Shown: piece by piece, positions 1 to 64,000 of the stretch
How positions within the stretch are numbered: position 1 is the stretch's first letter
How the letters are laid out: every line of letters starts with the position of its first letter
Assembly (NCBI RefSeq): GCF_900114325.1
Contig: NZ_FOSR01000001.1
Span: 1-64,000 of the forward strand
Direction of reading: 5' to 3'
DNA from: Rhodanobacter glycinis
Lineage (GTDB): Bacteria > Pseudomonadota > Gammaproteobacteria > Xanthomonadales > Rhodanobacteraceae
Length of the DNA stretch: 64,000 bases
The notes under the pieces: generated by a model
Seen by the model: only the letters and a program-made list of their open reading frames with translations
What the model was told of the DNA's origin: nothing
Database searches by the model: none
Program-made: the position numbers and the translations under genes

Positions 1-83
1 AGAGTTTTTCTATCGCAGCAGGTGCATGTCCGTTTGGGTGAAGACCCTTTTCCAGGTTCCGGGCGCACGCCTCCCGTCGCGGC

Positions 84-335
84 TCACGTTGGCGATGGAT
101 TCCACCACTCGCCAATGCCGCCGAGTCGGATCAGGTTGTATGCCGCAAACGTCCACGTCACCCAACCACGCACCTTGGGCAGCGATACCAGCGGCAACTT
201 GTCCAGCCCGCCAACAGTCTTGATCCAGCCAAAACCCTGCTCGATGCGCTTGCGTACCTGAAGACTCATCGCGTACCCCTTGCCGCGCGCCTTGCGCGCA
301 TCGATGGCGCTACGCCGGCACTCGAACTTGAGAAA
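84..335 (-). mobile_element. IS5-type transposase remnant (C-terminal part only)
   Basis: The minus-strand frame ending at 84 encodes about 75 residues that look like the C-terminus of an IS5-group DDE transposase: an RRSAIDAR stretch, then RKRIEQGFGWIKTVGG with the presumed catalytic Glu, then a TFAAYNLIRLGG tail. The N-terminal and central parts are missing. The recognisable transposase sequence begins near 317, and the sequence to its right reads as hxsB, so the junction lies at about 317-340. Positions 1-83 may be the end of the element; AGAGTTTTTC at position 1 could belong to a terminal repeat, but this is a guess. A partial element means that insertion was followed by deletion or recombination. 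Confidence 0.75.
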
Positions 336-1137
336 GGCTCTCAAGTGTTGTCGTCATCAGTGCTGACACTCGATGTTTGCCAAGTCGCCGCTGAATTCGC
401 TTAATATTTTCGACGACCAACTGATGGCCATTTTTCCCCGGACGAGGCCGGTTCTTATTGTGGAGCGAAGCGGGTCCATCGAGACTGGTGCTCAGATCAA
501 CGCCGTGAGTCGAGCAGAATTCGATAACCTCATCCGTAAGAAAGCTGAGGTTCGTTGCAATCACGAAGCGAAGGTCGCGTTTAAACGTCTCGTTTAGACT
601 TTCCGCTCTTCCAACGATGTATTGGATGAGAGGGAAATTAAGAAGCGGCTCACCACCTTGAAATTCGATTTTGATCGAGGGGTTCGGGCTCAGAAAGACC
701 ATATCAACAGCACGGTCGGCTGTCTCTTTGCTCATGTCAAAAGCCATTTTGTCGTCAGTCTGGCGCGATACCTGGCAGTAAGGGCATGAATAGTCGCAGC
801 GCAGCGTGACAACAAAGATGTGCAGGCCCGTGAAGTGAGAAGCCTGTGTGAGCTTGGTTCGATACTTCAGCCCGAGAAGAGGCAATGCCGCTTGGCTGTC
901 CTCGTCATAGATGAAGTGCTTGGACTTCAGATCGTCGTAGAGTGATGTACCTGACACCAGTCTATGTTCAACAAGATCCTCGATGAGGTTGCGGCCGAGC
1001 ACCAAGTATTCGCCGACCATGTTGCTGACAACATAGCGTTCACTGTTGAGGGCGGTGAAGCGAAGCGGCAGCAGCCGATAACCACGCTCTTCCGTCTGGC
1101 GAAAGTGCGAGAGATCCTTGAACTTTCTACTCAGCAT
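310..1137 (-). pseudogene. hxsB: HxsB-like radical SAM maturase, 3' end lost at an IS junction
   Basis: This is the N-terminal part of a radical SAM protein of the His-Xaa-Ser system, HxsB type. The opening region (PLRFTALNSERYVVSNMVGE) and the cluster motif CDYSCPYC (Cys-x3-Cys-x2-Cys, near residues 114-121) are intact, followed by EFQGGEPLL. The reading frame leaves family-like sequence at about residue 268 (ALMTTTLESLS) and stops seven codons later inside IS-derived sequence. Family members are, from memory, about 460-480 residues, so roughly 40 percent is missing, including the auxiliary cluster region. The start codon overlaps the hxsD stop (TAATG), so the genes are translationally linked. 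The protein is probably inactive. Confidence 0.8.
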
Positions 1138-1469
1138 TAGCCACTGATCAACTTCGACCGCGAGAACGTGTATGAGAGGATCAGGTTGCGTTCCGTGGAC
1201 GTTTGTTGGGCGATGCGCTCGCGCAGTGACTGATCCATCACTTCATTCACAAGGACCTTTCCGAGCTCATCGGCAGTGATGCTGGCATCTTCAAAAAGTG
1301 TAGCTTTCGCGCAAAGAGAACCCGAGGCACTTCGGCTTATCGCTATAGATGCCAGATCTGAATACTTCAAAGATGCCCTCTGGAGAGTATCCAGTGAGTA
1401 GACCGACTCGTCGAACTCAATCTCTACGCTATCACCCACCAATCGGGCGGGGATACGGATGCCCGTCAT
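1137..1469 (-). CDS. hxsD: His-Xaa-Ser system protein HxsD
   Basis: This 110-residue protein resembles HxsD, the small partner protein always found with the paired radical SAM proteins HxsB and HxsC. The best match is in the last third: NEVMDQSLRERIAQQT followed by RNLILSYTFSRS. This corresponds to the LRE-containing signature that gave the family its early name. It has no signal peptide or membrane segment and is therefore cytoplasmic. It starts inside the hxsA stop codon (TGATG) and its stop overlaps the hxsB start (TAATG). It is likely a peptide-binding or adaptor component of the maturase; that role is inference. The gene is intact although its partner is broken. Confidence 0.75.
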   Translation of the reverse strand: MTGIRIPARLVGDSVEIEFDESVYSLDTLQRASLKYSDLASIAISRSASGSLCAKATLFEDASITADELGKVLVNEVMDQSLRERIAQQTSTERNLILSYTFSRSKLISG

Positions 1470-1735
1470 CAGACAAAACTGCTGGACGTGTGGCTGGAAT
1501 GGCTGGAGTGGGATGCATGAGACGAGTGACTTTCATGACTTGCAAAAGCGACCTGTTGATCGGCTGGAGCAATGGTCAAGTCGGGAACCAAGGTGGTCGG
1601 GTTGGCAGGTAAGCTACCTGCAACCACGGCAGCCACCTGATGATTCTGGGTGGGAAGATTCGTGGCCAACGCTGGAGCAGCGAGCAGTGCGGCCGCAAGA
1701 GCGGCGGTACTGCTAAGAAAAAGACGAGTTTTCAT
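1469..1735 (-). CDS. hxsA: HxsA: secreted His-Xaa-Ser repeat protein
   Basis: This 88-residue protein begins with a signal peptide (MKTRLFLSSTAALAAALLAAPALA) and ends with six consecutive H-x-S triplets (HES, HSS, HAS, HSS, HSS, HTS) just before the C-terminus SSSFV. This is the hallmark of HxsA, the presumed substrate of the HxsB/HxsC radical SAM pair. The start at 1735 was chosen because AGGGGGA stands just upstream and the signal peptide begins there; a longer frame to 1789 would run through the promoter. It is the first gene of the hxsA-hxsD-hxsB operon. The modification made on the repeats is not something I can state from the sequence. Confidence 0.82.
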   Translation of the reverse strand: MKTRLFLSSTAALAAALLAAPALATNLPTQNHQVAAVVAGSLPANPTTLVPDLTIAPADQQVAFASHESHSSHASHSSHSSHTSSSFV

Positions 1736-1760
1736 GACAATCCCCCTAATACCGGGGTCG

Positions 1761-1789
1761 AAGATATGCCGAGTTATTACCGTGGTCAA
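1761..1789 (-). promoter_or_regulatory. Sigma-70-type promoter of the hxs operon
   Basis: On the minus strand TTGACC (-35, positions 1784-1789) and TATCTT (-10, positions 1761-1766) are separated by exactly 17 bases. Transcription would start near 1754, leaving a short leader with the AGGGGGA ribosome binding site of hxsA. The promoter looks intact, so the damaged operon may still be transcribed. Confidence 0.6.
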
Positions 1790-2081
1790 GCAGACTGCGG
1801 GCGGCTCCGCGGAACGGCTGCTTCTGGCCGATTCCAGCCCAGCCCGAACGGCGAGCCCTCAGCGGTGAGCATTCGGAGTGCCCTGATCACATGTGACTGG
1901 AACGGGTGATTGCGCTGGCCGGAATGCGTATCCGGCAGGTCCCGCGTGTGTTTCGCGGCGCACGTGCTGGCTTCAGGCGGCATCCGTTGCGGGTTTTGCC
2001 TGCCTCTTTTCTTTTTTGCTCACCCGCACAGGCCTATGCTCGGGAGACTGCGGCGTTGCCGCGTTACCCCGGAGTCGTGTC

Positions 2082-2489
2082 ATGAGGAAGCCATTCACAT
2101 GTTGTCTGCCGGTTTTCCTGCTTGCGGTGGCCTTGCCGATGGGCGCATCGGCGGCGGATGCAAGTAGTGCGGTATCCAAGCAGATGGCCACGGCGGATGC
2201 CCATGCCGGCATGGCCCTGGGTGCGACCAGTCTGAAGATGACGCACACGCACCTGCACCACGTCGTCAATTGCCTGGTGGGGCCGGACGGCAAGGGGTTC
2301 GATGCCAAGGCCGGCGATCCGTGCAAGGGCATGGGGCAGGGCGCCATCGTCGACGCCAAGGGCGATGCCGCTGCCGAAGCCACCTTGCATACGGCGCTGA
2401 GCCAGGCACGGCAAGGCCTGAAGGCCACCACCCTGGATGGCGCGCACGCGGATGCCAAGAAAGCCTTCGCCACCCTGCAGGCCAAGTAG
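2082..2489 (+). CDS. Periplasmic helical protein of unknown function
   Basis: This 135-residue protein has a clear signal peptide (MRKPFTCCLPVFLLAVALPMGASAA). The mature part is Ala-rich and helical, with a conspicuous HTHLHHVVNCLVG segment and a second Cys in GDPCKGMGQG. The clustered histidines hint at metal binding, as in small periplasmic metal-binding helical bundles, but this is only a suggestion. Upstream, from 1790 to 2081, there is no gene; a perfect palindrome TCACATGTGA lies at 1887-1896. The gene is followed by a strong terminator and is probably transcribed alone. Confidence 0.7.
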   Translation: MRKPFTCCLPVFLLAVALPMGASAADASSAVSKQMATADAHAGMALGATSLKMTHTHLHHVVNCLVGPDGKGFDAKAGDPCKGMGQGAIVDAKGDAAAEATLHTALSQARQGLKATTLDGAHADAKKAFATLQAK

Positions 2490-2546
2490 GCACGGCTTGT
2501 TGGCGCGATGGGACCGTTGGCGTCACGTGGGGTGTGCCGATTGTGG

Positions 2547-2576
2547 AAAAGGGCAGGCAGGCATGCCTGCCCTTTT
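2547..2576. terminator. Intrinsic terminator (bidirectional)
   Basis: A perfect 13-bp stem (AAAAGGGCAGGCA / TGCCTGCCCTTTT) closes a GGCA loop. The A and T runs at the two ends allow termination in both directions. It follows the gene ending at 2489 and insulates msrB. Confidence 0.9.
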
Positions 2577-2633
2577 GCTGCGGTGATGTAACCACCATCT
2601 CTGCCGTAGCGAAATGTACGCAGGAGGTAAGCC

Positions 2634-3083
2634 ATGTCCGACTATCGCAAGACACCTGAAGCCCTGTCGCGCCTGACGCCCGAGCAATATCGGGTGACCC
2701 AGGAGAGCGCCACCGAACGTCCCGGTACCGGCGAGTACCTGCACAACAAGGCCCCCGGCATCTATGTCGACGTGGTGTCGGGCGAGCCGCTGTTTGCTTC
2801 GTCCGACAAGTTCGACTCGCATTGCGGTTGGCCCAGCTTCACCAAGCCGATCGTGCCGGCCAACGTGAGCGAATTGCATGACCGCACGCACGGCATGATT
2901 CGCACTGAAGTACGCTCGGCCCATGGCGATAGCCACCTCGGCCATGTCTTCCCGGATGGTCCGGTCGACCGCGGTGGCCTGCGTTATTGCATCAACTCGG
3001 CGTCGCTGCGCTTCGTGCCGCGCGAAGCGATGGCGGCCGAGGGCTACGGTGCGTATCTGGACCAGGTGGAGGACGCGTCATGA
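2634..3083 (+). CDS. msrB: Peptide-methionine (R)-S-oxide reductase MsrB
   Basis: This 149-residue enzyme reduces methionine-R-sulfoxide in proteins. The catalytic Cys is in [11 protein letters not shown] (C119) and the recycling Cys is in DSHCGWPSF (C64). [10 protein letters not shown] gives the active-site histidines. The two zinc-binding CxxC pairs of many MsrBs are absent ([12 protein letters not shown] and [10 protein letters not shown] stand in their places), so this is the zinc-free form. A strong ribosome binding site (AGGAGG) precedes the ATG. The stop overlaps the msrA start, so the two stereospecific reductases are co-translated. There is no signal peptide; repair is cytoplasmic. 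Confidence 0.95.
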
Positions 3084-3589
3084 GCACCGAGCGCGCGGTA
3101 TTCGCGGGGGGGTGTTTCTGGGGCATGCAGGAACTGATCCGCCAACAGCCCGGCGTGGTTTCCACGCGCGTGGGTTACGCCGGCGGTGACGTCGCGAATG
3201 CGACCTACCGCCATCACGGCACGCATGCCGAGGCGGTCGAGATCCTGTTCGATCCGGCGCGCACGGACTATCGCACGCTGCTGGAGTTCTTCTTCCAGAT
3301 CCACGACCCGAGCACATCGAACCGGCAGGGCAATGATCGCGGCAGTTCGTACCGCTCGATGATCCTCTACACCAGCGAGGCGCAGAAGCGCATCGCGGAG
3401 GACACCATCGCCGACGTGGATGCCTCGGGCCTGTGGCCGGGCAAGGTGGTGACCGAACTGGTACCCGCGGGCGACTTCTGGGAAGCCGAGCCGGAGCATC
3501 AGGATTACCTGCAGCATTTTCCGGATGGCTATACCTGCCACTTCGTGCGGCCGGGCTGGACGTTGCCGCGCCGACAGGGCATGGCGTAA
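3080..3589 (+). CDS. msrA: Peptide-methionine (S)-S-oxide reductase MsrA
   Basis: This 169-residue protein carries the MsrA signature AGGCFWGM near the N-terminus with catalytic C12, and a C-terminal resolving Cys in DGYTCHF (C153). It reduces methionine-S-sulfoxide, complementing MsrB. The ATG at 3080 overlaps the msrB stop (ATGA); an in-frame upstream extension would run through msrB and is rejected. The GTEYRS-like region reads [10 protein letters not shown], as expected for the family. Confidence 0.95.
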
Positions 3590-3634
3590 CGGGCGCGTTA
3601 TCCGTGGGCATGGATTGCGCATGCCCACGGCCAT

Positions 3635-4000
3635 TCAAGCCTCCACGCGGGCCCGTAGTCGTTCCAGGGCCTGGTCCCATTGCCGGCTGACCTGTTCGAG
3701 CGAGCGTCGTGCAGCCTCCAGCGGCGCAGGCTCGAATGCCCAGCGACGCTCGCGCCCCATTCGCGCGTCCTGCACCAGCCCGACATCGGCCAGTACTTGC
3801 AGGTGGCGGGTGACGGCCTGGCGAGTGATGGCGGTGCCGGCCGTGAGCTGGGCGATGGACAACGCGCCCCCTGTGCACAGCGCGGCGACCAGCCGCAAGC
3901 GGGTGGGGTCGCCCAGTGCCGCGAAGACGGCGGCGTGCTGCTGCAGTACGGGCGTTCGCCTGGACCGTGTTGCAGGGGCGGGTTCAGTGCGTGACGACAT
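3635..4000 (-). CDS. ArsR-family transcriptional regulator
   Basis: This 121-residue winged-helix protein has the typical ArsR core: ALGDPTRLRLVAAL, then SIAQLTAGTAITRQAVTRHLQVLADVGLV as helix-turn-helix and recognition helix, then a wing. No Cys metal site is seen in the recognition region, so it is not an obvious metal sensor. It overlaps the end of the SRPBCC gene by 17 bases and is the second gene of that operon. This pairing of a small ArsR repressor with an AHSA1/SRPBCC protein is common. It very likely binds the paired palindromes upstream of the operon and represses itself. Confidence 0.88.
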   Translation of the reverse strand: MSSRTEPAPATRSRRTPVLQQHAAVFAALGDPTRLRLVAALCTGGALSIAQLTAGTAITRQAVTRHLQVLADVGLVQDARMGRERRWAFEPAPLEAARRSLEQVSRQWDQALERLRARVEA

Positions 4001-4448
4001 AGGCCTCGATGTTCCCCATCTGCACGTCCCAGCCGTGGCTGTTCATGCGGAATGCCTCGTTGCGCCGCTCCGGCGGGATGCGGTCGAAGCCGGATTCCAC
4101 GAGCCGCAGCAGGGTTCCGCCGGGTGCGTCTTCAAGGGTGAATTCCACCAGCGTAGTGGGCTCGTGCGAATAGTCCACGGCCGGGTCGATCGCATAGGGA
4201 TGCCAGCGGAAAGCCAGGCGCCGCTCGGGCTCGATGCGCTCGATCACGACGCTCCACACCATGTGCTCGGAGCCCGGCCAGGTGATGTGGCCTTCCACGC
4301 GCTGGCCCTCCGCGAAGTGCTTGCCCCTGAGGTCCACGCGGAACCATTCGCCGAATGACTCGGCCTCGGCCAGTGCTCGCCAGACCCGGGAGCGGGGCGC
4401 TTTCAGGAAGACCTGGCGTTCGATGCGATCGGTGGTCGATGGGTTCAT
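3984..4448 (-). CDS. SRPBCC (AHSA1/START-like) domain protein
   Basis: This 154-residue protein belongs to the SRPBCC ligand-binding fold, AHSA1 type: RQVFLKAPRSRVWRAL at the N-terminus, FGEWFRVDLRG, then a strand-rich core and RNEAFRMNSHGWDVQMGNIEAYV at the end. The ligand is unknown. The start at 4448 is preferred over one at 4487, because the upstream ATG lies inside a palindromic operator. It is the first gene of a two-gene operon with the ArsR regulator. Confidence 0.85.
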   Translation of the reverse strand: MNPSTTDRIERQVFLKAPRSRVWRALAEAESFGEWFRVDLRGKHFAEGQRVEGHITWPGSEHMVWSVVIERIEPERRLAFRWHPYAIDPAVDYSHEPTTLVEFTLEDAPGGTLLRLVESGFDRIPPERRNEAFRMNSHGWDVQMGNIEAYVVTH

Positions 4449-4478
4449 GGGATGGCCCGTGCGGGTAATCAGGATTAC

Positions 4479-4537
4479 ATGCAACATTCAAGTTGCATGT
4501 TGCGCCGAATGATTCAAAAGGGCAACTTTCCTGTTGC
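4479..4537. promoter_or_regulatory. Duplicated palindromic operator (GCAAC-N6-GTTGC) upstream of the SRPBCC-ArsR operon
   Basis: Two inverted repeats with the same half-sites and spacing are present: ATGCAAC-ATTCAA-GTTGCAT at 4479-4498 and GCAAC-TTTCCT-GTTGC at 4522-4537. Their centres are 41 bp apart, about four helical turns, so two dimers would sit on the same DNA face. The position directly upstream of the operon fits autoregulation by the ArsR protein. Confidence 0.65.
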
Positions 4538-4593
4538 ATGAAAATCCACGCCGGATGTCGAGGCGGGCGCCTCCCGCCAGCGGATTCCTCGTC

Positions 4594-5283
4594 TCAGTCG
4601 CGATCGGGCGCGCCGAGCGGGAAGTAATGACGATACGGTCGGGCCTCGTCCACCGCGCGGGCAAATGAAGGGCGCGCCAGCAGGCGCTGGCGATAGGCAT
4701 GCACATGGCGGAAGTGGGCGCCGATGCGGTGCGTCCAGTCGGCATAGAACAGGAACGGTGCCGCACCGCAATCGGCCAGGCTGAAGGTGTCGCCGACGGC
4801 CCATGTGCGACCTGCCATGCGACGGTCGAGCCAGGCATAGGCGGTGTCGAGGGTGGCTTTTGCCCGGGTCACACCGGTCGGGTCACGTTGATCCTCTTGC
4901 CGCAGGCTGTCGTCCACCACCTTTTGTATAGGCGTCGAGATGTAGTTGTCGAAGAAGCGATCCAGCATGCGCACGTCCAGCGCGGTTTCCGCGTCCGCGG
5001 GAATCAGGCGTGTCGGGCCCGGATAGTGCAAATCCAGGTATTCGACGACACAGTTGGCTTCGAGTATGACGTGCCCGCCATCGACCAGAATCGGGAAGCG
5101 TTTGATGGGCCACGCGGCAGCCAGCTCGGCCTGGGCGTCGGCATCTTCCAGCGAACGATAGTCGAAGCGTGTGTCGTTTTCGTACAGCGCCACCAGCGCC
5201 TTCTGGCTGTAGGAGGAGAACGGGTGGGCATAGAGTCGGGGCAGGGCGGGTGTCATTGACGTATCCGTTGGCGGGTTTGTCAT
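4594..5283 (-). CDS. Glutathione S-transferase family protein
   Basis: This 229-residue protein has an N-terminal thioredoxin-like domain (LYAHPFSSYSQKALVAL, then the cis-Pro region RFPILVDGG and EANCVVEYLD) and a C-terminal helical domain with GDTFSLADCGAAPFLFYADW. It is a cytoplasmic GST likely to conjugate or isomerise electrophiles with glutathione; the substrate cannot be predicted. A second ATG at 5256 (MTPALPRLYA) is also a good start. It is transcribed divergently from the channel-like gene. Confidence 0.88.
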   Translation of the reverse strand: MTNPPTDTSMTPALPRLYAHPFSSYSQKALVALYENDTRFDYRSLEDADAQAELAAAWPIKRFPILVDGGHVILEANCVVEYLDLHYPGPTRLIPADAETALDVRMLDRFFDNYISTPIQKVVDDSLRQEDQRDPTGVTRAKATLDTAYAWLDRRMAGRTWAVGDTFSLADCGAAPFLFYADWTHRIGAHFRHVHAYRQRLLARPSFARAVDEARPYRHYFPLGAPDRD

Positions 5284-5438
5284 GGCGACGATCCGGCGAG
5301 GAGGAAATCGACATCCCGCTGCGCGGATCGCCGACTGGGATGGCGTGCGGTGCCGCCGTCACCGGGCGGATCTTCGTCGCGCAAATGCCGCCGGCTGTGC
5401 TTTCATGGCGTGGTGACCACGAGACAGGATGTTCTTCG

Positions 5439-6125
5439 ATGACCGAGACGATTTCGCAACGAGTGCCCCGCGATCACTGGCTGATACAGTTTCGCAGGCA
5501 TCCTTCGGCCTTGCTGCTGCTGGCGCAGCTGCTATGCATTCCGTTGTATCCCTTGGTGGAAGACATGCACGCGGCACGCATGCTGCTGGGCATCTTCGGC
5601 GTGGTGATCCTGCTGCTGGCGTTGCGCATGATCCGCTACACCTCTGCGCGCATCTGGCCAGGGGTATGCCTTGCCGTGCTGGCGGTGCTGGCGAGCGGCT
5701 TTTACCTCGGCGGCGGCCATGACGAGCTGCGCGCGTGGCATGCGGGGCTGGAGGCGCTGTTCTACTTCTACGCAGCCAGTCGCCTGATCGCGTACATGCT
5801 GGCCGACCGCCGGGCGACCTCCGACGAACTGTTTGCGGCCGGCGCCACTTTCACCCTGCTGGTATGGGCCTTCGCGTATCTGCTGGTGTTGTGCGTGGCC
5901 TTGCAGCCAGCGTCCGTTTCTACAGGCACGGCATCGCCGGCCAACTGGAGCGACCTGATGTTCCTCAGCTTCGTCATGCTGTCCTGCACCGGCATCGGCG
6001 ACGTGGTGCCGGTCGGTGGCATGGCCAAGGCGGTGAGCGATCTGGAGATGTTCACCGGCGTGATGTACGTGGCGCTGGTGGTGTCGCGGCTGATCGGCCT
6101 GTCGGTGGCACAGGACAAGCGCTGA
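5439..6125 (+). CDS. Ion-channel-like membrane protein (two-helix pore type)
   Basis: This 228-residue protein has about five hydrophobic helices. Its C-terminal part resembles a two-helix potassium-channel pore: SDLMFLSFVMLSCTGIGDVVPVGG, then VSDLEMFTGVMYVALVVSRLIGL. TGIGD stands where the filter TVGYGD would be, so ion selectivity is uncertain. The ATG at 5439 begins a sensible N-terminus; upstream codons run into the divergent GST promoter region. The upstream helices do not show a voltage-sensor pattern. Confidence 0.75.
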   Translation: MTETISQRVPRDHWLIQFRRHPSALLLLAQLLCIPLYPLVEDMHAARMLLGIFGVVILLLALRMIRYTSARIWPGVCLAVLAVLASGFYLGGGHDELRAWHAGLEALFYFYAASRLIAYMLADRRATSDELFAAGATFTLLVWAFAYLLVLCVALQPASVSTGTASPANWSDLMFLSFVMLSCTGIGDVVPVGGMAKAVSDLEMFTGVMYVALVVSRLIGLSVAQDKR

Positions 6126-6143
6126 AGTTTGTTCTGTGGAATA

Positions 6144-6172
6144 CCGGGCGACTCAAAGGTCGAGTCACCCGG
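6144..6172. terminator. Hairpin between convergent genes
   Basis: CCGGG-C-GACTC and GAGTC-A-CCCGG form a stem with one internal mismatch, closing a short loop. There is no T-run on either strand. The location between two convergent genes suggests a termination role, but the support is weak. Confidence 0.4.
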
Positions 6173-6185
6173 CATCAAGCCGACG

Positions 6186-6872
6186 TCAACGGACCAGGCG
6201 CAGCGCTTGATGGCGCGAGTGTCGCGTGGATGGGCGGCTCAGCGTGCGCACGTTCGGCACCGGCGGCTGTTGTGCTTCCTGCAACAGGTTGAGCAAGGTT
6301 TCGCCGTAAATCAGTTCGACCGGCTTGCCGACGACGAGCTTCCATGCCGGCTCGGTGTAATCGCCGATGGCGAGGATGCGCGCGGAGCCCGCATGCTGGA
6401 TCAGCATATGCGCGTGCACGTCGTGGACCGCGTCGACATCGAGCGAGCGCTGGCGCCAGCCGCGGCACTGCACCAGCACGGTGGCACCGTTGCGATAGAG
6501 CAGCAGTTCCGCCAATCCGGCCTCGTCGCGCAAGCTGTCTTCCACCACGTAGCCGCGACGGTGGAAGGCCTCGATGATGTTTTCCTCGAAGGTGGCTTGG
6601 GGTAGGGCGGCCAGTCGATCGAGCTGATGGCGGATATCCAGGCGGTGCCGGCGCTGACGGTAGCCGGGAGCGGTAAACGCCGCGACGAGCCAGCAGGCGC
6701 CCAGCCATGTCCAGGCAAGCAGGTCATGCTCGTGGCCACCGACCGGCATCAGTGCCGCGTGGCTACCCGAGCCGTAATGCGTGGCGAGGCAAACAACCAG
6801 ACCGATCAGGACACCGACCGGCCAGCGCATCAGGACCATCATTTCGACGCCGTGCATTGCCTGCTTTGCCAT
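6186..6872 (-). CDS. Membrane protein with a restriction-endonuclease-like (Mrr_cat) domain
   Basis: This 228-residue protein starts with two transmembrane helices (PVGVLIGLVVCLATHYG and LLAWTWLGACWLVAAF). A soluble domain of the Mrr nuclease fold follows: FEENIIEAFHRRGYVVED, GLAELLLYRNGATVLVQCRGWR and VHAHMLIQHAGSARILAIG. In active members the core reads D...QxK; here it is QCR, with Arg for the usual Lys and Glu instead of Asp, so catalysis may be altered or lost. GGAGGAG upstream of 6872 fixes the start. This membrane-anchored architecture recurs in proteobacteria with no firm role. Confidence 0.78.
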   Translation of the reverse strand: MAKQAMHGVEMMVLMRWPVGVLIGLVVCLATHYGSGSHAALMPVGGHEHDLLAWTWLGACWLVAAFTAPGYRQRRHRLDIRHQLDRLAALPQATFEENIIEAFHRRGYVVEDSLRDEAGLAELLLYRNGATVLVQCRGWRQRSLDVDAVHDVHAHMLIQHAGSARILAIGDYTEPAWKLVVGKPVELIYGETLLNLLQEAQQPPVPNVRTLSRPSTRHSRHQALRLVR

Positions 6873-7116
6873 CAACTCCTCCGAGCCATGGGCATGTGGA
6901 ATGACGATAGCGCGTGGTCGCCCGAATGGCAGCGTGCGCTGCGACATAAGGTCGCATGAGGCGAGAGGCCCCGCGTAGCAAGGGCTCGCAGGCAATCGCC
7001 GGGCTTGATTGGTGCGCCGCACTAAGCGAGCGGCTGCGGATGGCTGCATCTGTCCGACACGGTTGCCGCATGGCGCGAAACAAAGGGTTGCCCGGCCCGA
7101 CATCGGCCTGTGCTCT

Positions 7117-8490
7117 TCAGCGCGACAGGTCGACCAGCGTTCCGGTGTGCAGGCGATTGCCACCTTGCCGCTTGGCGCGGTACATCGCTTCATCGGCACT
7201 GCGAATCAACTGCTCGCGACTCTCGCCGTGCGAAGGAAAGAACGCGATGCCGATGCTCGCCGCCACTTCCAGGCGATGGTGGCCGATCGCATAGGGATGA
7301 TGCAGCGCCAGACGGATCTTGGTGGCGACGGTGGTTGCATCCCCGGGCAGGCGAAGATGGCCGAGCAACACGACGAATTCATCTCCGCCGAACCGGCCGA
7401 TGGTGTCCGACTCGCGCACGCATTGCCGAAGCCGGGCGGCAACCTCGCGCAACAGCATGTCGCCGGCGTCGTGACCGTAGTTGTCGTTCACCCGCTTGAA
7501 GCGATCAAGGTCGATATAGAGCAAGGCCAGGGGTTCGCCTTCGCGGCGGGCGCGGGCCATCGCGACATCGAGTCGGTCGTGGAACAGTTCGCGGTTGGGC
7601 AGGTCGGTGAGCGGGTCGTGTTGCGCCACGTGTTGCAGGCGTGCCTCGGCCTGCTTGCGTTCGATGGCGGAGGCGACCTGGATGGAGACGAATTGCAGCA
7701 GGGTCTTGTCGTGTTCGGTGTAGCGCACGTCGCCGGCATAGGTTTGCACCACCAGCGCGCCGATGACACCGCGCCGTGCGCGCAGCGGCACGCCGAGCCA
7801 GTCCAGCGCCTGGTGGCCGGTCAGGCACCGACCGCCTGCGCGAAGCGCCTGGCACTGGTCGGACGTGAGCAGCATGGCCTTGCCGGTGCGCACCACTTCG
7901 ACGCTGAGTGCGTCCGAGTCCATGGGCTGCGATTCCGGTACGCCATCGTGCTCGTCGACGAAGTAGGGGTAGTCGAGCCGGTCGTGTTGCTCGTCGCGCA
8001 GGGCGACGAAGAAATTCCGGGCCGGCAGCAGGTCGCCGACAATGCGGTGGATCTGCTGGAACAGCGCCATCAGATCGCGGGTGGTGAAGGCGGCTTCCGA
8101 GACGGCATACAGCGCGGCCTGGATGGTTTCGGCGCGCTTCAGTTCGGTGATGTCGCGCGCCACCGCTATGCGTGCCTGATCTGCTTCGGACCAGCACGCC
8201 GACCACATGATGTGGACGATTTGCCCGTCCTTGCGCACATAGCGGTTCTGGAAGTTCAGCAGGGGTTTGCCGCGCATGACGTCTCCGGCCGCCAGCAACG
8301 TGCGCTTGCGATCATCCGGATGAACCAGGTCGATCATCGGCTTGCCGATGATTTCCGCGGGCGTGTAGCCAAAGATGCGTTCGAAGGCGGCGCTGGCGTG
8401 AAGGTAACGGCCCTCGGTATCCACCACGCAGACGGCATCGAGCAGCAGGTCGGTGATGTTGGCCAGCGAGGTGGGGGCGGATTTTTCCAT
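7117..8490 (-). CDS. PAS-GAF-GGDEF diguanylate cyclase
   Basis: This 457-residue signalling enzyme has a PAS domain (about residues 8-120), a GAF domain (about 125-278) and a GGDEF domain (about 290-450). The active-site loop reads GRFGGDEF (G368-F372), and RESD at 359-362 forms the canonical inhibitory I-site five residues upstream. It should therefore make cyclic di-GMP and be product-inhibited. It has no membrane segment. The start at 8490 (MEKSAPTSL) is chosen because the upstream extension is Arg-rich and unlike the family. The cyclic di-GMP effector YajQ lies elsewhere in the window. Confidence 0.93.
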   Translation of the reverse strand: MEKSAPTSLANITDLLLDAVCVVDTEGRYLHASAAFERIFGYTPAEIIGKPMIDLVHPDDRKRTLLAAGDVMRGKPLLNFQNRYVRKDGQIVHIMWSACWSEADQARIAVARDITELKRAETIQAALYAVSEAAFTTRDLMALFQQIHRIVGDLLPARNFFVALRDEQHDRLDYPYFVDEHDGVPESQPMDSDALSVEVVRTGKAMLLTSDQCQALRAGGRCLTGHQALDWLGVPLRARRGVIGALVVQTYAGDVRYTEHDKTLLQFVSIQVASAIERKQAEARLQHVAQHDPLTDLPNRELFHDRLDVAMARARREGEPLALLYIDLDRFKRVNDNYGHDAGDMLLREVAARLRQCVRESDTIGRFGGDEFVVLLGHLRLPGDATTVATKIRLALHHPYAIGHHRLEVAASIGIAFFPSHGESREQLIRSADEAMYRAKRQGGNRLHTGTLVDLSR

Positions 8491-9158
8491 GGGGCGATGG
8501 CATGGGACAGGCCCTGCCGGCATTCCGGACGCGGCGATGGTTTCCACTTTAGCGTGAAAAACCGGATCGAATGGACGTTTCCGGCAGGTGCGTCCGTTCC
8601 GCGCATCGGCGGGCTGTATCGGGTGCCGTGCGCGTGCGTGGCCAGTGGATTTGCGCGATGAGGATATCGTTGTCATCCGTGCATGACCCGCAAGCCCTCC
8701 GCGTCATGTGACGCTGCCTCACCTAGTGTGAAGAGACGCTGCGCGAAGTGGGCATGCCGGCCTGTGAAGAAGGTCGGCTCATCGGGTTGTCGGGGGCGTG
8801 GTCACTTGCGTGCCTGCTCAAATTCCGGCGGCTGCGGCAGACCTGCTTTGCCTTGAATGATGAACGGACACTTGCGTCTGGGTGACGCTGTCGTCAGGCG
8901 GAATCTTATTTGCCGGTTAAAGGTGGCGGGCATTTGTGCGACGTGCATCGCGCTACGACGTCGCACAGGGCGGTTATGCCTGCAATTCACTAGACAACGT
9001 TGTCATTGCGGTCTAGTAATGGCCAGGCTTGACCCACGACACGCAGTAGAGGCAAGGACGCGGCGAGGCGGCTGTCCCCAAGCGGCCATCAGGATCGATG
9101 GCTGTCGTTCGCCTTGGTAACGCATTCGTAGCGATGTATCCCAACCGGAGACAGTTCA
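8491..9158. other. Long intergenic region between the GGDEF and chitinase genes
   Basis: There is no supportable gene in these 668 bases. They hold several inverted repeats: GCGTCA-TG-TGACGC at 8701-8714, TGTGCGACGT (8935-8944) facing ACGTCGCACA (8958-8967), and the NagR-like palindrome near 8999. A ribosome binding site (GGAG) precedes the chitinase start. The length and the repeats suggest regulated divergent promoters. Confidence 0.6.
8992..9007. promoter_or_regulatory. NagR-like (LacI-family) operator upstream of the chitinase gene
   Basis: The sequence AGACAACGTTGTCATT contains a perfect 12-bp palindrome, GACAACGTTGTC (8993-9004). From memory it closely resembles the ATGACA-rCGy-TGTCAT consensus of NagR, the LacI-type N-acetylglucosamine repressor of gammaproteobacteria including xanthomonads. 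An outer repeat CTAGAC (8990-8995) / GTCTAG (9011-9016) overlaps it. It lies about 150 bp before a chitinase gene, which fits chitin and GlcNAc control. Confidence 0.55.
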
Positions 9159-10727
<1,569 letters not shown>

Positions 10728-10750
10728 GGGCAAAGTAAAGGGGAAGAGTC

Positions 10751-10780
10751 GGCCGGGCCATGTGCCCGGCCGGCTTTTTT
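10751..10780 (+). terminator. Intrinsic terminator of the chitinase gene
   Basis: GGCCGGGC and GCCCGGCC form an 8-bp GC stem around the loop CATGT, followed by GGC and six T. It stands 24 bases after the chitinase stop. Confidence 0.92.
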
Positions 10781-10981
10781 GCGGGCTTCGAGAACCGGCA
10801 GGCGGAGGTTTCCCGAAGTGTCCCGTTCGGCGCATGCCGTGTTGCGGGTGACTCATCCGGGTCTTTCCGTGCGTACGGCCCGGAGCGGTCGTGACCACGG
10901 AATTTCGCGATGCTTTTCGCGCGACCTTCGCTGATGCGCTTGTGGGGTGGTGCGACTTGCCATTAGAGTTCGCGGCTTCAA

Positions 10982-11485
10982 ATGCGAAAGATTCTCATGT
11001 CCATCCGTCACAATGTCCTCAAGTTCGTGCGCCAGTTCCACCTCTATCTGGGCGTCTTCACCGCGCCGGCGTTGTTGTTCTTCGCGTTCACCGGTGGCCT
11101 GCAGACGTTCAGCCTGCACGAGACGCAGCGCGGCAGCGACTACACGCCGCCAGCGTGGCTGGTGACGATGGCGCAATTGCACAAGAAGCAGACCATGGTC
11201 GTGCCGGTGCGTCGGAAGCGTCCGGCGCCGACGATGCCGATTGCCGGCGCCGACGAGCGTGGTGCGGCGGCTGTCGCCCGAGCCGGCGCCGAGGCACCGC
11301 GTCCGACGATACGGACGCGCCATGCGTTGCCACTGAAGATCTTCGTGGGACTGGTGGCGCTGGCCTTGTTTCTTTCCACGCTGACCGGGCTCTACATGGC
11401 GTATCGCTATACCCGCAACCAGCGGCTGGTCAGCGGCGTGCTGGTGGCGGGCGTGGTGGTGCCGGTGTTGCTGGCGCTGTTCTGA
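10982..11485 (+). CDS. PepSY-associated membrane protein
   Basis: This 167-residue protein has an N-terminal helix after a basic stretch (RQFHLYLGVFTAPALLFFAFTGGLQTF). A periplasmic loop rich in Pro and Ala follows, then two C-terminal helices (IFVGLVALALFLSTLTGLYMAYRY and VSGVLVAGVVVPVLLALF). The HLYLGVFTAPALLFFAFTGG pattern is that of PepSY-type transmembrane proteins, often linked to iron reduction, but no PepSY domain proper is present. A second start (MSIRHNV) lies five codons in. No partner gene is adjacent. Confidence 0.75.
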   Translation: MRKILMSIRHNVLKFVRQFHLYLGVFTAPALLFFAFTGGLQTFSLHETQRGSDYTPPAWLVTMAQLHKKQTMVVPVRRKRPAPTMPIAGADERGAAAVARAGAEAPRPTIRTRHALPLKIFVGLVALALFLSTLTGLYMAYRYTRNQRLVSGVLVAGVVVPVLLALF

Positions 11486-11796
11486 TTCCGGATTCGCGGG
11501 CTGGCCCGGCAAATATCGAGCGCGCATGCCTCGCGTCGGCATCGCGACTGACGGTTCGCCCGGGCGGATTACGCCGCCGGGATGAACGATTCGACGGCAG
11601 GCAAGTCATAACAACTGGGCAAGTGGAAAAAGCAGCGCAGTGCCTGCGCAAGCCATGGACGCTGCGTCGCGGCCGGCACCCCGTGCCAGCCGGGCGAATG
11701 GTGCAGGGAACTTGCCCGATGGGCTGACGCGAAAAGCCAGTGAAATGACAGTTTTCCGGAGTTTCCTGAGGTATCGACGCAACGCGGGGCAATACA
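11486..11796. other. Intergenic region without a supportable gene
   Basis: These 311 bases between the PepSY-type and DUF3014 genes show no convincing coding sequence or terminator. A 36-codon minus-strand frame (11569-11679) has plausible codon use, but it lacks a ribosome binding site and recognisable similarity. Confidence 0.5.
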
Positions 11797-12624
11797 GTGA
11801 GCAAACAGAGTTCGGCAGGTAGTTGGGTGGTGGCCGTGATCGTGGTGGTCATCGTGATTGCGGCAGGTGGTTACATGGCGTATCGCGCCATGCATCCGGC
11901 AGCGCCGGCGTCCGAGGCCATGCCGGCAACGTCGGCCAGTGCGGCGACAACGCCCGCTGCCGAGCCGATCCAGCACCCCATTTCACAGGCGTCGGCTCCG
12001 GCCAGCGCCTCGACCGCGCCACTCCCCGCACTGGATGACAGCGATGCCAGCGTGTTGTCTGCATTGCAGGGTCTGGCCGGTGGCCAGGACCTGGATTCGT
12101 TGCTGATCCATGGCCAGATCGTCGAGCGCATCGTGGCCACTGTCGATGCATTGCCGCGTCACGCGCTGGGTCGTTCCGTCCTGCCGGTGCATGCGCCGAA
12201 GGGAACGTTCGCGGTCACCCAGGCGCAGGGTGCCACCGTGATGGATGCACGCAATGCCGAGCGCTACGCGCCCTATATGCAGTTGCTGAAAGGCATGGAC
12301 AGCAAGGCGCTGGTCGATTGGTATGTCCACGCATATCCGTTGTTCCAGCAGGCTTATCGCCAGCTGGGTTATCCGAAGGGTTACTTCAATGATCGCCTGG
12401 TGACGGTGATCGACAACCTGCTAGCCACGCCGGACCTGGCCCAGGCACCGGCATTGACGCCGGTGAACGGCCATTACGAATACGCCAACCCTGCGCTGGA
12501 ATCGCTGTCGGTCGGGCAGAAGATGCTGTTGCGTGCGGGGCCGGCCGACGAGGCCGCGATCAAGGCCAAGTTGCGTGACGTACGCGCGCAGCTGACCGGG
12601 AAGACCTTGCCCGCGGTGAAGTGA
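11797..12624 (+). CDS. DUF3014 family membrane-anchored protein
   Basis: This 275-residue protein starts with GTG. An N-terminal helix (WVVAVIVVVIVIAAGGYMAY) is followed by an Ala/Pro-rich spacer and a conserved domain from about residue 80: LIHGQIVERIVATVDALPR, APKGTFAV, RYAPYMQLL, WYVHAYPLFQQAYRQLGYP, FNDRLVTVIDNLLATP. These are the landmarks of DUF3014, an envelope family of unknown function common in Xanthomonadales. The domain would face the periplasm. Confidence 0.85.
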   Translation: MSKQSSAGSWVVAVIVVVIVIAAGGYMAYRAMHPAAPASEAMPATSASAATTPAAEPIQHPISQASAPASASTAPLPALDDSDASVLSALQGLAGGQDLDSLLIHGQIVERIVATVDALPRHALGRSVLPVHAPKGTFAVTQAQGATVMDARNAERYAPYMQLLKGMDSKALVDWYVHAYPLFQQAYRQLGYPKGYFNDRLVTVIDNLLATPDLAQAPALTPVNGHYEYANPALESLSVGQKMLLRAGPADEAAIKAKLRDVRAQLTGKTLPAVK

Positions 12625-12626
12625 AA

Positions 12627-12660
12627 TGCACGCGCCACGCCTTGGAGCGTGGCGCGTGCA
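12627..12660. terminator. Strong hairpin between convergent genes
   Basis: TGCACGCGCCACGC and GCGTGGCGCGTGCA pair perfectly over 14 bp around the loop CTTGGA. No T-run follows. It begins three bases after the DUF3014 stop and five bases before the stop of the convergent gene, so it probably serves both. Confidence 0.7.
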
Positions 12661-12664
12661 ATCG

Positions 12665-13165
12665 TCAGGTGGCGACGGTCGGGGTTTCGAACGGCAGGCG
12701 CACGGCGCCGACGTGGGTGACGGAAGCCTCGACCCGGGTGAGCTGATCCTCCGGAACGTCGACCACCACCAGAATATGGCCACTGTCGATCTCGCTCTTG
12801 AAGCGGCGATCCACCGGGTCGGCGATTCCGGCACCGGCCACCGCGCTCATGCAGCCGCCGGCGATCGCGCCGATCACGCAGGTGGCTATCGCGCCTTCGA
12901 GTGGAAATCCCGAGGCAGGGATCAACAGTCCGGCAATCAGGCCCAGCACCAAGCCGCCAATGCCGCCCCACAGCGCGCCACGCCAAAGCGCCGGGTAGAA
13001 ATCATTGCGGTTATGCAGCCGTTGCCCGGGGCGGCTGAGCTTCTGGATGTCCTTGCGAGCCAGCAGGCCGATGTCGTCGTCATCGATGCCGGCCTGGTGG
13101 GCCGCCTGCATGGCCGCGCGAGCGGTGGGCAAGTCGTTGGTGCGAAATACGCAGCGATTCTTCAT
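12665..13165 (-). CDS. Glycine-zipper membrane protein of unknown function
   Basis: This 166-residue protein begins with a small soluble domain (KNRCVFRTNDLPTARAAMQAAHQAGIDDDDIGLLARKD). A glycine-rich double helix follows (GALWGGIGGLVLGLIAGLLIPASGF and AIATCVIGAIAGGCMSAVAG), then a C-terminal soluble part (SGHILVVVDVPEDQLTRVEASVTHVGAV). The layout resembles DUF1269-like stress proteins. GGGAGGG precedes the ATG. It lies downstream of the ClC gene on the same strand, with a 163-base gap. Confidence 0.75.
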   Translation of the reverse strand: MKNRCVFRTNDLPTARAAMQAAHQAGIDDDDIGLLARKDIQKLSRPGQRLHNRNDFYPALWRGALWGGIGGLVLGLIAGLLIPASGFPLEGAIATCVIGAIAGGCMSAVAGAGIADPVDRRFKSEIDSGHILVVVDVPEDQLTRVEASVTHVGAVRLPFETPTVAT

Positions 13166-13328
13166 GGGGCCCTCCCTTCGATGGGACCGGCGGCATGTCA
13201 CGGGCCGGTCGTGCAGCGCGGATGGAGCGCGCCGGAATGGTCGAGTCCCATCCTTCGCTGCACGGGGTAAGCGGCGCGTGACAGTGGCATCAAGCTTGCG
13301 CGACTGCGGCCGCGTGCACGGCTTTCGG

Positions 13329-15140
13329 TTATTTGTCGTTGTGGTTGCCGTTGCGGAAGAAACGTTCGCGTACGCGTTCTTCCCGGTGGTAATGGGTGTA
13401 CGGCTTGAGCAGGTCGTAACGGGTGACCATGCCGAGCAGGCGGCGGCCATCGGCATCGACGACCGGGATGCGGTCGAGCTTTTCCACCGCGGCGCGGATG
13501 GCCACGCTCTTGCAACTTTCACCGGGGAAGGCGACCACCGGGTCCTTGCCCAGCAGGTCGGCCAGGCAGGCAGTGCCGGCTTCGTCGGCCTGCAGCATGC
13601 GCGCCATTTCGTTGCGATCGAGCATGTTGAGCAAATGGCCGTCCGCATCGGTGACCGGGTAGGCACGGTATTTCTGGTCGGTGCCGAAGTGGCTGCGTGC
13701 GGCTTCACGTACCAGGGTGTCGCCGGGAATGGTCAGCATCTCGGTGGTCATCACGTCTTTCACCGCCATGTGCTCCAGCCGATCCACCGAGTATTCGCGG
13801 AAGATGTCGAAGCCGCGCCGGGCGATCTTCTCGGTGAGGATCGAGCGTTTCATCAGGAACACGCTGACGCCGTAGGCGGCGGTGCACGCCACCAGCAATG
13901 CGGGCAGTGCGCTGGCGTTGTGGGTGAGTTCCAGCGCGAACAGGATCGGCATGAACGGCATGCGCATGACGCCGGCCATCAGTGCGCTCATGCCCAGCAG
14001 CGGCCACAGCAGGGGATCGGCACCGGGAAAAAACAGCGCTTCCAGGCCGCCCAGGCCTGCGCCCAGCGCCAGCAGCGGCGCCAGGATGCCACCGGAGGTT
14101 CCCGAGGCGAGGTAGATGATCCACATCAGCGATTTGGCGATCATGAACACCACGATCGCCATGCCGATGATCTTGCCGGTCAGCAGTTCGTCGATCACGC
14201 CGTAGCCGACACCCAGCGCCTTCGGTTCCAGCAGGCCGCCAATGCCGACCGCCAGCGCGCCGATGGCCGGCCACCACATCCAGTGGACCGGCAGTTTGTG
14301 GAACAGGTCTTCGGTCTTGTAGATCATCGCCGACAGCAGCGTGGCGAACAGGCCCGCCAGCACGCCGCAGACGGCGGCCATGCCCAGCTCGCCCAGTTGC
14401 GGATGGAACTGCACGGCCAGCGGAAACAGCGGGCCGGGGCCGATCAGGAGCGGCCGCAACGCGGCGGCGACGAAGCAGGCGATTGCTACCGGAATGGTGC
14501 TGCGCGGACGCAGTTCGAACAGCAGCAATTCCACCGCCAGCAGGGTGGCCGAAATCGGCGTGGCAAAGGTCGCCGCCATGCCGGCGCAGGCGCCGGCCAC
14601 CAGCAGCGTGCGGCGCTCGATCGAGGTGAGGTAGAAGGTCTGGCCGAACAGCGAGCCGACCGCGCCGCCGGTCATGATGATCGGCCCTTCCGCGCCGAAC
14701 GGACCACCGGTGCCGATGGCAATGGCGGCCGACAACGGTTTCAGTATCGCCACCTTGAGCAGCATCTTGCTTTGTCGGAACAGGATGGCTTCCAGCGCTT
14801 CGGGAATGCCGTGGCCGCGGATGCGTTCGGTGCCGAAGCGGGCCATCAGGCCGATGATCAGGCCGCCGACGATCGGTGCCAGCACAATCACCCATGCCGG
14901 CGCGCCGAACGCGGACGGCGCGGTGAAATCGAACGACCATTGTCCGGCGAAGGCGAGGTGGGTCACCAGACCGATCATGCGATACAGCAGCCATGCGACC
15001 AGGGCGGCGGCGATGCCGACGAAGATCGCCATGAAGGAAAGCTTGAGGATGCTCACGCTGGGGCGAAAATCGCTCTGGCTGAGCGTGTCCTGCTTCCACT
15101 TCTCGTAGATGCGTCGAAAGCGGTGCGTGATGCCGGTCAT
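13329..15140 (-). CDS. ClC-family chloride channel/transporter with CBS domains
   Basis: This 603-residue membrane protein has the ClC selectivity motifs: GHGIPE (residues 109-114; family GSGIP) and GPFGAEGP (146-153; family GxEGP with gating Glu at E151). After about 11 hydrophobic segments, two CBS domains follow (VKDVMTTEMLTIPGD... and LADLLGKDPVVAFPGE...). The CBS pair probably binds nucleotides and regulates transport. Whether it is a channel or a proton-coupled antiporter cannot be decided from the sequence. The start at 15140 (MTGITHRF) is preferred over one ten codons upstream. Confidence 0.93.
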   Translation of the reverse strand: MTGITHRFRRIYEKWKQDTLSQSDFRPSVSILKLSFMAIFVGIAAALVAWLLYRMIGLVTHLAFAGQWSFDFTAPSAFGAPAWVIVLAPIVGGLIIGLMARFGTERIRGHGIPEALEAILFRQSKMLLKVAILKPLSAAIAIGTGGPFGAEGPIIMTGGAVGSLFGQTFYLTSIERRTLLVAGACAGMAATFATPISATLLAVELLLFELRPRSTIPVAIACFVAAALRPLLIGPGPLFPLAVQFHPQLGELGMAAVCGVLAGLFATLLSAMIYKTEDLFHKLPVHWMWWPAIGALAVGIGGLLEPKALGVGYGVIDELLTGKIIGMAIVVFMIAKSLMWIIYLASGTSGGILAPLLALGAGLGGLEALFFPGADPLLWPLLGMSALMAGVMRMPFMPILFALELTHNASALPALLVACTAAYGVSVFLMKRSILTEKIARRGFDIFREYSVDRLEHMAVKDVMTTEMLTIPGDTLVREAARSHFGTDQKYRAYPVTDADGHLLNMLDRNEMARMLQADEAGTACLADLLGKDPVVAFPGESCKSVAIRAAVEKLDRIPVVDADGRRLLGMVTRYDLLKPYTHYHREERVRERFFRNGNHNDK

Positions 15141-15354
15141 GGGGTGTCCCGTATGACAAAGCCTGTTCACGATTTTCGAACAGCCGTCCCGGTGAAAGGC
15201 AAGGCGGCCAAATCAGGGTAGCGGATTCGTGCGCCGGCATCAGGTGGTTTGATGCCGGCCTGGACAGGGTGGGGATCCATGCCGAAAGACATGTCACCCG
15301 ATGGCGGGTTTGGGTCCACAATGACGAACCCCACACTCGTTGCCGGAGTACGTC

Positions 15355-16146
15355 ATGCGTCCCACTGTGCTTGCTGTGCTGGTTGCGTTAACCCTTCCTG
15401 CCGCGGCGATGGCCGCCGCGCCTGTCCATACCCATGCCCATCACCACGCCAGCGGCGCGGTGCCGGCCTATGTCACCGCCGCCATGCACGACCCGGCACG
15501 CCAGGCCGATGCGTCCAACGACGCGCGCCGCAAGATGGCTGCCGTGATGACCTTTGCTGAGGTGAAGCCGGGCGAAAAGGTGCTGGAGCTGGTCCCCGGC
15601 AGTGGCTACTGGACGCGCGTGTTCAGCGCCATCGTGGGTCCGACGGGCCACGTCTACACGGTGTGGCCGAGCGAGATGGCGAAGTTCTCGACCAAGAGCC
15701 TGGACAACTGGCGCAAGCTGTCGGCCACGCCCCATTACGCCAACGTCAGCGTGCTGGAGCAGCCGGCGGCGATGCTCAGCGTGCCGGCAAAGGTCGACCT
15801 GGTCTTCACCTCGCAGAACTACCACGACTACCACGATCCGTTCATGGGCCCGGTGGACATGATGAAGTTCGACAAGGAAGTGTTCGATGCGCTCAAGCCC
15901 GGCGGCCTGTTCGTGGTGATCGACCACGTGGCGCCGGCCGGTTCCGGCATCAGCGACACCAATACGCTGCACCGCATCGATCCAGCCGTGGTGAAGCAGG
16001 AAGCGGAGTCGGCCGGTTTCGTCTTCGACGGTTCCAGCAAGGCGCTGCACAACCCCGCCGATCCGCTCACCGTCAAGGTGTTCGACAAGTCGATACGCGG
16101 TCATACCGACCAGTTCATCTACCGCTTCCGCAAGCCGGCGCAATAA
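15355..16146 (+). CDS. Secreted class I methyltransferase-like protein
   Basis: This 263-residue protein combines a signal peptide (MRPTVLAVLVALTLPAAAMAAAP) with a Rossmann methyltransferase fold: VKPGEKVLELVPGSGYWTRVFS as SAM-binding motif I, then YTVWPSEM, DLVFTSQNYHD and ALKPGGLFVVIDHV. It belongs to a predicted-methyltransferase group that is usually exported. Export is odd because SAM is cytoplasmic, so the domain may have another role. The ATG at 15355 follows CCGGAG; a TTG start 15 bases upstream is less likely. Confidence 0.82.
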   Translation: MRPTVLAVLVALTLPAAAMAAAPVHTHAHHHASGAVPAYVTAAMHDPARQADASNDARRKMAAVMTFAEVKPGEKVLELVPGSGYWTRVFSAIVGPTGHVYTVWPSEMAKFSTKSLDNWRKLSATPHYANVSVLEQPAAMLSVPAKVDLVFTSQNYHDYHDPFMGPVDMMKFDKEVFDALKPGGLFVVIDHVAPAGSGISDTNTLHRIDPAVVKQEAESAGFVFDGSSKALHNPADPLTVKVFDKSIRGHTDQFIYRFRKPAQ

Positions 16147-16184
16147 GCGGCACGACGCTGGCTGTAATCGCCCGAGCCACTGAT

Positions 16185-16261
16185 TGTAGGAGCGCACCCT
16201 GTGCGCGAATGCTCTCCTTGGGGTTTGTGACCAAAGCCTCGCGCACAGGTTGCGCTCCTAC
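16185..16261. repeat. REP-like palindrome, copy 1
   Basis: GTAGGAGCGCACCCTGTGCG at the left end faces CGCACAGGTTGCGCTCCTAC at the right end, with about 30 unpaired bases between. The same element occurs at 43059 and 50328. It lies between two convergent genes, after the methyltransferase stop, where it may stop transcription or protect mRNA ends. Confidence 0.85.
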
Positions 16262-16306
16262 GCGGTCAGGCGAAGTATTGCCTGGCCGTAGTTCGTGCGA
16301 CGGGAG

Positions 16307-17434
16307 TTAATGCAGTCCGCGCCACATCGCGTCGAGCAGCTCGTCGCTCGGGTCCAGGCTTTGCTCCCAGTACATGATGCCGCCCAGATGGTGTGCCTTG
16401 ACGAAGGCAGCCTTGGCGGCGATGGACTGCGGATCATCGTAGGTGATGAAACGGCGCGTTTTGGCGTTCCACAGCCACGGCGCCTGCGCGGCGCCATCCC
16501 AGTAGCGCACATAGCCGTGCTTGCCGATGTAGTCGGCCTTGAGTTTCGGCCACGGCAGCATGCCCTGGAAGTGGTCGTAGCGCTGGTACAGGCCGTGGTG
16601 TGCCGGCTGCACGCCGGCGAATTCGCGGCCGTAGAACGCTGCGCCGATCACCAGTTTGCGTGCCGGTACGCCAGCTGCGAGGAATTGTTCGACGGCGCGG
16701 TCGGTGGTGCGGCCGTCACCAGCGATAAGTGCGGAGGCGTGCAATCCGGTGTGGTGACCGGTGGTAGGCGTCATCGCGTTGACGAAGTCGTAAGTCATCA
16801 GGTTGAACCAGTCCAGCGTCGGCGCCACCGCAGCAAGGTCGATGCCATTGACGAACGGGCCGTCGGCTGCGGCAATGCTCAGCGTGTAGTGCTTCGTGCC
16901 AGTGCGGCCTTGCGCGGCACCGAGCCGGTCCAGGCTGGCGCGGATCGCTTTCAGCAGCAGGGTGAAATGGGCGCGATCCTGCGGACTGGAATGGATGCCG
17001 GACTCGTGGTGTTCCGGATATTCCCAGTCCACGTCGAGGCCATCGGCATCGTGCGTGGCCACCAGTTGCGCGGCGCTGTCCGCGAACGCCTGGCGACCGG
17101 CGGCGGTGCTGGCCGCTTCGGAAAAACCGCCCACGCTCCAGCCGCCCACCGAGATATCCACCTGCAATGACGGGTGGGGCGCTTTCAGCGCGGTGAGCTG
17201 GTGCAAACGCTCGGCGCTGGCATGGTCGAGCACCACCCGGCCATCCTTCAGTTGCGCGAATGCGAAGATCAGCGTGTCGATCTTGCCGATGTCCTTGTCC
17301 TGCACCGGATTCCAGCGGCTGGCGTAGCCGACGATGCGGTAGTGCGGAGCCGTGGCCTGCGCCCCTGCGCCGAACAGCACGGCGGCGACAAGCAGGGCGG
17401 TGAACATGTGGCGAAGCGGTCGGAGCTGGCGCAT
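16307..17434 (-). CDS. GH18 chitinase-type glycosidase, single domain
   Basis: This 375-residue secreted enzyme has a signal region (HMFTALLVAAVLFGAGAQA) and one GH18 barrel. The catalytic motif is DGLDVDWEYP (D131, D134, D136, E138), preceded by the SVGGWS strand motif and followed by LMTYDF and MYWEQSLD. This is the standard bacterial chitinase set, unlike the short DFDIE form of the other chitinase in the window. It lacks a chitin-binding module. It probably acts on soluble chitin oligomers; that is inference. Confidence 0.92.
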   Translation of the reverse strand: MRQLRPLRHMFTALLVAAVLFGAGAQATAPHYRIVGYASRWNPVQDKDIGKIDTLIFAFAQLKDGRVVLDHASAERLHQLTALKAPHPSLQVDISVGGWSVGGFSEAASTAAGRQAFADSAAQLVATHDADGLDVDWEYPEHHESGIHSSPQDRAHFTLLLKAIRASLDRLGAAQGRTGTKHYTLSIAAADGPFVNGIDLAAVAPTLDWFNLMTYDFVNAMTPTTGHHTGLHASALIAGDGRTTDRAVEQFLAAGVPARKLVIGAAFYGREFAGVQPAHHGLYQRYDHFQGMLPWPKLKADYIGKHGYVRYWDGAAQAPWLWNAKTRRFITYDDPQSIAAKAAFVKAHHLGGIMYWEQSLDPSDELLDAMWRGLH

Positions 17435-17539
17435 CGGTTCGGTTCCTGGCGGGATGTCCGATCTTGGCAGCCACGGCAGCGACAGCCAAGCGTGGATGCG
17501 TGGATGGATGGCCAAACGCATCACGGTGGCACGGCACGC

Positions 17540-17570
17540 TTGACGGAGTGGGCGGTCGATCGGGTATACC
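17540..17570 (+). promoter_or_regulatory. Possible promoter giving a leaderless mRNA
   Basis: TTGACG (17540-17545) and TATACC (17565-17570) are 19 bases apart. Transcription would begin at about 17577, one base before the ATG at 17578, and no ribosome binding site is visible there. The spacing is longer than ideal. Confidence 0.4.
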
Positions 17571-17577
17571 TCGCCCC

Positions 17578-17784
17578 ATGAGTACGCCACCGAACGATGT
17601 TCCCGCCAAGTCATTCGTAGACGATCCGCCGCCGCGCCGACCGGTCGAGCCCGATCCTGCCGACTGCTGTGGCGAAGGCTGCGTGCCGTGCGTGTTCGAC
17701 CGTTACGACGCGGCACTGGAACGCTACCGCGACGCGCTGGCGGCATGGCGCGAGCGGCATCCGGGCGTCGATCCCGATGCGTGA
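17578..17784 (+). CDS. Small oxidoreductase-like (Cys-rich) protein
   Basis: This 68-residue protein matches the short 'oxidoreductase-like N-terminal' family. It has a Pro-rich start, then PDPADCCGEGCVPCVFDRYDAALERYRDAL. The CCxxGCxxCV cluster of four Cys suggests metal or iron-sulfur binding; the function is unknown. It overlaps the next gene by eight bases, so the two form an operon. No ribosome binding site precedes the ATG, which fits a leaderless transcript. Confidence 0.8.
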   Translation: MSTPPNDVPAKSFVDDPPPRRPVEPDPADCCGEGCVPCVFDRYDAALERYRDALAAWRERHPGVDPDA

Positions 17785-18400
17785 GTCCACGGTACGCCGG
17801 TGTGGCGGAGCGGCGCTTGTCGGGACGCTGGTGTTCGTTGCCGTGGCAGTAGTCGTGCAATGGTTGCGCCCTGACCTGGATTGGCTGGACGCACCGCTGA
17901 GTTTCTACCTGCTGGGCGGGTACGGGCATGTGCTGCAGGCGGCTTATGTCGTGCTTGCTTGCGCCTTGGTCTGCCTGGGCGGCGGCTTTTATGGCGCCTT
18001 GCGGCGCGAGGCACGCAGCTTGGCGCCATGGTCGCTGTTTACGTACGCTGCGTCCGCATTGGTGGTCACGGCGCTGGCGCACAGCAATCTGCCGGGACAC
18101 GCGCCGACGCTGCAAGGTTTGGTGCATGGTGTTGCGGCGCAGGCGGCCTTCCTGGGTGCCACGGTGGCGATGTTGTTGCAGTCGTGGCGATTACGCGACG
18201 ATGCGCGCTGGCGATCGCGTTTCCGTTTTGCCTTCGCGCTTGCGCTGGTGTGCTTCGTCGGACTGTGGGTAGATGCAATATGGAAGGGCATGCCACGCGG
18301 ATTGGAGCAGAAGTTGCTGATCGCGCTGATCGTATGGTGGCTGTTGTGCGCGGCGTGGTGGCTGTGGCGCGCGAAGAATGGGCCGGGAGCGAACAGGTGA
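17777..18400 (+). CDS. DUF998-like integral membrane protein
   Basis: This 207-residue protein has six hydrophobic segments and a short basic tail. The sequence ALVGTLVFVAVAVVVQW, SFYLLGGYGHVLQAAYVVLACALV, HSNLPGHAPTLQGLVHGVAAQAAFLG matches the DUF998 pattern, including the conserved His in the loops. The function is unknown. Its start overlaps the upstream Cys-rich gene. Confidence 0.78.
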   Translation: MRESTVRRCGGAALVGTLVFVAVAVVVQWLRPDLDWLDAPLSFYLLGGYGHVLQAAYVVLACALVCLGGGFYGALRREARSLAPWSLFTYAASALVVTALAHSNLPGHAPTLQGLVHGVAAQAAFLGATVAMLLQSWRLRDDARWRSRFRFAFALALVCFVGLWVDAIWKGMPRGLEQKLLIALIVWWLLCAAWWLWRAKNGPGANR

Positions 18401-18431
18401 GGTACGGCTAGATTGCCTGACCCCACCCCGG

Positions 18432-18478
18432 CCCTCCCCTGCGACCGAAGGAAGTCCCTTGGGGCCGGCAGGGGAGGG
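18432..18478. repeat. GC-rich intergenic palindrome between convergent genes
   Basis: CCCTCCCCTGC (18432-18442) faces GCAGGGGAGGG (18468-18478), with a smaller inner hairpin. It is similar in style to the CCCTCTCCC palindrome at 38186. It sits exactly between two convergent genes and may act as a terminator. Confidence 0.7.
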
Positions 18479-18497
18479 GGTAAGTGGCAGCCCTCGA

Positions 18498-20006
18498 TTA
18501 GTTCACGCCGTAGAGTTTCTTGACGTCCTTCACCAGCAGCGCCTGGCTGTCCTTGCGCGCGTAGAACATGTGGCCGCCCGGGTACTCCTTCACCTGCACG
18601 CGATTCGGGTCGCCCATTGCCGGCATCTGGTCGACGATCAGCAGCGAGGCCATGAACGGGCAGGACAGGTCGTCCCAGCCGTGGCCGATCAGCACGCGCA
18701 GGTTCGGATCGTTGGCCACCGATTCGCGCAGTTGCGACACCGAGCCGTCGCGGGCGTCATCGTCTTCGTGCCACAGCCGGTTCACCTTGTAGCTGAGTGC
18801 GTTGTAGCGGCCGTCGAACTTCCAGCCCACGGTCTGGGTGACGAAATTGACCATCGCGGTGGTGGTCGGCGCGATGATGCCGTTGAGGATCGGGTCGCCG
18901 GTGCGCTGGTGCGGCGCATACGGGAACGGGTCCCATGCGGTGACGTTGGAATCGTAGCGGCTGCCCAGCTTGCCTTCGGCGCGGTACACCTCGCGCAGAT
19001 AGGCCTGGGTTTCGATGCGACCGCCGGAGCGCTTCACGAAGGTGGGGTCCAGGCCGGTCAGCTCAGTGACCTTCTGGATCATCGCGGCGGTGGCGGCCGG
19101 GTTGGAGCGACCCTGCATCAGCGTGCTGGCATAGGTGGTGCGGGTGTAGTCGATGATCGGCTGCATCGCCGCGTCGGTGAGCTTGCCCTCGCGCTCCAGG
19201 TGCGCGGCGGCGATCGAGGGCAGGGTGAGCATCCACGGCAGCGGCGAGACGTTCTCGTCGTCCGACGCACCCGGGTCCAGATACGGCGACAGCAGCACCA
19301 CGCCCTTCATCGCCACGCCGAGCTGGGTTTGCAGGTAATCGGTGATACGCGGACCGCGGAAGCCACCATAGCTTTCGCCGACGAGGTACTTGGGCGACTC
19401 CATGCGGCCGTTCTTCACCAGCCAGTCGTAGACGATGCGCGACAGGTACTTGATGTCGGTGTCGGTGCTGTAGAAATCCTTGGTGGCCTGCTTGTCGTCC
19501 ACCAGCGCGCGGCTGTAGCCGGTGCCAACCGGGTCGATGAACACCAGGTCGGTGAAGCCGAGCCAGGTGCCCGGGTTGTCGTGCAGCGTGGCAGGTTCGG
19601 ACGGGGTGTCGCCGGCCACGCCGAAGTCCACCTTCTTCGGGCCGATCGCGCCAAGGTTGAGATACACCGACGAGGCGCCGGGGCCGCCGTTGACCGCGAA
19701 GGTCACCGGGCGGTGCTTGCCGGGCATGGTGTAGGCGGTGAACACGACCTGGGCGATGATCTTGCCCTTCTCGTCGCGCACCGGCAGCGAGCCCACCGTC
19801 ACCGTGTACTTCAGCGTGCGGCCATCGACCCGGGTGCTCTGCGTCACGTGCGCATCGGCAGGGAAGGCCGGCAGGTTGAAGCCGTTGGCGCTGCCGGCAT
19901 CCTGCGTGGCAGCGGGGTGATGGTTGTCGGCGGCCAGCACGGAAGGCGTCTGCAGTCCGGCGATGATCAGGGCAGCCAGCAGGGCGGCTTGCAGGGGCTT
20001 GTGCAC
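18498..20006 (-). CDS. Secreted S10-family serine carboxypeptidase
   Basis: This 502-residue protein has a signal peptide (MHKPLQAALLAALIIAGLQTPSVLA) and the S10 landmarks: NGGPGASSVYLNLGAIGP for the oxyanion region, LVGESYGGFRGP with the nucleophile S212, a late Asp in IGHGWDDLSCPF, and His in PGGHMFY near the C-terminus. It should release C-terminal residues from peptides in the periplasm or outside the cell. Such secreted peptidases are typical of peptide-feeding Xanthomonadales; an OPT transporter is encoded about 8 kb away. Confidence 0.92.
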   Translation of the reverse strand: MHKPLQAALLAALIIAGLQTPSVLAADNHHPAATQDAGSANGFNLPAFPADAHVTQSTRVDGRTLKYTVTVGSLPVRDEKGKIIAQVVFTAYTMPGKHRPVTFAVNGGPGASSVYLNLGAIGPKKVDFGVAGDTPSEPATLHDNPGTWLGFTDLVFIDPVGTGYSRALVDDKQATKDFYSTDTDIKYLSRIVYDWLVKNGRMESPKYLVGESYGGFRGPRITDYLQTQLGVAMKGVVLLSPYLDPGASDDENVSPLPWMLTLPSIAAAHLEREGKLTDAAMQPIIDYTRTTYASTLMQGRSNPAATAAMIQKVTELTGLDPTFVKRSGGRIETQAYLREVYRAEGKLGSRYDSNVTAWDPFPYAPHQRTGDPILNGIIAPTTTAMVNFVTQTVGWKFDGRYNALSYKVNRLWHEDDDARDGSVSQLRESVANDPNLRVLIGHGWDDLSCPFMASLLIVDQMPAMGDPNRVQVKEYPGGHMFYARKDSQALLVKDVKKLYGVN

Positions 20007-20206
20007 GATGAAACCTCGACGATGGAAGAAAACCTTCCAAGCCTAGTGGCCAGGATCCGGCATGACGTGTGCCCAAAGGCATGGGTCGCGGTCTTGCCGG
20101 CGTGCGATATGGACGGCCATTTGCATGGAAATGAGACGTCCGACATTGCCCGCACGTGCCGCGTCGGCTACATTTCCGAGCTTATGCTTAAGATGGGGGA
20201 TCATCC

Positions 20207-20740
20207 ATGAAACGTATTGCATGGGCCATGGGGGCCTGCATGCTTGTTGCCGCGTGCAGCCACGATGTGCGTCTGGCGGTGCCGCTTGGCAACATGGTTA
20301 CGCCGGGTACGGCGCCGTGGCTGCAGGTGTCGCAGGGGCCGGAGCAGATCGAGGTGAAGGGGCTGGAGCAGAAGCTGGTGCTGACGCCGGCGCCGGCATT
20401 GGCCACGGCCTTGCAGTCCGCGCTTGGCAAGTCGTTGCAGCCCGATTATTTCACTGACCTGACCGTGAGCTGCGATTCACTCGACGCCCGCATGAAGGTC
20501 GACCAGGAGGATGCGCCGGGCAAGGTGGCGATGGACCTGTCGCTTCGTTGCACGATCAACGAGCGCGGCTTCGTCACGCATGGAGCCTATTCGGCCGCGC
20601 CGGTTACCGATGTCGCCGCGAATGCGGGGTCCGGTGCCTACGCCCGCGCGCTGCCGGTGCTGCTGGATGCCGCCGCGAAGGATATCGCCGGGCACCTTCA
20701 CGCCGACATTGCGGCGAACAAGGGCAATCCGCACCACTGA
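20207..20740 (+). CDS. Putative lipoprotein of unknown function
   Basis: This 177-residue protein has a lipoprotein signal (MKRIAWAMGACMLVAACSH, lipid Cys at 16). The mature part has LRCTINERGFVTHGAYSAAPVT and a C-terminal helix (YARALPVLLDAAAKDIAGHLHADI). This pattern, with a conserved single Cys pair at about 87 and 110, looks like envelope lipoproteins of unknown role. It is transcribed away from the S10 peptidase gene. Confidence 0.72.
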   Translation: MKRIAWAMGACMLVAACSHDVRLAVPLGNMVTPGTAPWLQVSQGPEQIEVKGLEQKLVLTPAPALATALQSALGKSLQPDYFTDLTVSCDSLDARMKVDQEDAPGKVAMDLSLRCTINERGFVTHGAYSAAPVTDVAANAGSGAYARALPVLLDAAAKDIAGHLHADIAANKGNPHH

Positions 20741-20810
20741 CGCCGGCTTGCGCCCGCGCCGCGACGGATCGGGCGGGCGCATTCGCGCATCCGGCTGGCA
20801 ATCCGGGTGA

Positions 20811-20834
20811 GATGCCCCCAGATGTCGGGGCATC
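20811..20834. other. Hairpin upstream of the flavin monooxygenase gene
   Basis: GATGCCCC (20811-20818) and GGGGCATC (20827-20834) form an 8-bp stem with an 8-base loop. The ribosome binding site GGAGG follows directly. No T-run is present, so it could be a weak terminator for the lipoprotein gene or a structured 5' leader. Confidence 0.4.
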
Positions 20835-20849
20835 CCCCGGAGGCTGCCC

Positions 20850-21854
20850 ATGATTCCGTTTTCCATCCTCGACCTTGCGCCGGTTGCCGAAGGCGCCGAC
20901 GTCACCCGTTCATTCCGCAACACGCTGGAGCTGGCGCAACTGGGCGACCGGCTCGGTTACACGCGCTACTGGCTGGCCGAACACCACAACATGCCCGGTA
21001 TCGCCAGCGCCGCCACGGCAGTGCTGATCGGCCATGTCGCGGGCGGCACGTCGCGCATTCGTGTCGGCGCGGGCGGCATCATGCTGCCGAATCATGCGCC
21101 GCTGCAGGTGGCCGAGCAGTTCGGCACGCTGGCTTCGCTGTATCCCGGGCGCATCGACCTGGGTCTGGGTCGCGCGCCCGGTACCGATCAGCCGACGATG
21201 CGTGCATTGCGCCGCTATGCGGATGCCGCCGACAGCTTCCCCGACGACGTGCTGGAATTGCTGCACTACTTCGAACCGGCCCAACCCGGCCAGGCCGTGC
21301 GTGCGGTGCCGGGGGCGGGCGTGGACGTGCCGGTGTGGCTGCTCGGTTCCAGCCTGTTCGGTGCGCGGCTGGCGGCCAGGCTGGGCCTGCCGTATGCGTT
21401 CGCCTCGCACTTCGCGCCGGATGCGATGGATGCGGCGCTGGAGGTCTATCGCCGCGAGTTCCAACCGTCCGCGCGCTTGTCGCAGCCGTACGCGATACTC
21501 GGCATCAACGTGGTCGTGGCCGACAGCGACACCGAGGCGCGGCGCTTGTTCACCAGCCAGCAGCAGGCTTTCATCAACCTGCGCCGGGGCATGCCGGGCT
21601 TGCTGCCGCCGCCGATCGACGACATCGCCAATCATGGCGCGCCGCACGAGCGGCACAACGTGGACCATGCGCTGGCTTGCGCCGTGGTCGGCGCCCCGGA
21701 CACCGTCGAGCAGGGCTTGGCTGCTTTCATCGCGCGGCACCGGCCCGACGAGCTGATCATCACCGCCAACGTGTTCGAGCACGCGGCACGGTTGCGCTCG
21801 TTCGAACGGATTGCCGCCGTGCGCGACCGCCTGGCGGCGGCCAGTCAGTCATAA
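20850..21854 (+). CDS. LLM-class flavin-dependent oxidoreductase (luciferase-like)
   Basis: This 334-residue cytoplasmic protein shows the luciferase-like monooxygenase pattern of the YhbW/MsnO8 group: [81 protein letters not shown]. These segments build the TIM barrel that binds reduced FMN. The substrate is unknown. The start follows CCGGAGGCTGCCC. The next gene begins 37 bases after the stop. Confidence 0.9.
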
Positions 21855-21891
21855 TGGCAGGTCATCCTCCAGCTTTTGAGCCCATTTCCGC

Positions 21892-22749
21892 ATGAAAACC
21901 CCCGCCGGCCTGCAGGCGCTGATTGACGACGGTGTGATCGACGAGGTTCTGCGCCCGCTGAAAAGCGGCAAGGAAGCGTCGGTCTATGTCGTGCGCTCAG
22001 GCGACGACGTGCGTTGCGCCAAGGTCTACAAGGACATGGCCCAGCGCAGTTTCCAGCAGCGCGTGCAGTACCAGGAAGGCCGCAAGGTGCGCGGCAGCCG
22101 CCAGGCGCGTGCGATGGGCAAGGCCAGCAAGTTTGGTCGCAAGGAGGCCGAGGCCGCCTGGAAAAGTGCCGAGGTGGATGCGCTCTACCAGCTGGTGGGC
22201 GCGGGCGTGCGCGTGCCGCAGCCATACGGTTATTTCGGTGGCGTGCTGGTGATGGAATTGGTCACCGATGCCGACGGTTTTTCCGCGCCGCGGCTGGGTG
22301 AGGTGGAGCTGTCGGCGCAAACGGCACGCGATTACCACCGCTTCCTGGTGCGCCAGATCGCATGCATGTTGTGCGAGGGGCTGATCCACGGCGACCTGTC
22401 CGAATACAACGTGCTGGTGGCCGCCGATGGTCCGGTGATCATCGACCTGCCGCAGGTGGTCAGCGCGGCGGGCAATAATGCCGCGCGCACCATGTTGCGG
22501 CGGGACGTGGGCAACATCACGATCAGCCTGTCGCGCTTCGCGCCGGAACTGCTCGATACCCATTACGCCGAGGAAATGTGGGCGTTGTTCGAGCAGGGCG
22601 AACTGCGGCCGGACAGCGAGCTGACCGGCCACTTCACGTTCGAGGACGGCGCGGTGGACGTCGACAGCGTGATGCAGTCGATCATCGACGCGCGCGAGGA
22701 AGCCATCATCCGCCAGCAGGGACGCGAGGCGGCGCAGGCGGAAGACTGA
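21892..22749 (+). CDS. RIO-type serine protein kinase
   Basis: This 285-residue protein is a bacterial RIO kinase: LKSGKEASVYVVRSGDDVRCAKVYKD supplies the nucleotide loop and Lys, LIHGDLSEYNVLV is the catalytic loop with Asp and Asn, and IIDLPQVV replaces DFG as the metal-binding motif. RIO kinases act on ribosome maturation in archaea and eukaryotes; in proteobacteria the target is not well known. The C-terminus is an acidic helix. Spacing suggests possible read-through from the flavin monooxygenase gene. Confidence 0.9.
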   Translation: MKTPAGLQALIDDGVIDEVLRPLKSGKEASVYVVRSGDDVRCAKVYKDMAQRSFQQRVQYQEGRKVRGSRQARAMGKASKFGRKEAEAAWKSAEVDALYQLVGAGVRVPQPYGYFGGVLVMELVTDADGFSAPRLGEVELSAQTARDYHRFLVRQIACMLCEGLIHGDLSEYNVLVAADGPVIIDLPQVVSAAGNNAARTMLRRDVGNITISLSRFAPELLDTHYAEEMWALFEQGELRPDSELTGHFTFEDGAVDVDSVMQSIIDAREEAIIRQQGREAAQAED

Positions 22750-22782
22750 GGCGGGAGCTGGCCGCGGCGCGAGGGCGCCGAA

Positions 22783-22884
22783 TCAGCTCTTGGCGGCCTT
22801 CTTGGCGACCTTTTCGGCTTTCTTTTCCTTGGGCGTCTTCAGGGCCTTCTTCTTGTCGCCCTTTTTCTGGACCATGCCTTTCAT
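22783..22884 (-). CDS. Small lysine-rich protein (33 residues)
   Basis: A 34-codon frame encodes MKGMVQKKGDKKKALKTPKE followed by KKAEKVAKKAAKS. AGGAG lies eight bases before the ATG, and the frame stands alone between two larger genes with a clean stop, which argues for a real gene. The product is about 45 percent Lys and very basic, so it may bind nucleic acid or the ribosome. I do not recognise a named family, although short Lys-rich proteins of this style occur in xanthomonads. Confidence 0.65.
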   Translation of the reverse strand: MKGMVQKKGDKKKALKTPKEKKAEKVAKKAAKS

Positions 22885-22952
22885 GGGGTGCTCCTGCGAG
22901 CGTGGATTCGCCGCATCGACATGGTGACAGCTTTGGGCTGTGCCGGGCGGCT

Positions 22953-23399
22953 TTATTTCGGCGTCACGCCCAGCAAGTCCACCTCGAACACCAGCGAGGC
23001 ATTCGGCGGAATCACGCCGCCGGCACCGCGCGCGCCGTAACCCAGCGCCGCCGGGATCAGCAGCAGGCGCTTGCCGCCTACGTGCATGCCGGCCACGCCT
23101 TCGTCCCAGCCCTTGATGACCATGCCCTGGCCCAGCGTGAAGGAGAACGGCTGGCCGTGGTCGAGCGAACTGTCGAACTTCTTGCCGCGCTTGTCCTTGG
23201 CGTGTTCGTCGTAAAGCCAGCCGGTGTAGTTCACCTCGACGGTCATGCCGGGTTTGGCCTCGGGACCGGTGCCGATCTTCAGGTCGGTCTTGGTCAGCGT
23301 GGCGACGCTGCCGCCCTGGTAGGGCTGCGGCGCCGAGCGGTTGCAGGCGGCGAGGACGAACAGAGTGGACAGAACGAGCAGGGGAAGTAGCCAGCGCAT
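22953..23399 (-). CDS. FKBP-type peptidyl-prolyl isomerase, lipoprotein
   Basis: This 148-residue protein has a lipoprotein signal (LLPLLVLSTLFVLAACN) and one FKBP domain: [81 protein letters not shown]. All the FK506-pocket aromatic positions look present. It should catalyse prolyl isomerisation in the periplasm as a folding factor. A close paralogue lies at 34776. Confidence 0.93.
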   Translation of the reverse strand: MRWLLPLLVLSTLFVLAACNRSAPQPYQGGSVATLTKTDLKIGTGPEAKPGMTVEVNYTGWLYDEHAKDKRGKKFDSSLDHGQPFSFTLGQGMVIKGWDEGVAGMHVGGKRLLLIPAALGYGARGAGGVIPPNASLVFEVDLLGVTPK

Positions 23400-23430
23400 G
23401 GATAGCCTCGTTGGATCGATGGGTCAGTGG

Positions 23431-23985
23431 TCAGGCGACGGCGTAGTCGCCCATGCGGATGTCGGGACGGATGGCCAGCGTGGCGTCTCCGGCGATCAGT
23501 TGCAATTCGCCGTCCTGGATCAGGCATTGCAGGCGCATGGTGCGCGCGCACAACGCGACGAGCTTCTGCATGTCGGCATCGTCGATGGCGAGCACGCTGA
23601 GGTTGTCGTGGCGGGTGAGCGTGTTGGCGATCTTGCTCCACCACACGTCGGTGGCATGGCCACCATAGGCCAGCACCACCACTTGCCGCGACTGGTTGCA
23701 GGCCTTGCGCAGGCGTGTTTCATCGGGCAGGCCGACGTCGATCCACAACTCGATCTCGTCGGTATAGGCCTTGCGCCACAACGCCGGTTCGTCGGTGTCG
23801 CTGAGACCCTTGCCGAACTCCAGCCGCTCGTCGGCGTACAGCGCGAAGGCCAGCAGGCGCGTCATCAGGCGCTCCTCGGTTTCCGACGGATGCCGCGCCA
23901 GGGTCAGTGCATGGGTGGCGTAATAGTGCCGGTCCATGTCGCTGATCGACAGTTCGGCCTTGTAGATGGTGGCGCTGAGAGCCAT
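23431..23985 (-). CDS. yaeQ: YaeQ family protein
   Basis: This 184-residue protein matches YaeQ along its length: MALSATIYKAELSISDMDRHYY, HPSETEERLMTRLLAFAL, LEFGKGLSDTDEPALW, DEIELWIDVGLPDE and IRMGDYAVA at the end. The fold is PD-(D/E)XK nuclease-like, but the biochemical function is not settled. It is cytoplasmic. It lies 31 bases upstream of the FKBP lipoprotein gene on the same strand. Confidence 0.93.
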   Translation of the reverse strand: MALSATIYKAELSISDMDRHYYATHALTLARHPSETEERLMTRLLAFALYADERLEFGKGLSDTDEPALWRKAYTDEIELWIDVGLPDETRLRKACNQSRQVVVLAYGGHATDVWWSKIANTLTRHDNLSVLAIDDADMQKLVALCARTMRLQCLIQDGELQLIAGDATLAIRPDIRMGDYAVA

Positions 23986-24060
23986 GGAGGTGCCTGGGAA
24001 AAATAACTCCCCATTCTACTCCCTGGCCGGGCTCAAGCCCGCGGGGGCCATGTGGCGCCT

Positions 24061-24224
24061 AGGAGCGTGGGCGGCAGAAATCTTCCGGGCTGCAAAAGTG
24101 TCTGCGTGGTCCATATTTCCGTCGCTTCTTGGCCCATAGAACCACTATGGGCCGGCAAATCGTCGAAAATCTGTCCTCACGCAGCCACTTTTTCGCCTCG
24201 AAAGTTTCTACCGCCCACGCTCCT
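24061..24224. repeat. 164-bp full-length imperfect palindrome (MITE-like)
   Basis: The two halves of this element are reverse complements over almost their whole length. The termini AGGAGCGTGGGCGG (24061) and CCGCCCACGCTCCT (ending at 24224) match in 19 of 20 bases once extended. The centre is a perfect GGCCCATAG-AACCA-CTATGGGCC hairpin (24131-24153). Between them, AAAAGTGTCTGCGTG faces CACGCAGCCACTTTTT. It encodes nothing and fills the gap between yaeQ and the slipin gene. It looks like a miniature inverted-repeat element or a long RNA hairpin. Confidence 0.85.
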
Positions 24225-24227
24225 TGT

Positions 24228-24983
24228 TCATGGCTTGGGCAGCACGTCCATCAGCGGCTTGATCAAATCCAGCGGCAGCGGGAACACAATGGTCGAGGAT
24301 TTGCCGTTGCTGGACATGTCGGCCAGCGTCTGCAGGTAGCGCAACTGCAACGCCTGGGGCTGCTGCGACAGCATGGCGGCGGCATCGCGCAGCTTTTCCG
24401 CGGCCTGCATTTCACCCTCGGCGTGGATGACCTTGGCGCGGCGTTCGCGCTCGGCCTCGGCCTGGCGGGCGATCGCACGGATCATGGTCTCGTTGAGGTC
24501 CACGTCCTTGATCTCGACATTGGTGACCTTGATGCCCCAGGGATCGGTGGCCTCGTCCAGAATCGTCTGCAAGGTGTGGTTGATCGAGTCGCGCTGCGCC
24601 AGGATCTCGTCCAGTTCGTGCTGGCCCAGCACCGAGCGCAATCGTGTCTGCGCGAGCTGGCTGGTGGCCTGCAGGAAATTCTCGACCTGCAGCACCGACT
24701 TGTCCGGATCCACCACGTGGAAATACACCACCGCGTTGACCCGCACCGAGACGTTGTCGCGCGAGATCACGTCCTGCGGCGGCACGTCCATCACGGTCAC
24801 GCGCAGATCCACCCGGATCATGTGCTGCACGATCGGCACCAGCAGCACCAGTCCCGGTCCCTTGGTGCCGGTGTAGCGGCCCAGCGTCAGCACCACGCCA
24901 CGCTGGTACTCCGGCAATACCTTGATGGACAGGAACAACAGCGCGATCACGATGATCACGATGACTCCAGAAAAACCGACCAT
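24228..24983 (-). CDS. Slipin (SPFH/stomatin family) membrane protein
   Basis: This 251-residue protein has an N-terminal helix ([25 protein letters not shown]) and a stomatin-type SPFH domain: [45 protein letters not shown], then a coiled region [23 protein letters not shown]. Slipins scaffold membrane microdomains. It follows the NfeD gene by 21 bases, the classic pairing in which an NfeD-type partner works with the slipin. Its C-terminal end abuts the palindromic element. Confidence 0.93.
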
Positions 24984-25004
24984 GAATCTTCTCCCTGGCT
25001 TGAG

Positions 25005-26408
25005 TTACGCCGGTGTCACCTGCAACAGCAGGTTGTGACGGCTGACCACGCGCACGCGCGCACCGGCGGGAAGCGCCGCCTCGCATTGCACCCGCCAGCG
25101 TTCGCCGGCAATGAGTACCCAGCTTTCACCGCCTGCCGATACCGGCTGCAGCAGTTCACCGGTGGCTTGCAGCATGGCATCGATGCCGCTGGATGGGCGG
25201 ACGCGTCGCGCCCGCATCACCAGCCGCAGCAGCAGCGCCAGCAACACGACGGCGCAGAATGCGATGCCGGCGATCACGCCGAGATTCACGCCATAGCCCG
25301 GTACGCCGCTGCGGAACAGCATGACCGACCCCAGCACGAACGCGATGACGCCGCCGATGCCGAGTACGCCCGCCGTCGGCACGAAGACCTCGGCCAGCAG
25401 CAAGGCGATGCCGAGGGTCATCAGCGCGAGCCCGGCGTAGTTCACCGGCAACAATTGCAGTGCGTACAAACCGATGAGCAGGCAGATGCCACCCGCGATA
25501 CCCGGCAGCAACGTGCCGGGGTGGAAGGCTTCCAGGATCAGCCCGTAGATGCCGGCCAGCAGCAGGACGTAGGCAATGGTGGGATTGGTGATGATGGCAA
25601 GGAAGCGGGCGCGCCCGTCGGGTGGGTAATCGCGCAGTGCCAAGTCGTGCAGCTTCAGCGTCACGAGCTGGTCGCCGACCTGCACGCGGCGCCCGTTCGC
25701 CTGGGCCAGCAGCGACGGGATGTCGGCAGCGACGAAATCGATCACGTGCTGGTGGGCGGCCTCACTGGCGGTCAAGGTGGCCGCGCCGCGCACGGCCTGT
25801 TCGGCCCACGTGGCATTGCGTCCGCGCAACTGCGCCAGCGAGCGGATATAGGCAATCGCGTCGTTGAGCACTTTGTCGGATTCGGCGTCGCGCGGTTGCT
25901 GTGCTGGTTTGACGGCTGCGGGCCCGGTAGTCGATGCGCCGGCCGGGGTCGATGCGGCCCTGGCCGGAAGCGCGGGCATGCGCGTGCCGCCGCCGAGGCT
26001 GACCGGCGTGGCGGCGCCGAGGTGCGTGGCCGGGGCCATCGCCGCGATGGGGCAGGCGTACAGAATGTAGGTGCCGGCCGAGGCGGCGCGGGCACCGGGC
26101 GGGGCGACATAGCAGAGAATCGGCACTCGCGCGGCCAGGATGCCGGCAATGATCTGCCGCATCGATGCCGACAGGCCGCCGGGCGTGTCCATCTGCAGCA
26201 CGATGGCACTGGCACCATCCGTCGTGGCGCGCTGGATCGTGCCATCCACGTATTCCGTGGCGGCCGGTCCGATCGGACCGCGAAGATCGATCCGCGCGGC
26301 AAAGGCCGGGGCCGGTTGCGCAAGTGTCGGGGTATCGGCGGCGAAAGCCGTCAACGCCAGCAGCAGGCAAGCCATGGCACTGCAAGAAGTCCATGATCCT
26401 CGTGACAT
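25005..26408 (-). CDS. nfeD: NfeD-family long-form membrane protease
   Basis: This 467-residue protein has a signal region, then a ClpP-class domain with the nucleophile in GARAASAGTYIL and the following ACPIAAMAPATHLGAATPVS. Four or five transmembrane helices follow, and a C-terminal OB-fold NfeD domain (GGESWVLIAGERWRVQCEAALPAGARVRVV). Long NfeD proteins cut the C-terminal tail of stomatin-like partners; the slipin encoded next is the probable partner. The start at 26408 is chosen by GGGAGG eight bases upstream. It is the first gene of the pair. Confidence 0.92.
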   Translation of the reverse strand: MSRGSWTSCSAMACLLLALTAFAADTPTLAQPAPAFAARIDLRGPIGPAATEYVDGTIQRATTDGASAIVLQMDTPGGLSASMRQIIAGILAARVPILCYVAPPGARAASAGTYILYACPIAAMAPATHLGAATPVSLGGGTRMPALPARAASTPAGASTTGPAAVKPAQQPRDAESDKVLNDAIAYIRSLAQLRGRNATWAEQAVRGAATLTASEAAHQHVIDFVAADIPSLLAQANGRRVQVGDQLVTLKLHDLALRDYPPDGRARFLAIITNPTIAYVLLLAGIYGLILEAFHPGTLLPGIAGGICLLIGLYALQLLPVNYAGLALMTLGIALLLAEVFVPTAGVLGIGGVIAFVLGSVMLFRSGVPGYGVNLGVIAGIAFCAVVLLALLLRLVMRARRVRPSSGIDAMLQATGELLQPVSAGGESWVLIAGERWRVQCEAALPAGARVRVVSRHNLLLQVTPA

Positions 26409-26557
26409 CGCGCATGCCTCCCTTACGACAGCACCCGCGCAGTATGCACCGGGGCGTGTTGCGTGGATGTCTAGCAGGTTCTCGGACGCCACCGTCTTTC
26501 CGGCCGGGAAGTCATGCAACGCTGGCCATGGGCGTGTGCGGCTAGAATTCGAAGCTT

Positions 26558-27472
26558 GTGCAGCCGAGGGTTGTCGTGCCGGATATCGCCGCCAGTACCG
26601 TTCACTTGCCTCCCGGTACGTGGGAGAGCGTGCTCGATTGCCTGTGCGCGCATTTCGCGACGGTCGGCCGCGTGCAATGGCTGGACCGCATGGCGCGCGG
26701 ATGCGTGCTGGACGATGCGGGCCAGCCGATCACGCCTGCCACGCCGTATCGCGCCGGCCTGTGCATTCGCTATTGGCGCGAGGTAGCGGACGAAGAGCCG
26801 ATCCCGTTCGCGGAAACCATCCTGTATCTCGACCAGCACCTGCTGGTAGCCGACAAGCCGCATTTCCTGCCGGTGACTCCGGCGGGGCGTTTCGTGGAGG
26901 AGACCTTGCTGGCGCGATTGGTGAAGTGCACCGGCAACGCGGACCTGGTGCCATTGCATCGCATCGATCGGCTTACTGCGGGGCTGGTGCTGTTTTCCAC
27001 GCGTCCGGATAGCCGGGCGGCGTACCAGGCGCTGTTCCGCGAGCGGGCGATCGAAAAGCGCTACGAGGCGCTGGCACCCCCGTTGCCCGGGCAGGCGTTT
27101 CCGCTGGTTCGGCGCTCGTGCATCGTCGCGGGCGAGCCGTTCTTTCGCATGCGCGAGAGCGATGGCCCGGCCAACAGCGAGACGCGCATCGAGGTGCTGG
27201 CGCGGGGTGAGGGCGACTGGCGTTACGCGCTGTATCCGCACAGCGGTCGCAAGCACCAGCTACGGGTGCAGATGGCGGCGCTGGGGGCGCCGATCCGGCA
27301 CGATCCGCTGTATCCGGTCTTGCGGGAGGAAGCGCCCGACGATCATGCGCGCCCGTTGCAATTGCTGGCGCAGGCGCTGGCATTCGACGATCCGCTGACA
27401 GGCGGCCAGCGGCGCTTCGAGAGCGCGCAGGCGCTGGGATCACCACCGACACCCCATTCCACGGTATCTTGA
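26558..27472 (+). CDS. RluA-family pseudouridine synthase
   Basis: This 304-residue protein has the RluA catalytic motif PLHRIDRLTAGLVLF with Asp as nucleophile, and the C-terminal HSGRKHQLRVQMAALGAPI motif. Before it, YLDQHLLVADKPHFLPVTP is the usual entry strand. It converts uridine to pseudouridine in rRNA or tRNA; the target site cannot be assigned. The best start is GTG at 26558; another GTG at 26577 is not in frame. The next gene begins 28 bases later. Confidence 0.9.
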   Translation: MQPRVVVPDIAASTVHLPPGTWESVLDCLCAHFATVGRVQWLDRMARGCVLDDAGQPITPATPYRAGLCIRYWREVADEEPIPFAETILYLDQHLLVADKPHFLPVTPAGRFVEETLLARLVKCTGNADLVPLHRIDRLTAGLVLFSTRPDSRAAYQALFRERAIEKRYEALAPPLPGQAFPLVRRSCIVAGEPFFRMRESDGPANSETRIEVLARGEGDWRYALYPHSGRKHQLRVQMAALGAPIRHDPLYPVLREEAPDDHARPLQLLAQALAFDDPLTGGQRRFESAQALGSPPTPHSTVS

Positions 27473-27500
27473 CGCCCGAATCTGCCAGGGAGCTTCGTCC

Positions 27501-29519
27501 GTGAACACACCTCTCCAACCCGGCGCGGAATCGCGCTCCGAGCTGACCATCCGTGGGCTGGTCATCGGCATCGTGATCACCGTGGTGTTCACCGCGGCCA
27601 ACGTGTTCTTCGGCCTCAAGGCCGGCCTCACCTTCGCCACCTCGATCCCGGCGGCGGTGATCTCGATGGCGATCCTGCGGTCGATGAAGAACTCCACCAT
27701 GCAGGAGAACAACATCGTGCAGACGGTGGCCTCGGCCGCCGGCACGTTGTCGTCGATCATCTTCGTGCTGCCGGGCCTGATCATCATCGGCTGGTGGAAC
27801 GGCTTCCCGTTCTGGATCTCGTTCGGCATCTGCGCCACCGGCGGCATCCTGGGTGTGATGTACACGATTCCGCTGCGTCGTGCGCTGGTCACCGATTCGG
27901 ACCTGCCGTATCCCGAAGGTGTGGCCTGCGCGGAGGTGCTGAAAGTCGGTTCGAGCAGTTCGCAGGAGGCCGCCGAATCGGTGGAGTCCGGCGGTTCCGG
28001 GCTGAAGGCGGTGATCGCCGGCGCGGTGGTTTCGGCGGTGTTCTACGTGATCGTGCAGACCCGGGTGTTCGCCACGGCGGTGTCGGACTATTTCCATGTG
28101 GGCAGCGACAAGAGCGCAGCCACCGGTTTTGATTTCAGCCTTTCGTTCGCGCTGTTCGCCGTAGGCCATCTGGTTGGCCTGTGGGTGGGCGTGGCTATGC
28201 TGGTGGGGGCGTTGATCGGCTGGGGCTGGGCGGTGCCGCACTTTCTGCTGCTGCATCCGGCCAGCGGGCTGGCCTCGGAAGTGGCGCAGGGCGCGTGGAG
28301 CCACTACGTGCGCTTCGTCGGCGCCGGCACCATCGGCGTGGCGGCCATCTGGACGCTGGCCAAGCTGGTGAAGCCGGTGATCAGCGGCCTCACCGGCGCG
28401 ATGCGCGCCTCGCGTGCGCGCAAGAGCGGCCAGTTGCATACCTTGCCGCGTACCGAACATGACATGCCGATTGGCATGGTCGGCCTGATCACCCTGTTGT
28501 GCCTGATTCCGGTGGGCTGGCTGCTCGGGCATTTCAGCAACGTCAGCGGGCTGGGTTCGCACACGGCGTTGCTGGTCACCGGCGGCATCATCTTCGTGGT
28601 GATCCTCAGCTTCCTGGTTTCGGCCGTGTGCGGCTACATGGCCGGCCTGATCGGTTCGTCCAACAGTCCGCTGTCGGGCGTGGGCATTCTGGTCGTCATC
28701 ATCGCCGCACTGTTGCTGGTGCTGGGGGTGAAGTCGCTGATGCCGGCCGATGCGGGCAAGGCGCTGGTGGCGTTCGCGCTGTTCATCACCTCGATCGTGT
28801 TCGCAGTCGCCTCGATCGCCAACAACAACCTGCAGGACCTCAAGACCGGCCAGCTGGTCGACGCCACGCCGTCACTGCAGCAGTGGGCGCTGGTGATCGG
28901 CGTGATCGCCGGTGCGATCGTGATTCCGCCGGTGCTCGACCTGCTGAACCAGGCCTATGGCTTCCTCGGTGCGCCAGGCGTGGATCCGGCACGTGCCTTG
29001 CCGGCACCGCAGGCCGGCCTGATTTCGGCGCTGGCGCAGGGCGTGATCACCGGCAACATCGACTGGAGCCTGATCGGCATCGGCGCCGCCATCGGGGTGG
29101 CGATCATCGTGGTGGACGAACTGCTTGGCCTGGCCGGCAAGACGGTGCGACTGCCGCCGCTGGCCGTGGGCTTGGGCATCTACCTGCCAACCTCGACCAC
29201 GCTGATGGTGGTGGTCGGTGCGCTGGTCGGCGCGTGGTTCGACAAGCGTGCCGAGCGTGGCCCGAATCCCGAGCCGACCAAACAACTCGGCGTGCTGCTG
29301 GCTTCGGGCCTGATCGTGGGCGAGAGCCTGCTCGGCGTGATCGTGGCGGCGCTGGTGGCGTTCTCCGACAAGCTCGGCTTCAGCAACCACGACGCGCCGC
29401 TGGCGCTGGTCGGCGAAAGCTTCCACACCGCGGGGATCTGGATCGGCGGCATCGCGTTCGTGGCTACCGTGGTGATCCTGTATCGCTGGATCGCCCGGAT
29501 GGGGCGTGGCGCGGCATAA
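27501..29519 (+). CDS. OPT-family oligopeptide transporter
   Basis: This 672-residue inner-membrane protein has about 14-16 hydrophobic helices. It begins ELTIRGLVIGIVITVVFTAANVFFGLKAGLTFATSIPAAVISMAIL, the hallmark of the prokaryotic OPT group, with the later GNIDWSLIGIGAAIGVAIIVVDELLG and LPPLAVGLGIYLPTSTT segments. It imports oligopeptides or metal-chelate conjugates with protons. Length is normal for the family. Together with the secreted S10 peptidase it suggests peptide feeding; this link is inference. GGGAG precedes the GTG start. Confidence 0.93.
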   Translation: MNTPLQPGAESRSELTIRGLVIGIVITVVFTAANVFFGLKAGLTFATSIPAAVISMAILRSMKNSTMQENNIVQTVASAAGTLSSIIFVLPGLIIIGWWNGFPFWISFGICATGGILGVMYTIPLRRALVTDSDLPYPEGVACAEVLKVGSSSSQEAAESVESGGSGLKAVIAGAVVSAVFYVIVQTRVFATAVSDYFHVGSDKSAATGFDFSLSFALFAVGHLVGLWVGVAMLVGALIGWGWAVPHFLLLHPASGLASEVAQGAWSHYVRFVGAGTIGVAAIWTLAKLVKPVISGLTGAMRASRARKSGQLHTLPRTEHDMPIGMVGLITLLCLIPVGWLLGHFSNVSGLGSHTALLVTGGIIFVVILSFLVSAVCGYMAGLIGSSNSPLSGVGILVVIIAALLLVLGVKSLMPADAGKALVAFALFITSIVFAVASIANNNLQDLKTGQLVDATPSLQQWALVIGVIAGAIVIPPVLDLLNQAYGFLGAPGVDPARALPAPQAGLISALAQGVITGNIDWSLIGIGAAIGVAIIVVDELLGLAGKTVRLPPLAVGLGIYLPTSTTLMVVVGALVGAWFDKRAERGPNPEPTKQLGVLLASGLIVGESLLGVIVAALVAFSDKLGFSNHDAPLALVGESFHTAGIWIGGIAFVATVVILYRWIARMGRGAA

Positions 29520-29549
29520 TCGCCGCCATCGAATTGCCGAGATAAAGCC

Positions 29550-29930
29550 ATGGCCACGCCAGGCAAGCTGGACAACGACCGCCTCGACCGCATCGTGGCC
29601 GAGGCGCGTCGCGCCGCCGAACAGCGTGAGCTGGGCTATCGCGAGCGCGCGCTGAAGATGTACCCGTGGATATGCGGCCGCTGTGCGCGGGAGTTCACCC
29701 GCGCGAACGTGCAGGAATTGACCGTGCACCACCGCAACCATAACCACGATGACAACCCGGCTGATGGCAGCAACTGGGAACTGCTGTGCGTGTACTGCCA
29801 TGACAACGAGCATTCGCGCTACATCGACCACGTGCGTGGTGCCGGTTACGAGGACGCGACGCCCGCGCCCGCCACCGGCAATCCGTTCGCGGACCTGAAG
29901 GCGATGCTGGACGCCAAGGGCAAGCGCTGA
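29550..29930 (+). CDS. yajD: YajD-type HNH nuclease
   Basis: This 126-residue protein contains an HNH motif: CGRCAREF supplies the first Cys pair, LTVHHRNHNHDDNP the His residues, and NWELLCVYCHDNEHSRY the second Cys pair and the final catalytic His. Zinc binding by the four Cys is expected. Members of the YajD family are small chromosomal HNH nucleases with an unclear role. The gene stands 30 bases after the OPT transporter. Confidence 0.9.
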   Translation: MATPGKLDNDRLDRIVAEARRAAEQRELGYRERALKMYPWICGRCAREFTRANVQELTVHHRNHNHDDNPADGSNWELLCVYCHDNEHSRYIDHVRGAGYEDATPAPATGNPFADLKAMLDAKGKR

Positions 29931-29985
29931 ACGCCAGGAGCGTGGGCACGTACAATAACGGCCCGTTTTCCATTCGAACCTCGCC

Positions 29986-31053
29986 GTGATCCCTGCCGGT
30001 TTTTCCGCGCCCGCGCCCGATGTGGCCCTGGATGCCTTGTTCGTGCCCTTCGCCTCCGGCGAGCTGCGCTGGCCAGAGGATGGTCGCGTGCTCTTCCTGC
30101 GTGCGCGCGACGGCTTTCGCTTGCGCGAGCTGGCGCGGCCGGGTTGGCTGTGCGTGCAGGGTTTCAAGCCATTTGCCGAGGCCTTGCAACGCAGTGGCTT
30201 GAACGTGGGCGAGGTGGCTACCGATGAACGCTTTCCGCTGGTGCTGGTGCTGCCGCCGCGCCAGCGCGACGAGATGCGTGCACTGTTCGCGCAAGCGCTG
30301 CAGCATGTAGCGCCGGGCGGTGTGGTGCTGGCCTGCGTACCGAACGCCGAGGGAGCGAAATCGGCCGAGGGCGACCTGATGCGACTGGCCGGGCCGCTGC
30401 GCAGCGTATCCAAGCACAAGTGCCGGGTGTTCTGGACGAAGCCGGGCGCACCGGTCGACGTGGCCGTGCGGGACGAATGGCTGGCACTGGACGCGCCGCG
30501 CGAGATTGCGCCCGGGCTGGTCAGCAGGCCGGGCCTGTTCGCATGGAATCGCATCGATGCCGCGTCCGCCCTGCTGGCCGAACACCTGCCGGATGACTTG
30601 CACGGTCGCGTCGCCGATCTCGGTGCCGGTTACGGTTACCTGTCCACGCAAGTGGTGGCGCGTTGCCCCCGGGTGACGGCGCTTGACCTGTACGAGGCCG
30701 AGGCACGGGCGCTGGAACCGGCGCGGATGAACTTGGCGAAGGCGGTTGCCGATTGCGGCCGCGAGATCGCCGTGGCAACGCACTGGCACGATGTCACGCG
30801 TGGCCTGCCACAGCGCTACGACGCCATTGTCAGCAACCCGCCATTCCACCAGGGGCGCGCGGATTTGCCCGATCTTGGCCGCGCTTTCATCGGCGCGGCG
30901 GCGGATGCCTTGCTGCCGCACGGCCGGCTGTGGCTGGTGGCGAACCGGCACCTGCCGTACGAAGCGACGCTGGCCGAACGCTTCGGCATCGTGCGTGCAG
31001 TGACGGTGCAGGCGGGATTCAAGATCATCGAAGCGAGTGGAGTGCGTACATGA
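29986..31053 (+). CDS. RsmC-like rRNA guanine-N2 methyltransferase
   Basis: This 355-residue protein has two related domains, as in RsmC/RlmG. The C-terminal one binds SAM (HGRVADLGAGYGYLSTQVV) and holds the base-flipping motif SNPPFHQGR. It is probably a 16S or 23S rRNA m2G methyltransferase. The start is GTG at 29986. A promoter-like TACAAT stands at 29951-29956. The stop overlaps the start of the RsuA-type gene (ATGA), so two RNA-modification enzymes are co-translated. Confidence 0.85.
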   Translation: MIPAGFSAPAPDVALDALFVPFASGELRWPEDGRVLFLRARDGFRLRELARPGWLCVQGFKPFAEALQRSGLNVGEVATDERFPLVLVLPPRQRDEMRALFAQALQHVAPGGVVLACVPNAEGAKSAEGDLMRLAGPLRSVSKHKCRVFWTKPGAPVDVAVRDEWLALDAPREIAPGLVSRPGLFAWNRIDAASALLAEHLPDDLHGRVADLGAGYGYLSTQVVARCPRVTALDLYEAEARALEPARMNLAKAVADCGREIAVATHWHDVTRGLPQRYDAIVSNPPFHQGRADLPDLGRAFIGAAADALLPHGRLWLVANRHLPYEATLAERFGIVRAVTVQAGFKIIEASGVRT

Positions 31054-31766
31054 AGCTGGTCAGACTGCTCGCCAATCTCGGCTATGGCAGCCGCAGGGAC
31101 GTGGCCTGGATGTTTCGCGAAGGTCGCGTCACCGATGTCGACGGCGAGGTGCTGTATGCCGACGACAAACTGCCGCACGAGCGCATCCTCGTCGACGGCG
31201 AGCCACTGGACCCGCCGACGGGACTGGTGCTGATGATGCACAAGCCGCTGGGCGTGACCTGTTCGCGCAAGGACCAGGGGCGCGTGGTCTACGACTTGTT
31301 GCCGCTACGCTATCGCCAGCGTGATCCGGCCTTGTCCACGGTGGGCCGGCTGGACCGCGACACCTCGGGCCTGTTGCTGTTCACCGACGATGGCGCGTTG
31401 TTGCACCGGATCATTTCGCCGAAGGCGCAGGTCAGCAAGGTCTACGAGGCAACGCTGGCCGAGGACTTGCGCGGCGACGAGGGTGAGCTGTTCGCCAGCG
31501 GCACGCTGATGCTGGAGTCGGAAACCACGCCGCTGGCACCGGCCCGCCTGGAGGTGCTGGCGCCGCGACAGGTGCGTCTCAGCGTCACCGAAGGTCGTTA
31601 TCACCAGGTGCGGCGCATGTTCGCCGCCACCGGCAACCGGGTGGAAACCTTGTGCCGCGTATCGGTGGGTGGTCTGGCCATGGACGACATGCCTGCCGGC
31701 ATGTGGCGGGCGCTGGTACCAACCGAGATTGAGCGGATCTTTGCCGCTGCGTCAGCCGGAAGCTGA
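31050..31766 (+). CDS. rsuA: RsuA-type pseudouridine synthase
   Basis: This 238-residue protein starts with an S4-like RNA-binding segment (KLVRLLANLGYGSRRDVAWMFREGRV) and contains the RsuA/RluB/E/F catalytic motif VGRLDRDTSGLLLFTDDG. EGRYHQVRRMFAATGN completes the family pattern. The length and S4 domain fit RsuA (16S rRNA psi516) best, but other members of the subfamily cannot be excluded. It is co-translated with the methyltransferase gene upstream. Confidence 0.88.
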   Translation: MKLVRLLANLGYGSRRDVAWMFREGRVTDVDGEVLYADDKLPHERILVDGEPLDPPTGLVLMMHKPLGVTCSRKDQGRVVYDLLPLRYRQRDPALSTVGRLDRDTSGLLLFTDDGALLHRIISPKAQVSKVYEATLAEDLRGDEGELFASGTLMLESETTPLAPARLEVLAPRQVRLSVTEGRYHQVRRMFAATGNRVETLCRVSVGGLAMDDMPAGMWRALVPTEIERIFAAASAGS

Positions 31767-32116
31767 GCGCACGCCCCGGAGCGACTCCTGGTCGGGTCGA
31801 AGCAGGCGACTTCGGGCCAGCTCATCCTCGCGACGCGAATGCGCGCCAGAGGACCAGGAAACCAGCTGGAAGTCGTGCCTGGGCGGCCGGACTGATGTGT
31901 GTACCAAGGCTTTCCGGGCCGTGAAGAAGGAGAGCATCCCTGCCACCATGTGCATCCCCCGCGCGAGCGGAGAACGGGCATGAAGCGTATGCATGTGAGT
32001 TGCTCCGGGCAGCCCCTGTGCCGCCGTGGCTGGACTGTAGCAAATCACCCCGGGGTGTGATCAAGTAATCATTTTTCCTAGTTGACTTTGCCTTGAAAAA
32101 AGAGTGGCAAGAATGA
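31767..32116. other. Intergenic region between convergent genes
   Basis: These 350 bases show no convincing gene. The right part (32060-32110) is AT-rich with T and A runs, which could act in termination of the convergent genes, but no clean hairpin was found. A 26-codon plus-strand frame near 31980 has no ribosome binding site. Confidence 0.5.
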
Positions 32117-32446
32117 CTACGAGGTCAGCATGATCGGCGTGGGAACCTGGCGCCATTTGCGCCGCTCGTCGCGGCAACTGGGGCTGCCCATGGCGTATTT
32201 GCGACAAATGGCCGGTCGCTCGTCGTAGATGGTGCAGCGGAACGTGTTCGGGTCCAGTGCGGCGCACCAGCCATCGTCGCCCTTGGCCAGTGTTTCCAGG
32301 CCGCGAATGTCATGCTCGACCAGCCAGTCGGGGACATGGTCTTCCGGCATCAGCACCACGGTGAGGCGGCAGCAGACGGCTTCGCAATTCGAGCATTGCA
32401 CGCCGGGATCGATGCTTTCGGCGTAAGGGTCGGGGGAGATGTCCAC
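32117..32446 (-). CDS. YkgJ-type cysteine-cluster protein
   Basis: This 109-residue protein carries the YkgJ family cluster: CSNCEAVCCRLTVVLMPED near the N-terminus, then GWCAALDPNTFRCTIYDERPAICRKY. The eight-Cys pattern (CxxCxxxCC ... C ... CxxYxxRPxxC) is that of putative Fe-S or zinc-binding proteins (PF03692). Function is unknown. Length is on the short side but complete. It lies 53 bases downstream of the DUF1415 gene on the same strand. Confidence 0.88.
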   Translation of the reverse strand: MDISPDPYAESIDPGVQCSNCEAVCCRLTVVLMPEDHVPDWLVEHDIRGLETLAKGDDGWCAALDPNTFRCTIYDERPAICRKYAMGSPSCRDERRKWRQVPTPIMLTS

Positions 32447-32499
32447 GCGACAGCATGACAGCTATCGTCGTGCGAACCCTGAACCACGCGGGCCGCGGT

Positions 32500-33087
32500 T
32501 CACTTCGGGGCATCGCTCCAGAGTTTTTCCCAGCCTTCGCGACCGAGCTTGCGCAAGGTATCGATGTTGTGTCGATAGATCGCATCGGGGTCGCTCATCG
32601 CGTCCACGGCACGTTCCACGCTGGCTTCGCGCAGCAGGTGCAGGGTGGGATAAGGGGCGCGATTGCTGAAGTTCTCGATGTCGTCCGGCGCGCTGTCGGC
32701 AAACTGGTAGTCCGGATGGAAGCTGGCCACCTGCAGCACGCCTTCCAGCGACAAGGTCTGCACGGCGGCATCGGCCACGTCGAGGAAGTCGTTGTACTCG
32801 AAGAAATCGCCGAATACGTGCGGATGGACCAGCAAGGTGGTTTCGCAGTCGTTGGGGTCGGCCGCGGCCAGGCTTTGCAGTTCGCCGCACAGGTCATCGA
32901 GCAGGCCGTCGCTGTCGCGCGCATGGCTGACCGCGTAACGGATTTTCTGCTGGGCAAACGGCGCATGCGCGAACGGGCACAGGTTGAGGCCGAGTACCGC
33001 GCGTTCCACCCAGCGGCGGGTCGCCTCGATGTAGGGTGCGTCGGCCGGGGTCAGGCCGGCGGTGATGGCGTCGCTGGGGCTGTTCAT
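32500..33087 (-). CDS. DUF1415 family protein
   Basis: This 195-residue cytoplasmic protein matches DUF1415: RRWVERAVLGLNLCPFAHAPF, TTLLVHPHVFGDFFEYNDFLDVAD, LQVASFHPDYQFADSAPDDIENFSNRAPYPTLHLLREASVE. Function is unknown, but the FHPDYQFA..D..NFSNRAPYP block is very conserved. The start at 33087 (MNSPSDA) or two codons upstream is plausible; further extension is unlike the family. It is transcribed divergently from selO. Confidence 0.88.
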   Translation of the reverse strand: MNSPSDAITAGLTPADAPYIEATRRWVERAVLGLNLCPFAHAPFAQQKIRYAVSHARDSDGLLDDLCGELQSLAAADPNDCETTLLVHPHVFGDFFEYNDFLDVADAAVQTLSLEGVLQVASFHPDYQFADSAPDDIENFSNRAPYPTLHLLREASVERAVDAMSDPDAIYRHNIDTLRKLGREGWEKLWSDAPK

Positions 33088-33178
33088 GGGCATGTGGCCG
33101 GGATGGGGGCTGAGACTATAGCGGCAGCTTGCATCCGCTGCGCTTGCATGTGGGGCGGCGTGCCTCAAACTTGCCAGC

Positions 33179-34741
33179 ATGCATACGCTTCGTTTCGACA
33201 ACGCTTACCTTCGCGAGCTGCCCGGCGATCCGGAAACCGGGCCGCGCCTGCGCCAGGTGGCAGGTGCGCTGTATTCGCGGGTGGAACCGACGCCGGTGGC
33301 GGCGCCACGGGTGCTTGCGCATTCGGCGGAAATGGCCTCCGCGCTTGGATTCAGTGAGGCGGATGTCGCCAGCGAGACGTTCGCGCAGGTGTTCGGCGGC
33401 AATGCCTTGCTCGACGGCATGCAGCCCTGGGCGGCGAATTACGGCGGCCATCAGTTCGGCGTGTGGGCGGGGCAGCTTGGTGATGGTCGGGCGATCTCGC
33501 TGGGCGAAACCATCAGTGCCGCCGGCGAACGTTGGGAGCTGCAGCTCAAGGGCGCCGGCGCCACGCCGTATTCGCGCGGCGCGGACGGCCGCGCGGTGTT
33601 GCGCTCGTCGATCCGCGAATTCCTGTGCAGCGAGGCGATGCATCACCTGGGCATTCCCACCACGCGCGCGCTGTGCCTGGTGGGGACCGGTGAACCGGTG
33701 TTGCGCGACATGTTCTACGACGGCCACGTACAGGACGAGCCCGGCGCCATCGTCTGTCGCGCCGCGCCGTCGTTCATCCGTTTCGGGCATTTCGAGTTGC
33801 CTGCTTCGCGCAACGACGTCCCGTTGCTGCGTTCGCTGGTGGAGTTCACCCTCCGTCGCGATTTTCCGCATCTGACCGGGCAGGGCGAATCGCTGCATGC
33901 CGACTGGTTCGGCGAGGTCTGCGCGCGCACCGCGCAACTGGTGGCGCAATGGATGCGCGTGGGCTTCGTGCATGGCGTGATGAACACCGACAACATGTCG
34001 ATCACCGGTCTCACGCTCGACTACGGCCCCTACGGCTGGGTCGACAACTTCGACCCGGACTGGACGCCGAACACCACCGATGCGCAGCGTCGTCGCTACC
34101 GCTACGGCCAGCAGCCGGATGTGGCGTGGTGGAACCTGTCACGCCTCGCCGGTGCGTTGGCGCCGCTGTTTGGCGATATCGCACCGTTGCAGGCGGGGCT
34201 GGATCGCTATGCCGCGGTCTATGCCGAGGCGGACCGCGCCAACATGGCTGACAAGCTGGGTCTGGCCGAATGCCGCGAGGATGACGTGGCCCTGATGCAG
34301 TCGCTGCATGGTTTGCTGCAACAGGCCGAGGTGGACATGACGCTATGGTTCCGCGCGTTGGGCGATCTCGACGCGAATGCGCCGATGCTGACATCTGCGC
34401 TGCGCGACGCGTTCTACGACGAGGCGAAATTGCGCGCGAACGAAGCGGCATTCGGTGACTGGCTGCAGCGCTATGCGGCGCGCCTTGCCGACGATCCGCT
34501 CACTTCCGGTCAACGACGTAATCGCATGCGTGCCGCCAATCCTCGCTACGTGCTGCGCAACTACCTCGCGCAGCAGGCGATCGATCGCGCCAGCCAGGGC
34601 GACCATGCCGGCATCAGCGAATTGCTGGAAGTGATGCGTCATCCGTATGACGACCAGCCAGGGCGCGAAGCCTATGCGCAGAAGCGCCCCGACTGGGCGC
34701 GCCACAAACCGGGCTGCTCGATGCTGTCGTGCAGCTCGTAA
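33179..34741 (+). CDS. selO: Protein adenylyltransferase SelO (YdiU/UPF0061)
   Basis: This 520-residue protein is the pseudokinase-fold AMPylase Sel[39 protein letters not shown], then [25 protein letters not shown], which carries the Asn and Asp metal ligands. It transfers AMP to protein Ser/Thr/Tyr during oxidative stress. The C-terminus reads [11 protein letters not shown]; many eukaryotic SelO proteins have selenocysteine near this site, here a normal Cys. It is full length. Confidence 0.95.
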
Positions 34742-34775
34742 GGCTTTCCGGAGGGGGGGCCTGGCGCACGCGCGC

Positions 34776-35204
34776 TCAGTCGACGCCGACCAGCTCCACG
34801 TCGAACACCAGCGTGGCGCCGGGCGGGATGTCGTCGCCCGCACCGCGGCTGCCGTAGCCCAGTCGTGCCGGAATGACCAGCGTGCGCTTGCCACCGACAT
34901 GCATGCCGCGAATGCCCTGGTCCCAGCCTTCGATCACCTGGCCCGCGCCCAGCGTGAAGCTGATCGGTGCGCCGTTGTCGTAGGAGCTGTCGAACTTCGC
35001 GCCGTGGTGATCCTTGGCGTTGGCGTCGTACAGCCAGCCGGTGTAATTGACGCGCACCTCGTCGCCGTCATTGGCGACCGGCCCGGTGCCGACCGTGCGA
35101 TCGATCTTCACCAGTTGCGGGGCGTCAGTGGCCGCACCCGCCAGCGGTACGACAATGAGCGTGGCAAGCAGGGCGGTGGCGAGAAGGGCGAGCAGGCGGC
35201 GCAT
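34776..35204 (-). CDS. FKBP-type peptidyl-prolyl isomerase, periplasmic
   Basis: This 142-residue protein has a cleavable signal peptide ([23 protein letters not shown]) rather than a lipobox, and one FKBP domain ([80 protein letters not shown]). It is a paralogue of the lipoprotein FKBP at 22953, with the same insertion after WLYD. Both would assist folding in the periplasm, one soluble and one lipid-anchored. Confidence 0.93.
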
Positions 35205-35322
35205 GGTGCGGTTTCCCCGGGACGAATGTCGCGCAGTCTAGCGCAGGCCTGCGCGGGAGGATCGGAGCCGCCGGTGGGAAATGCAGGTTCCCGGAGGTCG
35301 CGGCCTCCGGGAACGCTGCGAA

Positions 35323-36045
35323 TCAGTGGTCGTGCTGATCCTTGTCGTGCTGCCTGGACTCGCCGCGCTCGGTGGGCCTGCCATGCGAACCCGGAGCGCC
35401 GTGACCGGCCGTCGGCGCAGGGCGCGCGTTGCCCTGCGGACGTCCTGCATCATGGCCGTTCCAGCCCGAATTGCCGCCAAGCTGCCCGGGATTGGGACGC
35501 GGCATCACGTGCGGGCGTTGCGGCATGGGTTGCGGGTGGCGATCCGGCAATGGACGCGAAGGGCGTACAGACGGTGTCGGGCGATAAGGCATGCCGTGGT
35601 GGTGTGGTGGCGCGGGCCGGTACATCGGGCGCGGCGGCGGGCGGTGCGGCATCGGTCGACCGTACCAACGCTGGCGCTCGCGGTAGAACGGTCGGTTGCG
35701 GTAGTAGTTGTCCCAGTAGGTCTGGATCACGAAGGTGACGATGGGAATGCCGATCTGCGCACCGTACTGCGGCACCAGCACGTCCTGATTCTGGTACTGG
35801 TACTGGATGAAGTTGCCGGCGACCCAGCCGCGTTCACCCTGGAAAACCACGTCGCACCATTCCCAGCCGCTGGTGCAGCCCTGGATATCCACCGGTGCGC
35901 CGGCGGGCAGGGTATCCAGACGGGGGTAACTGGTATCCGGACCGGCACGAAGGTTGACGTTGCCGGTGGTGTAGCCATCCGCGGCCAAGACGGTGAGCGG
36001 GAGAACCAGCAGCGGAAGCGTGGCGAGCCAGGCAAGTCGTCTCAT
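35323..36045 (-). CDS. Secreted SH3-domain protein with a Pro/His-rich tail
   Basis: This 240-residue protein has a signal peptide (RLAWLATLPLLVLPLTVLAA) and a bacterial SH3 domain (TGNVNLRAGPDTSYPRLDTLPAGAPVDIQGC...WCDVVFQGERGWVAGNFIQY). A Tyr/Arg-rich segment follows, and then a long low-complexity Pro, His and Arg tail. SH3_3 domains often bind peptidoglycan. AGGAGAAG before 36045 fixes the start. Confidence 0.85.
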   Translation of the reverse strand: MRRLAWLATLPLLVLPLTVLAADGYTTGNVNLRAGPDTSYPRLDTLPAGAPVDIQGCTSGWEWCDVVFQGERGWVAGNFIQYQYQNQDVLVPQYGAQIGIPIVTFVIQTYWDNYYRNRPFYRERQRWYGRPMPHRPPPRPMYRPAPPHHHGMPYRPTPSVRPSRPLPDRHPQPMPQRPHVMPRPNPGQLGGNSGWNGHDAGRPQGNARPAPTAGHGAPGSHGRPTERGESRQHDKDQHDH

Positions 36046-36137
36046 CGGAACTTCTCCTGCGGCAAGGGCATGTTGCCCTGTGCGTGAGCCTGTACCCGCA
36101 TGGCTGAACGTGGCCATGACGGTGGCGGGCGGGTGTG

Positions 36138-38012
36138 TCAACCCGGTGGCGCAAGCTGTGCCTGTACCTCGTTGATCGAATCGCGGATGCGCTTGCTGAA
36201 CACCGAATCGTCGTGGTGGATCAGCACCAGCCGTTCGGTGGCGCGGGTCATCGCCACGTAGAGCAGGCGCGCCTCATCGGCTTCGCCTTGGCCGGGCTTG
36301 GGCAGCGAGCCGAGGCCGGGAATGATGACGAACGGAAATTCCAGCCCCTTGCTGGAATGCATGGTGACCAGCTTCACGCTGTCGCCCACCACAAACAGCG
36401 AGCTCTTGCCGTTGCCCTCGGCGAGCCGGCTGGGGATGTCCTCGCGGCGCAGGGCTTCCTGGAGCTTCTCGCCTTCCCACTGGTTGCGAAAGATCACCGC
36501 CATGTCGGAGTACGGACGGCCGTGCGCGTGTTCGTCGCGCAATTGGGCGATCAGCGCGTCGAGCTGGGCTGCCGCGGTGTCGGTGCGGATCAGTTCGGGC
36601 AGCGGGCCACGCCGGCCGGCGCTTTCCGGCGCGATCAGCGGGATGCCGTCGTCCTCATCGGGGCGCTCGGCAAGCAGCTCGCTGGCGAAGCCACGCGCCA
36701 CGGCAAGAATCTCCAGCGTGTTGCGGTAGTTGAGCTTGAGGATGGTGGTGCGCCCCTGCGCCTGCACGCCCATGCTCTTCCAGCTGATTTTCTTGCGGCT
36801 GGCCTGGCCGTAGATGTTCTGCGCGTCGTCGTACAACACCAGCAGCGAGTTGGTGGACGGGTCGATCATCTGCACGATCAGCTTGTACCAGTCCGGCTCG
36901 AAATCGTGGCCTTCGTCGATCAGCACGGCGCCGTACTGGAAGCGCGGAATCTGGCCCTTGTCCACGCCGGCGATGACGGCCGGCGGCAACGCGTCGGTGA
37001 AGGCCTTGCCGTGGCCCGGTGGCAGCGGCTCGTGATAAGCCACCAGCATTTTCCGGCACCACTTGTGGAAGTTGTACACCTGCACCCGTTCGCTCAGGCC
37101 GCGTTCGCCGATCAATTGTTCCAGCCGCGCGGCCAGCGTCTTGTTGTAGCAGAGCACCAGGATCGGCTTGTGCAGCGCACGCGCCAGTTGCATGGCGCGG
37201 AAGCCGAGGATCATCGTCTTGCCCGAGCCGGCGACGCCGTGGATGATGCGGTGCTCGTCGCCCAGCGAACGCGCCAGTTGTTCCTGCTGGGCGTCCATCA
37301 CCTTGACCAGGTCGGGAATCGCCAGCGTACGCGACGCGCTCTCGCCGGATGACGCGAACAGGCCGAACTGGCCGCTGCCCGGTTCCACGCGCAGCTCCGG
37401 GAACAGGTGCCAGCGCACGCGGTCGATCTGCGGCAGGGTCAGGGCCACCGGAAACACCTGCGGGAACATCGCCCACAGCTGTTCCTGGAATACCTCGGCG
37501 TCGGCCGTCTCGTAGAGCTCGTCGCGGCAGATCGCCAGATGGTCGGGAATCACCGCCGCCAGCCCGCCGTCGATGAACTGTTTGCGCGTGATGTTGGCCA
37601 GGATCACGCCGTAGGCCCACGGCATGATCAGCTTGCCGGCATGACGGTGCCCTTCGGGGTGGCGCAGGGCCGGGTCGCGTTCCAGTACCACGCCGATTTC
37701 CAGCGCGTAGGCGCGAGCCTGCAACAGCGGACTGGTTTCCTTGGCCAGCCCGCGGTCGGTGACCAGGGTGAACTGGGTACGGTCAGCCTGCTGGATCGTC
37801 TCGGCCTTCCAGTCCTTCACTTCCAGCACCAGCAGGCCGCGGCGCGGGTGGAACACCACGAAGTCCGGGCGACGCTGCTTCAGTCCGATCGGTACGTCGT
37901 ACCACAGCAGGTAGTCGTCCTCGAGCTTCTGTTCCAGTCGCTCGGAAACACGCTTCTCGCCGCCGGTCATGCGCGGCAGGCAGCTGTTGCGGGTCGGAAT
38001 GAGTGTTGCCAC
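36138..38012 (-). CDS. NERD-domain UvrD-like superfamily I helicase
   Basis: This 624-residue protein starts with a NERD (nuclease-related) domain: MTGGEKRVSERLEQKLEDDYLLWYDV, PDFVVFHPRRGLLVLEVKDW, with the D...ExK core of the fold. The helicase part follows: GVAGSGKTMIL (Walker A), VLIDEGHDF (motif II), KLNYRN (motif IV), VKLVTMHSSKGLEF and RLLYVAMTRAT (motif VI). It probably processes DNA ends or foreign DNA. The GTG start at 38012 has AGGGAAG upstream and begins at the family consensus ATLIPTRNS; an ATG at 38075 is possible. Confidence 0.9.
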   Translation of the reverse strand: MATLIPTRNSCLPRMTGGEKRVSERLEQKLEDDYLLWYDVPIGLKQRRPDFVVFHPRRGLLVLEVKDWKAETIQQADRTQFTLVTDRGLAKETSPLLQARAYALEIGVVLERDPALRHPEGHRHAGKLIMPWAYGVILANITRKQFIDGGLAAVIPDHLAICRDELYETADAEVFQEQLWAMFPQVFPVALTLPQIDRVRWHLFPELRVEPGSGQFGLFASSGESASRTLAIPDLVKVMDAQQEQLARSLGDEHRIIHGVAGSGKTMILGFRAMQLARALHKPILVLCYNKTLAARLEQLIGERGLSERVQVYNFHKWCRKMLVAYHEPLPPGHGKAFTDALPPAVIAGVDKGQIPRFQYGAVLIDEGHDFEPDWYKLIVQMIDPSTNSLLVLYDDAQNIYGQASRKKISWKSMGVQAQGRTTILKLNYRNTLEILAVARGFASELLAERPDEDDGIPLIAPESAGRRGPLPELIRTDTAAAQLDALIAQLRDEHAHGRPYSDMAVIFRNQWEGEKLQEALRREDIPSRLAEGNGKSSLFVVGDSVKLVTMHSSKGLEFPFVIIPGLGSLPKPGQGEADEARLLYVAMTRATERLVLIHHDDSVFSKRIRDSINEVQAQLAPPG

Positions 38013-38101
38013 CGTGGATTGCTTCCCTGGATGCCCTTCCGGGACGTTAGCCGAACCGGTGGCGCTGTCAATCATGCGGCATCGTCTCGCGAGCGAATCC
38101 C

Positions 38102-38208
38102 ACTCCCTGTGGGAGAGGGTGGCGGAAGCCGGGTGAGGGTGCGGGCGGAGCGGGGTGCTACGGCGAAGCCGTACCCTCACCCCAACCCCTCTCCCGACGG
38201 GAGAGGGG
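38102..38208. repeat. Intergenic palindromic repeat (CCCTCTCCC type)
   Basis: Nested hairpins are present: CTCCCTGTGGGAG near 38103, GGGTGAGGGT (38131-38140) facing ACCCTCACCC (38173-38182), and CCCCTCTCCC-GAC-GGGAGAGGGG (38186-38208). Sequences of this style are frequent between genes in xanthomonads and pseudomonads. It lies in the divergent region between the helicase gene and the DAHP synthase leader. Confidence 0.75.
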
Positions 38209-38257
38209 CGTAAGGCCTGGAGGGGCATCCCTGCATGCCGTCATGCCAAACGAGACT

Positions 38258-38285
38258 TTGCACGCGCCCGGCATCGTGCTATTTG
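38258..38285 (+). promoter_or_regulatory. Possible promoter of the DAHP synthase leader
   Basis: TTGCAC (38258-38263) and TATTTG (38280-38285) are 16 bases apart. Transcription would start near 38292, next to the leader-peptide ATG at 38293, so the leader could be translated without a 5' untranslated region. No ribosome binding site is seen there. Confidence 0.4.
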
Positions 38286-38292
38286 TAGAAAC

Positions 38293-38376
38293 ATGATCCT
38301 CTCTTCCACCCGCTACTACTTTTGGTTTTATGGCTATCCGATGCCGGCGGCGGAGAGTGGAGCGCGATTGCAGTAA
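38293..38376 (+). CDS. Aromatic leader peptide (attenuation control of DAHP synthase)
   Basis: A 27-residue frame, MILSSTRYYFWFYGYPMPAA plus ESGARLQ, has aromatic residues in seven of eight consecutive codons (residues 8-15: Tyr-Tyr-Phe-Trp-Phe-Tyr-Gly-Tyr). Such clustering is expected only for a leader peptide that senses charged tRNAs for the three aromatic amino acids. It is followed by a perfect terminator at 38403 and by the DAHP synthase gene. Ribosome stalling at residues 8-15 would leave GGCGGC (38346-38351) free to pair with GCCGCC (38406-38411) and so break the terminator. Confidence 0.85.
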   Translation: MILSSTRYYFWFYGYPMPAAESGARLQ

Positions 38377-38402
38377 ACCGAAAATCGCACAGACAACCAC
38401 AG

Positions 38403-38432
38403 AAAGCCGCCAGTCACCCTGGCGGCTTTTTT
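38403..38432 (+). terminator. Attenuator terminator upstream of DAHP synthase
   Basis: GCCGCCAG and CTGGCGGC form an 8-bp stem, extended by A-T pairs, around the loop TCACC, followed by six T. It lies between the aromatic leader peptide and the DAHP synthase start at 38466, so it can only reduce expression of that gene. An upstream GGCGGC offers the competing antiterminator pairing. Confidence 0.9.
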
Positions 38433-38465
38433 GTTGGCCGCCGGAAACCACCCAAGGAGTCCACC

Positions 38466-39563
38466 GTGTCCAGCCACACCGACGATCTGCGCATCCGCGA
38501 GATCAGGGAATTGCCCACCCCCGCCCAAGTGATGCGCGAGCATGCCCCCGACGAGAACGCGCTTGCCACCGTGAGCGAGTCGCGCCAGGCGCTGCACCAC
38601 ATCCTGCACGGTCGCGACGATCGCCTGGCCGTGGTCATCGGGCCATGCTCGATCCACGATCCGCACGCCGCATTCGAGTACGCCACGCGCCTTGCCGTCG
38701 AGCGTGTTCGTCATGCCGGCGAACTGGAGATCGTGATGCGCGTGTACTTCGAAAAGCCGCGCACCACGGTGGGCTGGAAAGGGCTGATCAACGATCCGGA
38801 GCTGGATGGCAGTTGCCGCATCGACAAGGGTCTGCGGCTGGCGCGCAACCTGCTGTGCGACATCAATGCACTGGGACTGCCGGCCGGCTGCGAGTTCCTG
38901 GACATGATCACGCCGCAGTACATCGCCGACCTGGTGGCATGGGGTGCCATCGGCGCGCGCACCACCGAAAGCCAGGTGCATCGCGAGCTGGCCTCGGGGC
39001 TGTCCTGTCCGGTGGGCTTCAAGAATGGCACCGACGGCAACGTGAAGATCGCGGTGGATGCCGTGCAGGCAGCCTCGCAACCGCATCATTTCATGGCCGT
39101 GACCAAGGACGGGCACACGGCCATCGCGGCCACCAGCGGCAACGAGGATTGCCATGTGATCCTGCGTGGCGGCAAGACGCCGAACTACGACGCGGCCAGC
39201 GTGGATGCGGCCTGCGCCGCGATCGGCAAGAGCGGCCTGGAGCCGCATGTGATGATCGACGCCAGCCACGCCAACAGCAGCAAGAAGCCGGAGAACCAGC
39301 CGCGCGTGGTAGCGGATATCGCCGGACAGATCGAGGCGGGCGAGCGGCGCATCGTCGGGGTGATGGTGGAAAGCCATCTCAACGCCGGTCGCCAGGAACT
39401 GGTGCCGGGCCAGCCGCTGGCTTACGGCCAGAGCGTCACCGATGGCTGCCTTGGCTGGGACGAGTCCGTACGCGTGCTGGAACGGTTGGCGCAAGCCGTG
39501 CGCCGACGCCGCGCGCTGGCCGTGGATGGATTCGCACCGGTGCGACTGCAGGCGGCGGGTTGA
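38466..39563 (+). CDS. 3-deoxy-7-phosphoheptulonate (DAHP) synthase, class I
   Basis: This 365-residue enzyme joins phosphoenolpyruvate and erythrose 4-phosphate, the first step of aromatic amino acid synthesis. The AroF/G/H pattern is clear: LAVVIGPCSIHDPHAAFEYA, MRVYFEKPRTTVGWKGLINDP, GARTTESQVHRELASGLS, GFKNGTDG, VMIDASHANSSKKPENQ, VMVESHLNAGRQ. The start is GTG at 38466 with AAGGAG six bases before. Which amino acid inhibits it cannot be told. An upstream leader peptide with Tyr, Phe and Trp codons suggests control by all three. Confidence 0.95.
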   Translation: MSSHTDDLRIREIRELPTPAQVMREHAPDENALATVSESRQALHHILHGRDDRLAVVIGPCSIHDPHAAFEYATRLAVERVRHAGELEIVMRVYFEKPRTTVGWKGLINDPELDGSCRIDKGLRLARNLLCDINALGLPAGCEFLDMITPQYIADLVAWGAIGARTTESQVHRELASGLSCPVGFKNGTDGNVKIAVDAVQAASQPHHFMAVTKDGHTAIAATSGNEDCHVILRGGKTPNYDAASVDAACAAIGKSGLEPHVMIDASHANSSKKPENQPRVVADIAGQIEAGERRIVGVMVESHLNAGRQELVPGQPLAYGQSVTDGCLGWDESVRVLERLAQAVRRRRALAVDGFAPVRLQAAG

Positions 39564-39584
39564 GGCGAAAACGGATCGCTTCTG

Positions 39585-40013
39585 CTAACCGTCGAGGCGC
39601 GCATCGAGCGTGATGCGCGCGTTCAATACCTTGGAGACCGGACAGTGCTGCTTGGTCGCTTCGGCAATCTGCTCGAACATGGCAATGTCGATGCGCGGGA
39701 TGCGGGCGCGGCAGGTCAGGCGGATGGCGGTAATGCTGAAACCGTTGGTTTCCTGCTCCAGTGTGACGTCGGCACGCGTCTCGATCCGTTCGGCCGTGAT
39801 CCCGGCGCTTTCCAACCCGAGTGCCAGCGCCATCGAGTAGCAGCCGGCGTGGGCGGCGCCCAGCAGCTCTTCCGGATTGGTACCCGGGCCGCTCTCGAAG
39901 CGGGAACGAAAACCGTAGGGCGCGTCGCGCAGCACCCCGGTCTGGGTGGAAATGTTGCCCTTGCCGCCCTTCAGATTGCCTTGCCAGACGGCGGTGGCGG
40001 ATCGCGTGATCAT
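39585..40013 (-). CDS. OsmC-type organic hydroperoxide reductase
   Basis: This 142-residue protein has the OsmC fold with two reactive Cys: GAAHAGCYSMALAL (C58) and TKQHCPVSKVLNA. NPEELLGAAHAGC is the signature of OsmC proper rather than Ohr. It would reduce organic peroxides in the cytoplasm under osmotic or oxidative stress. It is convergent with the DAHP synthase gene, with only 21 bases between the stops. Confidence 0.92.
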   Translation of the reverse strand: MITRSATAVWQGNLKGGKGNISTQTGVLRDAPYGFRSRFESGPGTNPEELLGAAHAGCYSMALALGLESAGITAERIETRADVTLEQETNGFSITAIRLTCRARIPRIDIAMFEQIAEATKQHCPVSKVLNARITLDARLDG

Positions 40014-40155
40014 CGATAAGCCCCATGTTCAAGGGAGGCCAGCATGGACCGGTTTGCGTGCAAGTCGCGCGAACGTCGCGAGATGCCGGTTTCACGCCCG
40101 TTTTCCGCCGGCTGGGCGTATGCTGCGCGGCTATGTGCCACTCAGGAAAAACAGC

Positions 40156-40431
40156 ATGACGCCCGACGTCCGCCATGACGCTTCCGCGCATCGTTTCGAG
40201 ATCCTCGTCGACGGCTCGCTGTGCGAGCTGGACTACACGCTGGAACACGGGGTCATGACCATTACCCATACCGGCGTGCCCGAGGCGGTCGGCGGGCGCG
40301 GGCTGGCCGGGGCGCTGGTACGTGCAGCGATGGAAACGGCGCGGGCGCAGGGCTGGAAGGTGGTGCCGGCGTGCAGCTACGCCTCCGTCTGGGTGCAGCG
40401 CCATCCGGAGTACGACGACCTGCTCGCCTGA
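40156..40431 (+). CDS. Short GNAT-type N-acetyltransferase
   Basis: This 91-residue protein is the minimal GNAT fold of the COG2388 type: FEILVDGSLCELDYTLEHGVMTITHTGVPEAVGGRGLAGALVRAAMETARAQGWKVVPACSYASVWVQRHPEYDDL. The acetyl-CoA loop is VGGRGLAGAL. The substrate is unknown. AGGAAA precedes the ATG. It is followed after 43 bases by the DUF1345 gene and is probably in the same operon. Confidence 0.88.
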   Translation: MTPDVRHDASAHRFEILVDGSLCELDYTLEHGVMTITHTGVPEAVGGRGLAGALVRAAMETARAQGWKVVPACSYASVWVQRHPEYDDLLA

Positions 40432-40474
40432 AGCCACCCGTTGCCCGTTGCCGTATCCGAATGCAGGAAAGCCC

Positions 40475-41167
40475 GTGACCGAACCACCCGAGTCGACGCC
40501 CGTGGAGGACGCTGCCACCCATCGCCGCTGGCACCCGCTGCGCTACATCCGTGTGCGACCAAGGTTGATGACATCCACCGTGATTTTCGTGGTGGTCGGT
40601 ACGTTGTTGGCCTTGGGCGGAACCCGAACGTCCCTGGCAATGCTGCTGGCTTTCGATGTCGGTGCGTTGCTCTATCTGATCGCGCTGGCGCGCATGTTCA
40701 CGCGCTCCAACCATGGCCACCTGGCACGCCAGGCCCGATTGCAGGACACGGGGCGCCACGCCACGCTGGCGGTCGCCGTGCTGGTGTCGATGGTGGTGCT
40801 GGTGGCGCTGGCGACCGAATTGCATGCGGCCAAGGCGGGCGGCGTGGCGGCGATTGGCGTGGCGGCGGGCAGCGTGATCCTGTCATGGCTGTTCATGAAC
40901 ACCACGTTCGCGCTGCATTACGCGCACAGCTTCTACGGCGAGGACGACAGCCGGGCCGGCGGTCTGGAATTTCCTTCCACGCCCAAGCCCGACTATTGGG
41001 ATTTCGTGTATTTCTCGTTCGTCATCGGCATGTGCTTCCAGACCTCGGACGTGACCGTCAGTGGTCGGCACATGCGTCGCCTCACGCTCATGCACAGCGT
41101 GGTGGCGTTTTTCTTCAACGTGTTCATCCTGGCGATCAGCGTCAGCGTGGTGGGCGGCCTGGGCTGA
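40475..41167 (+). CDS. DUF1345 family integral membrane protein
   Basis: This 230-residue protein has five transmembrane helices and the family block FMNTTFALHYAHSFYGEDD followed by DYWDFVYFSFVIGMCFQTSDVTVSGRHMRRLTLMHSVVAFFFNVFILAISVSV. Function is unknown; the last part looks like a two-helix channel pore region. A GTG at 40475 preceded by AGGAAA is the best start. Confidence 0.85.
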   Translation: MTEPPESTPVEDAATHRRWHPLRYIRVRPRLMTSTVIFVVVGTLLALGGTRTSLAMLLAFDVGALLYLIALARMFTRSNHGHLARQARLQDTGRHATLAVAVLVSMVVLVALATELHAAKAGGVAAIGVAAGSVILSWLFMNTTFALHYAHSFYGEDDSRAGGLEFPSTPKPDYWDFVYFSFVIGMCFQTSDVTVSGRHMRRLTLMHSVVAFFFNVFILAISVSVVGGLG

Positions 41168-41179
41168 GCCTGCGCCGGT

Positions 41180-41662
41180 TCAGTCGCGAAAGTTGTCGAA
41201 CTGCAGCGGCAGTTCCACCTCGGACTTGCGCAACAGGGCCATGGCCAGTTGCAGGTCGTCGCGCTTCTTGCCGGTGACGCGCAGCTTGTCGCCGTTGATC
41301 TGCGCTTCGACCTTGAGCTTGGCGGCCTTCAGTTCGGCTACCAGTTTCTTCGCGACCGGCTGCTCGATGCCCTGTTTCACGGTGATCTTCTGGCGTGCGC
41401 CGGCCAGGTTGGTTTCCGGGTCGGCCACGTCCAGCGCGCGAACGTCGATCTTCCGCGAGATCAGCCGGGCGCGCAGGATGTCCAGCATCTGCTGCAGCTG
41501 GAATTCGCTGGGTGCGCTCTGGGTGATCTCGAACTTGTCCAGCTCGAACTTCGCGTCGCTGCCCTTGAAATCGAAGCGGCTGGCCAGCTCGCGGTTGGCC
41601 TGGTCCACGGCATTGGTGAGTTCGTGCTTGTCGACTTCGGAGATCACGTCGAAGGAAGGCAT
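41180..41662 (-). CDS. yajQ: YajQ family nucleotide (cyclic di-GMP) binding protein
   Basis: This 160-residue protein matches YajQ: MPSFDVISEVDKHELTNAVDQANRELASRFDFKGSDAKFEL, then ISRKIDVRALD, KKLVAELKAAKLKVEAQINGDKLRVTGKKRDDLQ and LPLQFDNFRD at the end. In Xanthomonas the homologue binds cyclic di-GMP and affects virulence genes. The same role here is inference, but the window also holds a GGDEF protein. It is convergent with the DUF1345 gene and divergent from the flavoprotein gene. Confidence 0.95.
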   Translation of the reverse strand: MPSFDVISEVDKHELTNAVDQANRELASRFDFKGSDAKFELDKFEITQSAPSEFQLQQMLDILRARLISRKIDVRALDVADPETNLAGARQKITVKQGIEQPVAKKLVAELKAAKLKVEAQINGDKLRVTGKKRDDLQLAMALLRKSEVELPLQFDNFRD

Positions 41663-41770
41663 GGCATTGGTTCCCGGGAAAACAGGCTGACAGTGTAAGC
41701 GATGCCGCTGAGCGATAATGCTGCGTATCCCTCACCGTCATTCCGGCGAGGCGCAATCCAGGCCCAACGG

Positions 41771-43021
41771 ATGATCGACAGTGCAAATGGTGAACCCTTG
41801 AAAGTGGATGTATTGATCGTCGGCGCGGGCGCCGCGGGCCTGATGTGCGCCATCGCCGCTGGCCAGCGTGGACGCAGCGTGCTGGTGGTCGATCACGCCA
41901 ACAAGGCGGGCAAGAAAATCCTGATGTCCGGCGGCGGGCGCTGCAACTTCACCAACATGGGCGTGACGCCGGCCAATTACCTGTCGGCCAACCCGCATTT
42001 CGCCAAATCGGCACTGGCGCGCTACACGCCCTGGGATTTCATCGCGCTGGTGGAAAAACATGGCATCGCCTACCACGAGAAGGAACTGGGCCAGCTGTTC
42101 TGCGACGACTCCTCCAAGCAGATCGTGCGCATGTTGCTGGACGAATGCAGCGCTGCGGGCGTGCGCGTGGAGACCGGTTGCGCGGTCGAGCGCGTGCGCC
42201 GCCATGACGAGGGTTTCAGCGTGCGCACGGCGCGTGGCGAAGTGCATGCCGAGTCACTGGTGGTCGCCTGCGGCGGACTGTCGATACCCAGCATGGGCGC
42301 CAGCGGCTTCGGCTACGAACTGGCACGCCAGTTCGGCCACGAGGTGTTGCCGGTCCGCGCCGGCCTGGTGCCGCTGACCTTGAGCGGCAAGCATCAGGAG
42401 CGTTATGAGGATCTGGCCGGCGTGGCACTTCCCATGGTCGAAAGCCGGGTCGGCAAAAGCCGCTTCCGTGCTGGCATGCTGTTCACCCACCGCGGCATCA
42501 GCGGCCCGGCGATCCTGCAGATTTCCTCGTACTGGCAGCCCGGCGACGACTTGCGCGTCGACCTGCTGCCCGATCTTGATGCCGGCGGTTGGCTCAACGA
42601 GCAGCGCGTTGCCCGGCCCGCCGCCGAACTGAAGAACGTGCTGGCCGACGTGCTGCCGAAACGCCTGGCCCAACGCCTGTGCGAGCGCGGGTTCCTCGCT
42701 CCTCAAAGCAGTGGCCATCCATGGCCACTCCCCGCGTTCGAAAGCCGTCCGATGCGTCAGTACCGCGAAGCCGATCTGCATGAGATCGGCCGACAACTGC
42801 ACGACTGGCCCATCGTCGCCAGCGGCACCGAAGGCTACCGCACCGCCGAGGTCACCCTGGGCGGCGTGGATACCGATGGCCTTTCGTCGAGCACCATGCA
42901 GTCGAAACTCGTGCCCGGGCTGTACTTCATCGGCGAGGTGGTCGACGTCACCGGCTGGCTGGGCGGCTACAATTTCCAGTGGGCATGGGCGTCGGGGCAG
43001 GCGGCCGGGCAGGTGGCGTAA
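41771..43021 (+). CDS. FAD-dependent oxidoreductase of the HI0933/YhiN family
   Basis: This 416-residue flavoprotein begins LKVDVLIVGAGAAGLMCAIAAGQRGRSVLVVDHANKAGKKILMSGGGRCNFTN, the HI0933 signature with its dinucleotide fold. It ends VDVTGWLGGYNFQWAWASGQAAG, the usual C-terminal FAD motif. The reaction is unknown. A start at 41702 is possible, but the extra 23 residues are not family-like, so the ATG at 41771 is preferred. Confidence 0.9.
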   Translation: MIDSANGEPLKVDVLIVGAGAAGLMCAIAAGQRGRSVLVVDHANKAGKKILMSGGGRCNFTNMGVTPANYLSANPHFAKSALARYTPWDFIALVEKHGIAYHEKELGQLFCDDSSKQIVRMLLDECSAAGVRVETGCAVERVRRHDEGFSVRTARGEVHAESLVVACGGLSIPSMGASGFGYELARQFGHEVLPVRAGLVPLTLSGKHQERYEDLAGVALPMVESRVGKSRFRAGMLFTHRGISGPAILQISSYWQPGDDLRVDLLPDLDAGGWLNEQRVARPAAELKNVLADVLPKRLAQRLCERGFLAPQSSGHPWPLPAFESRPMRQYREADLHEIGRQLHDWPIVASGTEGYRTAEVTLGGVDTDGLSSSTMQSKLVPGLYFIGEVVDVTGWLGGYNFQWAWASGQAAGQVA

Positions 43022-43058
43022 ACGTCTGTCTGGCCTTCCTGCGGCCATGCGACCATTT

Positions 43059-43148
43059 CCACCTGTAGGAGCGCACCCTGTGCGCGAAGGGCTTTCGCGA
43101 TACTTCCACCAGGAGCCTTTCGCGCACAGGGTGCGCTCCTACAGGTGG
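43059..43148. repeat. REP-like palindrome, copy 2
   Basis: CCACCTGTAGGAGCGCACCC at the left faces GGGTGCGCTCCTACAGGTGG at the right; the stem continues as TGTGCGCGAA against TTCGCGCACA. It is the longest of the three copies (90 bp). It lies between convergent genes, after the flavoprotein stop. Confidence 0.88.
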
Positions 43149-43198
43149 CGAGCAGGGTTGTGAATATCTTGCGGAGGTTTTCGGGTCTGGCGGCAGCC

Positions 43199-43669
43199 TC
43201 AACGGCGCGCCTGACGCCGCTGCGTGAGCCAGCGATCGAGCTGGTTGGCGAAGGCCTGCTTGTCGCGGGCATGGAAAGGCGCGTGACCGCGGGTGTCGAC
43301 GCCGCTGCCGCGCAGTTCGTCCATGAAATTGCGCATGGTGAGGCGTTGCGCGATGGTCTCGGGCGTATGCAATTCGCCGCGCGGATCGATCGCCAGCGCG
43401 CCTTTCCCGATCACCAGCGCGGCGAGCGGAATGTCCTGGGTCACCACCAGGTCGTCTGCGGCGACGCGCAGCACGATTTCGTTGTCGGCCACGTCGAATC
43501 CGCCCGGTACCTGCATGGCGCGGATGAAGCGTGAGGGCGGCGTGCGCAGATACTGGTTGGCGACCAGGGTTACCGGGATCTGCTCGCGCTCGGCGGCGCG
43601 GAACAGGATGTCCTTGATCGCCACCGGGCAGGCGTCGGCATCCACCCAGATCTGCGCGTTCGCGTTCAC
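43199..43669 (-). CDS. YaiI/YqxD family (DUF188) protein
   Basis: This 156-residue protein is a DUF188 member: [91 protein letters not shown], then [20 protein letters not shown]. The fold is PIN-like, with conserved acidic residues, and an RNA or nuclease role is suspected. The start is GTG at 43669, overlapping the PhzF stop by four bases. Confidence 0.92.
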
Positions 43670-44571
43670 CGGCCGTCCCAGTGCAGGTGGCCGTCGACGA
43701 TGACGTGGGTGCGGCCGCCGATCCATACCGCGCCGTCCACCATGTGTGCGATCAGGCACGCGTCGTGCCCGATCTCGCGGCCCTGGCTGACGGTGTAACC
43801 GCCGGCCAGCGGGCCGTGCGGTTCGGCCTGGGCGATGTACGCGGCAATCAGGCCGTTGGCCGCGCCGGAGGCCGGGTCTTCGACGATGCCCACGCCGGCC
43901 GGGAAGGCGCGTACCACCAACTGGTAGTCGGGCTGATTGCCATCCACACGGGACGTCCCCTGGACGCGCGCGAAGGCGCACAAGCCCATGCTGTCGCTGG
44001 CCTTGGCCAGGGCGCCGATGGCGCTGTGGTCGGGTTGCCACGCACGCAGTGCCGATTCGCTCTCCACTTCGGCCAGCCACCAGCGTCGGCCGCCATCGAC
44101 CAGTGCCGGCGGCAGGATGCCGCTGCCGATGCCGCCCAACGCGGCACCCAGCAGCGGGTGCGCATCGTGACCGGTTTCCAGCACGCGTTCGCCGGGCGAT
44201 TGCAGCAGTAGCCGGCAGTCGGCGCCGTTGCCTTCCACGCGGATCGGCAACACGCCGGCGCCGCATTCCTGCCACAGCAGGCCATCGACCGGTGCGGCCA
44301 GCCCGCATTCCAGCGCGGCATGCGCGCTGCCGATGCTGGGATGGCCGGCGAACGGGATTTCCTTGTGCGGCGTGAAGATGCGCACGCGGTAGCTGGCTTT
44401 CGGGTCGTCAGGCGGCAGCAGGAAGGTGGTTTCCACCAGGTTGTTCCAGCGCGCGAAGCGCTGCATCCGCGCGTCGTTCCAGCCACGCGCGTCGGTGACC
44501 ACGCCAAGGTGGTTGCCGCCGCCGTGGCTGGCGGCGAAGACGTCCAGGTGCAGGTAACGAATCGGGGTCAT
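43666..44571 (-). CDS. PhzF-family isomerase/epimerase-like protein
   Basis: This 301-residue protein has the PhzF fold: [37 protein letters not shown] with the catalytic Glu, [25 protein letters not shown] and [21 protein letters not shown]. These proteins isomerise or epimerise small metabolites; phenazine production is not implied because no other phz gene is present. It is co-translated with the DUF188 gene. Confidence 0.92.
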
Positions 44572-44681
44572 GGCGATGGCTGGCGACAGTGGCCGCAGGG
44601 GGAGCGCGCATTCTAGCGGTCGACAAGCGCAGGCGTGAACGCGAAGATGGGCGGATTCATGTCCATGTTCGGAATTGTCCT

Positions 44682-45290
44682 ATGTCGCTCGTGCTGATCC
44701 TGATTCTCGCGGTCACGTGCATCGTTTCGTTCATCGCCTTCAAGAACCGCCAGGTGATGGATGACCTGATCCTGTGGCCGCCGGCGGTCGCCCGCAAGCG
44801 CGAGTATTACCGCCTGCTGACCTACGGCCTGGTGCATGCCGATGGCACCCATCTGTTTTTCAACATGCTCACGCTGTTCTTCTTCGGGCGGGCCATGGCA
44901 CCGGTCTACAACGCGTCGATGGGCATATTCGGTTTCGGGTTGTTCTACCTGGGCGGCTTGCTGGTATCGATCCTGCCGACCTATCTGAAGAACCGCAACA
45001 ACTCGAATTACTACAGCCTCGGCGCTTCGGGCGCCGTCTCGGCCGTGCTGTTCGGCTACATATTGTTTGCGCCGTGGTCGCAGATCCTGGTGCTGGTGAT
45101 TCCGATGCCGGCGATCATCTATGCGGTGTTGTACACGGCCTACTCGATCTACATGGATCGACGCGGACAGGATCACGTCAACCACAGTGCGCATCTCTGG
45201 GGTGCAGCCTATGGCGTGGTATTCACCATCGTGATGAATCCGCGGGTGTTGCCGCATTTTCTGGCGGCATTGTCACAACCCCACTTTTGA
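44682..45290 (+). CDS. Rhomboid family intramembrane serine protease
   Basis: This 202-residue membrane protein has six helices and the rhomboid catalytic pair: GASGAV with S116 and HSAHLWGA with H171. VHADGTHLFFNMLTLFFFG carries the conserved His and Asn of the oxyanion region. It should cleave transmembrane helices within the membrane; the substrate is unknown. It is transcribed divergently from the phzF-like gene, with a 110-base gap. Confidence 0.92.
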   Translation: MSLVLILILAVTCIVSFIAFKNRQVMDDLILWPPAVARKREYYRLLTYGLVHADGTHLFFNMLTLFFFGRAMAPVYNASMGIFGFGLFYLGGLLVSILPTYLKNRNNSNYYSLGASGAVSAVLFGYILFAPWSQILVLVIPMPAIIYAVLYTAYSIYMDRRGQDHVNHSAHLWGAAYGVVFTIVMNPRVLPHFLAALSQPHF

Positions 45291-45368
45291 CACGGGACGT
45301 ACGCTCACGTTCGAGTCATCATGGCAATGCCCATACTGGGCTGCCCATCACCGCAGGAGTAGGTACGC

Positions 45369-46190
45369 ATGGCAACGACACGCAAGTCGGCCGCGAAGAA
45401 ATCCTCGGCCAGCAAGACCAGCGCAGGCAAGCACGCAACGACACGACCGGCCGCGAAAAAGGCCGTAAAGAAGGCTTCGGCAAAGAAGGTTGCACCGAAG
45501 AAGAAAGTCACCGCGACACGCAAGACGGCAGCCAGCAAGTCCTCTCCGCGAAAGGCGGCAAAGAAGGCTGCCGCAACGCGCAAGACTCCGGCACGCAAGG
45601 TGGCGGCGAAAAAGACCGCGACAAGGAAAGCCGCGGTGAAGAAGACGACAGCCAGGAAGGCTGTTGCAAAGAAAACTGTCGCGAAGAAGACAGTCGCAAA
45701 GAAGGCCGCAGTGCGGAAGTCGGCGTCGGCAAAATCGCCGGTCGGGAAGCGCAGTACGAAGAAAGTGGCCGCGAAGAAGGCCCCAGCAAGAAAGACCCCG
45801 GTGAAAAAGCCCGTGGCGAAGAAGTCCGTGGCCAAAAAGGCCGCTGTCAGGAAAACCGCCAGCAAGAAGGCCGTGGCTCCGAAGACGGCAGGCAAGGCCG
45901 TACGCAAGGTCGTCGCGAAGAAGGCGGCTTCCACGCGCAAGGCACCGCCTGCGGCGCCGACACACATCACCCAGGAAGAGGCGGTGGCGCAGATCCAGGC
46001 CTTGCTGGAAGCCAAGCGCGAACGCGTGCAGAACGGGCCGAACTGGCCGGGCGCGGAAGCGCAGGCACACCATCCCGAATCCGACGTGCACGACGAACTG
46101 CCTTCGCATGCGAATGCATCTGGCGATGCGCCGCATGGCATCGGCCTGGCACATGCGCGCGGCGAAGGCATGAAGCGCGGCAAAAGCTGA
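45369..46190 (+). CDS. Histone H1-like Lys/Ala-rich nucleoid protein
   Basis: This 273-residue protein is dominated by repeats of the AAKK/KKAA/RKTA type over residues 1-200, like eukaryotic H1 tails and Pseudomonas AlgP. A different C-terminal domain follows (HITQEEAVAQIQALLEAKRERVQNGPNWPGAEAQ...). It is extremely basic and should bind DNA without sequence preference. The low-complexity DNA keeps several other frames open on both strands, but only this frame has a ribosome binding site (GGAG) and family-like composition. It follows the rhomboid gene. Confidence 0.88.
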   Translation: MATTRKSAAKKSSASKTSAGKHATTRPAAKKAVKKASAKKVAPKKKVTATRKTAASKSSPRKAAKKAAATRKTPARKVAAKKTATRKAAVKKTTARKAVAKKTVAKKTVAKKAAVRKSASAKSPVGKRSTKKVAAKKAPARKTPVKKPVAKKSVAKKAAVRKTASKKAVAPKTAGKAVRKVVAKKAASTRKAPPAAPTHITQEEAVAQIQALLEAKRERVQNGPNWPGAEAQAHHPESDVHDELPSHANASGDAPHGIGLAHARGEGMKRGKS

Positions 46191-46335
46191 ACCGGAATCC
46201 GCGGCGACGGAACGTGTCGCGGCAAGTGTTGTCATACAGGTGTCGTGCAGAAGTGCGACATCCGGTGCCGTTCGCTCAGTATCGGTTCAATCGTGCGGTG
46301 CCAGCGTGGTGTCGTGCCTTCCTGGAGGGAGCGCC

Positions 46336-46752
46336 ATGAAACGTCTGCCCATGAAACGTCTGATTGCCGGCTTGTCCATTCTTTGCGCCACGGCACTGCT
46401 GTCCGGCTGCTACGTGTCGCCCGATTACAGCTATGTGCGCGGCAACGGTTATACGGGTGGTGCCTATTACGGCAGCGGCCCGTCCGTGACCTATGACAAC
46501 AGCTATTACGCCTCGCCGTATTACGGCGGCTACGGTTGTTGCTGGGCGCCAGGCATCACCGTCGGTGGCGTCTGGTACAGCGGACACCGTTACTACCGGG
46601 GCGGCCATCGTTACTATCGCGGCGGTTATCGTGGGCGTTCCGACTACGGGCATGGTTACCACGGAGGGCACGGTCGTCCGGCGCCCTCGCATGGTCATGG
46701 TGGCGGACACTGGAATGGCGGACACGGCGGCCATCACCACGACGGCCATTGA
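46336..46752 (+). CDS. Gly/His/Tyr-rich lipoprotein
   Basis: This 138-residue protein has a lipoprotein signal (LIAGLSILCATALLSGC). The mature part is almost only Gly, Tyr and His: YYGSGPSVTYDNSYYASPYYGG, then HRYYRGG repeats and a C-terminal GHGGGHWNGGHGGHHHDGH. The His-rich tail could bind metals such as nickel or zinc. GGAGGGA precedes the ATG. The function is unknown. Confidence 0.75.
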   Translation: MKRLPMKRLIAGLSILCATALLSGCYVSPDYSYVRGNGYTGGAYYGSGPSVTYDNSYYASPYYGGYGCCWAPGITVGGVWYSGHRYYRGGHRYYRGGYRGRSDYGHGYHGGHGRPAPSHGHGGGHWNGGHGGHHHDGH

Positions 46753-46831
46753 GTGCCCGGCAAGCGGTTCGGGCGTGGTTGTGCGGCGCGGAGAGTCGTC
46801 CTGAGGTGTTCCGCTGCGTCACAATGACAAC

Positions 46832-47917
46832 ATGACCCGCCGCGGCAAATCCCCGTATCCATCATTTTCGATCAGGCTCATCGCATTCAGCGCGGTGAGC
46901 CTGTTGCTGTCGGCCTGCACCAACCTTGGCTACTACGTCCACGTCACGCATGGTGAAGGCGAGTTGCTGCTGCATCGCCGGGCGATCGACAAGGTGTTGC
47001 ACGACCCGGCCACGCCACCGGCGCTGGCGGCCCGGCTGGAATTGTCGCAGCGCGCCCGGCGCTTCGCCTCGCAGGCGCTCGGGCTGCCCGACAACCGCAG
47101 TTACACCTATTACGTGGATCTGCACCGCCCGTTCGTGGTGTGGAACGTGTTCGCCACGCCGCGCTTTTCCGTGCAGGCGGTGCCACACTGCTTTCCGTTT
47201 GCCGGTTGCGTGGCCTACCGGGGCTGGTTCAGCGAGGCGCGCGCGGATGCCGATGCCGCACGGCAGCGGGCCAGGGGCGATGATGTCTACGTGGGTGGCG
47301 TGCCGGCGTATTCCACGCTGGGCTGGTTCGCCGATCCGATCCTGTCCAGCATGCTGCGCTGGGACAACGACGAACTGGCCAGCACCATTTTCCATGAGCT
47401 GGCGCACCAGTTGATCTACGCCAAGGGCGATACCGCCTTCAATGAATCCTTCGCTACCTTCGTGCAGCGCGAGGGACTGCGCGAATGGCGCGCGTCGCGT
47501 GGCTTGCCGCCGACGGATGGCAAGGCGCAGGCGATGGATGAAGGCTTCACCCGGCTGGTGCTGGATCTGCGCGACAGGCTCAAAAAACTCTACGCCAGCG
47601 GCGAGGATGTCGAGGCCATGGAAGCGGGCAAGCAGCGCGAGATCGCCGCGTTCCGCCAGCGCTACGCCGCATGGCGCGAGGCGCACTGGCCCGGCGATCA
47701 TCGCTACGACGCCTGGGTAGCCAAGCCGATCAACAATGCGCGGCTGCTGCCGTTCGGCCTGTACGACCAATGGACGCCGGCTTTCGCCGAGCTGTTTCGC
47801 CAAAGCGACCGGAAATGGCCCGCGTTCTATGGTCGTGTGCGCGCGTTGGCGCATGAGTCGAAAGCGCAGCGTGACGAAACGTTGCAGGCGATGGTGGCGG
47901 CTGTCCCGACCGGCTGA
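46832..47917 (+). CDS. Predicted zinc aminopeptidase, lipoprotein
   Basis: This 361-residue protein has a lipoprotein signal (LIAFSAVSLLLSACT) and the zinc motif HELAHQ (H188, H192) with a downstream Glu in NESFATFVQREG. The opening NLGYYVHVTHGEGELLLHRRAID is typical of the proteobacterial 'aminopeptidase' family (PF10023). It acts in the envelope; its real substrates are not known. No ribosome binding site is visible before the ATG. It is convergent with the cytochrome gene, with two bases between the stops. Confidence 0.9.
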   Translation: MTRRGKSPYPSFSIRLIAFSAVSLLLSACTNLGYYVHVTHGEGELLLHRRAIDKVLHDPATPPALAARLELSQRARRFASQALGLPDNRSYTYYVDLHRPFVVWNVFATPRFSVQAVPHCFPFAGCVAYRGWFSEARADADAARQRARGDDVYVGGVPAYSTLGWFADPILSSMLRWDNDELASTIFHELAHQLIYAKGDTAFNESFATFVQREGLREWRASRGLPPTDGKAQAMDEGFTRLVLDLRDRLKKLYASGEDVEAMEAGKQREIAAFRQRYAAWREAHWPGDHRYDAWVAKPINNARLLPFGLYDQWTPAFAELFRQSDRKWPAFYGRVRALAHESKAQRDETLQAMVAAVPTG

Positions 47918-47919
47918 TC

Positions 47920-48732
47920 TCAGTGCGCAGCCTTGTGCTTCGCCATGTAGCGCAGGTAGTCCAGCACCGCATCCAGGTCGGCATCCGACAGCGACGCCTG
48001 CGTGGGAAAGCCGTGCATCTTCGCTCCGGGCCAGCGGTGCAGCGATTGCGGGTTGCGGATGAAGGCGCGCAACAGGTCGGCACGCAGATATTCGGTGGGG
48101 TTGTAGGGCAGGTTGAGATCCGGCCCCAGCGTGGCATCGCCTTCACCGTTGAGTGTGTGACAGGCGAAGCAGGTGCGCTTGAACACCGCGAAGCCGCGTC
48201 GTACCGGGCTGTCCTTGGGCACCGAGGCGCCGGGCACGATGGCCGGAAAGCGTGCATCCACGCCGTTCATGCGCCGGATCGAGGCGAGTTGGTAAGGCCA
48301 TTGTTCCGAGCCGATATGGGCGGCCTGGGGGTGAGTCCAGACCACGTAGAACGGGCCGGCGCTGCGGGTGTTGCCGGGCAGGGCAGGCCATGGCGCCGTG
48401 GTGGCCTCCACGGCGAGCCAGGCTTGCGAACCCTTCCGATTCAGGATCGCGGAGGCGGGAATCTCCGCGCTGAAACCGTCGGATGCCGCGAACCGGAGGT
48501 GATCGTCCGGGGCCAGTCCGGGCAGCAGCGCGCGCAAGGGCACGGCGCGGTAATGCATGGTGCGCTGGTAGGCCACGTCACCCGGAATCGTCACACTGCG
48601 GGCATCGGCACGGTGGAGCAACTGATCCGTGGTGAGTATCGTCACGCCATGGCCCAGGTCAATCTTCAACTGGGCCGCCTGGGCTGGCAGGGCAAGGCAT
48701 AGCGCGAGTGCGCACATCCAGCGCATCAACAT
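47920..48732 (-). CDS. Periplasmic c-type cytochrome fusion protein
   Basis: This 270-residue protein has a signal peptide (MCALALCLALPAQAA). A first domain resembles a molybdopterin-dependent-oxidoreductase-like fold (ILTTDQLLHRADARSVTIPGD... LRFAASDGFSAEIPASAILN), and then a mono-heme cytochrome c domain follows with CFACHTLNGEG and axial Met in KMHGFP. It would carry electrons in the periplasm. GGAG precedes the ATG at 48732. Confidence 0.82.
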   Translation of the reverse strand: MLMRWMCALALCLALPAQAAQLKIDLGHGVTILTTDQLLHRADARSVTIPGDVAYQRTMHYRAVPLRALLPGLAPDDHLRFAASDGFSAEIPASAILNRKGSQAWLAVEATTAPWPALPGNTRSAGPFYVVWTHPQAAHIGSEQWPYQLASIRRMNGVDARFPAIVPGASVPKDSPVRRGFAVFKRTCFACHTLNGEGDATLGPDLNLPYNPTEYLRADLLRAFIRNPQSLHRWPGAKMHGFPTQASLSDADLDAVLDYLRYMAKHKAAH

Positions 48733-48823
48733 GGCGTTCTCCGGCGACAAACCCCGGCATTGTAGCGGTCGGGCCGGCAGGTGCCGGGGAGTCCGGTGCC
48801 TGTCTGGTGGATAAACGCAGCCC

Positions 48824-48853
48824 TTGAACTTTCCTCCCGGCGACCACACTAAT
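48824..48853 (+). promoter_or_regulatory. Promoter of the candidate small RNA
   Basis: TTGAAC (48824-48829) and ACTAAT (48848-48853) are 18 bases apart and point at a start near 48860. Each hexamer matches four of six consensus bases. Confidence 0.5.
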
Positions 48854-48859
48854 TCATCG

Positions 48860-48985
48860 TATCGCCGTGACGGCGACAAGAAGCGGGGCAGAACATCGCG
48901 CCGCTGAGGGGCCGGCACCATCCTCCCCAAGGACGCCGACCTGACAGACCCCGCGTGCCCCTCCCCTGGTGCGCGGGGTTTTTTT
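48860..48985 (+). ncRNA. Candidate small RNA with C-rich loops (sX13-like)
   Basis: About 125 bases between a plausible promoter and a strong terminator carry no coding frame but several stems: CGCCG-TGA-CGGCG (48863-48875), AGCGG/CCGCT around 48882-48905, TCCT-CCCCA-AGGA (48921-48933) and the terminator CCCCGCG/CGCGGGG (48949-48978) with seven T. Two loops expose CCCC or CCTCCCC, which can pair with Shine-Dalgarno G-runs. This size and C-rich-loop design recalls sX13 of Xanthomonas. It could also be a leader of pncB, which starts at 49103. Confidence 0.5.
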
Positions 48986-49102
48986 ATGCCCGGGTGCCGG
49001 TTCGTCGAATGGATCATGCGGCCGGTGACGGGGATAATCGGGATTCCCGTTCCCCGGGCCCGGCTCATGGGCTGGCGAATCCCCGCATCACATGGACGAT
49101 CC

Positions 49103-50287
49103 ATGATCATCGAATCGTTGCTGGACACCGACCTGTACAAGTTCTCGATGATGCAGGTGGTGCTGCATCATTACCCTGCTGCCCACGTTGAATACCGTTT
49201 CAAGTGCCGCAACCCGGGCATCGAGCTGGTGCCGTACATCGACGAGATCCGCGCCGAACTGGCCGCGCTGTGCAGCCTGCGCTTCACCACCGACGAGCTG
49301 GACTACCTGCGCGAGATGCGCTTCATCAAGAGCGATTTCGTCGATTTTCTGGGCTTGTTCCAGCTCAATGCCAAGTACGTGACCATCGAGCCGGCCGAGG
49401 CCGGCAACGGCGAGATCGAGATCCGCATCGTCGGGCCGTGGCTGCACACGATCCTGTTCGAGGTGCCGTTGCTGGCGATCGTCAACGAGGTGTACTTCCG
49501 CAACACGCAGCCGGGGCTGGATCTGGCCGAGGGGCGGCGCCGCTTGCAGGCCAAGATCGCCCTGCTGCACGAGACGCCGGATTACGAGCACTGCCGCATT
49601 GCCGATTACGGTACCCGCCGGCGTTTCTCGCGGGTGTGGCATGAAGAGGTGCTCACCACCCTGCGCGACGGTCTCGACAAGCAACTGGCCGGCACCAGCA
49701 ATGTGTGGTTTGCACGGCGGCTCGGCCTGGTTCCGCTGGGCACGCTGGCGCACGAATACCTGCAGGCGCATCAGGCGCTGGGGCCGCGGCTGCGCGATTC
49801 ACAGGTATCCGCGCTGGAAACCTGGGCCATGGAATATCGGGGTGATCTCGGTATTGCCCTGTCGGATGTCTACGGGCTGGAAGCGTTCCTGCGCGACTTC
49901 GACATGTACTTCTGCAAGCTCTTCGACGGCGCCCGCCACGATTCGGGCGATCCGTTTGACTGGGGCGAGCGGATGATCGCGCACTACCGCGCCAACCGCG
50001 TCGACCCGCGTACCAAGGTGCTGGTCTTCAGCGACGGCCTGGACATCCCCAAGGTGATGCAGTTGTACGAGCATTTCCGCGGCCGCTGCCTGCTGGCGTT
50101 TGGCGTGGGCACCAACCTCAGCAACGACGTGGGCCCGGAGCCGCTCAACATCGTGATCAAGATGATCCGCTGCAACGGCCAGCCAGTGGCCAAGCTCAGC
50201 GACTCGCCCGGCAAGAACATGTGCGAGGACAAGGCTTACGTGGCCTACCTTCGGCAGGTGTTCGAGATTCCGGCCGAACAGGGCTGA
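49103..50287 (+). CDS. pncB: Nicotinate phosphoribosyltransferase
   Basis: This 394-residue enzyme makes nicotinate mononucleotide from nicotinate and PRPP in NAD salvage. The E. coli-type PncB pattern is seen throughout: [47 protein letters not shown] with the phosphorylated His region, [46 protein letters not shown] and [11 protein letters not shown]. The ATG at 49103 is used because sequence upstream lies in the small RNA and linker. A long leader separates it from the terminator at 48985. Confidence 0.96.
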
Positions 50288-50327
50288 GGCGAGCTGCCGG
50301 GGCGCCCCGAAAACCTCACCGAAGCCG

Positions 50328-50407
50328 TGTAGGAGCGCACCTTGTGCGCGAATGCTTTGGCGCTTGATCGGAGTCAAAGGCATTCGCGCACAGGGTGCGC
50401 TCCTACA
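50328..50407. repeat. REP-like palindrome, copy 3
   Basis: TGTAGGAGCGCACCTTGTGC at the left faces GCACAGGGTGCGCTCCTACA at the right, and the inner GCGAATGCTTTGG pairs with CAAAGGCATTCGC. It lies between the convergent pncB and metQ genes. Confidence 0.88.
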
Positions 50408-50444
50408 AAAGCGGATTGTTCGAAGTGTTTCTGAGGGCTGCGCG

Positions 50445-51245
50445 TCAGAACGCCGGCAGCACCGCGCCGTGGTACTTCTTCTCGATGAACGCCTTGATCG
50501 TCGGGCTGGTCAGTGCCTTGGCCAGCTTCTGCACGCGCGGGTCGTCCTTGTTGTCGGGGCGGCCGACCAGGTAGTTCACATAGGGTGAATCCTTGTCCTC
50601 GATCAGCAGGGCGTCTTTCTGCGGATCGAGGCCGGCGGCCAGCGCGTAGTTGGTGTTGATCAGCGCCAGGTCGACCTCGTCCAGCGTGCGCGGCAGCATC
50701 GCCGCTTCCAGCTCCTTGAACTGCAGGTGCCTGGGGTTGGTGGTGATGTCCTTGAGCGTGGCCAGCGCATCGGACGGGTCCTTCAGCGTGATCAGGCCGT
50801 GCTTTGCCAGCAGAAGCAGGGCGCGGCTGTTGTTGCTGGGATCGTTGGGGATGGCCACGGTAGCGCCGTCGGGCAACTGGTTGATGTTCTTGTAGCGGTG
50901 CGAGTACGCGCCGAACGGCTCGATGTGCACGCCGACGATGGTGATCAGGTGCGTGCCGTGCTGGCGGTTGAAGGCATCCAGGTAGGGCTTGGTCTGGAAG
51001 TAATTGAGGTCGATATGCTTCTCGACCACCTGCATGTTCGGCTGCACGTAGTCGGCGAATACCTTGATCTTCAGATCCACGCCTTCCTTGGCCAGGATCG
51101 GCTTGACCTGCTTGAGAATCTCCGCGTGCGGTATGGCGGTGGCGGCTACGGTCAATATATGACTGTCTTCCTCGTCGTTCGACGAGCAGCCGACCAGCAA
51201 CAGCAGCCCCAGGGTGGCGACGATGGCGAGGATCAGCAGTTTCAT
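50445..51245 (-). CDS. metQ: D-methionine-binding lipoprotein MetQ
   Basis: This 266-residue lipoprotein (signal ILAIVATLGLLLLVGCSS) is the substrate-binding protein of the MetNIQ importer. Key family stretches are VAATAIPHAEILKQVKPILAKEGVDLKIKVFADYVQPN, LNYFQTKPYLDAFN, VAIPNDPSNNSRALLLLAKHGLI, ALINTNYALAAGL and DSPYVNYLVGR. It binds L- and D-methionine in the periplasm. It is the last gene of the metN-metI-metQ order, but a 64-base gap holds its own promoter and operator. Confidence 0.96.
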   Translation of the reverse strand: MKLLILAIVATLGLLLLVGCSSNDEEDSHILTVAATAIPHAEILKQVKPILAKEGVDLKIKVFADYVQPNMQVVEKHIDLNYFQTKPYLDAFNRQHGTHLITIVGVHIEPFGAYSHRYKNINQLPDGATVAIPNDPSNNSRALLLLAKHGLITLKDPSDALATLKDITTNPRHLQFKELEAAMLPRTLDEVDLALINTNYALAAGLDPQKDALLIEDKDSPYVNYLVGRPDNKDDPRVQKLAKALTSPTIKAFIEKKYHGAVLPAF

Positions 51246-51272
51246 GGAAGGCATTCTCTTGTGCGGTGCAAA

Positions 51273-51301
51273 AGAATAGCCGTCCATACGTCCAGATGCA
51301 A
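51273..51301 (-). promoter_or_regulatory. metQ promoter with operator in the spacer
   Basis: On the minus strand TTGCAT (-35, 51296-51301) and TATTCT (-10, 51273-51278) are exactly 17 bases apart. The spacer contains TGGACGTATGGACGGCTA, which is 16 of 18 identical to a site upstream of metN (53073-53090). It reads as two tandem 8-base units, GGACGTAT and GGACGGCT, each six of eight like the MetJ box AGACGTCT. Confidence 0.55.
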
Positions 51302-51309
51302 AACGACTT

Positions 51310-51996
51310 TCAGTGGCGTGAAAGGCGTGCCACCACGCGGTCGCCAATGACCTGCAGCCCTTGTACCAGAACGATCAGCAGCACCACCGTGACCACCATG
51401 TAGTCCGATTCGTAGCTCAGGTAGCCATATCGATAGGCCAGATCGCCAAGACCGCCGGAGCCGATCGCGCCACCCATCGCGGTATAGCCGACCAGGGCGA
51501 TGGCGGTGACCGTGATACCGGCGGCAATACCGGCGCGAGCCTCGGGCAGCAGGACGTGGCGCACGATCTGCCAGGTGCTGGCGCCCATCGCCTGGGCCGC
51601 CTCGATCACGCCGTCCTGCACTTCGCGCAGCGCGGTTTCCACCAGCCGGGCGAAGAACGGGGCCGCACCGATCACCAGGGGCGGAATCGCGCCGCGGATC
51701 CCCAGCTTGGTGCCGACCAGGAAGTAGGTGACCGGCATCAGCACGATCATCAGGATGATGAACGGCACCGAGCGCAGCACGTTCACCACCAGCGCGGTGA
51801 GACCGTACAGTTTCGGCATCGCGCGCAACTGGCCCTTGCCGGTGAGGTAGAGCAATACGCCCAGTGGCAGGCCGATCAACACGGTCAGCGCCAGCGAGCC
51901 GCCCAGCATCAGCAGGGTATCGATGCAGGCGCGGCCCAGTTCGCCCCAATCGTCGATGTTGGGAAACAGGGTGTGCAGCAGCGGGACGGTGGTCAT
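51310..51996 (-). CDS. metI: Methionine ABC transporter permease MetI
   Basis: This 228-residue protein has five transmembrane helices and the ABC permease loop [26 protein letters not shown] (EAA motif), which contacts the ATPase. [25 protein letters not shown] and [24 protein letters not shown] are typical of MetI. It forms the membrane channel of the methionine importer with MetN and MetQ. The start overlaps the metN stop by four bases (ATGA). Confidence 0.96.
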
Positions 51997-53021
51997 GACG
52001 GGTTCTCCAGCGAAGCGACTTCCTCGATCTCGATGCCGGCGGTGCGGAGCGCTTCCAGCGCGGCGTCCACGTTGGCGCCATCCAGCGCCAGCGTGAGTTG
52101 CCCGTATGGCAATTCCTTGATGCGGTCGATGCGGCCGGCGAGGATGTTGAAGTCGACCCCGGTGTCGCGCATCACCCGGCTCAGAGTCGGGGTCCAGGTG
52201 GCCTCGCCGCGGAAGGACAGGCGCAGGATGCGGCCTGGCACGTGGGCGTAGGGCGTCTGCCTTGTACTGGCGGCTTCTTCCGGCAGCGCCTCCTCCACGA
52301 AGCGGCGCGTGGTGGGGTGGCGCGGATGCAGGAACACGTCGGCGACCGCCCCCGTTTCCACGACGTGTCCGGCATCCAGTACGGCCACGCGGTCGCAGAC
52401 ACGGCGCACCACGTCCATCTCGTGGGTAATCAGCACGATGGTCAGCTTCAGTTCGCGGTTGATCTCGGCCAGGAGTGCCAGCACGTCGCCGGTGGTCTGC
52501 GGGTCGAGCGCGCTGGTGGCCTCGTCGCAAAGCAGGATGGACGGCCGGTTGGCCAGCGCGCGGGCAATGCCGACGCGCTGCTTCTGGCCACCGGAAAGCT
52601 GCGACGGATACTTGTCGGCATGCGCTTGCAGTCCCACCCGCGCCAGCAGTTCGTCGACGCGGGCGCGGATCGCCTTGGCATCGCGCTCGCCGGCCAGGCG
52701 CAGCGGAAAGGCGATGTTGTCCGCCACGGTCTGCGAGCCGAGCAGGTTGAAGTGCTGGAAGATCATGCCGATGCGCCGCCGTTGTGCGCGCAACGCCGGC
52801 TCGTCCAGCGAGGTCATGTCGATGTCGTCGATCAGCACGCGGCCGCCACTGGGGCGCTCAAGCAGGTTGATCAGGCGCACCAGTGTGGATTTGCCCGCGC
52901 CGGAATGGCCGATGATGCCGAACACTTCGCCGTCGGCGATCTCCAGATCAAGCGGTTGCAATGCGGGAACGTCCCGGCCGTCGACACGGTAGGATTTGTG
53001 GACATCGAGGAAGCGGATCAC
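51993..53021 (-). CDS. metN: Methionine ABC transporter ATP-binding protein MetN
   Basis: This 342-residue ATPase has Walker [11 protein letters not shown]-loop FQHFNLL, signature [15 protein letters not shown], Walker [13 protein letters not shown] and switch His in [10 protein letters not shown]-terminal NIL domain (about 255-342) senses methionine and inhibits transport when the cell is full. It is the first gene of the operon. A conserved motif lies about 55 bases upstream, in the region shared with the divergent glutathione peroxidase gene. Confidence 0.96.
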
Positions 53022-53072
53022 GGCGGTTCAGCGGTGGGGCGGGCGGGTATTCTAGGGGATGTGTGCCTTGGG

Positions 53073-53090
53073 CGTAGACTTCCATACGTC
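53073..53090. promoter_or_regulatory. Putative methionine-regulon operator upstream of metN
   Basis: The plus-strand sequence TAGACTTCCATACGTCCA is 16 of 18 identical to the site in the metQ promoter (51277-51294). On the metN strand it reads GGACGTAT-GGAAGTCT, two tandem units each six of eight like a MetJ box. Repetition at two genes of one pathway supports a shared regulator, whose identity is unknown. Confidence 0.55.
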
Positions 53091-53126
53091 CATCCCGCCA
53101 TTTTCCCCTTTGTGGAATCCATCGAC

Positions 53127-53600
53127 ATGACCAGCATCTACGATTTCAGCGCACGCGACATCGATGGCCAGGAACGCTCGCTGGCCGAATGGCAGGGCAA
53201 GACCCTGCTGATCGTCAACGTGGCCTCGAAATGCGGGTTCACCCCGCAGTACAAGGGGCTTGAGGCACTGTGGCGCGAGTATCGCGACCGCGATGTGGCG
53301 GTGTTGGGCTTTCCCTGCGACCAGTTCGGCCACCAGGAGCCGGGCGACGAGGCCGAAATCCGCAACTTCTGCAGCACCAGCTACGAGGTCAGCTTTCCGT
53401 TGTTCGCCAAGATCGAGGTGAATGGCGCGAACACCCACCCGCTCTACAAGTGGCTGAAGAGCGAAGGCAAGGGCATTCTCGGCAGCGAGGCGATCAAGTG
53501 GAACTTCACCAAGTTCCTGGTCGGCCCCGACGGCCAGGTGCGCAAGCGCTACGCCCCCACCGACACGCCGGAGAAGATTGCCCGCGACCTGGCTGGCTGA
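53127..53600 (+). CDS. Glutathione peroxidase (Cys type)
   Basis: This 157-residue protein is a BtuE-like peroxidase: IVNVASKCGFTPQYKGLEALW with peroxidatic C36, GFPCDQFGHQEPGDEAEI with the resolving Cys region and Gln, and KWNFTKFLVGPDGQ with the Trp and Asn of the tetrad. No selenocysteine is used. It reduces peroxides in the cytoplasm, probably with thioredoxin as donor. It is transcribed divergently from the met operon. Confidence 0.94.
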   Translation: MTSIYDFSARDIDGQERSLAEWQGKTLLIVNVASKCGFTPQYKGLEALWREYRDRDVAVLGFPCDQFGHQEPGDEAEIRNFCSTSYEVSFPLFAKIEVNGANTHPLYKWLKSEGKGILGSEAIKWNFTKFLVGPDGQVRKRYAPTDTPEKIARDLAG

Positions 53601-53627
53601 GTCGGGGCCACCGGGAGCGCGGAATTA

Positions 53628-54995
53628 CTACTGGAGCCCGGGAAGGACGGGCGTGGCAGGTGCCGTGCCGGCTTCCGCCACGGCAATGGTGTTCTCGGCC
53701 AGTGTTTTTCCGTGGCGATCGAACGCGCGCAGGCGATAGCGGCCCGGGAACAGGTACAACGGCTCACGCATGGATGGCTTGGTGAAAAGGTAACGATCGG
53801 CAGCAGTGGCGTTGTCCGGTTCGCCTGGATAATGGGCCTCGATGACGCACGGGAACGTCTTGCCGCAAAGGCTGCCATCCACGAAATGGGCGTGTCGCTT
53901 GCCATCGAGCTGCAGCCACGCCGGCCGGATCGGATCACTGGAGGGCGGTTTGACCGCGATGCCGCTCATGCCGAAGGAGAGCCATGCCGTGTGCACTTCG
54001 TCGCCGCCCGGCGCCAGCGCCAGACTGGGCGGGAGCAGCACGCTGACATCGTAGGTGCCCGGCGAGACGCTCCACGCCTTCCCGGTTTCGCGATTGACCA
54101 GGGCCGTGGGCAACTGCGGATGAAAGGACGCGACGAGCTGGTGATATGGGTCGAATTCATTCCCTGAGTGCACATCGCGGAAATTGACCTGGTCGACCGA
54201 CAACGGGGTGAGGCCCGTCAGCGCCTGCAATTGCATGGCCATGGGCTTGACCTTGCCCAGCCGGCCCTTGCCTTTGTCGATGTGAGCGTAGCCGGCATGC
54301 ACGAACAGCCGGGCATCCGGATTGCCGGCAAACACGCGCTGGTACAGGTTGCGTGCCTGTTCCCGTTCGCGCGCCGCGGTGTCGGTGCTATCGCCGTCAT
54401 AGGGAACGATGACGAAGCCGAGCCGGATCGCCGTGCGGATGATTTCACCGTAGAGGGGCTCGTGGAGATATTCGGATCCGCTGGTGCCATCCGGATAGCC
54501 GCGCTTCATCAGTGCGGGGTCGCGATTGCCCAGCGCTTCCGCGGCGAAATGGGTGAAGCCGAGTGCGCGCAGGCGCGGCAGCAGCGCCAGGGTCAGCTCG
54601 CGGGTATGTGCGTCGTGGTGGGCCTCGTTGACCATGACGATGTGACGGTCCCTGGCCAGTTCGGCGACGACATCGACGGCCCTGGCGGCTCGCCAATCGC
54701 TCGCCTGCGGAATCGACAGGTTGCCGGGTAGCCGGGGTATCAGTGGGAAATCGAGGATGGCTTGCTTGTACATGCCCAGCTCGTCCTCGACACCCGCCAG
54801 CAATTGCACGGCAATCGGGCGGTCGGCCGGGGCAAGACGGGGCATGGCCTGTTTCAGATAGTTGTAGCGGGCCAGGTCATTGGTCATCGGCTCCAGTGTG
54901 CGGAACAGAGTGTCCAGTGACATGTCCGGTGCTTTCGCGAGGATGCCGGGTGTCAACAGGCAAAGGGCGAAGCCCAGGGCGGTTCGAATCGGCAT
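53628..54995 (-). CDS. Secreted protein with an EreA/ChaN-like motif
   Basis: This 455-residue protein has a signal peptide (MPIRTALGFALCLLTPGILA). Its middle part reads DRHIVMVNEAHHDAHTRELTLALLPRLRALGFTHFAAEALGNRD, which resembles the EreA/ChaN/Tiki hydrolase fold (GExHxxxxxR, later E). VHAGYAHIDKG adds a second His-rich motif. A C-terminal beta-rich part (RPAWLQLDGKRHAHFVDGSLC...) is probably a separate domain. I cannot name a substrate. It could be an esterase or a metal-dependent protease. Confidence 0.68.
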   Translation of the reverse strand: MPIRTALGFALCLLTPGILAKAPDMSLDTLFRTLEPMTNDLARYNYLKQAMPRLAPADRPIAVQLLAGVEDELGMYKQAILDFPLIPRLPGNLSIPQASDWRAARAVDVVAELARDRHIVMVNEAHHDAHTRELTLALLPRLRALGFTHFAAEALGNRDPALMKRGYPDGTSGSEYLHEPLYGEIIRTAIRLGFVIVPYDGDSTDTAAREREQARNLYQRVFAGNPDARLFVHAGYAHIDKGKGRLGKVKPMAMQLQALTGLTPLSVDQVNFRDVHSGNEFDPYHQLVASFHPQLPTALVNRETGKAWSVSPGTYDVSVLLPPSLALAPGGDEVHTAWLSFGMSGIAVKPPSSDPIRPAWLQLDGKRHAHFVDGSLCGKTFPCVIEAHYPGEPDNATAADRYLFTKPSMREPLYLFPGRYRLRAFDRHGKTLAENTIAVAEAGTAPATPVLPGLQ

Positions 54996-55077
54996 GGGAA
55001 ATCCGCATGTCAGGAACGTGCCCGTACGCTATATGAACGCGGATCGCATGTATTTACGCAGTGCGTCAGGCGCCTGC

Positions 55078-56643
55078 TCAATGCTCGTTGCGAAACCCGG
55101 CCAGCAACTCGGCGATGGCGTCGAGGTCGGCGCTGGTGCGCGGGGCGTCGGCGGGGTGTCGATAGTTGTTGAGCATGATGGCGAAGGCGAGGTGTTCGCC
55201 ATCCGCGCTGGTGACGTAGCCGGCGAGGCAGTCGACGTAGGTCATGCTGCCGGTCTTGGCGTGCAGGTTGCCGGCGGCCGGGGTGTTGCGCATGCGCCAC
55301 TGCAAGGTGCCGTCGATGCCGGCAATCGGCAGCGCGCTGCGCAACTGCGTGGCGTAGGGTTGGGCCGCAAGGTATTGCAGCAGGCGCACCAGTGCGGCGG
55401 GTGTGGTCAGGTCTTGCCGCGACATCCCGGTGCCTTCCTCCAATAGTGCAGAGGAGGGTGCGATGCCGATGCGGCCGAGCAGTGCGTACAGCGCACGGAT
55501 GCCCCAGTCCTCGCTGCTTTGGAAGCCGCTCGGGGTGGGGGATGCGGGATCGGGTGATGCCATGGCTTCGGCGCGGGCCTTGACGCCGGCGATTTGCAGC
55601 AGGTTCTGCAGGTACAGGTTCTGCGAGCGCTTCAGGCCGCTGGTCAACACGTCGAGCAGCGGCGGCGACAGCACTTCGCCCAATGGCTGCGCATGGGCGA
55701 GCAGGTAGGCGTCGTCCTGCGGCCAGTGCAAGGTGCGTACGCGGCCCTCCAGTTTCACGCCGTGGGCGGCGAGTGCGCGTTGCAGGCGCTGGCCGGCAAG
55801 CAGCGCCGGATCGGCTATCGCCAATCGGTAGCGTTGCGGCTTGGCGCCCACGGGCATGCTGCCAAAGGCGTACAGGGTGGAGGCGCCCGGGGCGCGATAG
55901 AGGTTGATGTCCGGGGGTGTGCCGGCGGCGCTGGTGGTCAGGGTGTCGACGAGCGACGGCACCGCATCGCCGGGGTCGACATCGAGTCGGGCTGGTTCGC
56001 CGGCATGCGCCGCCGGATGCACGGTCACCGCGACGATGTTCTCATTAATGCTGAGTGCGGAAGTGGGTGCGCCGTACCAGCTCTGCAGGTCGTTTGCCTC
56101 CCAGCCGGCGCCTTCGGCCGGACCGGTGAAATAGCTGTCGTCGGCGATCAGGTCGCCATGCACGCGACGCACGTCATGCGCGGCCAGTTGTGCCGCCAGC
56201 TGATCGGCCCAGTCGGTGCTGCTGCCCGTTCCGAGGGTGGGGTCGCCCATGCCGTACAGGATCAGCGGGCCGTCCAGCCGTCCCTGTCGCACAGGTTTCG
56301 TGCCCAGCAGTCGGGTGGGAATGCGGTAGTCGGGGCCCAGCGTATCGAGCACCAGCGCGGCGGTGTACAGCTTGGCGGTGGAGGCAGGCAGCAGCAGGTG
56401 CTCGGCACGATGGGTGTACAGCGTCTGGCCGCTGTCCAGCGACACCACGGCGATGCCCCAGGCCGCGTGGGCGAAGCGCGGTTGATGGATCAGCGCATCG
56501 ATCCGGGCATCCAGCGTCGCGACGGCCGCAGGCGCGGTGGGCGGCACGGCGGCAGTTGGCGGGACGACCACCGGCGCGGCGGCGACGGAAGCGGCAAGGG
56601 CGGCGTACAGCAGCGGGGCGAGGGCAAAACGAGGCGTGCGCAT
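55078..56643 (-). CDS. dacB: D-alanyl-D-alanine carboxypeptidase/endopeptidase (PBP4, DacB)
   Basis: This 521-residue periplasmic protein has a signal peptide followed by an Ala/Pro/Val-rich linker. The penicillin-binding active-site motifs are PASTAK (S88-x-x-K91), SQN (about 355) and KTG in LHAKTGSMTYVDCLAGY. The long insertion between the first two motifs is typical of PBP4. It trims or cleaves peptidoglycan cross-links. It is transcribed divergently from slyD. Confidence 0.94.
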   Translation of the reverse strand: MRTPRFALAPLLYAALAASVAAAPVVVPPTAAVPPTAPAAVATLDARIDALIHQPRFAHAAWGIAVVSLDSGQTLYTHRAEHLLLPASTAKLYTAALVLDTLGPDYRIPTRLLGTKPVRQGRLDGPLILYGMGDPTLGTGSSTDWADQLAAQLAAHDVRRVHGDLIADDSYFTGPAEGAGWEANDLQSWYGAPTSALSINENIVAVTVHPAAHAGEPARLDVDPGDAVPSLVDTLTTSAAGTPPDINLYRAPGASTLYAFGSMPVGAKPQRYRLAIADPALLAGQRLQRALAAHGVKLEGRVRTLHWPQDDAYLLAHAQPLGEVLSPPLLDVLTSGLKRSQNLYLQNLLQIAGVKARAEAMASPDPASPTPSGFQSSEDWGIRALYALLGRIGIAPSSALLEEGTGMSRQDLTTPAALVRLLQYLAAQPYATQLRSALPIAGIDGTLQWRMRNTPAAGNLHAKTGSMTYVDCLAGYVTSADGEHLAFAIMLNNYRHPADAPRTSADLDAIAELLAGFRNEH

Positions 56644-56763
56644 GGCGGTCAGTATCGCCAATCCGGCCCCCCGCTGCAGGCCGTGCCATCGGCACATCTC
56701 TGTTAGGCTTGGACTTTCGTGCCGGATGAGCTCCGGCGAATTCACCGAACCGTGAGATTTTTC

Positions 56764-57246
56764 ATGCAGATTGCCCAGAACACCGTTGCCGCTTTCCATT
56801 ACACCCTGACCGACGACGCAGGTCAGGTCATCGACAGCTCCAATGGCCGCGAGCCGTTGACCTACATGCACGGCAAGGGCCAGATCGTGCCGGGTCTGGA
56901 GAAGCAGATGGAAGGCCGCAAGGCGGGTGACAAGTTCAATGCCGATGTGGCGCCGGCCGAAGGTTACGGCGAGCACCAGGCCGAGTTGATGCAGGAAGTG
57001 CCGCGCGAGGCGTTCCAGGGCGTGGAAGACATCCAGCCCGGCATGCAGTTCCAGGGCCAGGGCCCGCAGGGCGTGGTCAACGTCACCGTCACCAAGGTCG
57101 AGGACGGCAAGGTGCACATCGACGGCAATCACCCGCTGGCCGGCAAGACCCTGCATTTCGCCATCGAAGTGGCCGACGTGCGCGAGGCCACCAAGGAAGA
57201 GCTCGAGCACGGTCACGTGCACGGCGAAGGCGGTCACCAGCACTGA
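56764..57246 (+). CDS. slyD: SlyD-type FKBP peptidyl-prolyl isomerase
   Basis: This 160-residue protein has the SlyD layout: an FKBP domain (FHYTLTDDAGQVIDSSNGREPLTYMHGKGQIVPGLEKQMEGRKAGDKFNADVAPAEGYGEH), with the inserted chaperone flap (about residues 70-125), then LHFAIEVADVREATKEELEHGH. The short tail HGHVHGEGGHQH is His-rich and may bind nickel, but lacks the Cys of the E. coli tail. It acts in the cytoplasm as prolyl isomerase and chaperone. Confidence 0.94.
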   Translation: MQIAQNTVAAFHYTLTDDAGQVIDSSNGREPLTYMHGKGQIVPGLEKQMEGRKAGDKFNADVAPAEGYGEHQAELMQEVPREAFQGVEDIQPGMQFQGQGPQGVVNVTVTKVEDGKVHIDGNHPLAGKTLHFAIEVADVREATKEELEHGHVHGEGGHQH

Positions 57247-57280
57247 TCGCATCCCGACGGTTCACCGTCGTGCGATATCC

Positions 57281-57310
57281 GAAGGCCCGGAGCGCAAGCC
57301 CCGGGCCTTC
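57281..57310. terminator. Hairpin between convergent slyD and pldA
   Basis: GAAGGCCCGG and CCGGGCCTTC form a perfect 10-bp stem around a 10-base loop. No T-run is present on the plus strand, so it could serve either direction only weakly. Confidence 0.65.
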
Positions 57311-57337
57311 GTCGTCAGAGCCATTTGCGATGTTGGG

Positions 57338-58432
57338 TCAGTACCAGTCGAGCAGCGAGATGCCCACGCCGAGGTAGGTGGCGTTGTGGTTGTAGTCGAT
57401 CAGGCTCTCGCCGTAGCCCTTGAACAGTTCCATGTAGCCGCGCACGTTGCCGGCTACCGGGAAGCTCCAGGTGAAGCGGGCGGCGCCGTGGCTGCGACTG
57501 CCGCCGCGCAGCGAATGGCGCAGCATCAGGCCGAATTCCTGGCCGTGCCATTCATGTATCAACTGCATGTCGGCGCGGCCGATGTAGTCGCTGATGTCGG
57601 GGTTGTTGTCGTCCTGGCGCGACTCGGGAATGCGCCACCACGGACGGATCATCAGCGTCCATCCCGCGCGCTCGAAGCCGAAGTCGGCGATCACCCGGTT
57701 CCAGCTGCGCGACAGCGGATCGGAGCGGCCGTTGGACTGGTGGTCGACGCCGATGCCGAGCAGCCGGCCATCCCAGCCCAGCACGTGGTAATGGGTGTTG
57801 AACACCAGCATCGCTTCGGGTTCGTAATTGGTTTCGCGGAACGGGCGCGAGAGCTTCGAGTTGTAGGCCTGCCAGCGCGAGGACTGGGTGTAGCCGATCC
57901 ACAGGTCGCCGGCATCGCCGAACACGCCCTGCCAGACCTTGGTCTTCAGGCTGATCTGGAATTTCGCCTCGACGTTGTCGAGATCCTGCGGTGTCTGCAC
58001 CGTGTTTACGGGATTGGGGCTGGTGGGGCGGTCGTTCTGGTTGCTGGTGGCGAACACCGGCATCACGTAAACCGGCTGGTAGCCGCGGATATTGAAGGTG
58101 CCCAGTTTGCTCTCGGGCGAGAGCTCCCACCGGGTGTCCAGCAACGACAGCGGCGTGGCGACCTTCGTGGGAGCGGGCTCGATGCGGTGTTCGTGCGAAA
58201 AGATGCCGTGGCTGGCCATCGATGGAGGCGCCTCGGTGTTTTCGGCGTTGCGCTTTTCCGCGGCAGGCAGGTTTTCGCGGCCGGTGGCCTTGTCGTAGCA
58301 GGCCAGGCGCTGCGCATCGCTTTCGATGGCCGTGCAGGCACGGATGTCCATCGGATTCGGGTTTTGCGCATGGGCGGCCATGCTCAGCAGGCCGGCAATC
58401 GTGGCCGCAAGCACGGCGGTCGACTGTTTCAT
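57338..58432 (-). CDS. pldA: Outer-membrane phospholipase A1 (PldA)
   Basis: This 364-residue protein has a signal peptide (STAVLAATIAGLLSMAAHAQ) and an OMPLA barrel. The catalytic residues are seen in GVDHQSNGRSDPLSRSWNR: H231, S233 and N245, with the same spacing as in E. coli. The last residues LLDWY end in an aromatic, as expected for BAM recognition. It hydrolyses phospholipids that reach the outer leaflet. An N-terminal part (21-105), with CYDKATGREN, is longer than in E. coli. Confidence 0.94.
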   Translation of the reverse strand: MKQSTAVLAATIAGLLSMAAHAQNPNPMDIRACTAIESDAQRLACYDKATGRENLPAAEKRNAENTEAPPSMASHGIFSHEHRIEPAPTKVATPLSLLDTRWELSPESKLGTFNIRGYQPVYVMPVFATSNQNDRPTSPNPVNTVQTPQDLDNVEAKFQISLKTKVWQGVFGDAGDLWIGYTQSSRWQAYNSKLSRPFRETNYEPEAMLVFNTHYHVLGWDGRLLGIGVDHQSNGRSDPLSRSWNRVIADFGFERAGWTLMIRPWWRIPESRQDDNNPDISDYIGRADMQLIHEWHGQEFGLMLRHSLRGGSRSHGAARFTWSFPVAGNVRGYMELFKGYGESLIDYNHNATYLGVGISLLDWY

Positions 58433-58508
58433 CAGGGAGGGCTCCTCAGGGCGCGGTCCGGGCGCGTGGGGGGCGGCCATTTTAGCGGGTGGGCGTGACG
58501 GGCAAGAA

Positions 58509-58541
58509 AACGCCGATCACAGGCAGCGCGTGATCGGCGTT
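58509..58541 (-). terminator. Intrinsic terminator of the EF-hand gene
   Basis: AACGCCGATCAC and GTGATCGGCGTT pair perfectly over 12 bp around a 9-base loop. On the minus strand the hairpin is followed by a T-run (TTTTCTT). It lies 40 bases after the EF-hand gene stop. Confidence 0.88.
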
Positions 58542-58580
58542 GAAAAGGCCCCAGGCTGAGCCGGAATTTCCGGCGTGCCG

Positions 58581-58928
58581 TCAATGCATCTGTTTCACCC
58601 AGCGCTGGTATTCGGCCTTGCTGATCGAGCCGTTGCGGTTGCTGTCGGCGTATTCGAAATCGTTCGCCAGCGGCGGGTAGGCGGCGGCTTGTGCTTCCGT
58701 GATCGACTTCTTGCCGCCGGAAAGCGTGGCGAAGTCCGGAGCCGGGCCGGCATCCGGCACGGCGGCCGGCTGCGAGTTGATCGTCACCTGGCCCTTGGGC
58801 GAGTTGAACGTGGTGCTGGTGGTGTCGCTGGTCGGGGTCGACTGGGACTGATCCTGCGCCAGGGCATTGCCGGCCAGCAGCAGACTGCCGGCGACGAGGG
58901 GAATGAGGAAAGCGGTACGCAATTTCAT
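58581..58928 (-). CDS. Secreted EF-hand protein
   Basis: This 115-residue protein has a signal peptide (LRTAFLIPLVAGSLLLAGNALA), then a Gln/Ser/Thr-rich part, then one EF-hand loop DSNRNGSISKAEY, with D, N, N, S and E at the calcium-ligand positions. It ends RWVKQMH. It likely binds calcium in the periplasm. GGAG nine bases before the ATG fixes the start. It is divergent from ycaQ. Confidence 0.85.
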   Translation of the reverse strand: MKLRTAFLIPLVAGSLLLAGNALAQDQSQSTPTSDTTSTTFNSPKGQVTINSQPAAVPDAGPAPDFATLSGGKKSITEAQAAAYPPLANDFEYADSNRNGSISKAEYQRWVKQMH

Positions 58929-59059
58929 TGTAGGTACTCCATGCCAATATGGGATACGGCGCTGGGTGCGAGAACCATGCAAGGTCTCCGGACTCAGCAG
59001 GTACGCTAACAAGCGTTCCGTCAACAAGGACTCAAGATGGCGGCGGTAGTTTTGTGAAG

Positions 59060-60343
59060 ATGGCGCGAACGTTGGGCAAACCTTCAGCTCCGGCCGGGGT
59101 GTTGTCGGTGAATCAGGCGCGCTGCCTGCAATTGGCTGCGCAGGGTTTGTTGCAGCCGCCGCGCCGCCGGGCAAAGCGCACAGACGTGCCGGCAATCGTC
59201 GAGCGCATGCGCTTGCTGCAGATCGACACCATCCACGTGGTCGCGCGCAGTCCGTACCTGGTGTTGCATGCGCGTCTGGGCGATTACCCGCCCGAATGGC
59301 TGGACGAGGCGCTTGAGCGCGGCCGTTTGGCCGAGTGCTGGGCGCATGAAGCGTGTTTCGTGCCGGCGTCGGATGTCGCCTTGCATCGCGCCTGGCGCGG
59401 GCAGCGCGATGGTCACTGGGCGCATCGGCATGCTCGGCGCATGCGTGACGAGCATGCCGCGGACATGGATGCGCTGCTCGCGCACATCCGCGCCAACGGC
59501 CCGGTACGCGCGGCTGATTTCGAGCGCAGCGATCGCGGGGCTTCCGGCTGGTGGGAGTGGAAGCTGGAAAAGCGCTGGCTGGAAGCATGGTTTGCGTCGG
59601 GCGAGTTGATGGTGGCGCGGCGCGACCGGTTCCAGCGCGTCTACGATATGGCCGAGCGAGTGCTGGCCCGGCTAAACCCGCCACTGGATGCGGCGGACGC
59701 GGGCTTGTCGCACGAGGATTTGCGGCGGCGTTTCATCCTGGACAGCGTGCGGGCGCTGGGCGTGGCCCGGGCGCGCTGGATCGCGGATTACTACCGGCTG
59801 AAGCCGGGCGTGACGACGCGGGAACTGCAACCGTTGCTGGCCTCCGGCGAGTTGCTGGCGGTGGAGGTGGCGGGCTGGACGGAACCCGGCTACGTGCATG
59901 CCGATCATGCCGCGATGCTGGCGAAGGCATGTGCCGGACGCTTGCGTGCGACGCATACCGCTTTGCTGTCGCCGTTCGATCCGTTGGTCTGGGATCGTGC
60001 CCGTCTGCTTGCGATGTTCGATTTCGACTACCGCATCGAATGCTACGTGCCGGCCCCAAAACGTCAGTACGGCTATTACGTGCTGCCGATCCTGCATCGC
60101 GGTCGATTGGCCGGGCGGCTGGATGCCAAGGCGCATCGTGCCGAGGGCGTATTCGAGGTGAAGTCGCTGTATCTTGAAGAAGGCGTGGAACCGGATTCCC
60201 GGTTGGTGGCAGATCTCGCCATGGCCATCACCCGCACTGCGCGCTGGCACGAAACGCCACAAGTGCGGCTGGGACGCTGCCGTCCGGCGGCGCTGGCGCC
60301 GCTGTTGCGGGCGGCACTGCGGGACGCTGCCGAAATCGGATGA
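59060..60343 (+). CDS. ycaQ: YcaQ/AlkX-type DNA crosslink glycosylase
   Basis: This 427-residue protein belongs to the HTH_42 family. The catalytic motif QID (Q54-I55-D56, in RLLQIDTIHVVARSPYLVLHARLGDY) is that of YcaQ/AlkX, which unhooks interstrand crosslinks. HWAHRHARRMRDE and FDPLVWDRARLLAMFDFDYRIECYVPAPKRQYGYYVLPIL are family hallmarks of the winged-helix core. It protects against DNA crosslinkers. A GTG two codons upstream could also be the start. Confidence 0.92.
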   Translation: MARTLGKPSAPAGVLSVNQARCLQLAAQGLLQPPRRRAKRTDVPAIVERMRLLQIDTIHVVARSPYLVLHARLGDYPPEWLDEALERGRLAECWAHEACFVPASDVALHRAWRGQRDGHWAHRHARRMRDEHAADMDALLAHIRANGPVRAADFERSDRGASGWWEWKLEKRWLEAWFASGELMVARRDRFQRVYDMAERVLARLNPPLDAADAGLSHEDLRRRFILDSVRALGVARARWIADYYRLKPGVTTRELQPLLASGELLAVEVAGWTEPGYVHADHAAMLAKACAGRLRATHTALLSPFDPLVWDRARLLAMFDFDYRIECYVPAPKRQYGYYVLPILHRGRLAGRLDAKAHRAEGVFEVKSLYLEEGVEPDSRLVADLAMAITRTARWHETPQVRLGRCRPAALAPLLRAALRDAAEIG

Positions 60344-60361
60344 TCATCTCGGGGCCGGCGC

Positions 60362-60796
60362 TCAGTGCGAGCTGCTGCTCGGCATCGGCAGTGGCGCGTC
60401 GCAGGATTTGCCGTGCAGGGCCTCGTGCAGGCTTTGCTGCAGCGATTCGCAGCGGTTGGCCAGTTGCGGACGAATGTCCGGGTCCTGCGAATCGCGCAAC
60501 AGGCTGTCGCGCATCGTCTCGTAGCGACTTTGCAACTGGTCGGGGGCAAAGATGTTGGCCGCACGGTGACAGGCGATATAGGTGGACAGATAAGCGTCGC
60601 AAACCGGGATGCCGGTGCGCGACGGCAACGGGGTGGGGGCGGTCTCGGCCGCGGATGAAAGGTGGTGGACGTGGTGGTGCGTTTGGGCGGGGGCCGAGGA
60701 CGTCGGGCGAGCAGGTTGCTGGCTGCAGGCCGCCAGCAACAGGGCGCACCCGGCGCAGGCTGCCGTGGCAAAGCGCGGCACCGTGAAATGTTTCAT
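60362..60796 (-). CDS. Putative lipoprotein with a His-rich spacer
   Basis: This 144-residue protein has a lipoprotein signal (FATAACAGCALLLAACSQ). A Pro/Thr/His segment (THHHVHHLS) follows, then a compact domain with four Cys: IPVCDAYLSTYIACHR, and later NRCESLQQSLHEALHGKSCDA. The paired Cys could form two disulfides. Function is unknown. GGGAGT precedes the ATG. Confidence 0.7.
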   Translation of the reverse strand: MKHFTVPRFATAACAGCALLLAACSQQPARPTSSAPAQTHHHVHHLSSAAETAPTPLPSRTGIPVCDAYLSTYIACHRAANIFAPDQLQSRYETMRDSLLRDSQDPDIRPQLANRCESLQQSLHEALHGKSCDAPLPMPSSSSH

Positions 60797-61116
60797 GAGT
60801 GACTCCCGGGGCGTCCAGGAAGCGGGCGATGGCTTCACCCTAATCCGACCGGCGTAAAAGGAAGTTGAAATCGGCGGCTGGCGGTGGCCTGAATCAAGCG
60901 TGGCCCGGCGATGCGAGGGAGTCGCATTCGAAAAAAACTTCGGCTACGCTTTGAGTACTGTGTTTGCCGGGGTCACCAGAGTCATGTGACCCGATGCTGC
61001 TGATCGTGATCCGTTTCATCGCTCACCCTAGGGTTCCTTGCACACCAGTAAGCAGACGCCGCCGATGGCGGTCGTCGAGTCTATGTATTTTCGTGAAAAC
61101 CTTAGTGGAGTGTTTT
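60797..61116. other. Intergenic region upstream of the first cold-shock gene
   Basis: These 320 bases hold the divergent promoters of the lipoprotein and cold-shock genes and no supportable gene. GGGTCAC (60970-60976) and GTGACCC (60986-60992) form an inverted repeat. A long 5' untranslated region is usual for cold-shock mRNAs. A GGAG ribosome binding site is nine bases before 61117. Confidence 0.55.
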
Positions 61117-61326
61117 ATGTCTGATCGTCAGATCGGTACCGTCAAGTGGTTCAACGACGCCAAGGGCTTCGGCTTCATCAGCCGTGACAACGGCCCGGAC
61201 GTCTTCGTGCATTTCCGCGCGATCACCGGCAACGGCTTCAAGAGCCTGCAGGAAGGCCAGCAGGTCAGCTTCAAGGTGGTGCAGGGCCAGAAGGGCCTGC
61301 AGGCCGACGAGGTGGCTGCAGTCTGA
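61117..61326 (+). CDS. Cold-shock protein (CspA family), copy 1
   Basis: This 69-residue protein is one cold-shock domain: [31 protein letters not shown], with the RNP1 (KGFGFI) and RNP2 (VFVHF) motifs, then [23 protein letters not shown]. It binds single-stranded RNA and DNA. It is nearly identical to the copy at 61613. A terminator follows. Confidence 0.96.
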
Positions 61327-61350
61327 TTGCCTCGCGGCACTCGAACCAGC

Positions 61351-61379
61351 AAAGCCGGGCAGCGATGCCCGGCTTTTTT
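61351..61379 (+). terminator. Terminator of cold-shock gene 1
   Basis: GCCGGGC and GCCCGGC, extended by AAA/TTT, form a stem around AGCGAT, followed by six T. Confidence 0.93.
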
Positions 61380-61612
61380 GTTTGCAGGCAATGACTTGGG
61401 GCCGGATTTTGGCTTGTGTGGCCTTTCAGCACTTGCATTTCAAAAATAAGTTATCCTCGGGCCACTGTGTCTGCTTGGTCACGTGCGTGCCCCGATGCGG
61501 TTTTGCGTTTCCGTGTCGCTCCACTCGATCCTCAGCATGCCCAGTAAGCCGTCGACCCGGGCGGGTCGACTGGTCTCAAGTCAGAGTTGAAACGGATCGG
61601 AGTGAGTGAGTC

Positions 61613-61822
61613 ATGTCGGATCGTGAAGTTGGCACCGTCAAGTGGTTCAACGACGCCAAGGGCTTCGGCTTCATCAGCCGCGAGAACGGCCCGGACGTCT
61701 TCGTGCATTTCCGGGCCATTACCGGCACCGGGTTCAAAAGCCTGAAAGAAGGCCAGAAGGTCAGCTTCAAGGTGGTGCAGGGCCAGAAGGGCCTGCAGGC
61801 CGATGAAGTCGCGCCGGAGTGA
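61613..61822 (+). CDS. Cold-shock protein (CspA family), copy 2
   Basis: This 69-residue cold-shock domain protein differs from copy 1 at only about ten positions, mostly conservative ([35 protein letters not shown]). It has its own ribosome binding site and terminator, and 286 bases separate it from copy 1, so the two are independently expressed. The coding DNA of the two genes shares long identical blocks. Confidence 0.96.
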
Positions 61823-61845
61823 ACCGCATCGATGCACGACCGGAG

Positions 61846-61870
61846 AAGGCCGGCGCAAGCCGGCCTTTTT
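61846..61870 (+). terminator. Terminator of cold-shock gene 2
   Basis: GGCCGGC and GCCGGCC close a GCAA tetraloop, preceded by AA and followed by five T. Confidence 0.93.
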
Positions 61871-61916
61871 CGTGGACGGTTTTGTGTCGCGCGCGTCGAT
61901 TCGCTAGCCTGCGGCC

Positions 61917-62837
61917 ATGACCGCACTCCCTGTTTCGCCAGACACACAGGCGCTGGCCGAGCCCGATGCCATGCCGGTGACCACCCGCGACGGCGCACGC
62001 TTCGAATTGCTGCTGCTCGCGCCGGCGTCATCGCCCCGGCATGTGCTGTACTGGCTGCCTGCACTTGGCGTGCCGGCGAAGCATTACCTGCCGCTGGCCA
62101 CGGCGCTGGCGGCTGATGGCGTGGCTGTGGTGCTGCATGAGTGGCGCGGGATCGGCTCGAGTGATCGTCGTGCGGGTCGGCGCTGCGACTGGGGTTATCG
62201 CGAACTGCTGGAGGTCGATCTGCCGGCCGGCCTGGCGGCGGCGCGGGCGCGCTGGCCGCAGGCCGTGTTCCACATCGGCGGGCACAGTCTGGGCGGGCAA
62301 GTGTCCTGCCTGTATGCGGCGCTGCATCCGACGGCCTTCGCCGGCATCGTGCTGGTGGCCAGTGGCGCACCTTACTGGCGACGTTTCCGGCGTGGCGCGG
62401 CGATCGGTTCCGCCTACGTGCTGGCGCCGTGGCTGGCCCGGTTGTGCGGTCATCTTCCCGGCCGCCGGATCGGTTTCGGCGGCAACGAAGCACGTGGCGT
62501 CATTGCCGACTGGGCGCGCAGCGGTCGCAGTGGGCGTTATGCCGCGGCGGGCATGACGGTGGATTTCGAGCAGTGCCTGTCCGAGCTGCAGCAGCCGGTG
62601 ATGGCCCTGCGCCTGCGCGACGACTGGTTCGGGCCGTCCGCTTCACTGGAATGGCTGCTCGGCAAGATGCCACGGTCTGCACATGAGGTCGGCGTGATCG
62701 AGCCGGCGGATCTCGCGGGCCACCCTGCCGATCACTTCACGTGGATGAAGACGCCGGCGGAAATTGCCGCCCGCATCGCGCATTGGGTCGATCGACGGAA
62801 CACTGCGTTCGCCACGCCGGACCCACATTCATCTTGA
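61917..62837 (+). CDS. Alpha/beta hydrolase
   Basis: This 306-residue cytoplasmic protein has an alpha/beta hydrolase fold. The nucleophile elbow is GGHSLGGQ (S124), and a HEWRGIGSSDRR loop follows the second core strand. A late His in HPADHFTWMKTP is likely the third triad member. It is related to YheT-like or 'predicted alpha/beta hydrolase' proteins; the substrate is unknown. It lies 53 bases upstream of the Old Yellow Enzyme gene on the same strand. Confidence 0.85.
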   Translation: MTALPVSPDTQALAEPDAMPVTTRDGARFELLLLAPASSPRHVLYWLPALGVPAKHYLPLATALAADGVAVVLHEWRGIGSSDRRAGRRCDWGYRELLEVDLPAGLAAARARWPQAVFHIGGHSLGGQVSCLYAALHPTAFAGIVLVASGAPYWRRFRRGAAIGSAYVLAPWLARLCGHLPGRRIGFGGNEARGVIADWARSGRSGRYAAAGMTVDFEQCLSELQQPVMALRLRDDWFGPSASLEWLLGKMPRSAHEVGVIEPADLAGHPADHFTWMKTPAEIAARIAHWVDRRNTAFATPDPHSS

Positions 62838-62890
62838 AGCGGCGGCGGGATGCAGGCACTTCCAGATATCGCTCTCCACAAGGTCGTCTG

Positions 62891-63952
62891 ATGCCCAAGC
62901 TCTTCGAACCCCTGTCGCAACGTGGCCTGACCCTGCGCAATCGCATCGCGGTGGCGCCGATGTGCCAGTACTCGGCCGTCGACGGCTTGCCGGATCACTG
63001 GCATCTGGTGCACCTGGGCAGTCGCGCAGTGGGTGGTGCGGCGGTCGTCATTGCCGAGGCTACCGCGGTGTCGGCCGAGGGCCGCATTTCGCCGCAGGAC
63101 GCCGGTATCTGGAATGACGCGCAGCTCGCCGCATGGCGACCGATCGCCGATTTCATCGCGGCGCAGGGCGCCATCCCCGGCGTGCAACTGGCCCATGCCG
63201 GTCGCAAGGCCAGCACCCAGCGCCCGTGGGAAGGGCATGGCCCGGTGGCCGTGGCGAAGGGCGGCTGGACGGTGGTTGCGCCCTCGGCTGTGCCGTTCGA
63301 TACCGGCTGGCATGTGCCGCATGCCCTGGACGAGGCCGGTATCCGTGCCGTGATCGCGGATTTCCGCGCGGCCGCGCAACGGGCGCTGGACGCGGGCTTT
63401 CAATTGATCGAACTGCATGGCGCGCATGGCTACCTGCTGCATCAATTTCTGTCGCCGTTGAGCAACCGCCGGGCCGATGCCTATGGCGGCAGTTTCGACA
63501 ACCGCACCCGCTTGCTGCGCGAAGTGGTGGTGGCGGTACGTGAGGTATGGCCCGAGCATCTGCCGCTGTGGCTGCGCATTTCCGCCACCGATTGGGCGGA
63601 GGGCGGTTGGACCCCGGAGGAAAGCGTGGCCCTGGCGCGCATGGTGAAGCCGTTGGGCGTGGATCTGGTCGATGTGTCCAGTGGTGGCCTCGTGCCGCAC
63701 GTGACGATTCCGCTGGGCCCGGGTTACCAGGTGCCCTTTGCGGCGCAGGTGCGCCGCGAGGCTGACATCGCCACCAGTGCGGTGGGATTGATCACCGAGG
63801 CTGCGCAAGCCGAAGCCATTCTCGCCGAGGGTGCCGCGGACGTGATCTCGTTGGCGCGCGAGAGCCTGCGTGATCCGTATTTCCCGCGCCGCGCCGCCAG
63901 CGAGCTGGGTGCGCAGATCGCCGCACCGGTGCAATATGGGCGGGCTTGGTAA
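62891..63952 (+). CDS. Old Yellow Enzyme family NADH:flavin oxidoreductase (YqjM type)
   Basis: This 353-residue FMN enzyme is of the YqjM subgroup: LRNRIAVAPMCQYSAVDGLPDHWHLVHLGSRAVGG with redox-tuning C25, QLAHAGRKAS, LIELHGAHGYLLHQFLSPLSNRRADAYGGS with the catalytic His pair, and VDVSSGGLVP near the C-terminus. It reduces activated C=C double bonds with NAD(P)H. Length is normal. Confidence 0.94.
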   Translation: MPKLFEPLSQRGLTLRNRIAVAPMCQYSAVDGLPDHWHLVHLGSRAVGGAAVVIAEATAVSAEGRISPQDAGIWNDAQLAAWRPIADFIAAQGAIPGVQLAHAGRKASTQRPWEGHGPVAVAKGGWTVVAPSAVPFDTGWHVPHALDEAGIRAVIADFRAAAQRALDAGFQLIELHGAHGYLLHQFLSPLSNRRADAYGGSFDNRTRLLREVVVAVREVWPEHLPLWLRISATDWAEGGWTPEESVALARMVKPLGVDLVDVSSGGLVPHVTIPLGPGYQVPFAAQVRREADIATSAVGLITEAAQAEAILAEGAADVISLARESLRDPYFPRRAASELGAQIAAPVQYGRAW

Positions 63953-63987
63953 CACGCTTCCGTGCTGCCGACTCAAGGAGTGTCCCG

Positions 63988-64000
63988 ATGAACGCCACGC
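63988..64000 (+). CDS. Start of a gene cut off by the window end
   Basis: AAGGAG lies eight bases before an ATG at 63988 (ATGAACGCCACG, Met-Asn-Ala-Thr). Only four codons are visible, so no function can be named. Confidence 0.6.

Follow-up and report, generated by a model that had tools for sequence, protein, structure and literature searches.

The window, by which we mean the whole 64,000-nucleotide stretch of Rhodanobacter glycinis DNA that was analysed, carries on its forward strand a short reading frame rich in aromatic codons, a hairpin with a T run, and a gene for a class I DAHP synthase. The leader peptide, MILSSTRYYFWFYGYPMPAAESGARLQ, has aromatic residues at 7 of its 27 codons, and the terminator at 38403-38432 reads AAAGCCGCCAG-TCACC-CTGGCGGCTTT, then the T run. 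This is the layout described in an earlier note on this DNA: a 27-codon leader at 38293 with Tyr-Tyr-Phe-Trp-Phe-Tyr-Gly-Tyr, a terminator and then the DAHP synthase gene, with GGCGGC at 38346-38351, which can pair with GCCGCC in the 5' arm of the terminator. The features, all on the + strand, are:

38257..38262, +: TTTGCA, a -35-like element spaced 17 nt from the -10-like element
38277..38286, +: extended -10-like element TGC-TATTTGT; TGNTAY kept in relatives
38293..38376, +: leader peptide ORF, 27 codons (ATG 38293, TAA 38374-38376), on a predicted leaderless mRNA
38297..38314, +: region 1, putative protector, predicted to pair with region 2 in ribosome-free RNA (MFE structure, shuffle control)
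38314..38331, +: Tyr-Tyr-Phe-Trp-Phe-Tyr codons Y8-Y13, within the predicted stalling window
38345..38361, +: region 2, left arm of the predicted antiterminator, with GGCGG; lies within the leader ORF and copies the region 4 core
38403..38413, +: region 3, AAAGCCGCCAG, terminator 5' arm; CCGCC invariant in a 48-sequence alignment
38419..38432, +: region 4, CTGGCGGCTTT plus T run, terminator 3' arm; covaries with region 3
38454..38459, +: Shine-Dalgarno (SD) sequence AAGGAG of aroG, read from the sequence and from duplex energies in relatives
38466..39563, +: aroG, class I DAHP synthase, GTG start at 38466 (TIGR00034, PF00793)

The ORF from GTG 38466 scores 526 bits against TIGR00034 (aroFGH; cut-off 173) and 316 bits against PF00793, which bears out the call of a DAHP synthase. 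Its isozyme label is not settled by the profiles: the AroG equivalog NF006723 is missed narrowly (550, cut-off 568) and the AroH subfamily NF009396 is reached (506, cut-off 463). The name aroG is retained from the earlier note.

Two frames of fewer than 80 codons in the window have at least six Phe, Trp or Tyr among eight consecutive codons, and only the aroG leader is then followed by a strong hairpin and T run; in 40 dinucleotide-preserving shuffles of the window no such frame arises, with or without a hairpin. A consensus scan for terminators and promoters lists neither at the leader locus, the terminator probably because stem and T run overlap, the promoter because its hexamers are degenerate. 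The nearest upstream gene, a NERD/UvrD ORF at 36138-38228 on the minus strand, is divergent, so that no upstream operon ends at the terminator, a point in favour of the attenuator reading. Close to the leader promoter, on its upstream side, lie two copies of an inverted repeat, CCCTCTCCC-N3-GGGAGAGGG, at 38099-38119 and 38187-38207, one with 1 mismatch (none in 100 shuffles of the window). Both fall in the N-terminal end of the NERD/UvrD ORF as listed, the true start of which is probably further in. A DUF1345 gene (40322-41167, +) and a DUF520 gene (41180-41662, -) are also found near aroG.

Conservation of the leader in the family

Class I DAHP synthase is present in 91 of 197 genomes of the window's family (92 matches, a partial second match of one genome, G165, being dropped), and about 600 nt upstream of each of the 91 homologues were taken for a leader screen. 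A leader of 22-28 codons precedes aroG in 90, starting with ATG in 89 and GTG in 1, at 161-268 nt ahead of the aroG match (the leader start of G030 was set by hand). All 90 have Tyr, Phe and Trp codons, a richness partly built in, as leaders were picked by aromatic content, and each of the 90 also carries a T run and a hairpin built on a CCGCC/GGCGG core. A mechanical screen is passed by 90 of the 91 family upstreams and by 0 of 890 composition-only shuffles of class-level upstreams. Loss of the aromatic codons or the terminator in close relatives, the outcome that the earlier note had set against its own reading, is thus not what the family displays: both are kept in 90 of 91 homologues. The sole family locus lacking a leader is that of G136 (L081, L306), where the upstream sequence is unrelated and, by eye, a different hairpin lies before the kept TTTTCATGG.

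Two kinds of selection can be read along the ORF. In an alignment anchored on Trp, the Trp codon is at the same place in 90/90 leaders, one codon before it Phe is found in 83 of 90 (TTT 60, TTC 23), and two codons before it Tyr in 77 (TAC 39, TAT 38); at some positions of the aromatic block Tyr, Phe and Trp replace one another. Nine codons after Trp, by contrast, 77 leaders have Ala, encoded by GCG in 77/77, and the preceding codon, in most leaders one for Leu, Ala, Thr, Pro or Gln, has G as its last base almost without exception; GGCGG lies inside the leader ORF at nt 51-60 in 88/90. The aromatic block looks to be kept for its encoded residues, and the region 2 core for its bases.

Alignment A1, holding 48 of the 90 family sequences and used for CCGCC invariance, was also used for terminator covariation: 22 cells are changed on both sides of the stem vs 4.9 in shuffles, with 0/500 shuffles as high. 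Covariation exceeds shuffles in three of five measures; the other two, pairs with two-sided changes (3 vs 2.2) and further pair types (8 vs 7.2), are not above them. The antiterminator has no covariation support (67.1% of cells paired vs 68.5% in shuffles), because its core does not vary.

Promoter position and the start of the leader mRNA

The sequence before the leader ATG is also constrained. TGNTAY occurs within -20..-7 of the ATG in 88/90 relatives (shuffled mean 4.6, maximum 12/90), and the -10-like element starts 13-15 nt ahead of the ATG in 85/90. Farther upstream T is enriched at -37 to -35, with T at -36 in 82/90, and TTG or TTTS is found within -42..-29 in 86/90; position -1 is C in 83/90. 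The conserved -10- and -35-like elements and the C at -1 would have transcription begin with the A of the leader ATG or 1-2 nt away from it.

Ribosome-binding signals differ between the two genes. At the leader ATG the mean SD duplex energy is -0.64 kcal/mol and reaches -5 or below in 0/90; shuffled upstreams, which, like the promoter shuffles, keep base composition only, reach -5 in 30/450, i.e., more commonly than real ones. The aroG start, scored as the best of several candidate starts in 89 of the 90 relatives, has a mean of -6.86, with 79/89 at or below -5. The position of the promoter and the absence of an SD sequence argue that the leader mRNA is probably leaderless in this family. A parallel is Sinorhizobium meliloti trpL (rnTrpL), a leader RNA that begins with the ATG of its peptide, as described in the cited part of PMC7298713; it differs in lying upstream of trpE(G) and in its control by Trp. 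The idea that all aromatic leaders are leaderless was dropped: by eye, Burkholderia and several Oxalobacteraceae loci have a TATA-like box some 30-46 nt ahead of the ATG.

Ribosome position and the RNA switch

Folding was computed on RNA cut before the terminator 3' arm, and the probability that region 2 pairs with region 3, P(2:3), was obtained with a ribosome placed along the leader. Over 90 sequences mean P(2:3) is 0.27 in free RNA and 0.93, 0.95 and 0.94 with the ribosome on Tyr, Phe and Trp, respectively; it is 0.87 one codon past Trp, 0.69 two codons past and 0.13 four codons past. The window sequence gives 0.12 when free, 1.00 with the ribosome at Y8-Y13, 0.08 at G14, 0.02 at Y15 and 0.00 from P16 through R25. 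An E. coli trpL control behaves similarly in the model (free 0.00, W10 0.28, W11 0.60, R12 0.58, stop 0.00), and together these results support the competing structure that the earlier note had proposed. Its further proposal, that all three aromatic tRNAs are sensed, is deduced from the codons: Tyr, Phe and Trp codons are indeed present, yet the value at Y15 implies that the last Tyr codon is probably outside the predicted stalling window.

A part is also predicted for the bases ahead of the block. Shuffling them raises P(2:3) of the free RNA from 0.27 to 0.79 (90 sequences, 450 composition-only shuffles), so region 1 looks selected as a protector; free 1:2 pairing has a mean probability of 0.61 and exceeds 0.5 in 63/90 sequences. 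Other results of the model are less tidy. Free RNA favours 2:3 pairing (>0.5) in 19/90, which counts against a clean switch. Mean P(2:3) is already 0.86 with the ribosome at codon 3, and 0.99-1.00 at S4-R7 of the window sequence: a ribosome held before the block also gives antitermination, so that the model alone does not set the aromatic codons apart from those upstream of them. At the stop codon mean P(2:3) is 0.39, with values above 0.5 in 35/90, and the window sequence gives 0.72 at L26, 1.00 at Q27 and 0.71 at the stop; a high level of basal read-through may follow if release is not fast. In the model, then, high P(2:3) before the block and at the leader end points against a tight, purely aromatic switch.

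The following sequence of events is proposed. Transcription would begin with the leader AUG or beside it; a ribosome would load on the bare 5' end and trail RNA polymerase. When charged Tyr, Phe or Trp tRNA is short, the ribosome would stall in the YYFWFY block and cover region 1, leaving GGCGG of region 2 free to pair with CCGCC of region 3; this 2:3 pairing would block the 3:4 terminator, and aroG would be transcribed. When the tRNAs are charged, the moving ribosome would mask region 2, or region 1 would pair with it, and the 3:4 terminator would form, as it would if no ribosome had loaded; termination would leave a leader RNA of about 140 nt.

The computations show that the element is conserved, that two kinds of selection act on the ORF, that the terminator covaries and that the pairing is predicted to shift as the ribosome moves. 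The element is very probably a ribosome-mediated transcription attenuator of aroG, predicted to respond to starvation; where transcription starts, how the cell responds and what part each amino acid has in this are inferred.

Genome context, distribution and known systems

The aroG protein has one match in its own genome, which also encodes one class II DAHP synthase (G000:C6:146708-148009). Class II enzymes are found in 193/197 family genomes vs 91/197 for class I; being set beside a nearly universal class II enzyme, the attenuated aroG appears as a second, optional entry enzyme. An attenuator before the class II gene was considered and rejected: the Trp-rich stretch MPWWSLIWFV... is the C-terminal end of a DsbB-family ORF, which ends 35 nt before the class II match, and the T run of the best hairpin in that region is poor. 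An ORF scan upstream of trpE and pheA of this genome, set to small ORFs with 4 of 7 codons aromatic or 2 of 5 codons Trp, finds none; at L308, a second trpE-model match below the cut-off, there is a single ORF, which contains 2 Trp but is not rich in aromatics. Among the aromatic genes checked in this genome, only aroG has an aromatic leader.

A TyrR-type HTH (TIGR04381) has no match in this genome and matches its E. coli control; a TrpR-like protein is present (PF01371, which also matches the B. subtilis control). The missing TyrR-type HTH counts in favour of the attenuator reading; the class II enzyme means that aroG is not the sole point of entry, which qualifies the contrast with E. coli drawn in the earlier note. 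By eye, a GTAATAACGCGTTAGTAC palindrome lies upstream of the start of the TrpR-like gene (G000:C16:51561, L223), a gene that is possibly autoregulated. That a TrpR- or TyrR-like repressor controls the aroG promoter, with the leader and terminator acting only as a fixed brake, can draw on this protein and its palindrome; we consider it extremely doubtful, given the missing TyrR-type HTH, the absence, by eye, of a GTAATAACGCGTTAGTAC-type palindrome upstream of the aroG leader, and the aromatic codons kept through synonymous change, for which a fixed brake would have no need.

For the wider distribution, the named loci are the best 80 of at least 592 listed stretches, those closest to the window's protein, and are ranked by similarity, not drawn at random; three of them (L275, L278, L279) have short upstreams. 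The mechanical screen is passed by 59 of these 80, vs 5 of 800 shuffles (base composition only) at a laxer threshold. Positives among the best 80 include, in Lysobacterales, Dyella (placed by NCBI in Rhodanobacteraceae, Lysobacterales), Rhodanobacter, Xanthomonas and Stenotrophomonas; further, Burkholderia, Paraburkholderia, Caballeronia, Cupriavidus, Oxalobacteraceae, Variovorax, Polaromonas and one Bordetella; and also Bradyrhizobium, Mesorhizobium, Devosia and others. The orders of the other loci are those we presume from their genus and family labels. Among the matches listed, 51 named loci outside Lysobacterales resemble the window in layout but encode other peptides. Of the 59 positives, 45 were inspected in detail: the peptides differ, GGCGG lies in the leader ORF in 40/45, and SD energies at or below -5 occur in 2/45. 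Among the 51 loci, stalling raises P(2:3) above the free value by more than 0.05 in 24 and lowers it in 0; in the other 27 there is no rise above 0.05.

As judged from the sequences, aromatic content is kept across lineages and peptide sequence is not. This bears on the idea of a nascent-peptide arrest switch, in which the peptide and a free aromatic ligand would stall the ribosome as in tnaC, a nascent-peptide arrest system. The order YFWFYGYP is strongly kept within the family, as such a switch would have it; nevertheless, Tyr, Phe and Trp interchange there at some positions, and across lineages the block varies (FYFYFFWYL, YFWYFSY, FFTGYFYF, AYWYFS), with its aromatic content and the CCGCC/GGCGG arms retained for the most part. 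Arrest of this kind seems very improbable to us.

The aroG leaders of Oxalobacteraceae L231, L233-L236, L238-L240, L249 and L264 are Phe/Tyr-rich, and their aromatic block lacks Trp, although one occurs further on in L240 and L249. In several of those examined a TATA-like box stands about 30-42 nt ahead of the ATG, and these leaders are probably not leaderless. Outside Lysobacterales, among the matches listed, 34 of the 51 leaders contain Trp and 17 do not, 10 of these 17 being from Oxalobacteraceae. It is possible, if doubtful, that in practice the leader responds to no more than one or two of the amino acids (Tyr/Phe) and that its single Trp codon is incidental: besides the Trp-less leaders, Corynebacterium glutamicum aroR encodes Phe-Tyr-Phe and yet is reported to respond to Phe, not Tyr (PMC11802643, in the part cited). 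Set against this, the Trp codon of the family leaders, aligned on Trp, keeps its place in 90/90 and is within the predicted stalling window.

From 89 class-level upstreams at the top of the similarity list, not a random sample, 5 pass the automatic screen, and G420, which the screen missed, was added by eye; G471, G303 and G420 have aromatic leaders outside the window's order. A class-wide covariance search returns 41/369 genomes at E <=0.01. Among the 19 non-own loci inspected from the top of the list, with L124-L133 and rows without loci left out, 6 have aromatic leaders before DAHP synthase (G361, G470, G208, G471, G303, G420), 12 have no visible leader and G484 has a possible one; the 41 genomes were thus rejected as a count of attenuators, since 12/19 inspected loci lack such a leader. 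At the weak G484 match (G484:C3:134195-134322, L115) a frame with NFYYFSSRFFF is followed by a terminator and a gene labelled by eye as chorismate-mutase-like, a possible Phe/Tyr attenuator on the terminal branch.

The predicted transcript of about 140 nt, discrete and probably leaderless, raises the alternative that the terminated leader is mainly a trans-acting small RNA or peptide and that aroG attenuation is secondary, with S. meliloti rnTrpL and peTrpL, which act in trans according to the cited part of PMC7298713, as precedent. We regard this as improbable, considering that the leader adjoins aroG in 90/91 family loci and that all 6 aromatic leaders among the 19 inspected covariance loci precede DAHP synthase, with one weak case before a chorismate-mutase-like gene.

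With attenuation of aroG in cis as the preferred reading, the AroG tree speaks to how the element may have spread. On 81 rows taken from the matches listed, the attenuator label needs 8 changes vs a shuffled mean of 18.9, and Hyphomicrobiales AroG proteins stand beside those of Lysobacterales in a 23-row set (99/94), of which 22 have the attenuator and 1 does not; some forks are weak and long branches meet. This placement suggests that gene and leader were transferred together. A bolder version, which is speculative and rather unlikely as a whole, is a horizontally mobile cassette that would have carried class I aroG, together with its leaderless three-aromatic attenuator, between Lysobacterales, Burkholderiales and Hyphomicrobiales; in it one RNA would integrate the supply of Tyr, Phe and Trp, 70S ribosomes loading onto a bare AUG would couple ribosome and polymerase from the first nucleotide, and the terminated mini-mRNA may act in trans.

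Several known systems are comparable. The E. coli ilvGMEDA and thrABC leaders are multivalent attenuators, in which one leader reads several amino acids; the aroG leader resembles them in this respect and differs in carrying aromatic codons where they carry branched-chain or Thr/Ile codons. The aroR leader of the C. glutamicum aroF operon was reportedly described by Neshat in 2014. Attenuation of this DAHP synthase operon is reported in the cited part of PMC11802643, so that attenuation of a DAHP synthase, as the earlier note had it for aroG, is not new in itself: in both cases a leader peptide with aromatic codons precedes the synthase, but, compared by description only, aroR is Phe-Tyr-Phe, reportedly responds to Phe rather than Tyr and belongs to an actinobacterium, whereas the present leader has Tyr, Phe and Trp codons and belongs to proteobacteria. 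E. coli trpL and pheL share the leader peptide and terminator/antiterminator switch and differ in reading one amino acid each and controlling terminal-branch genes (PMC11802643, same part). The Rfam Phe_leader model RF01859 gives the window leader 22.8 bits, below its gathering threshold of 55; at gathering no Rfam family is found in 11 aroG loci, and the search that gave the Phe_leader score brought below-threshold matches only. Machine-learning predictions of RNA regulation for the Shewanella aroF and aroH 5' UTRs include a table entry for aroF, 'Attenuator sensing tyr-tRNA', that cites E. coli work, and the cited part describes no three-aromatic leader (PMC2659441). The words 'DAHP' and 'phenylalanine' are absent from the main text, as available, of a premature-terminator study (PMC2965389). 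In the open-licence PMC literature we found no report of a three-aromatic aroG attenuator in these groups; one may exist elsewhere.

At the level of sequence, the leader attenuator is confirmed as real and widespread in several proteobacterial groups, and the predicted protecting 1:2 pairing, the probable leaderless start and the wide distribution go beyond the earlier note. Aromatic synthesis is controlled chiefly where the shikimate pathway begins. E. coli divides this step among three isozymes under protein repressors; here, in many environmental proteobacteria, one RNA carries codons for all three products. Its leader gene may be missed by annotation, and it offers a natural multi-input sensor and a system for the study of attenuation on a probably leaderless mRNA.
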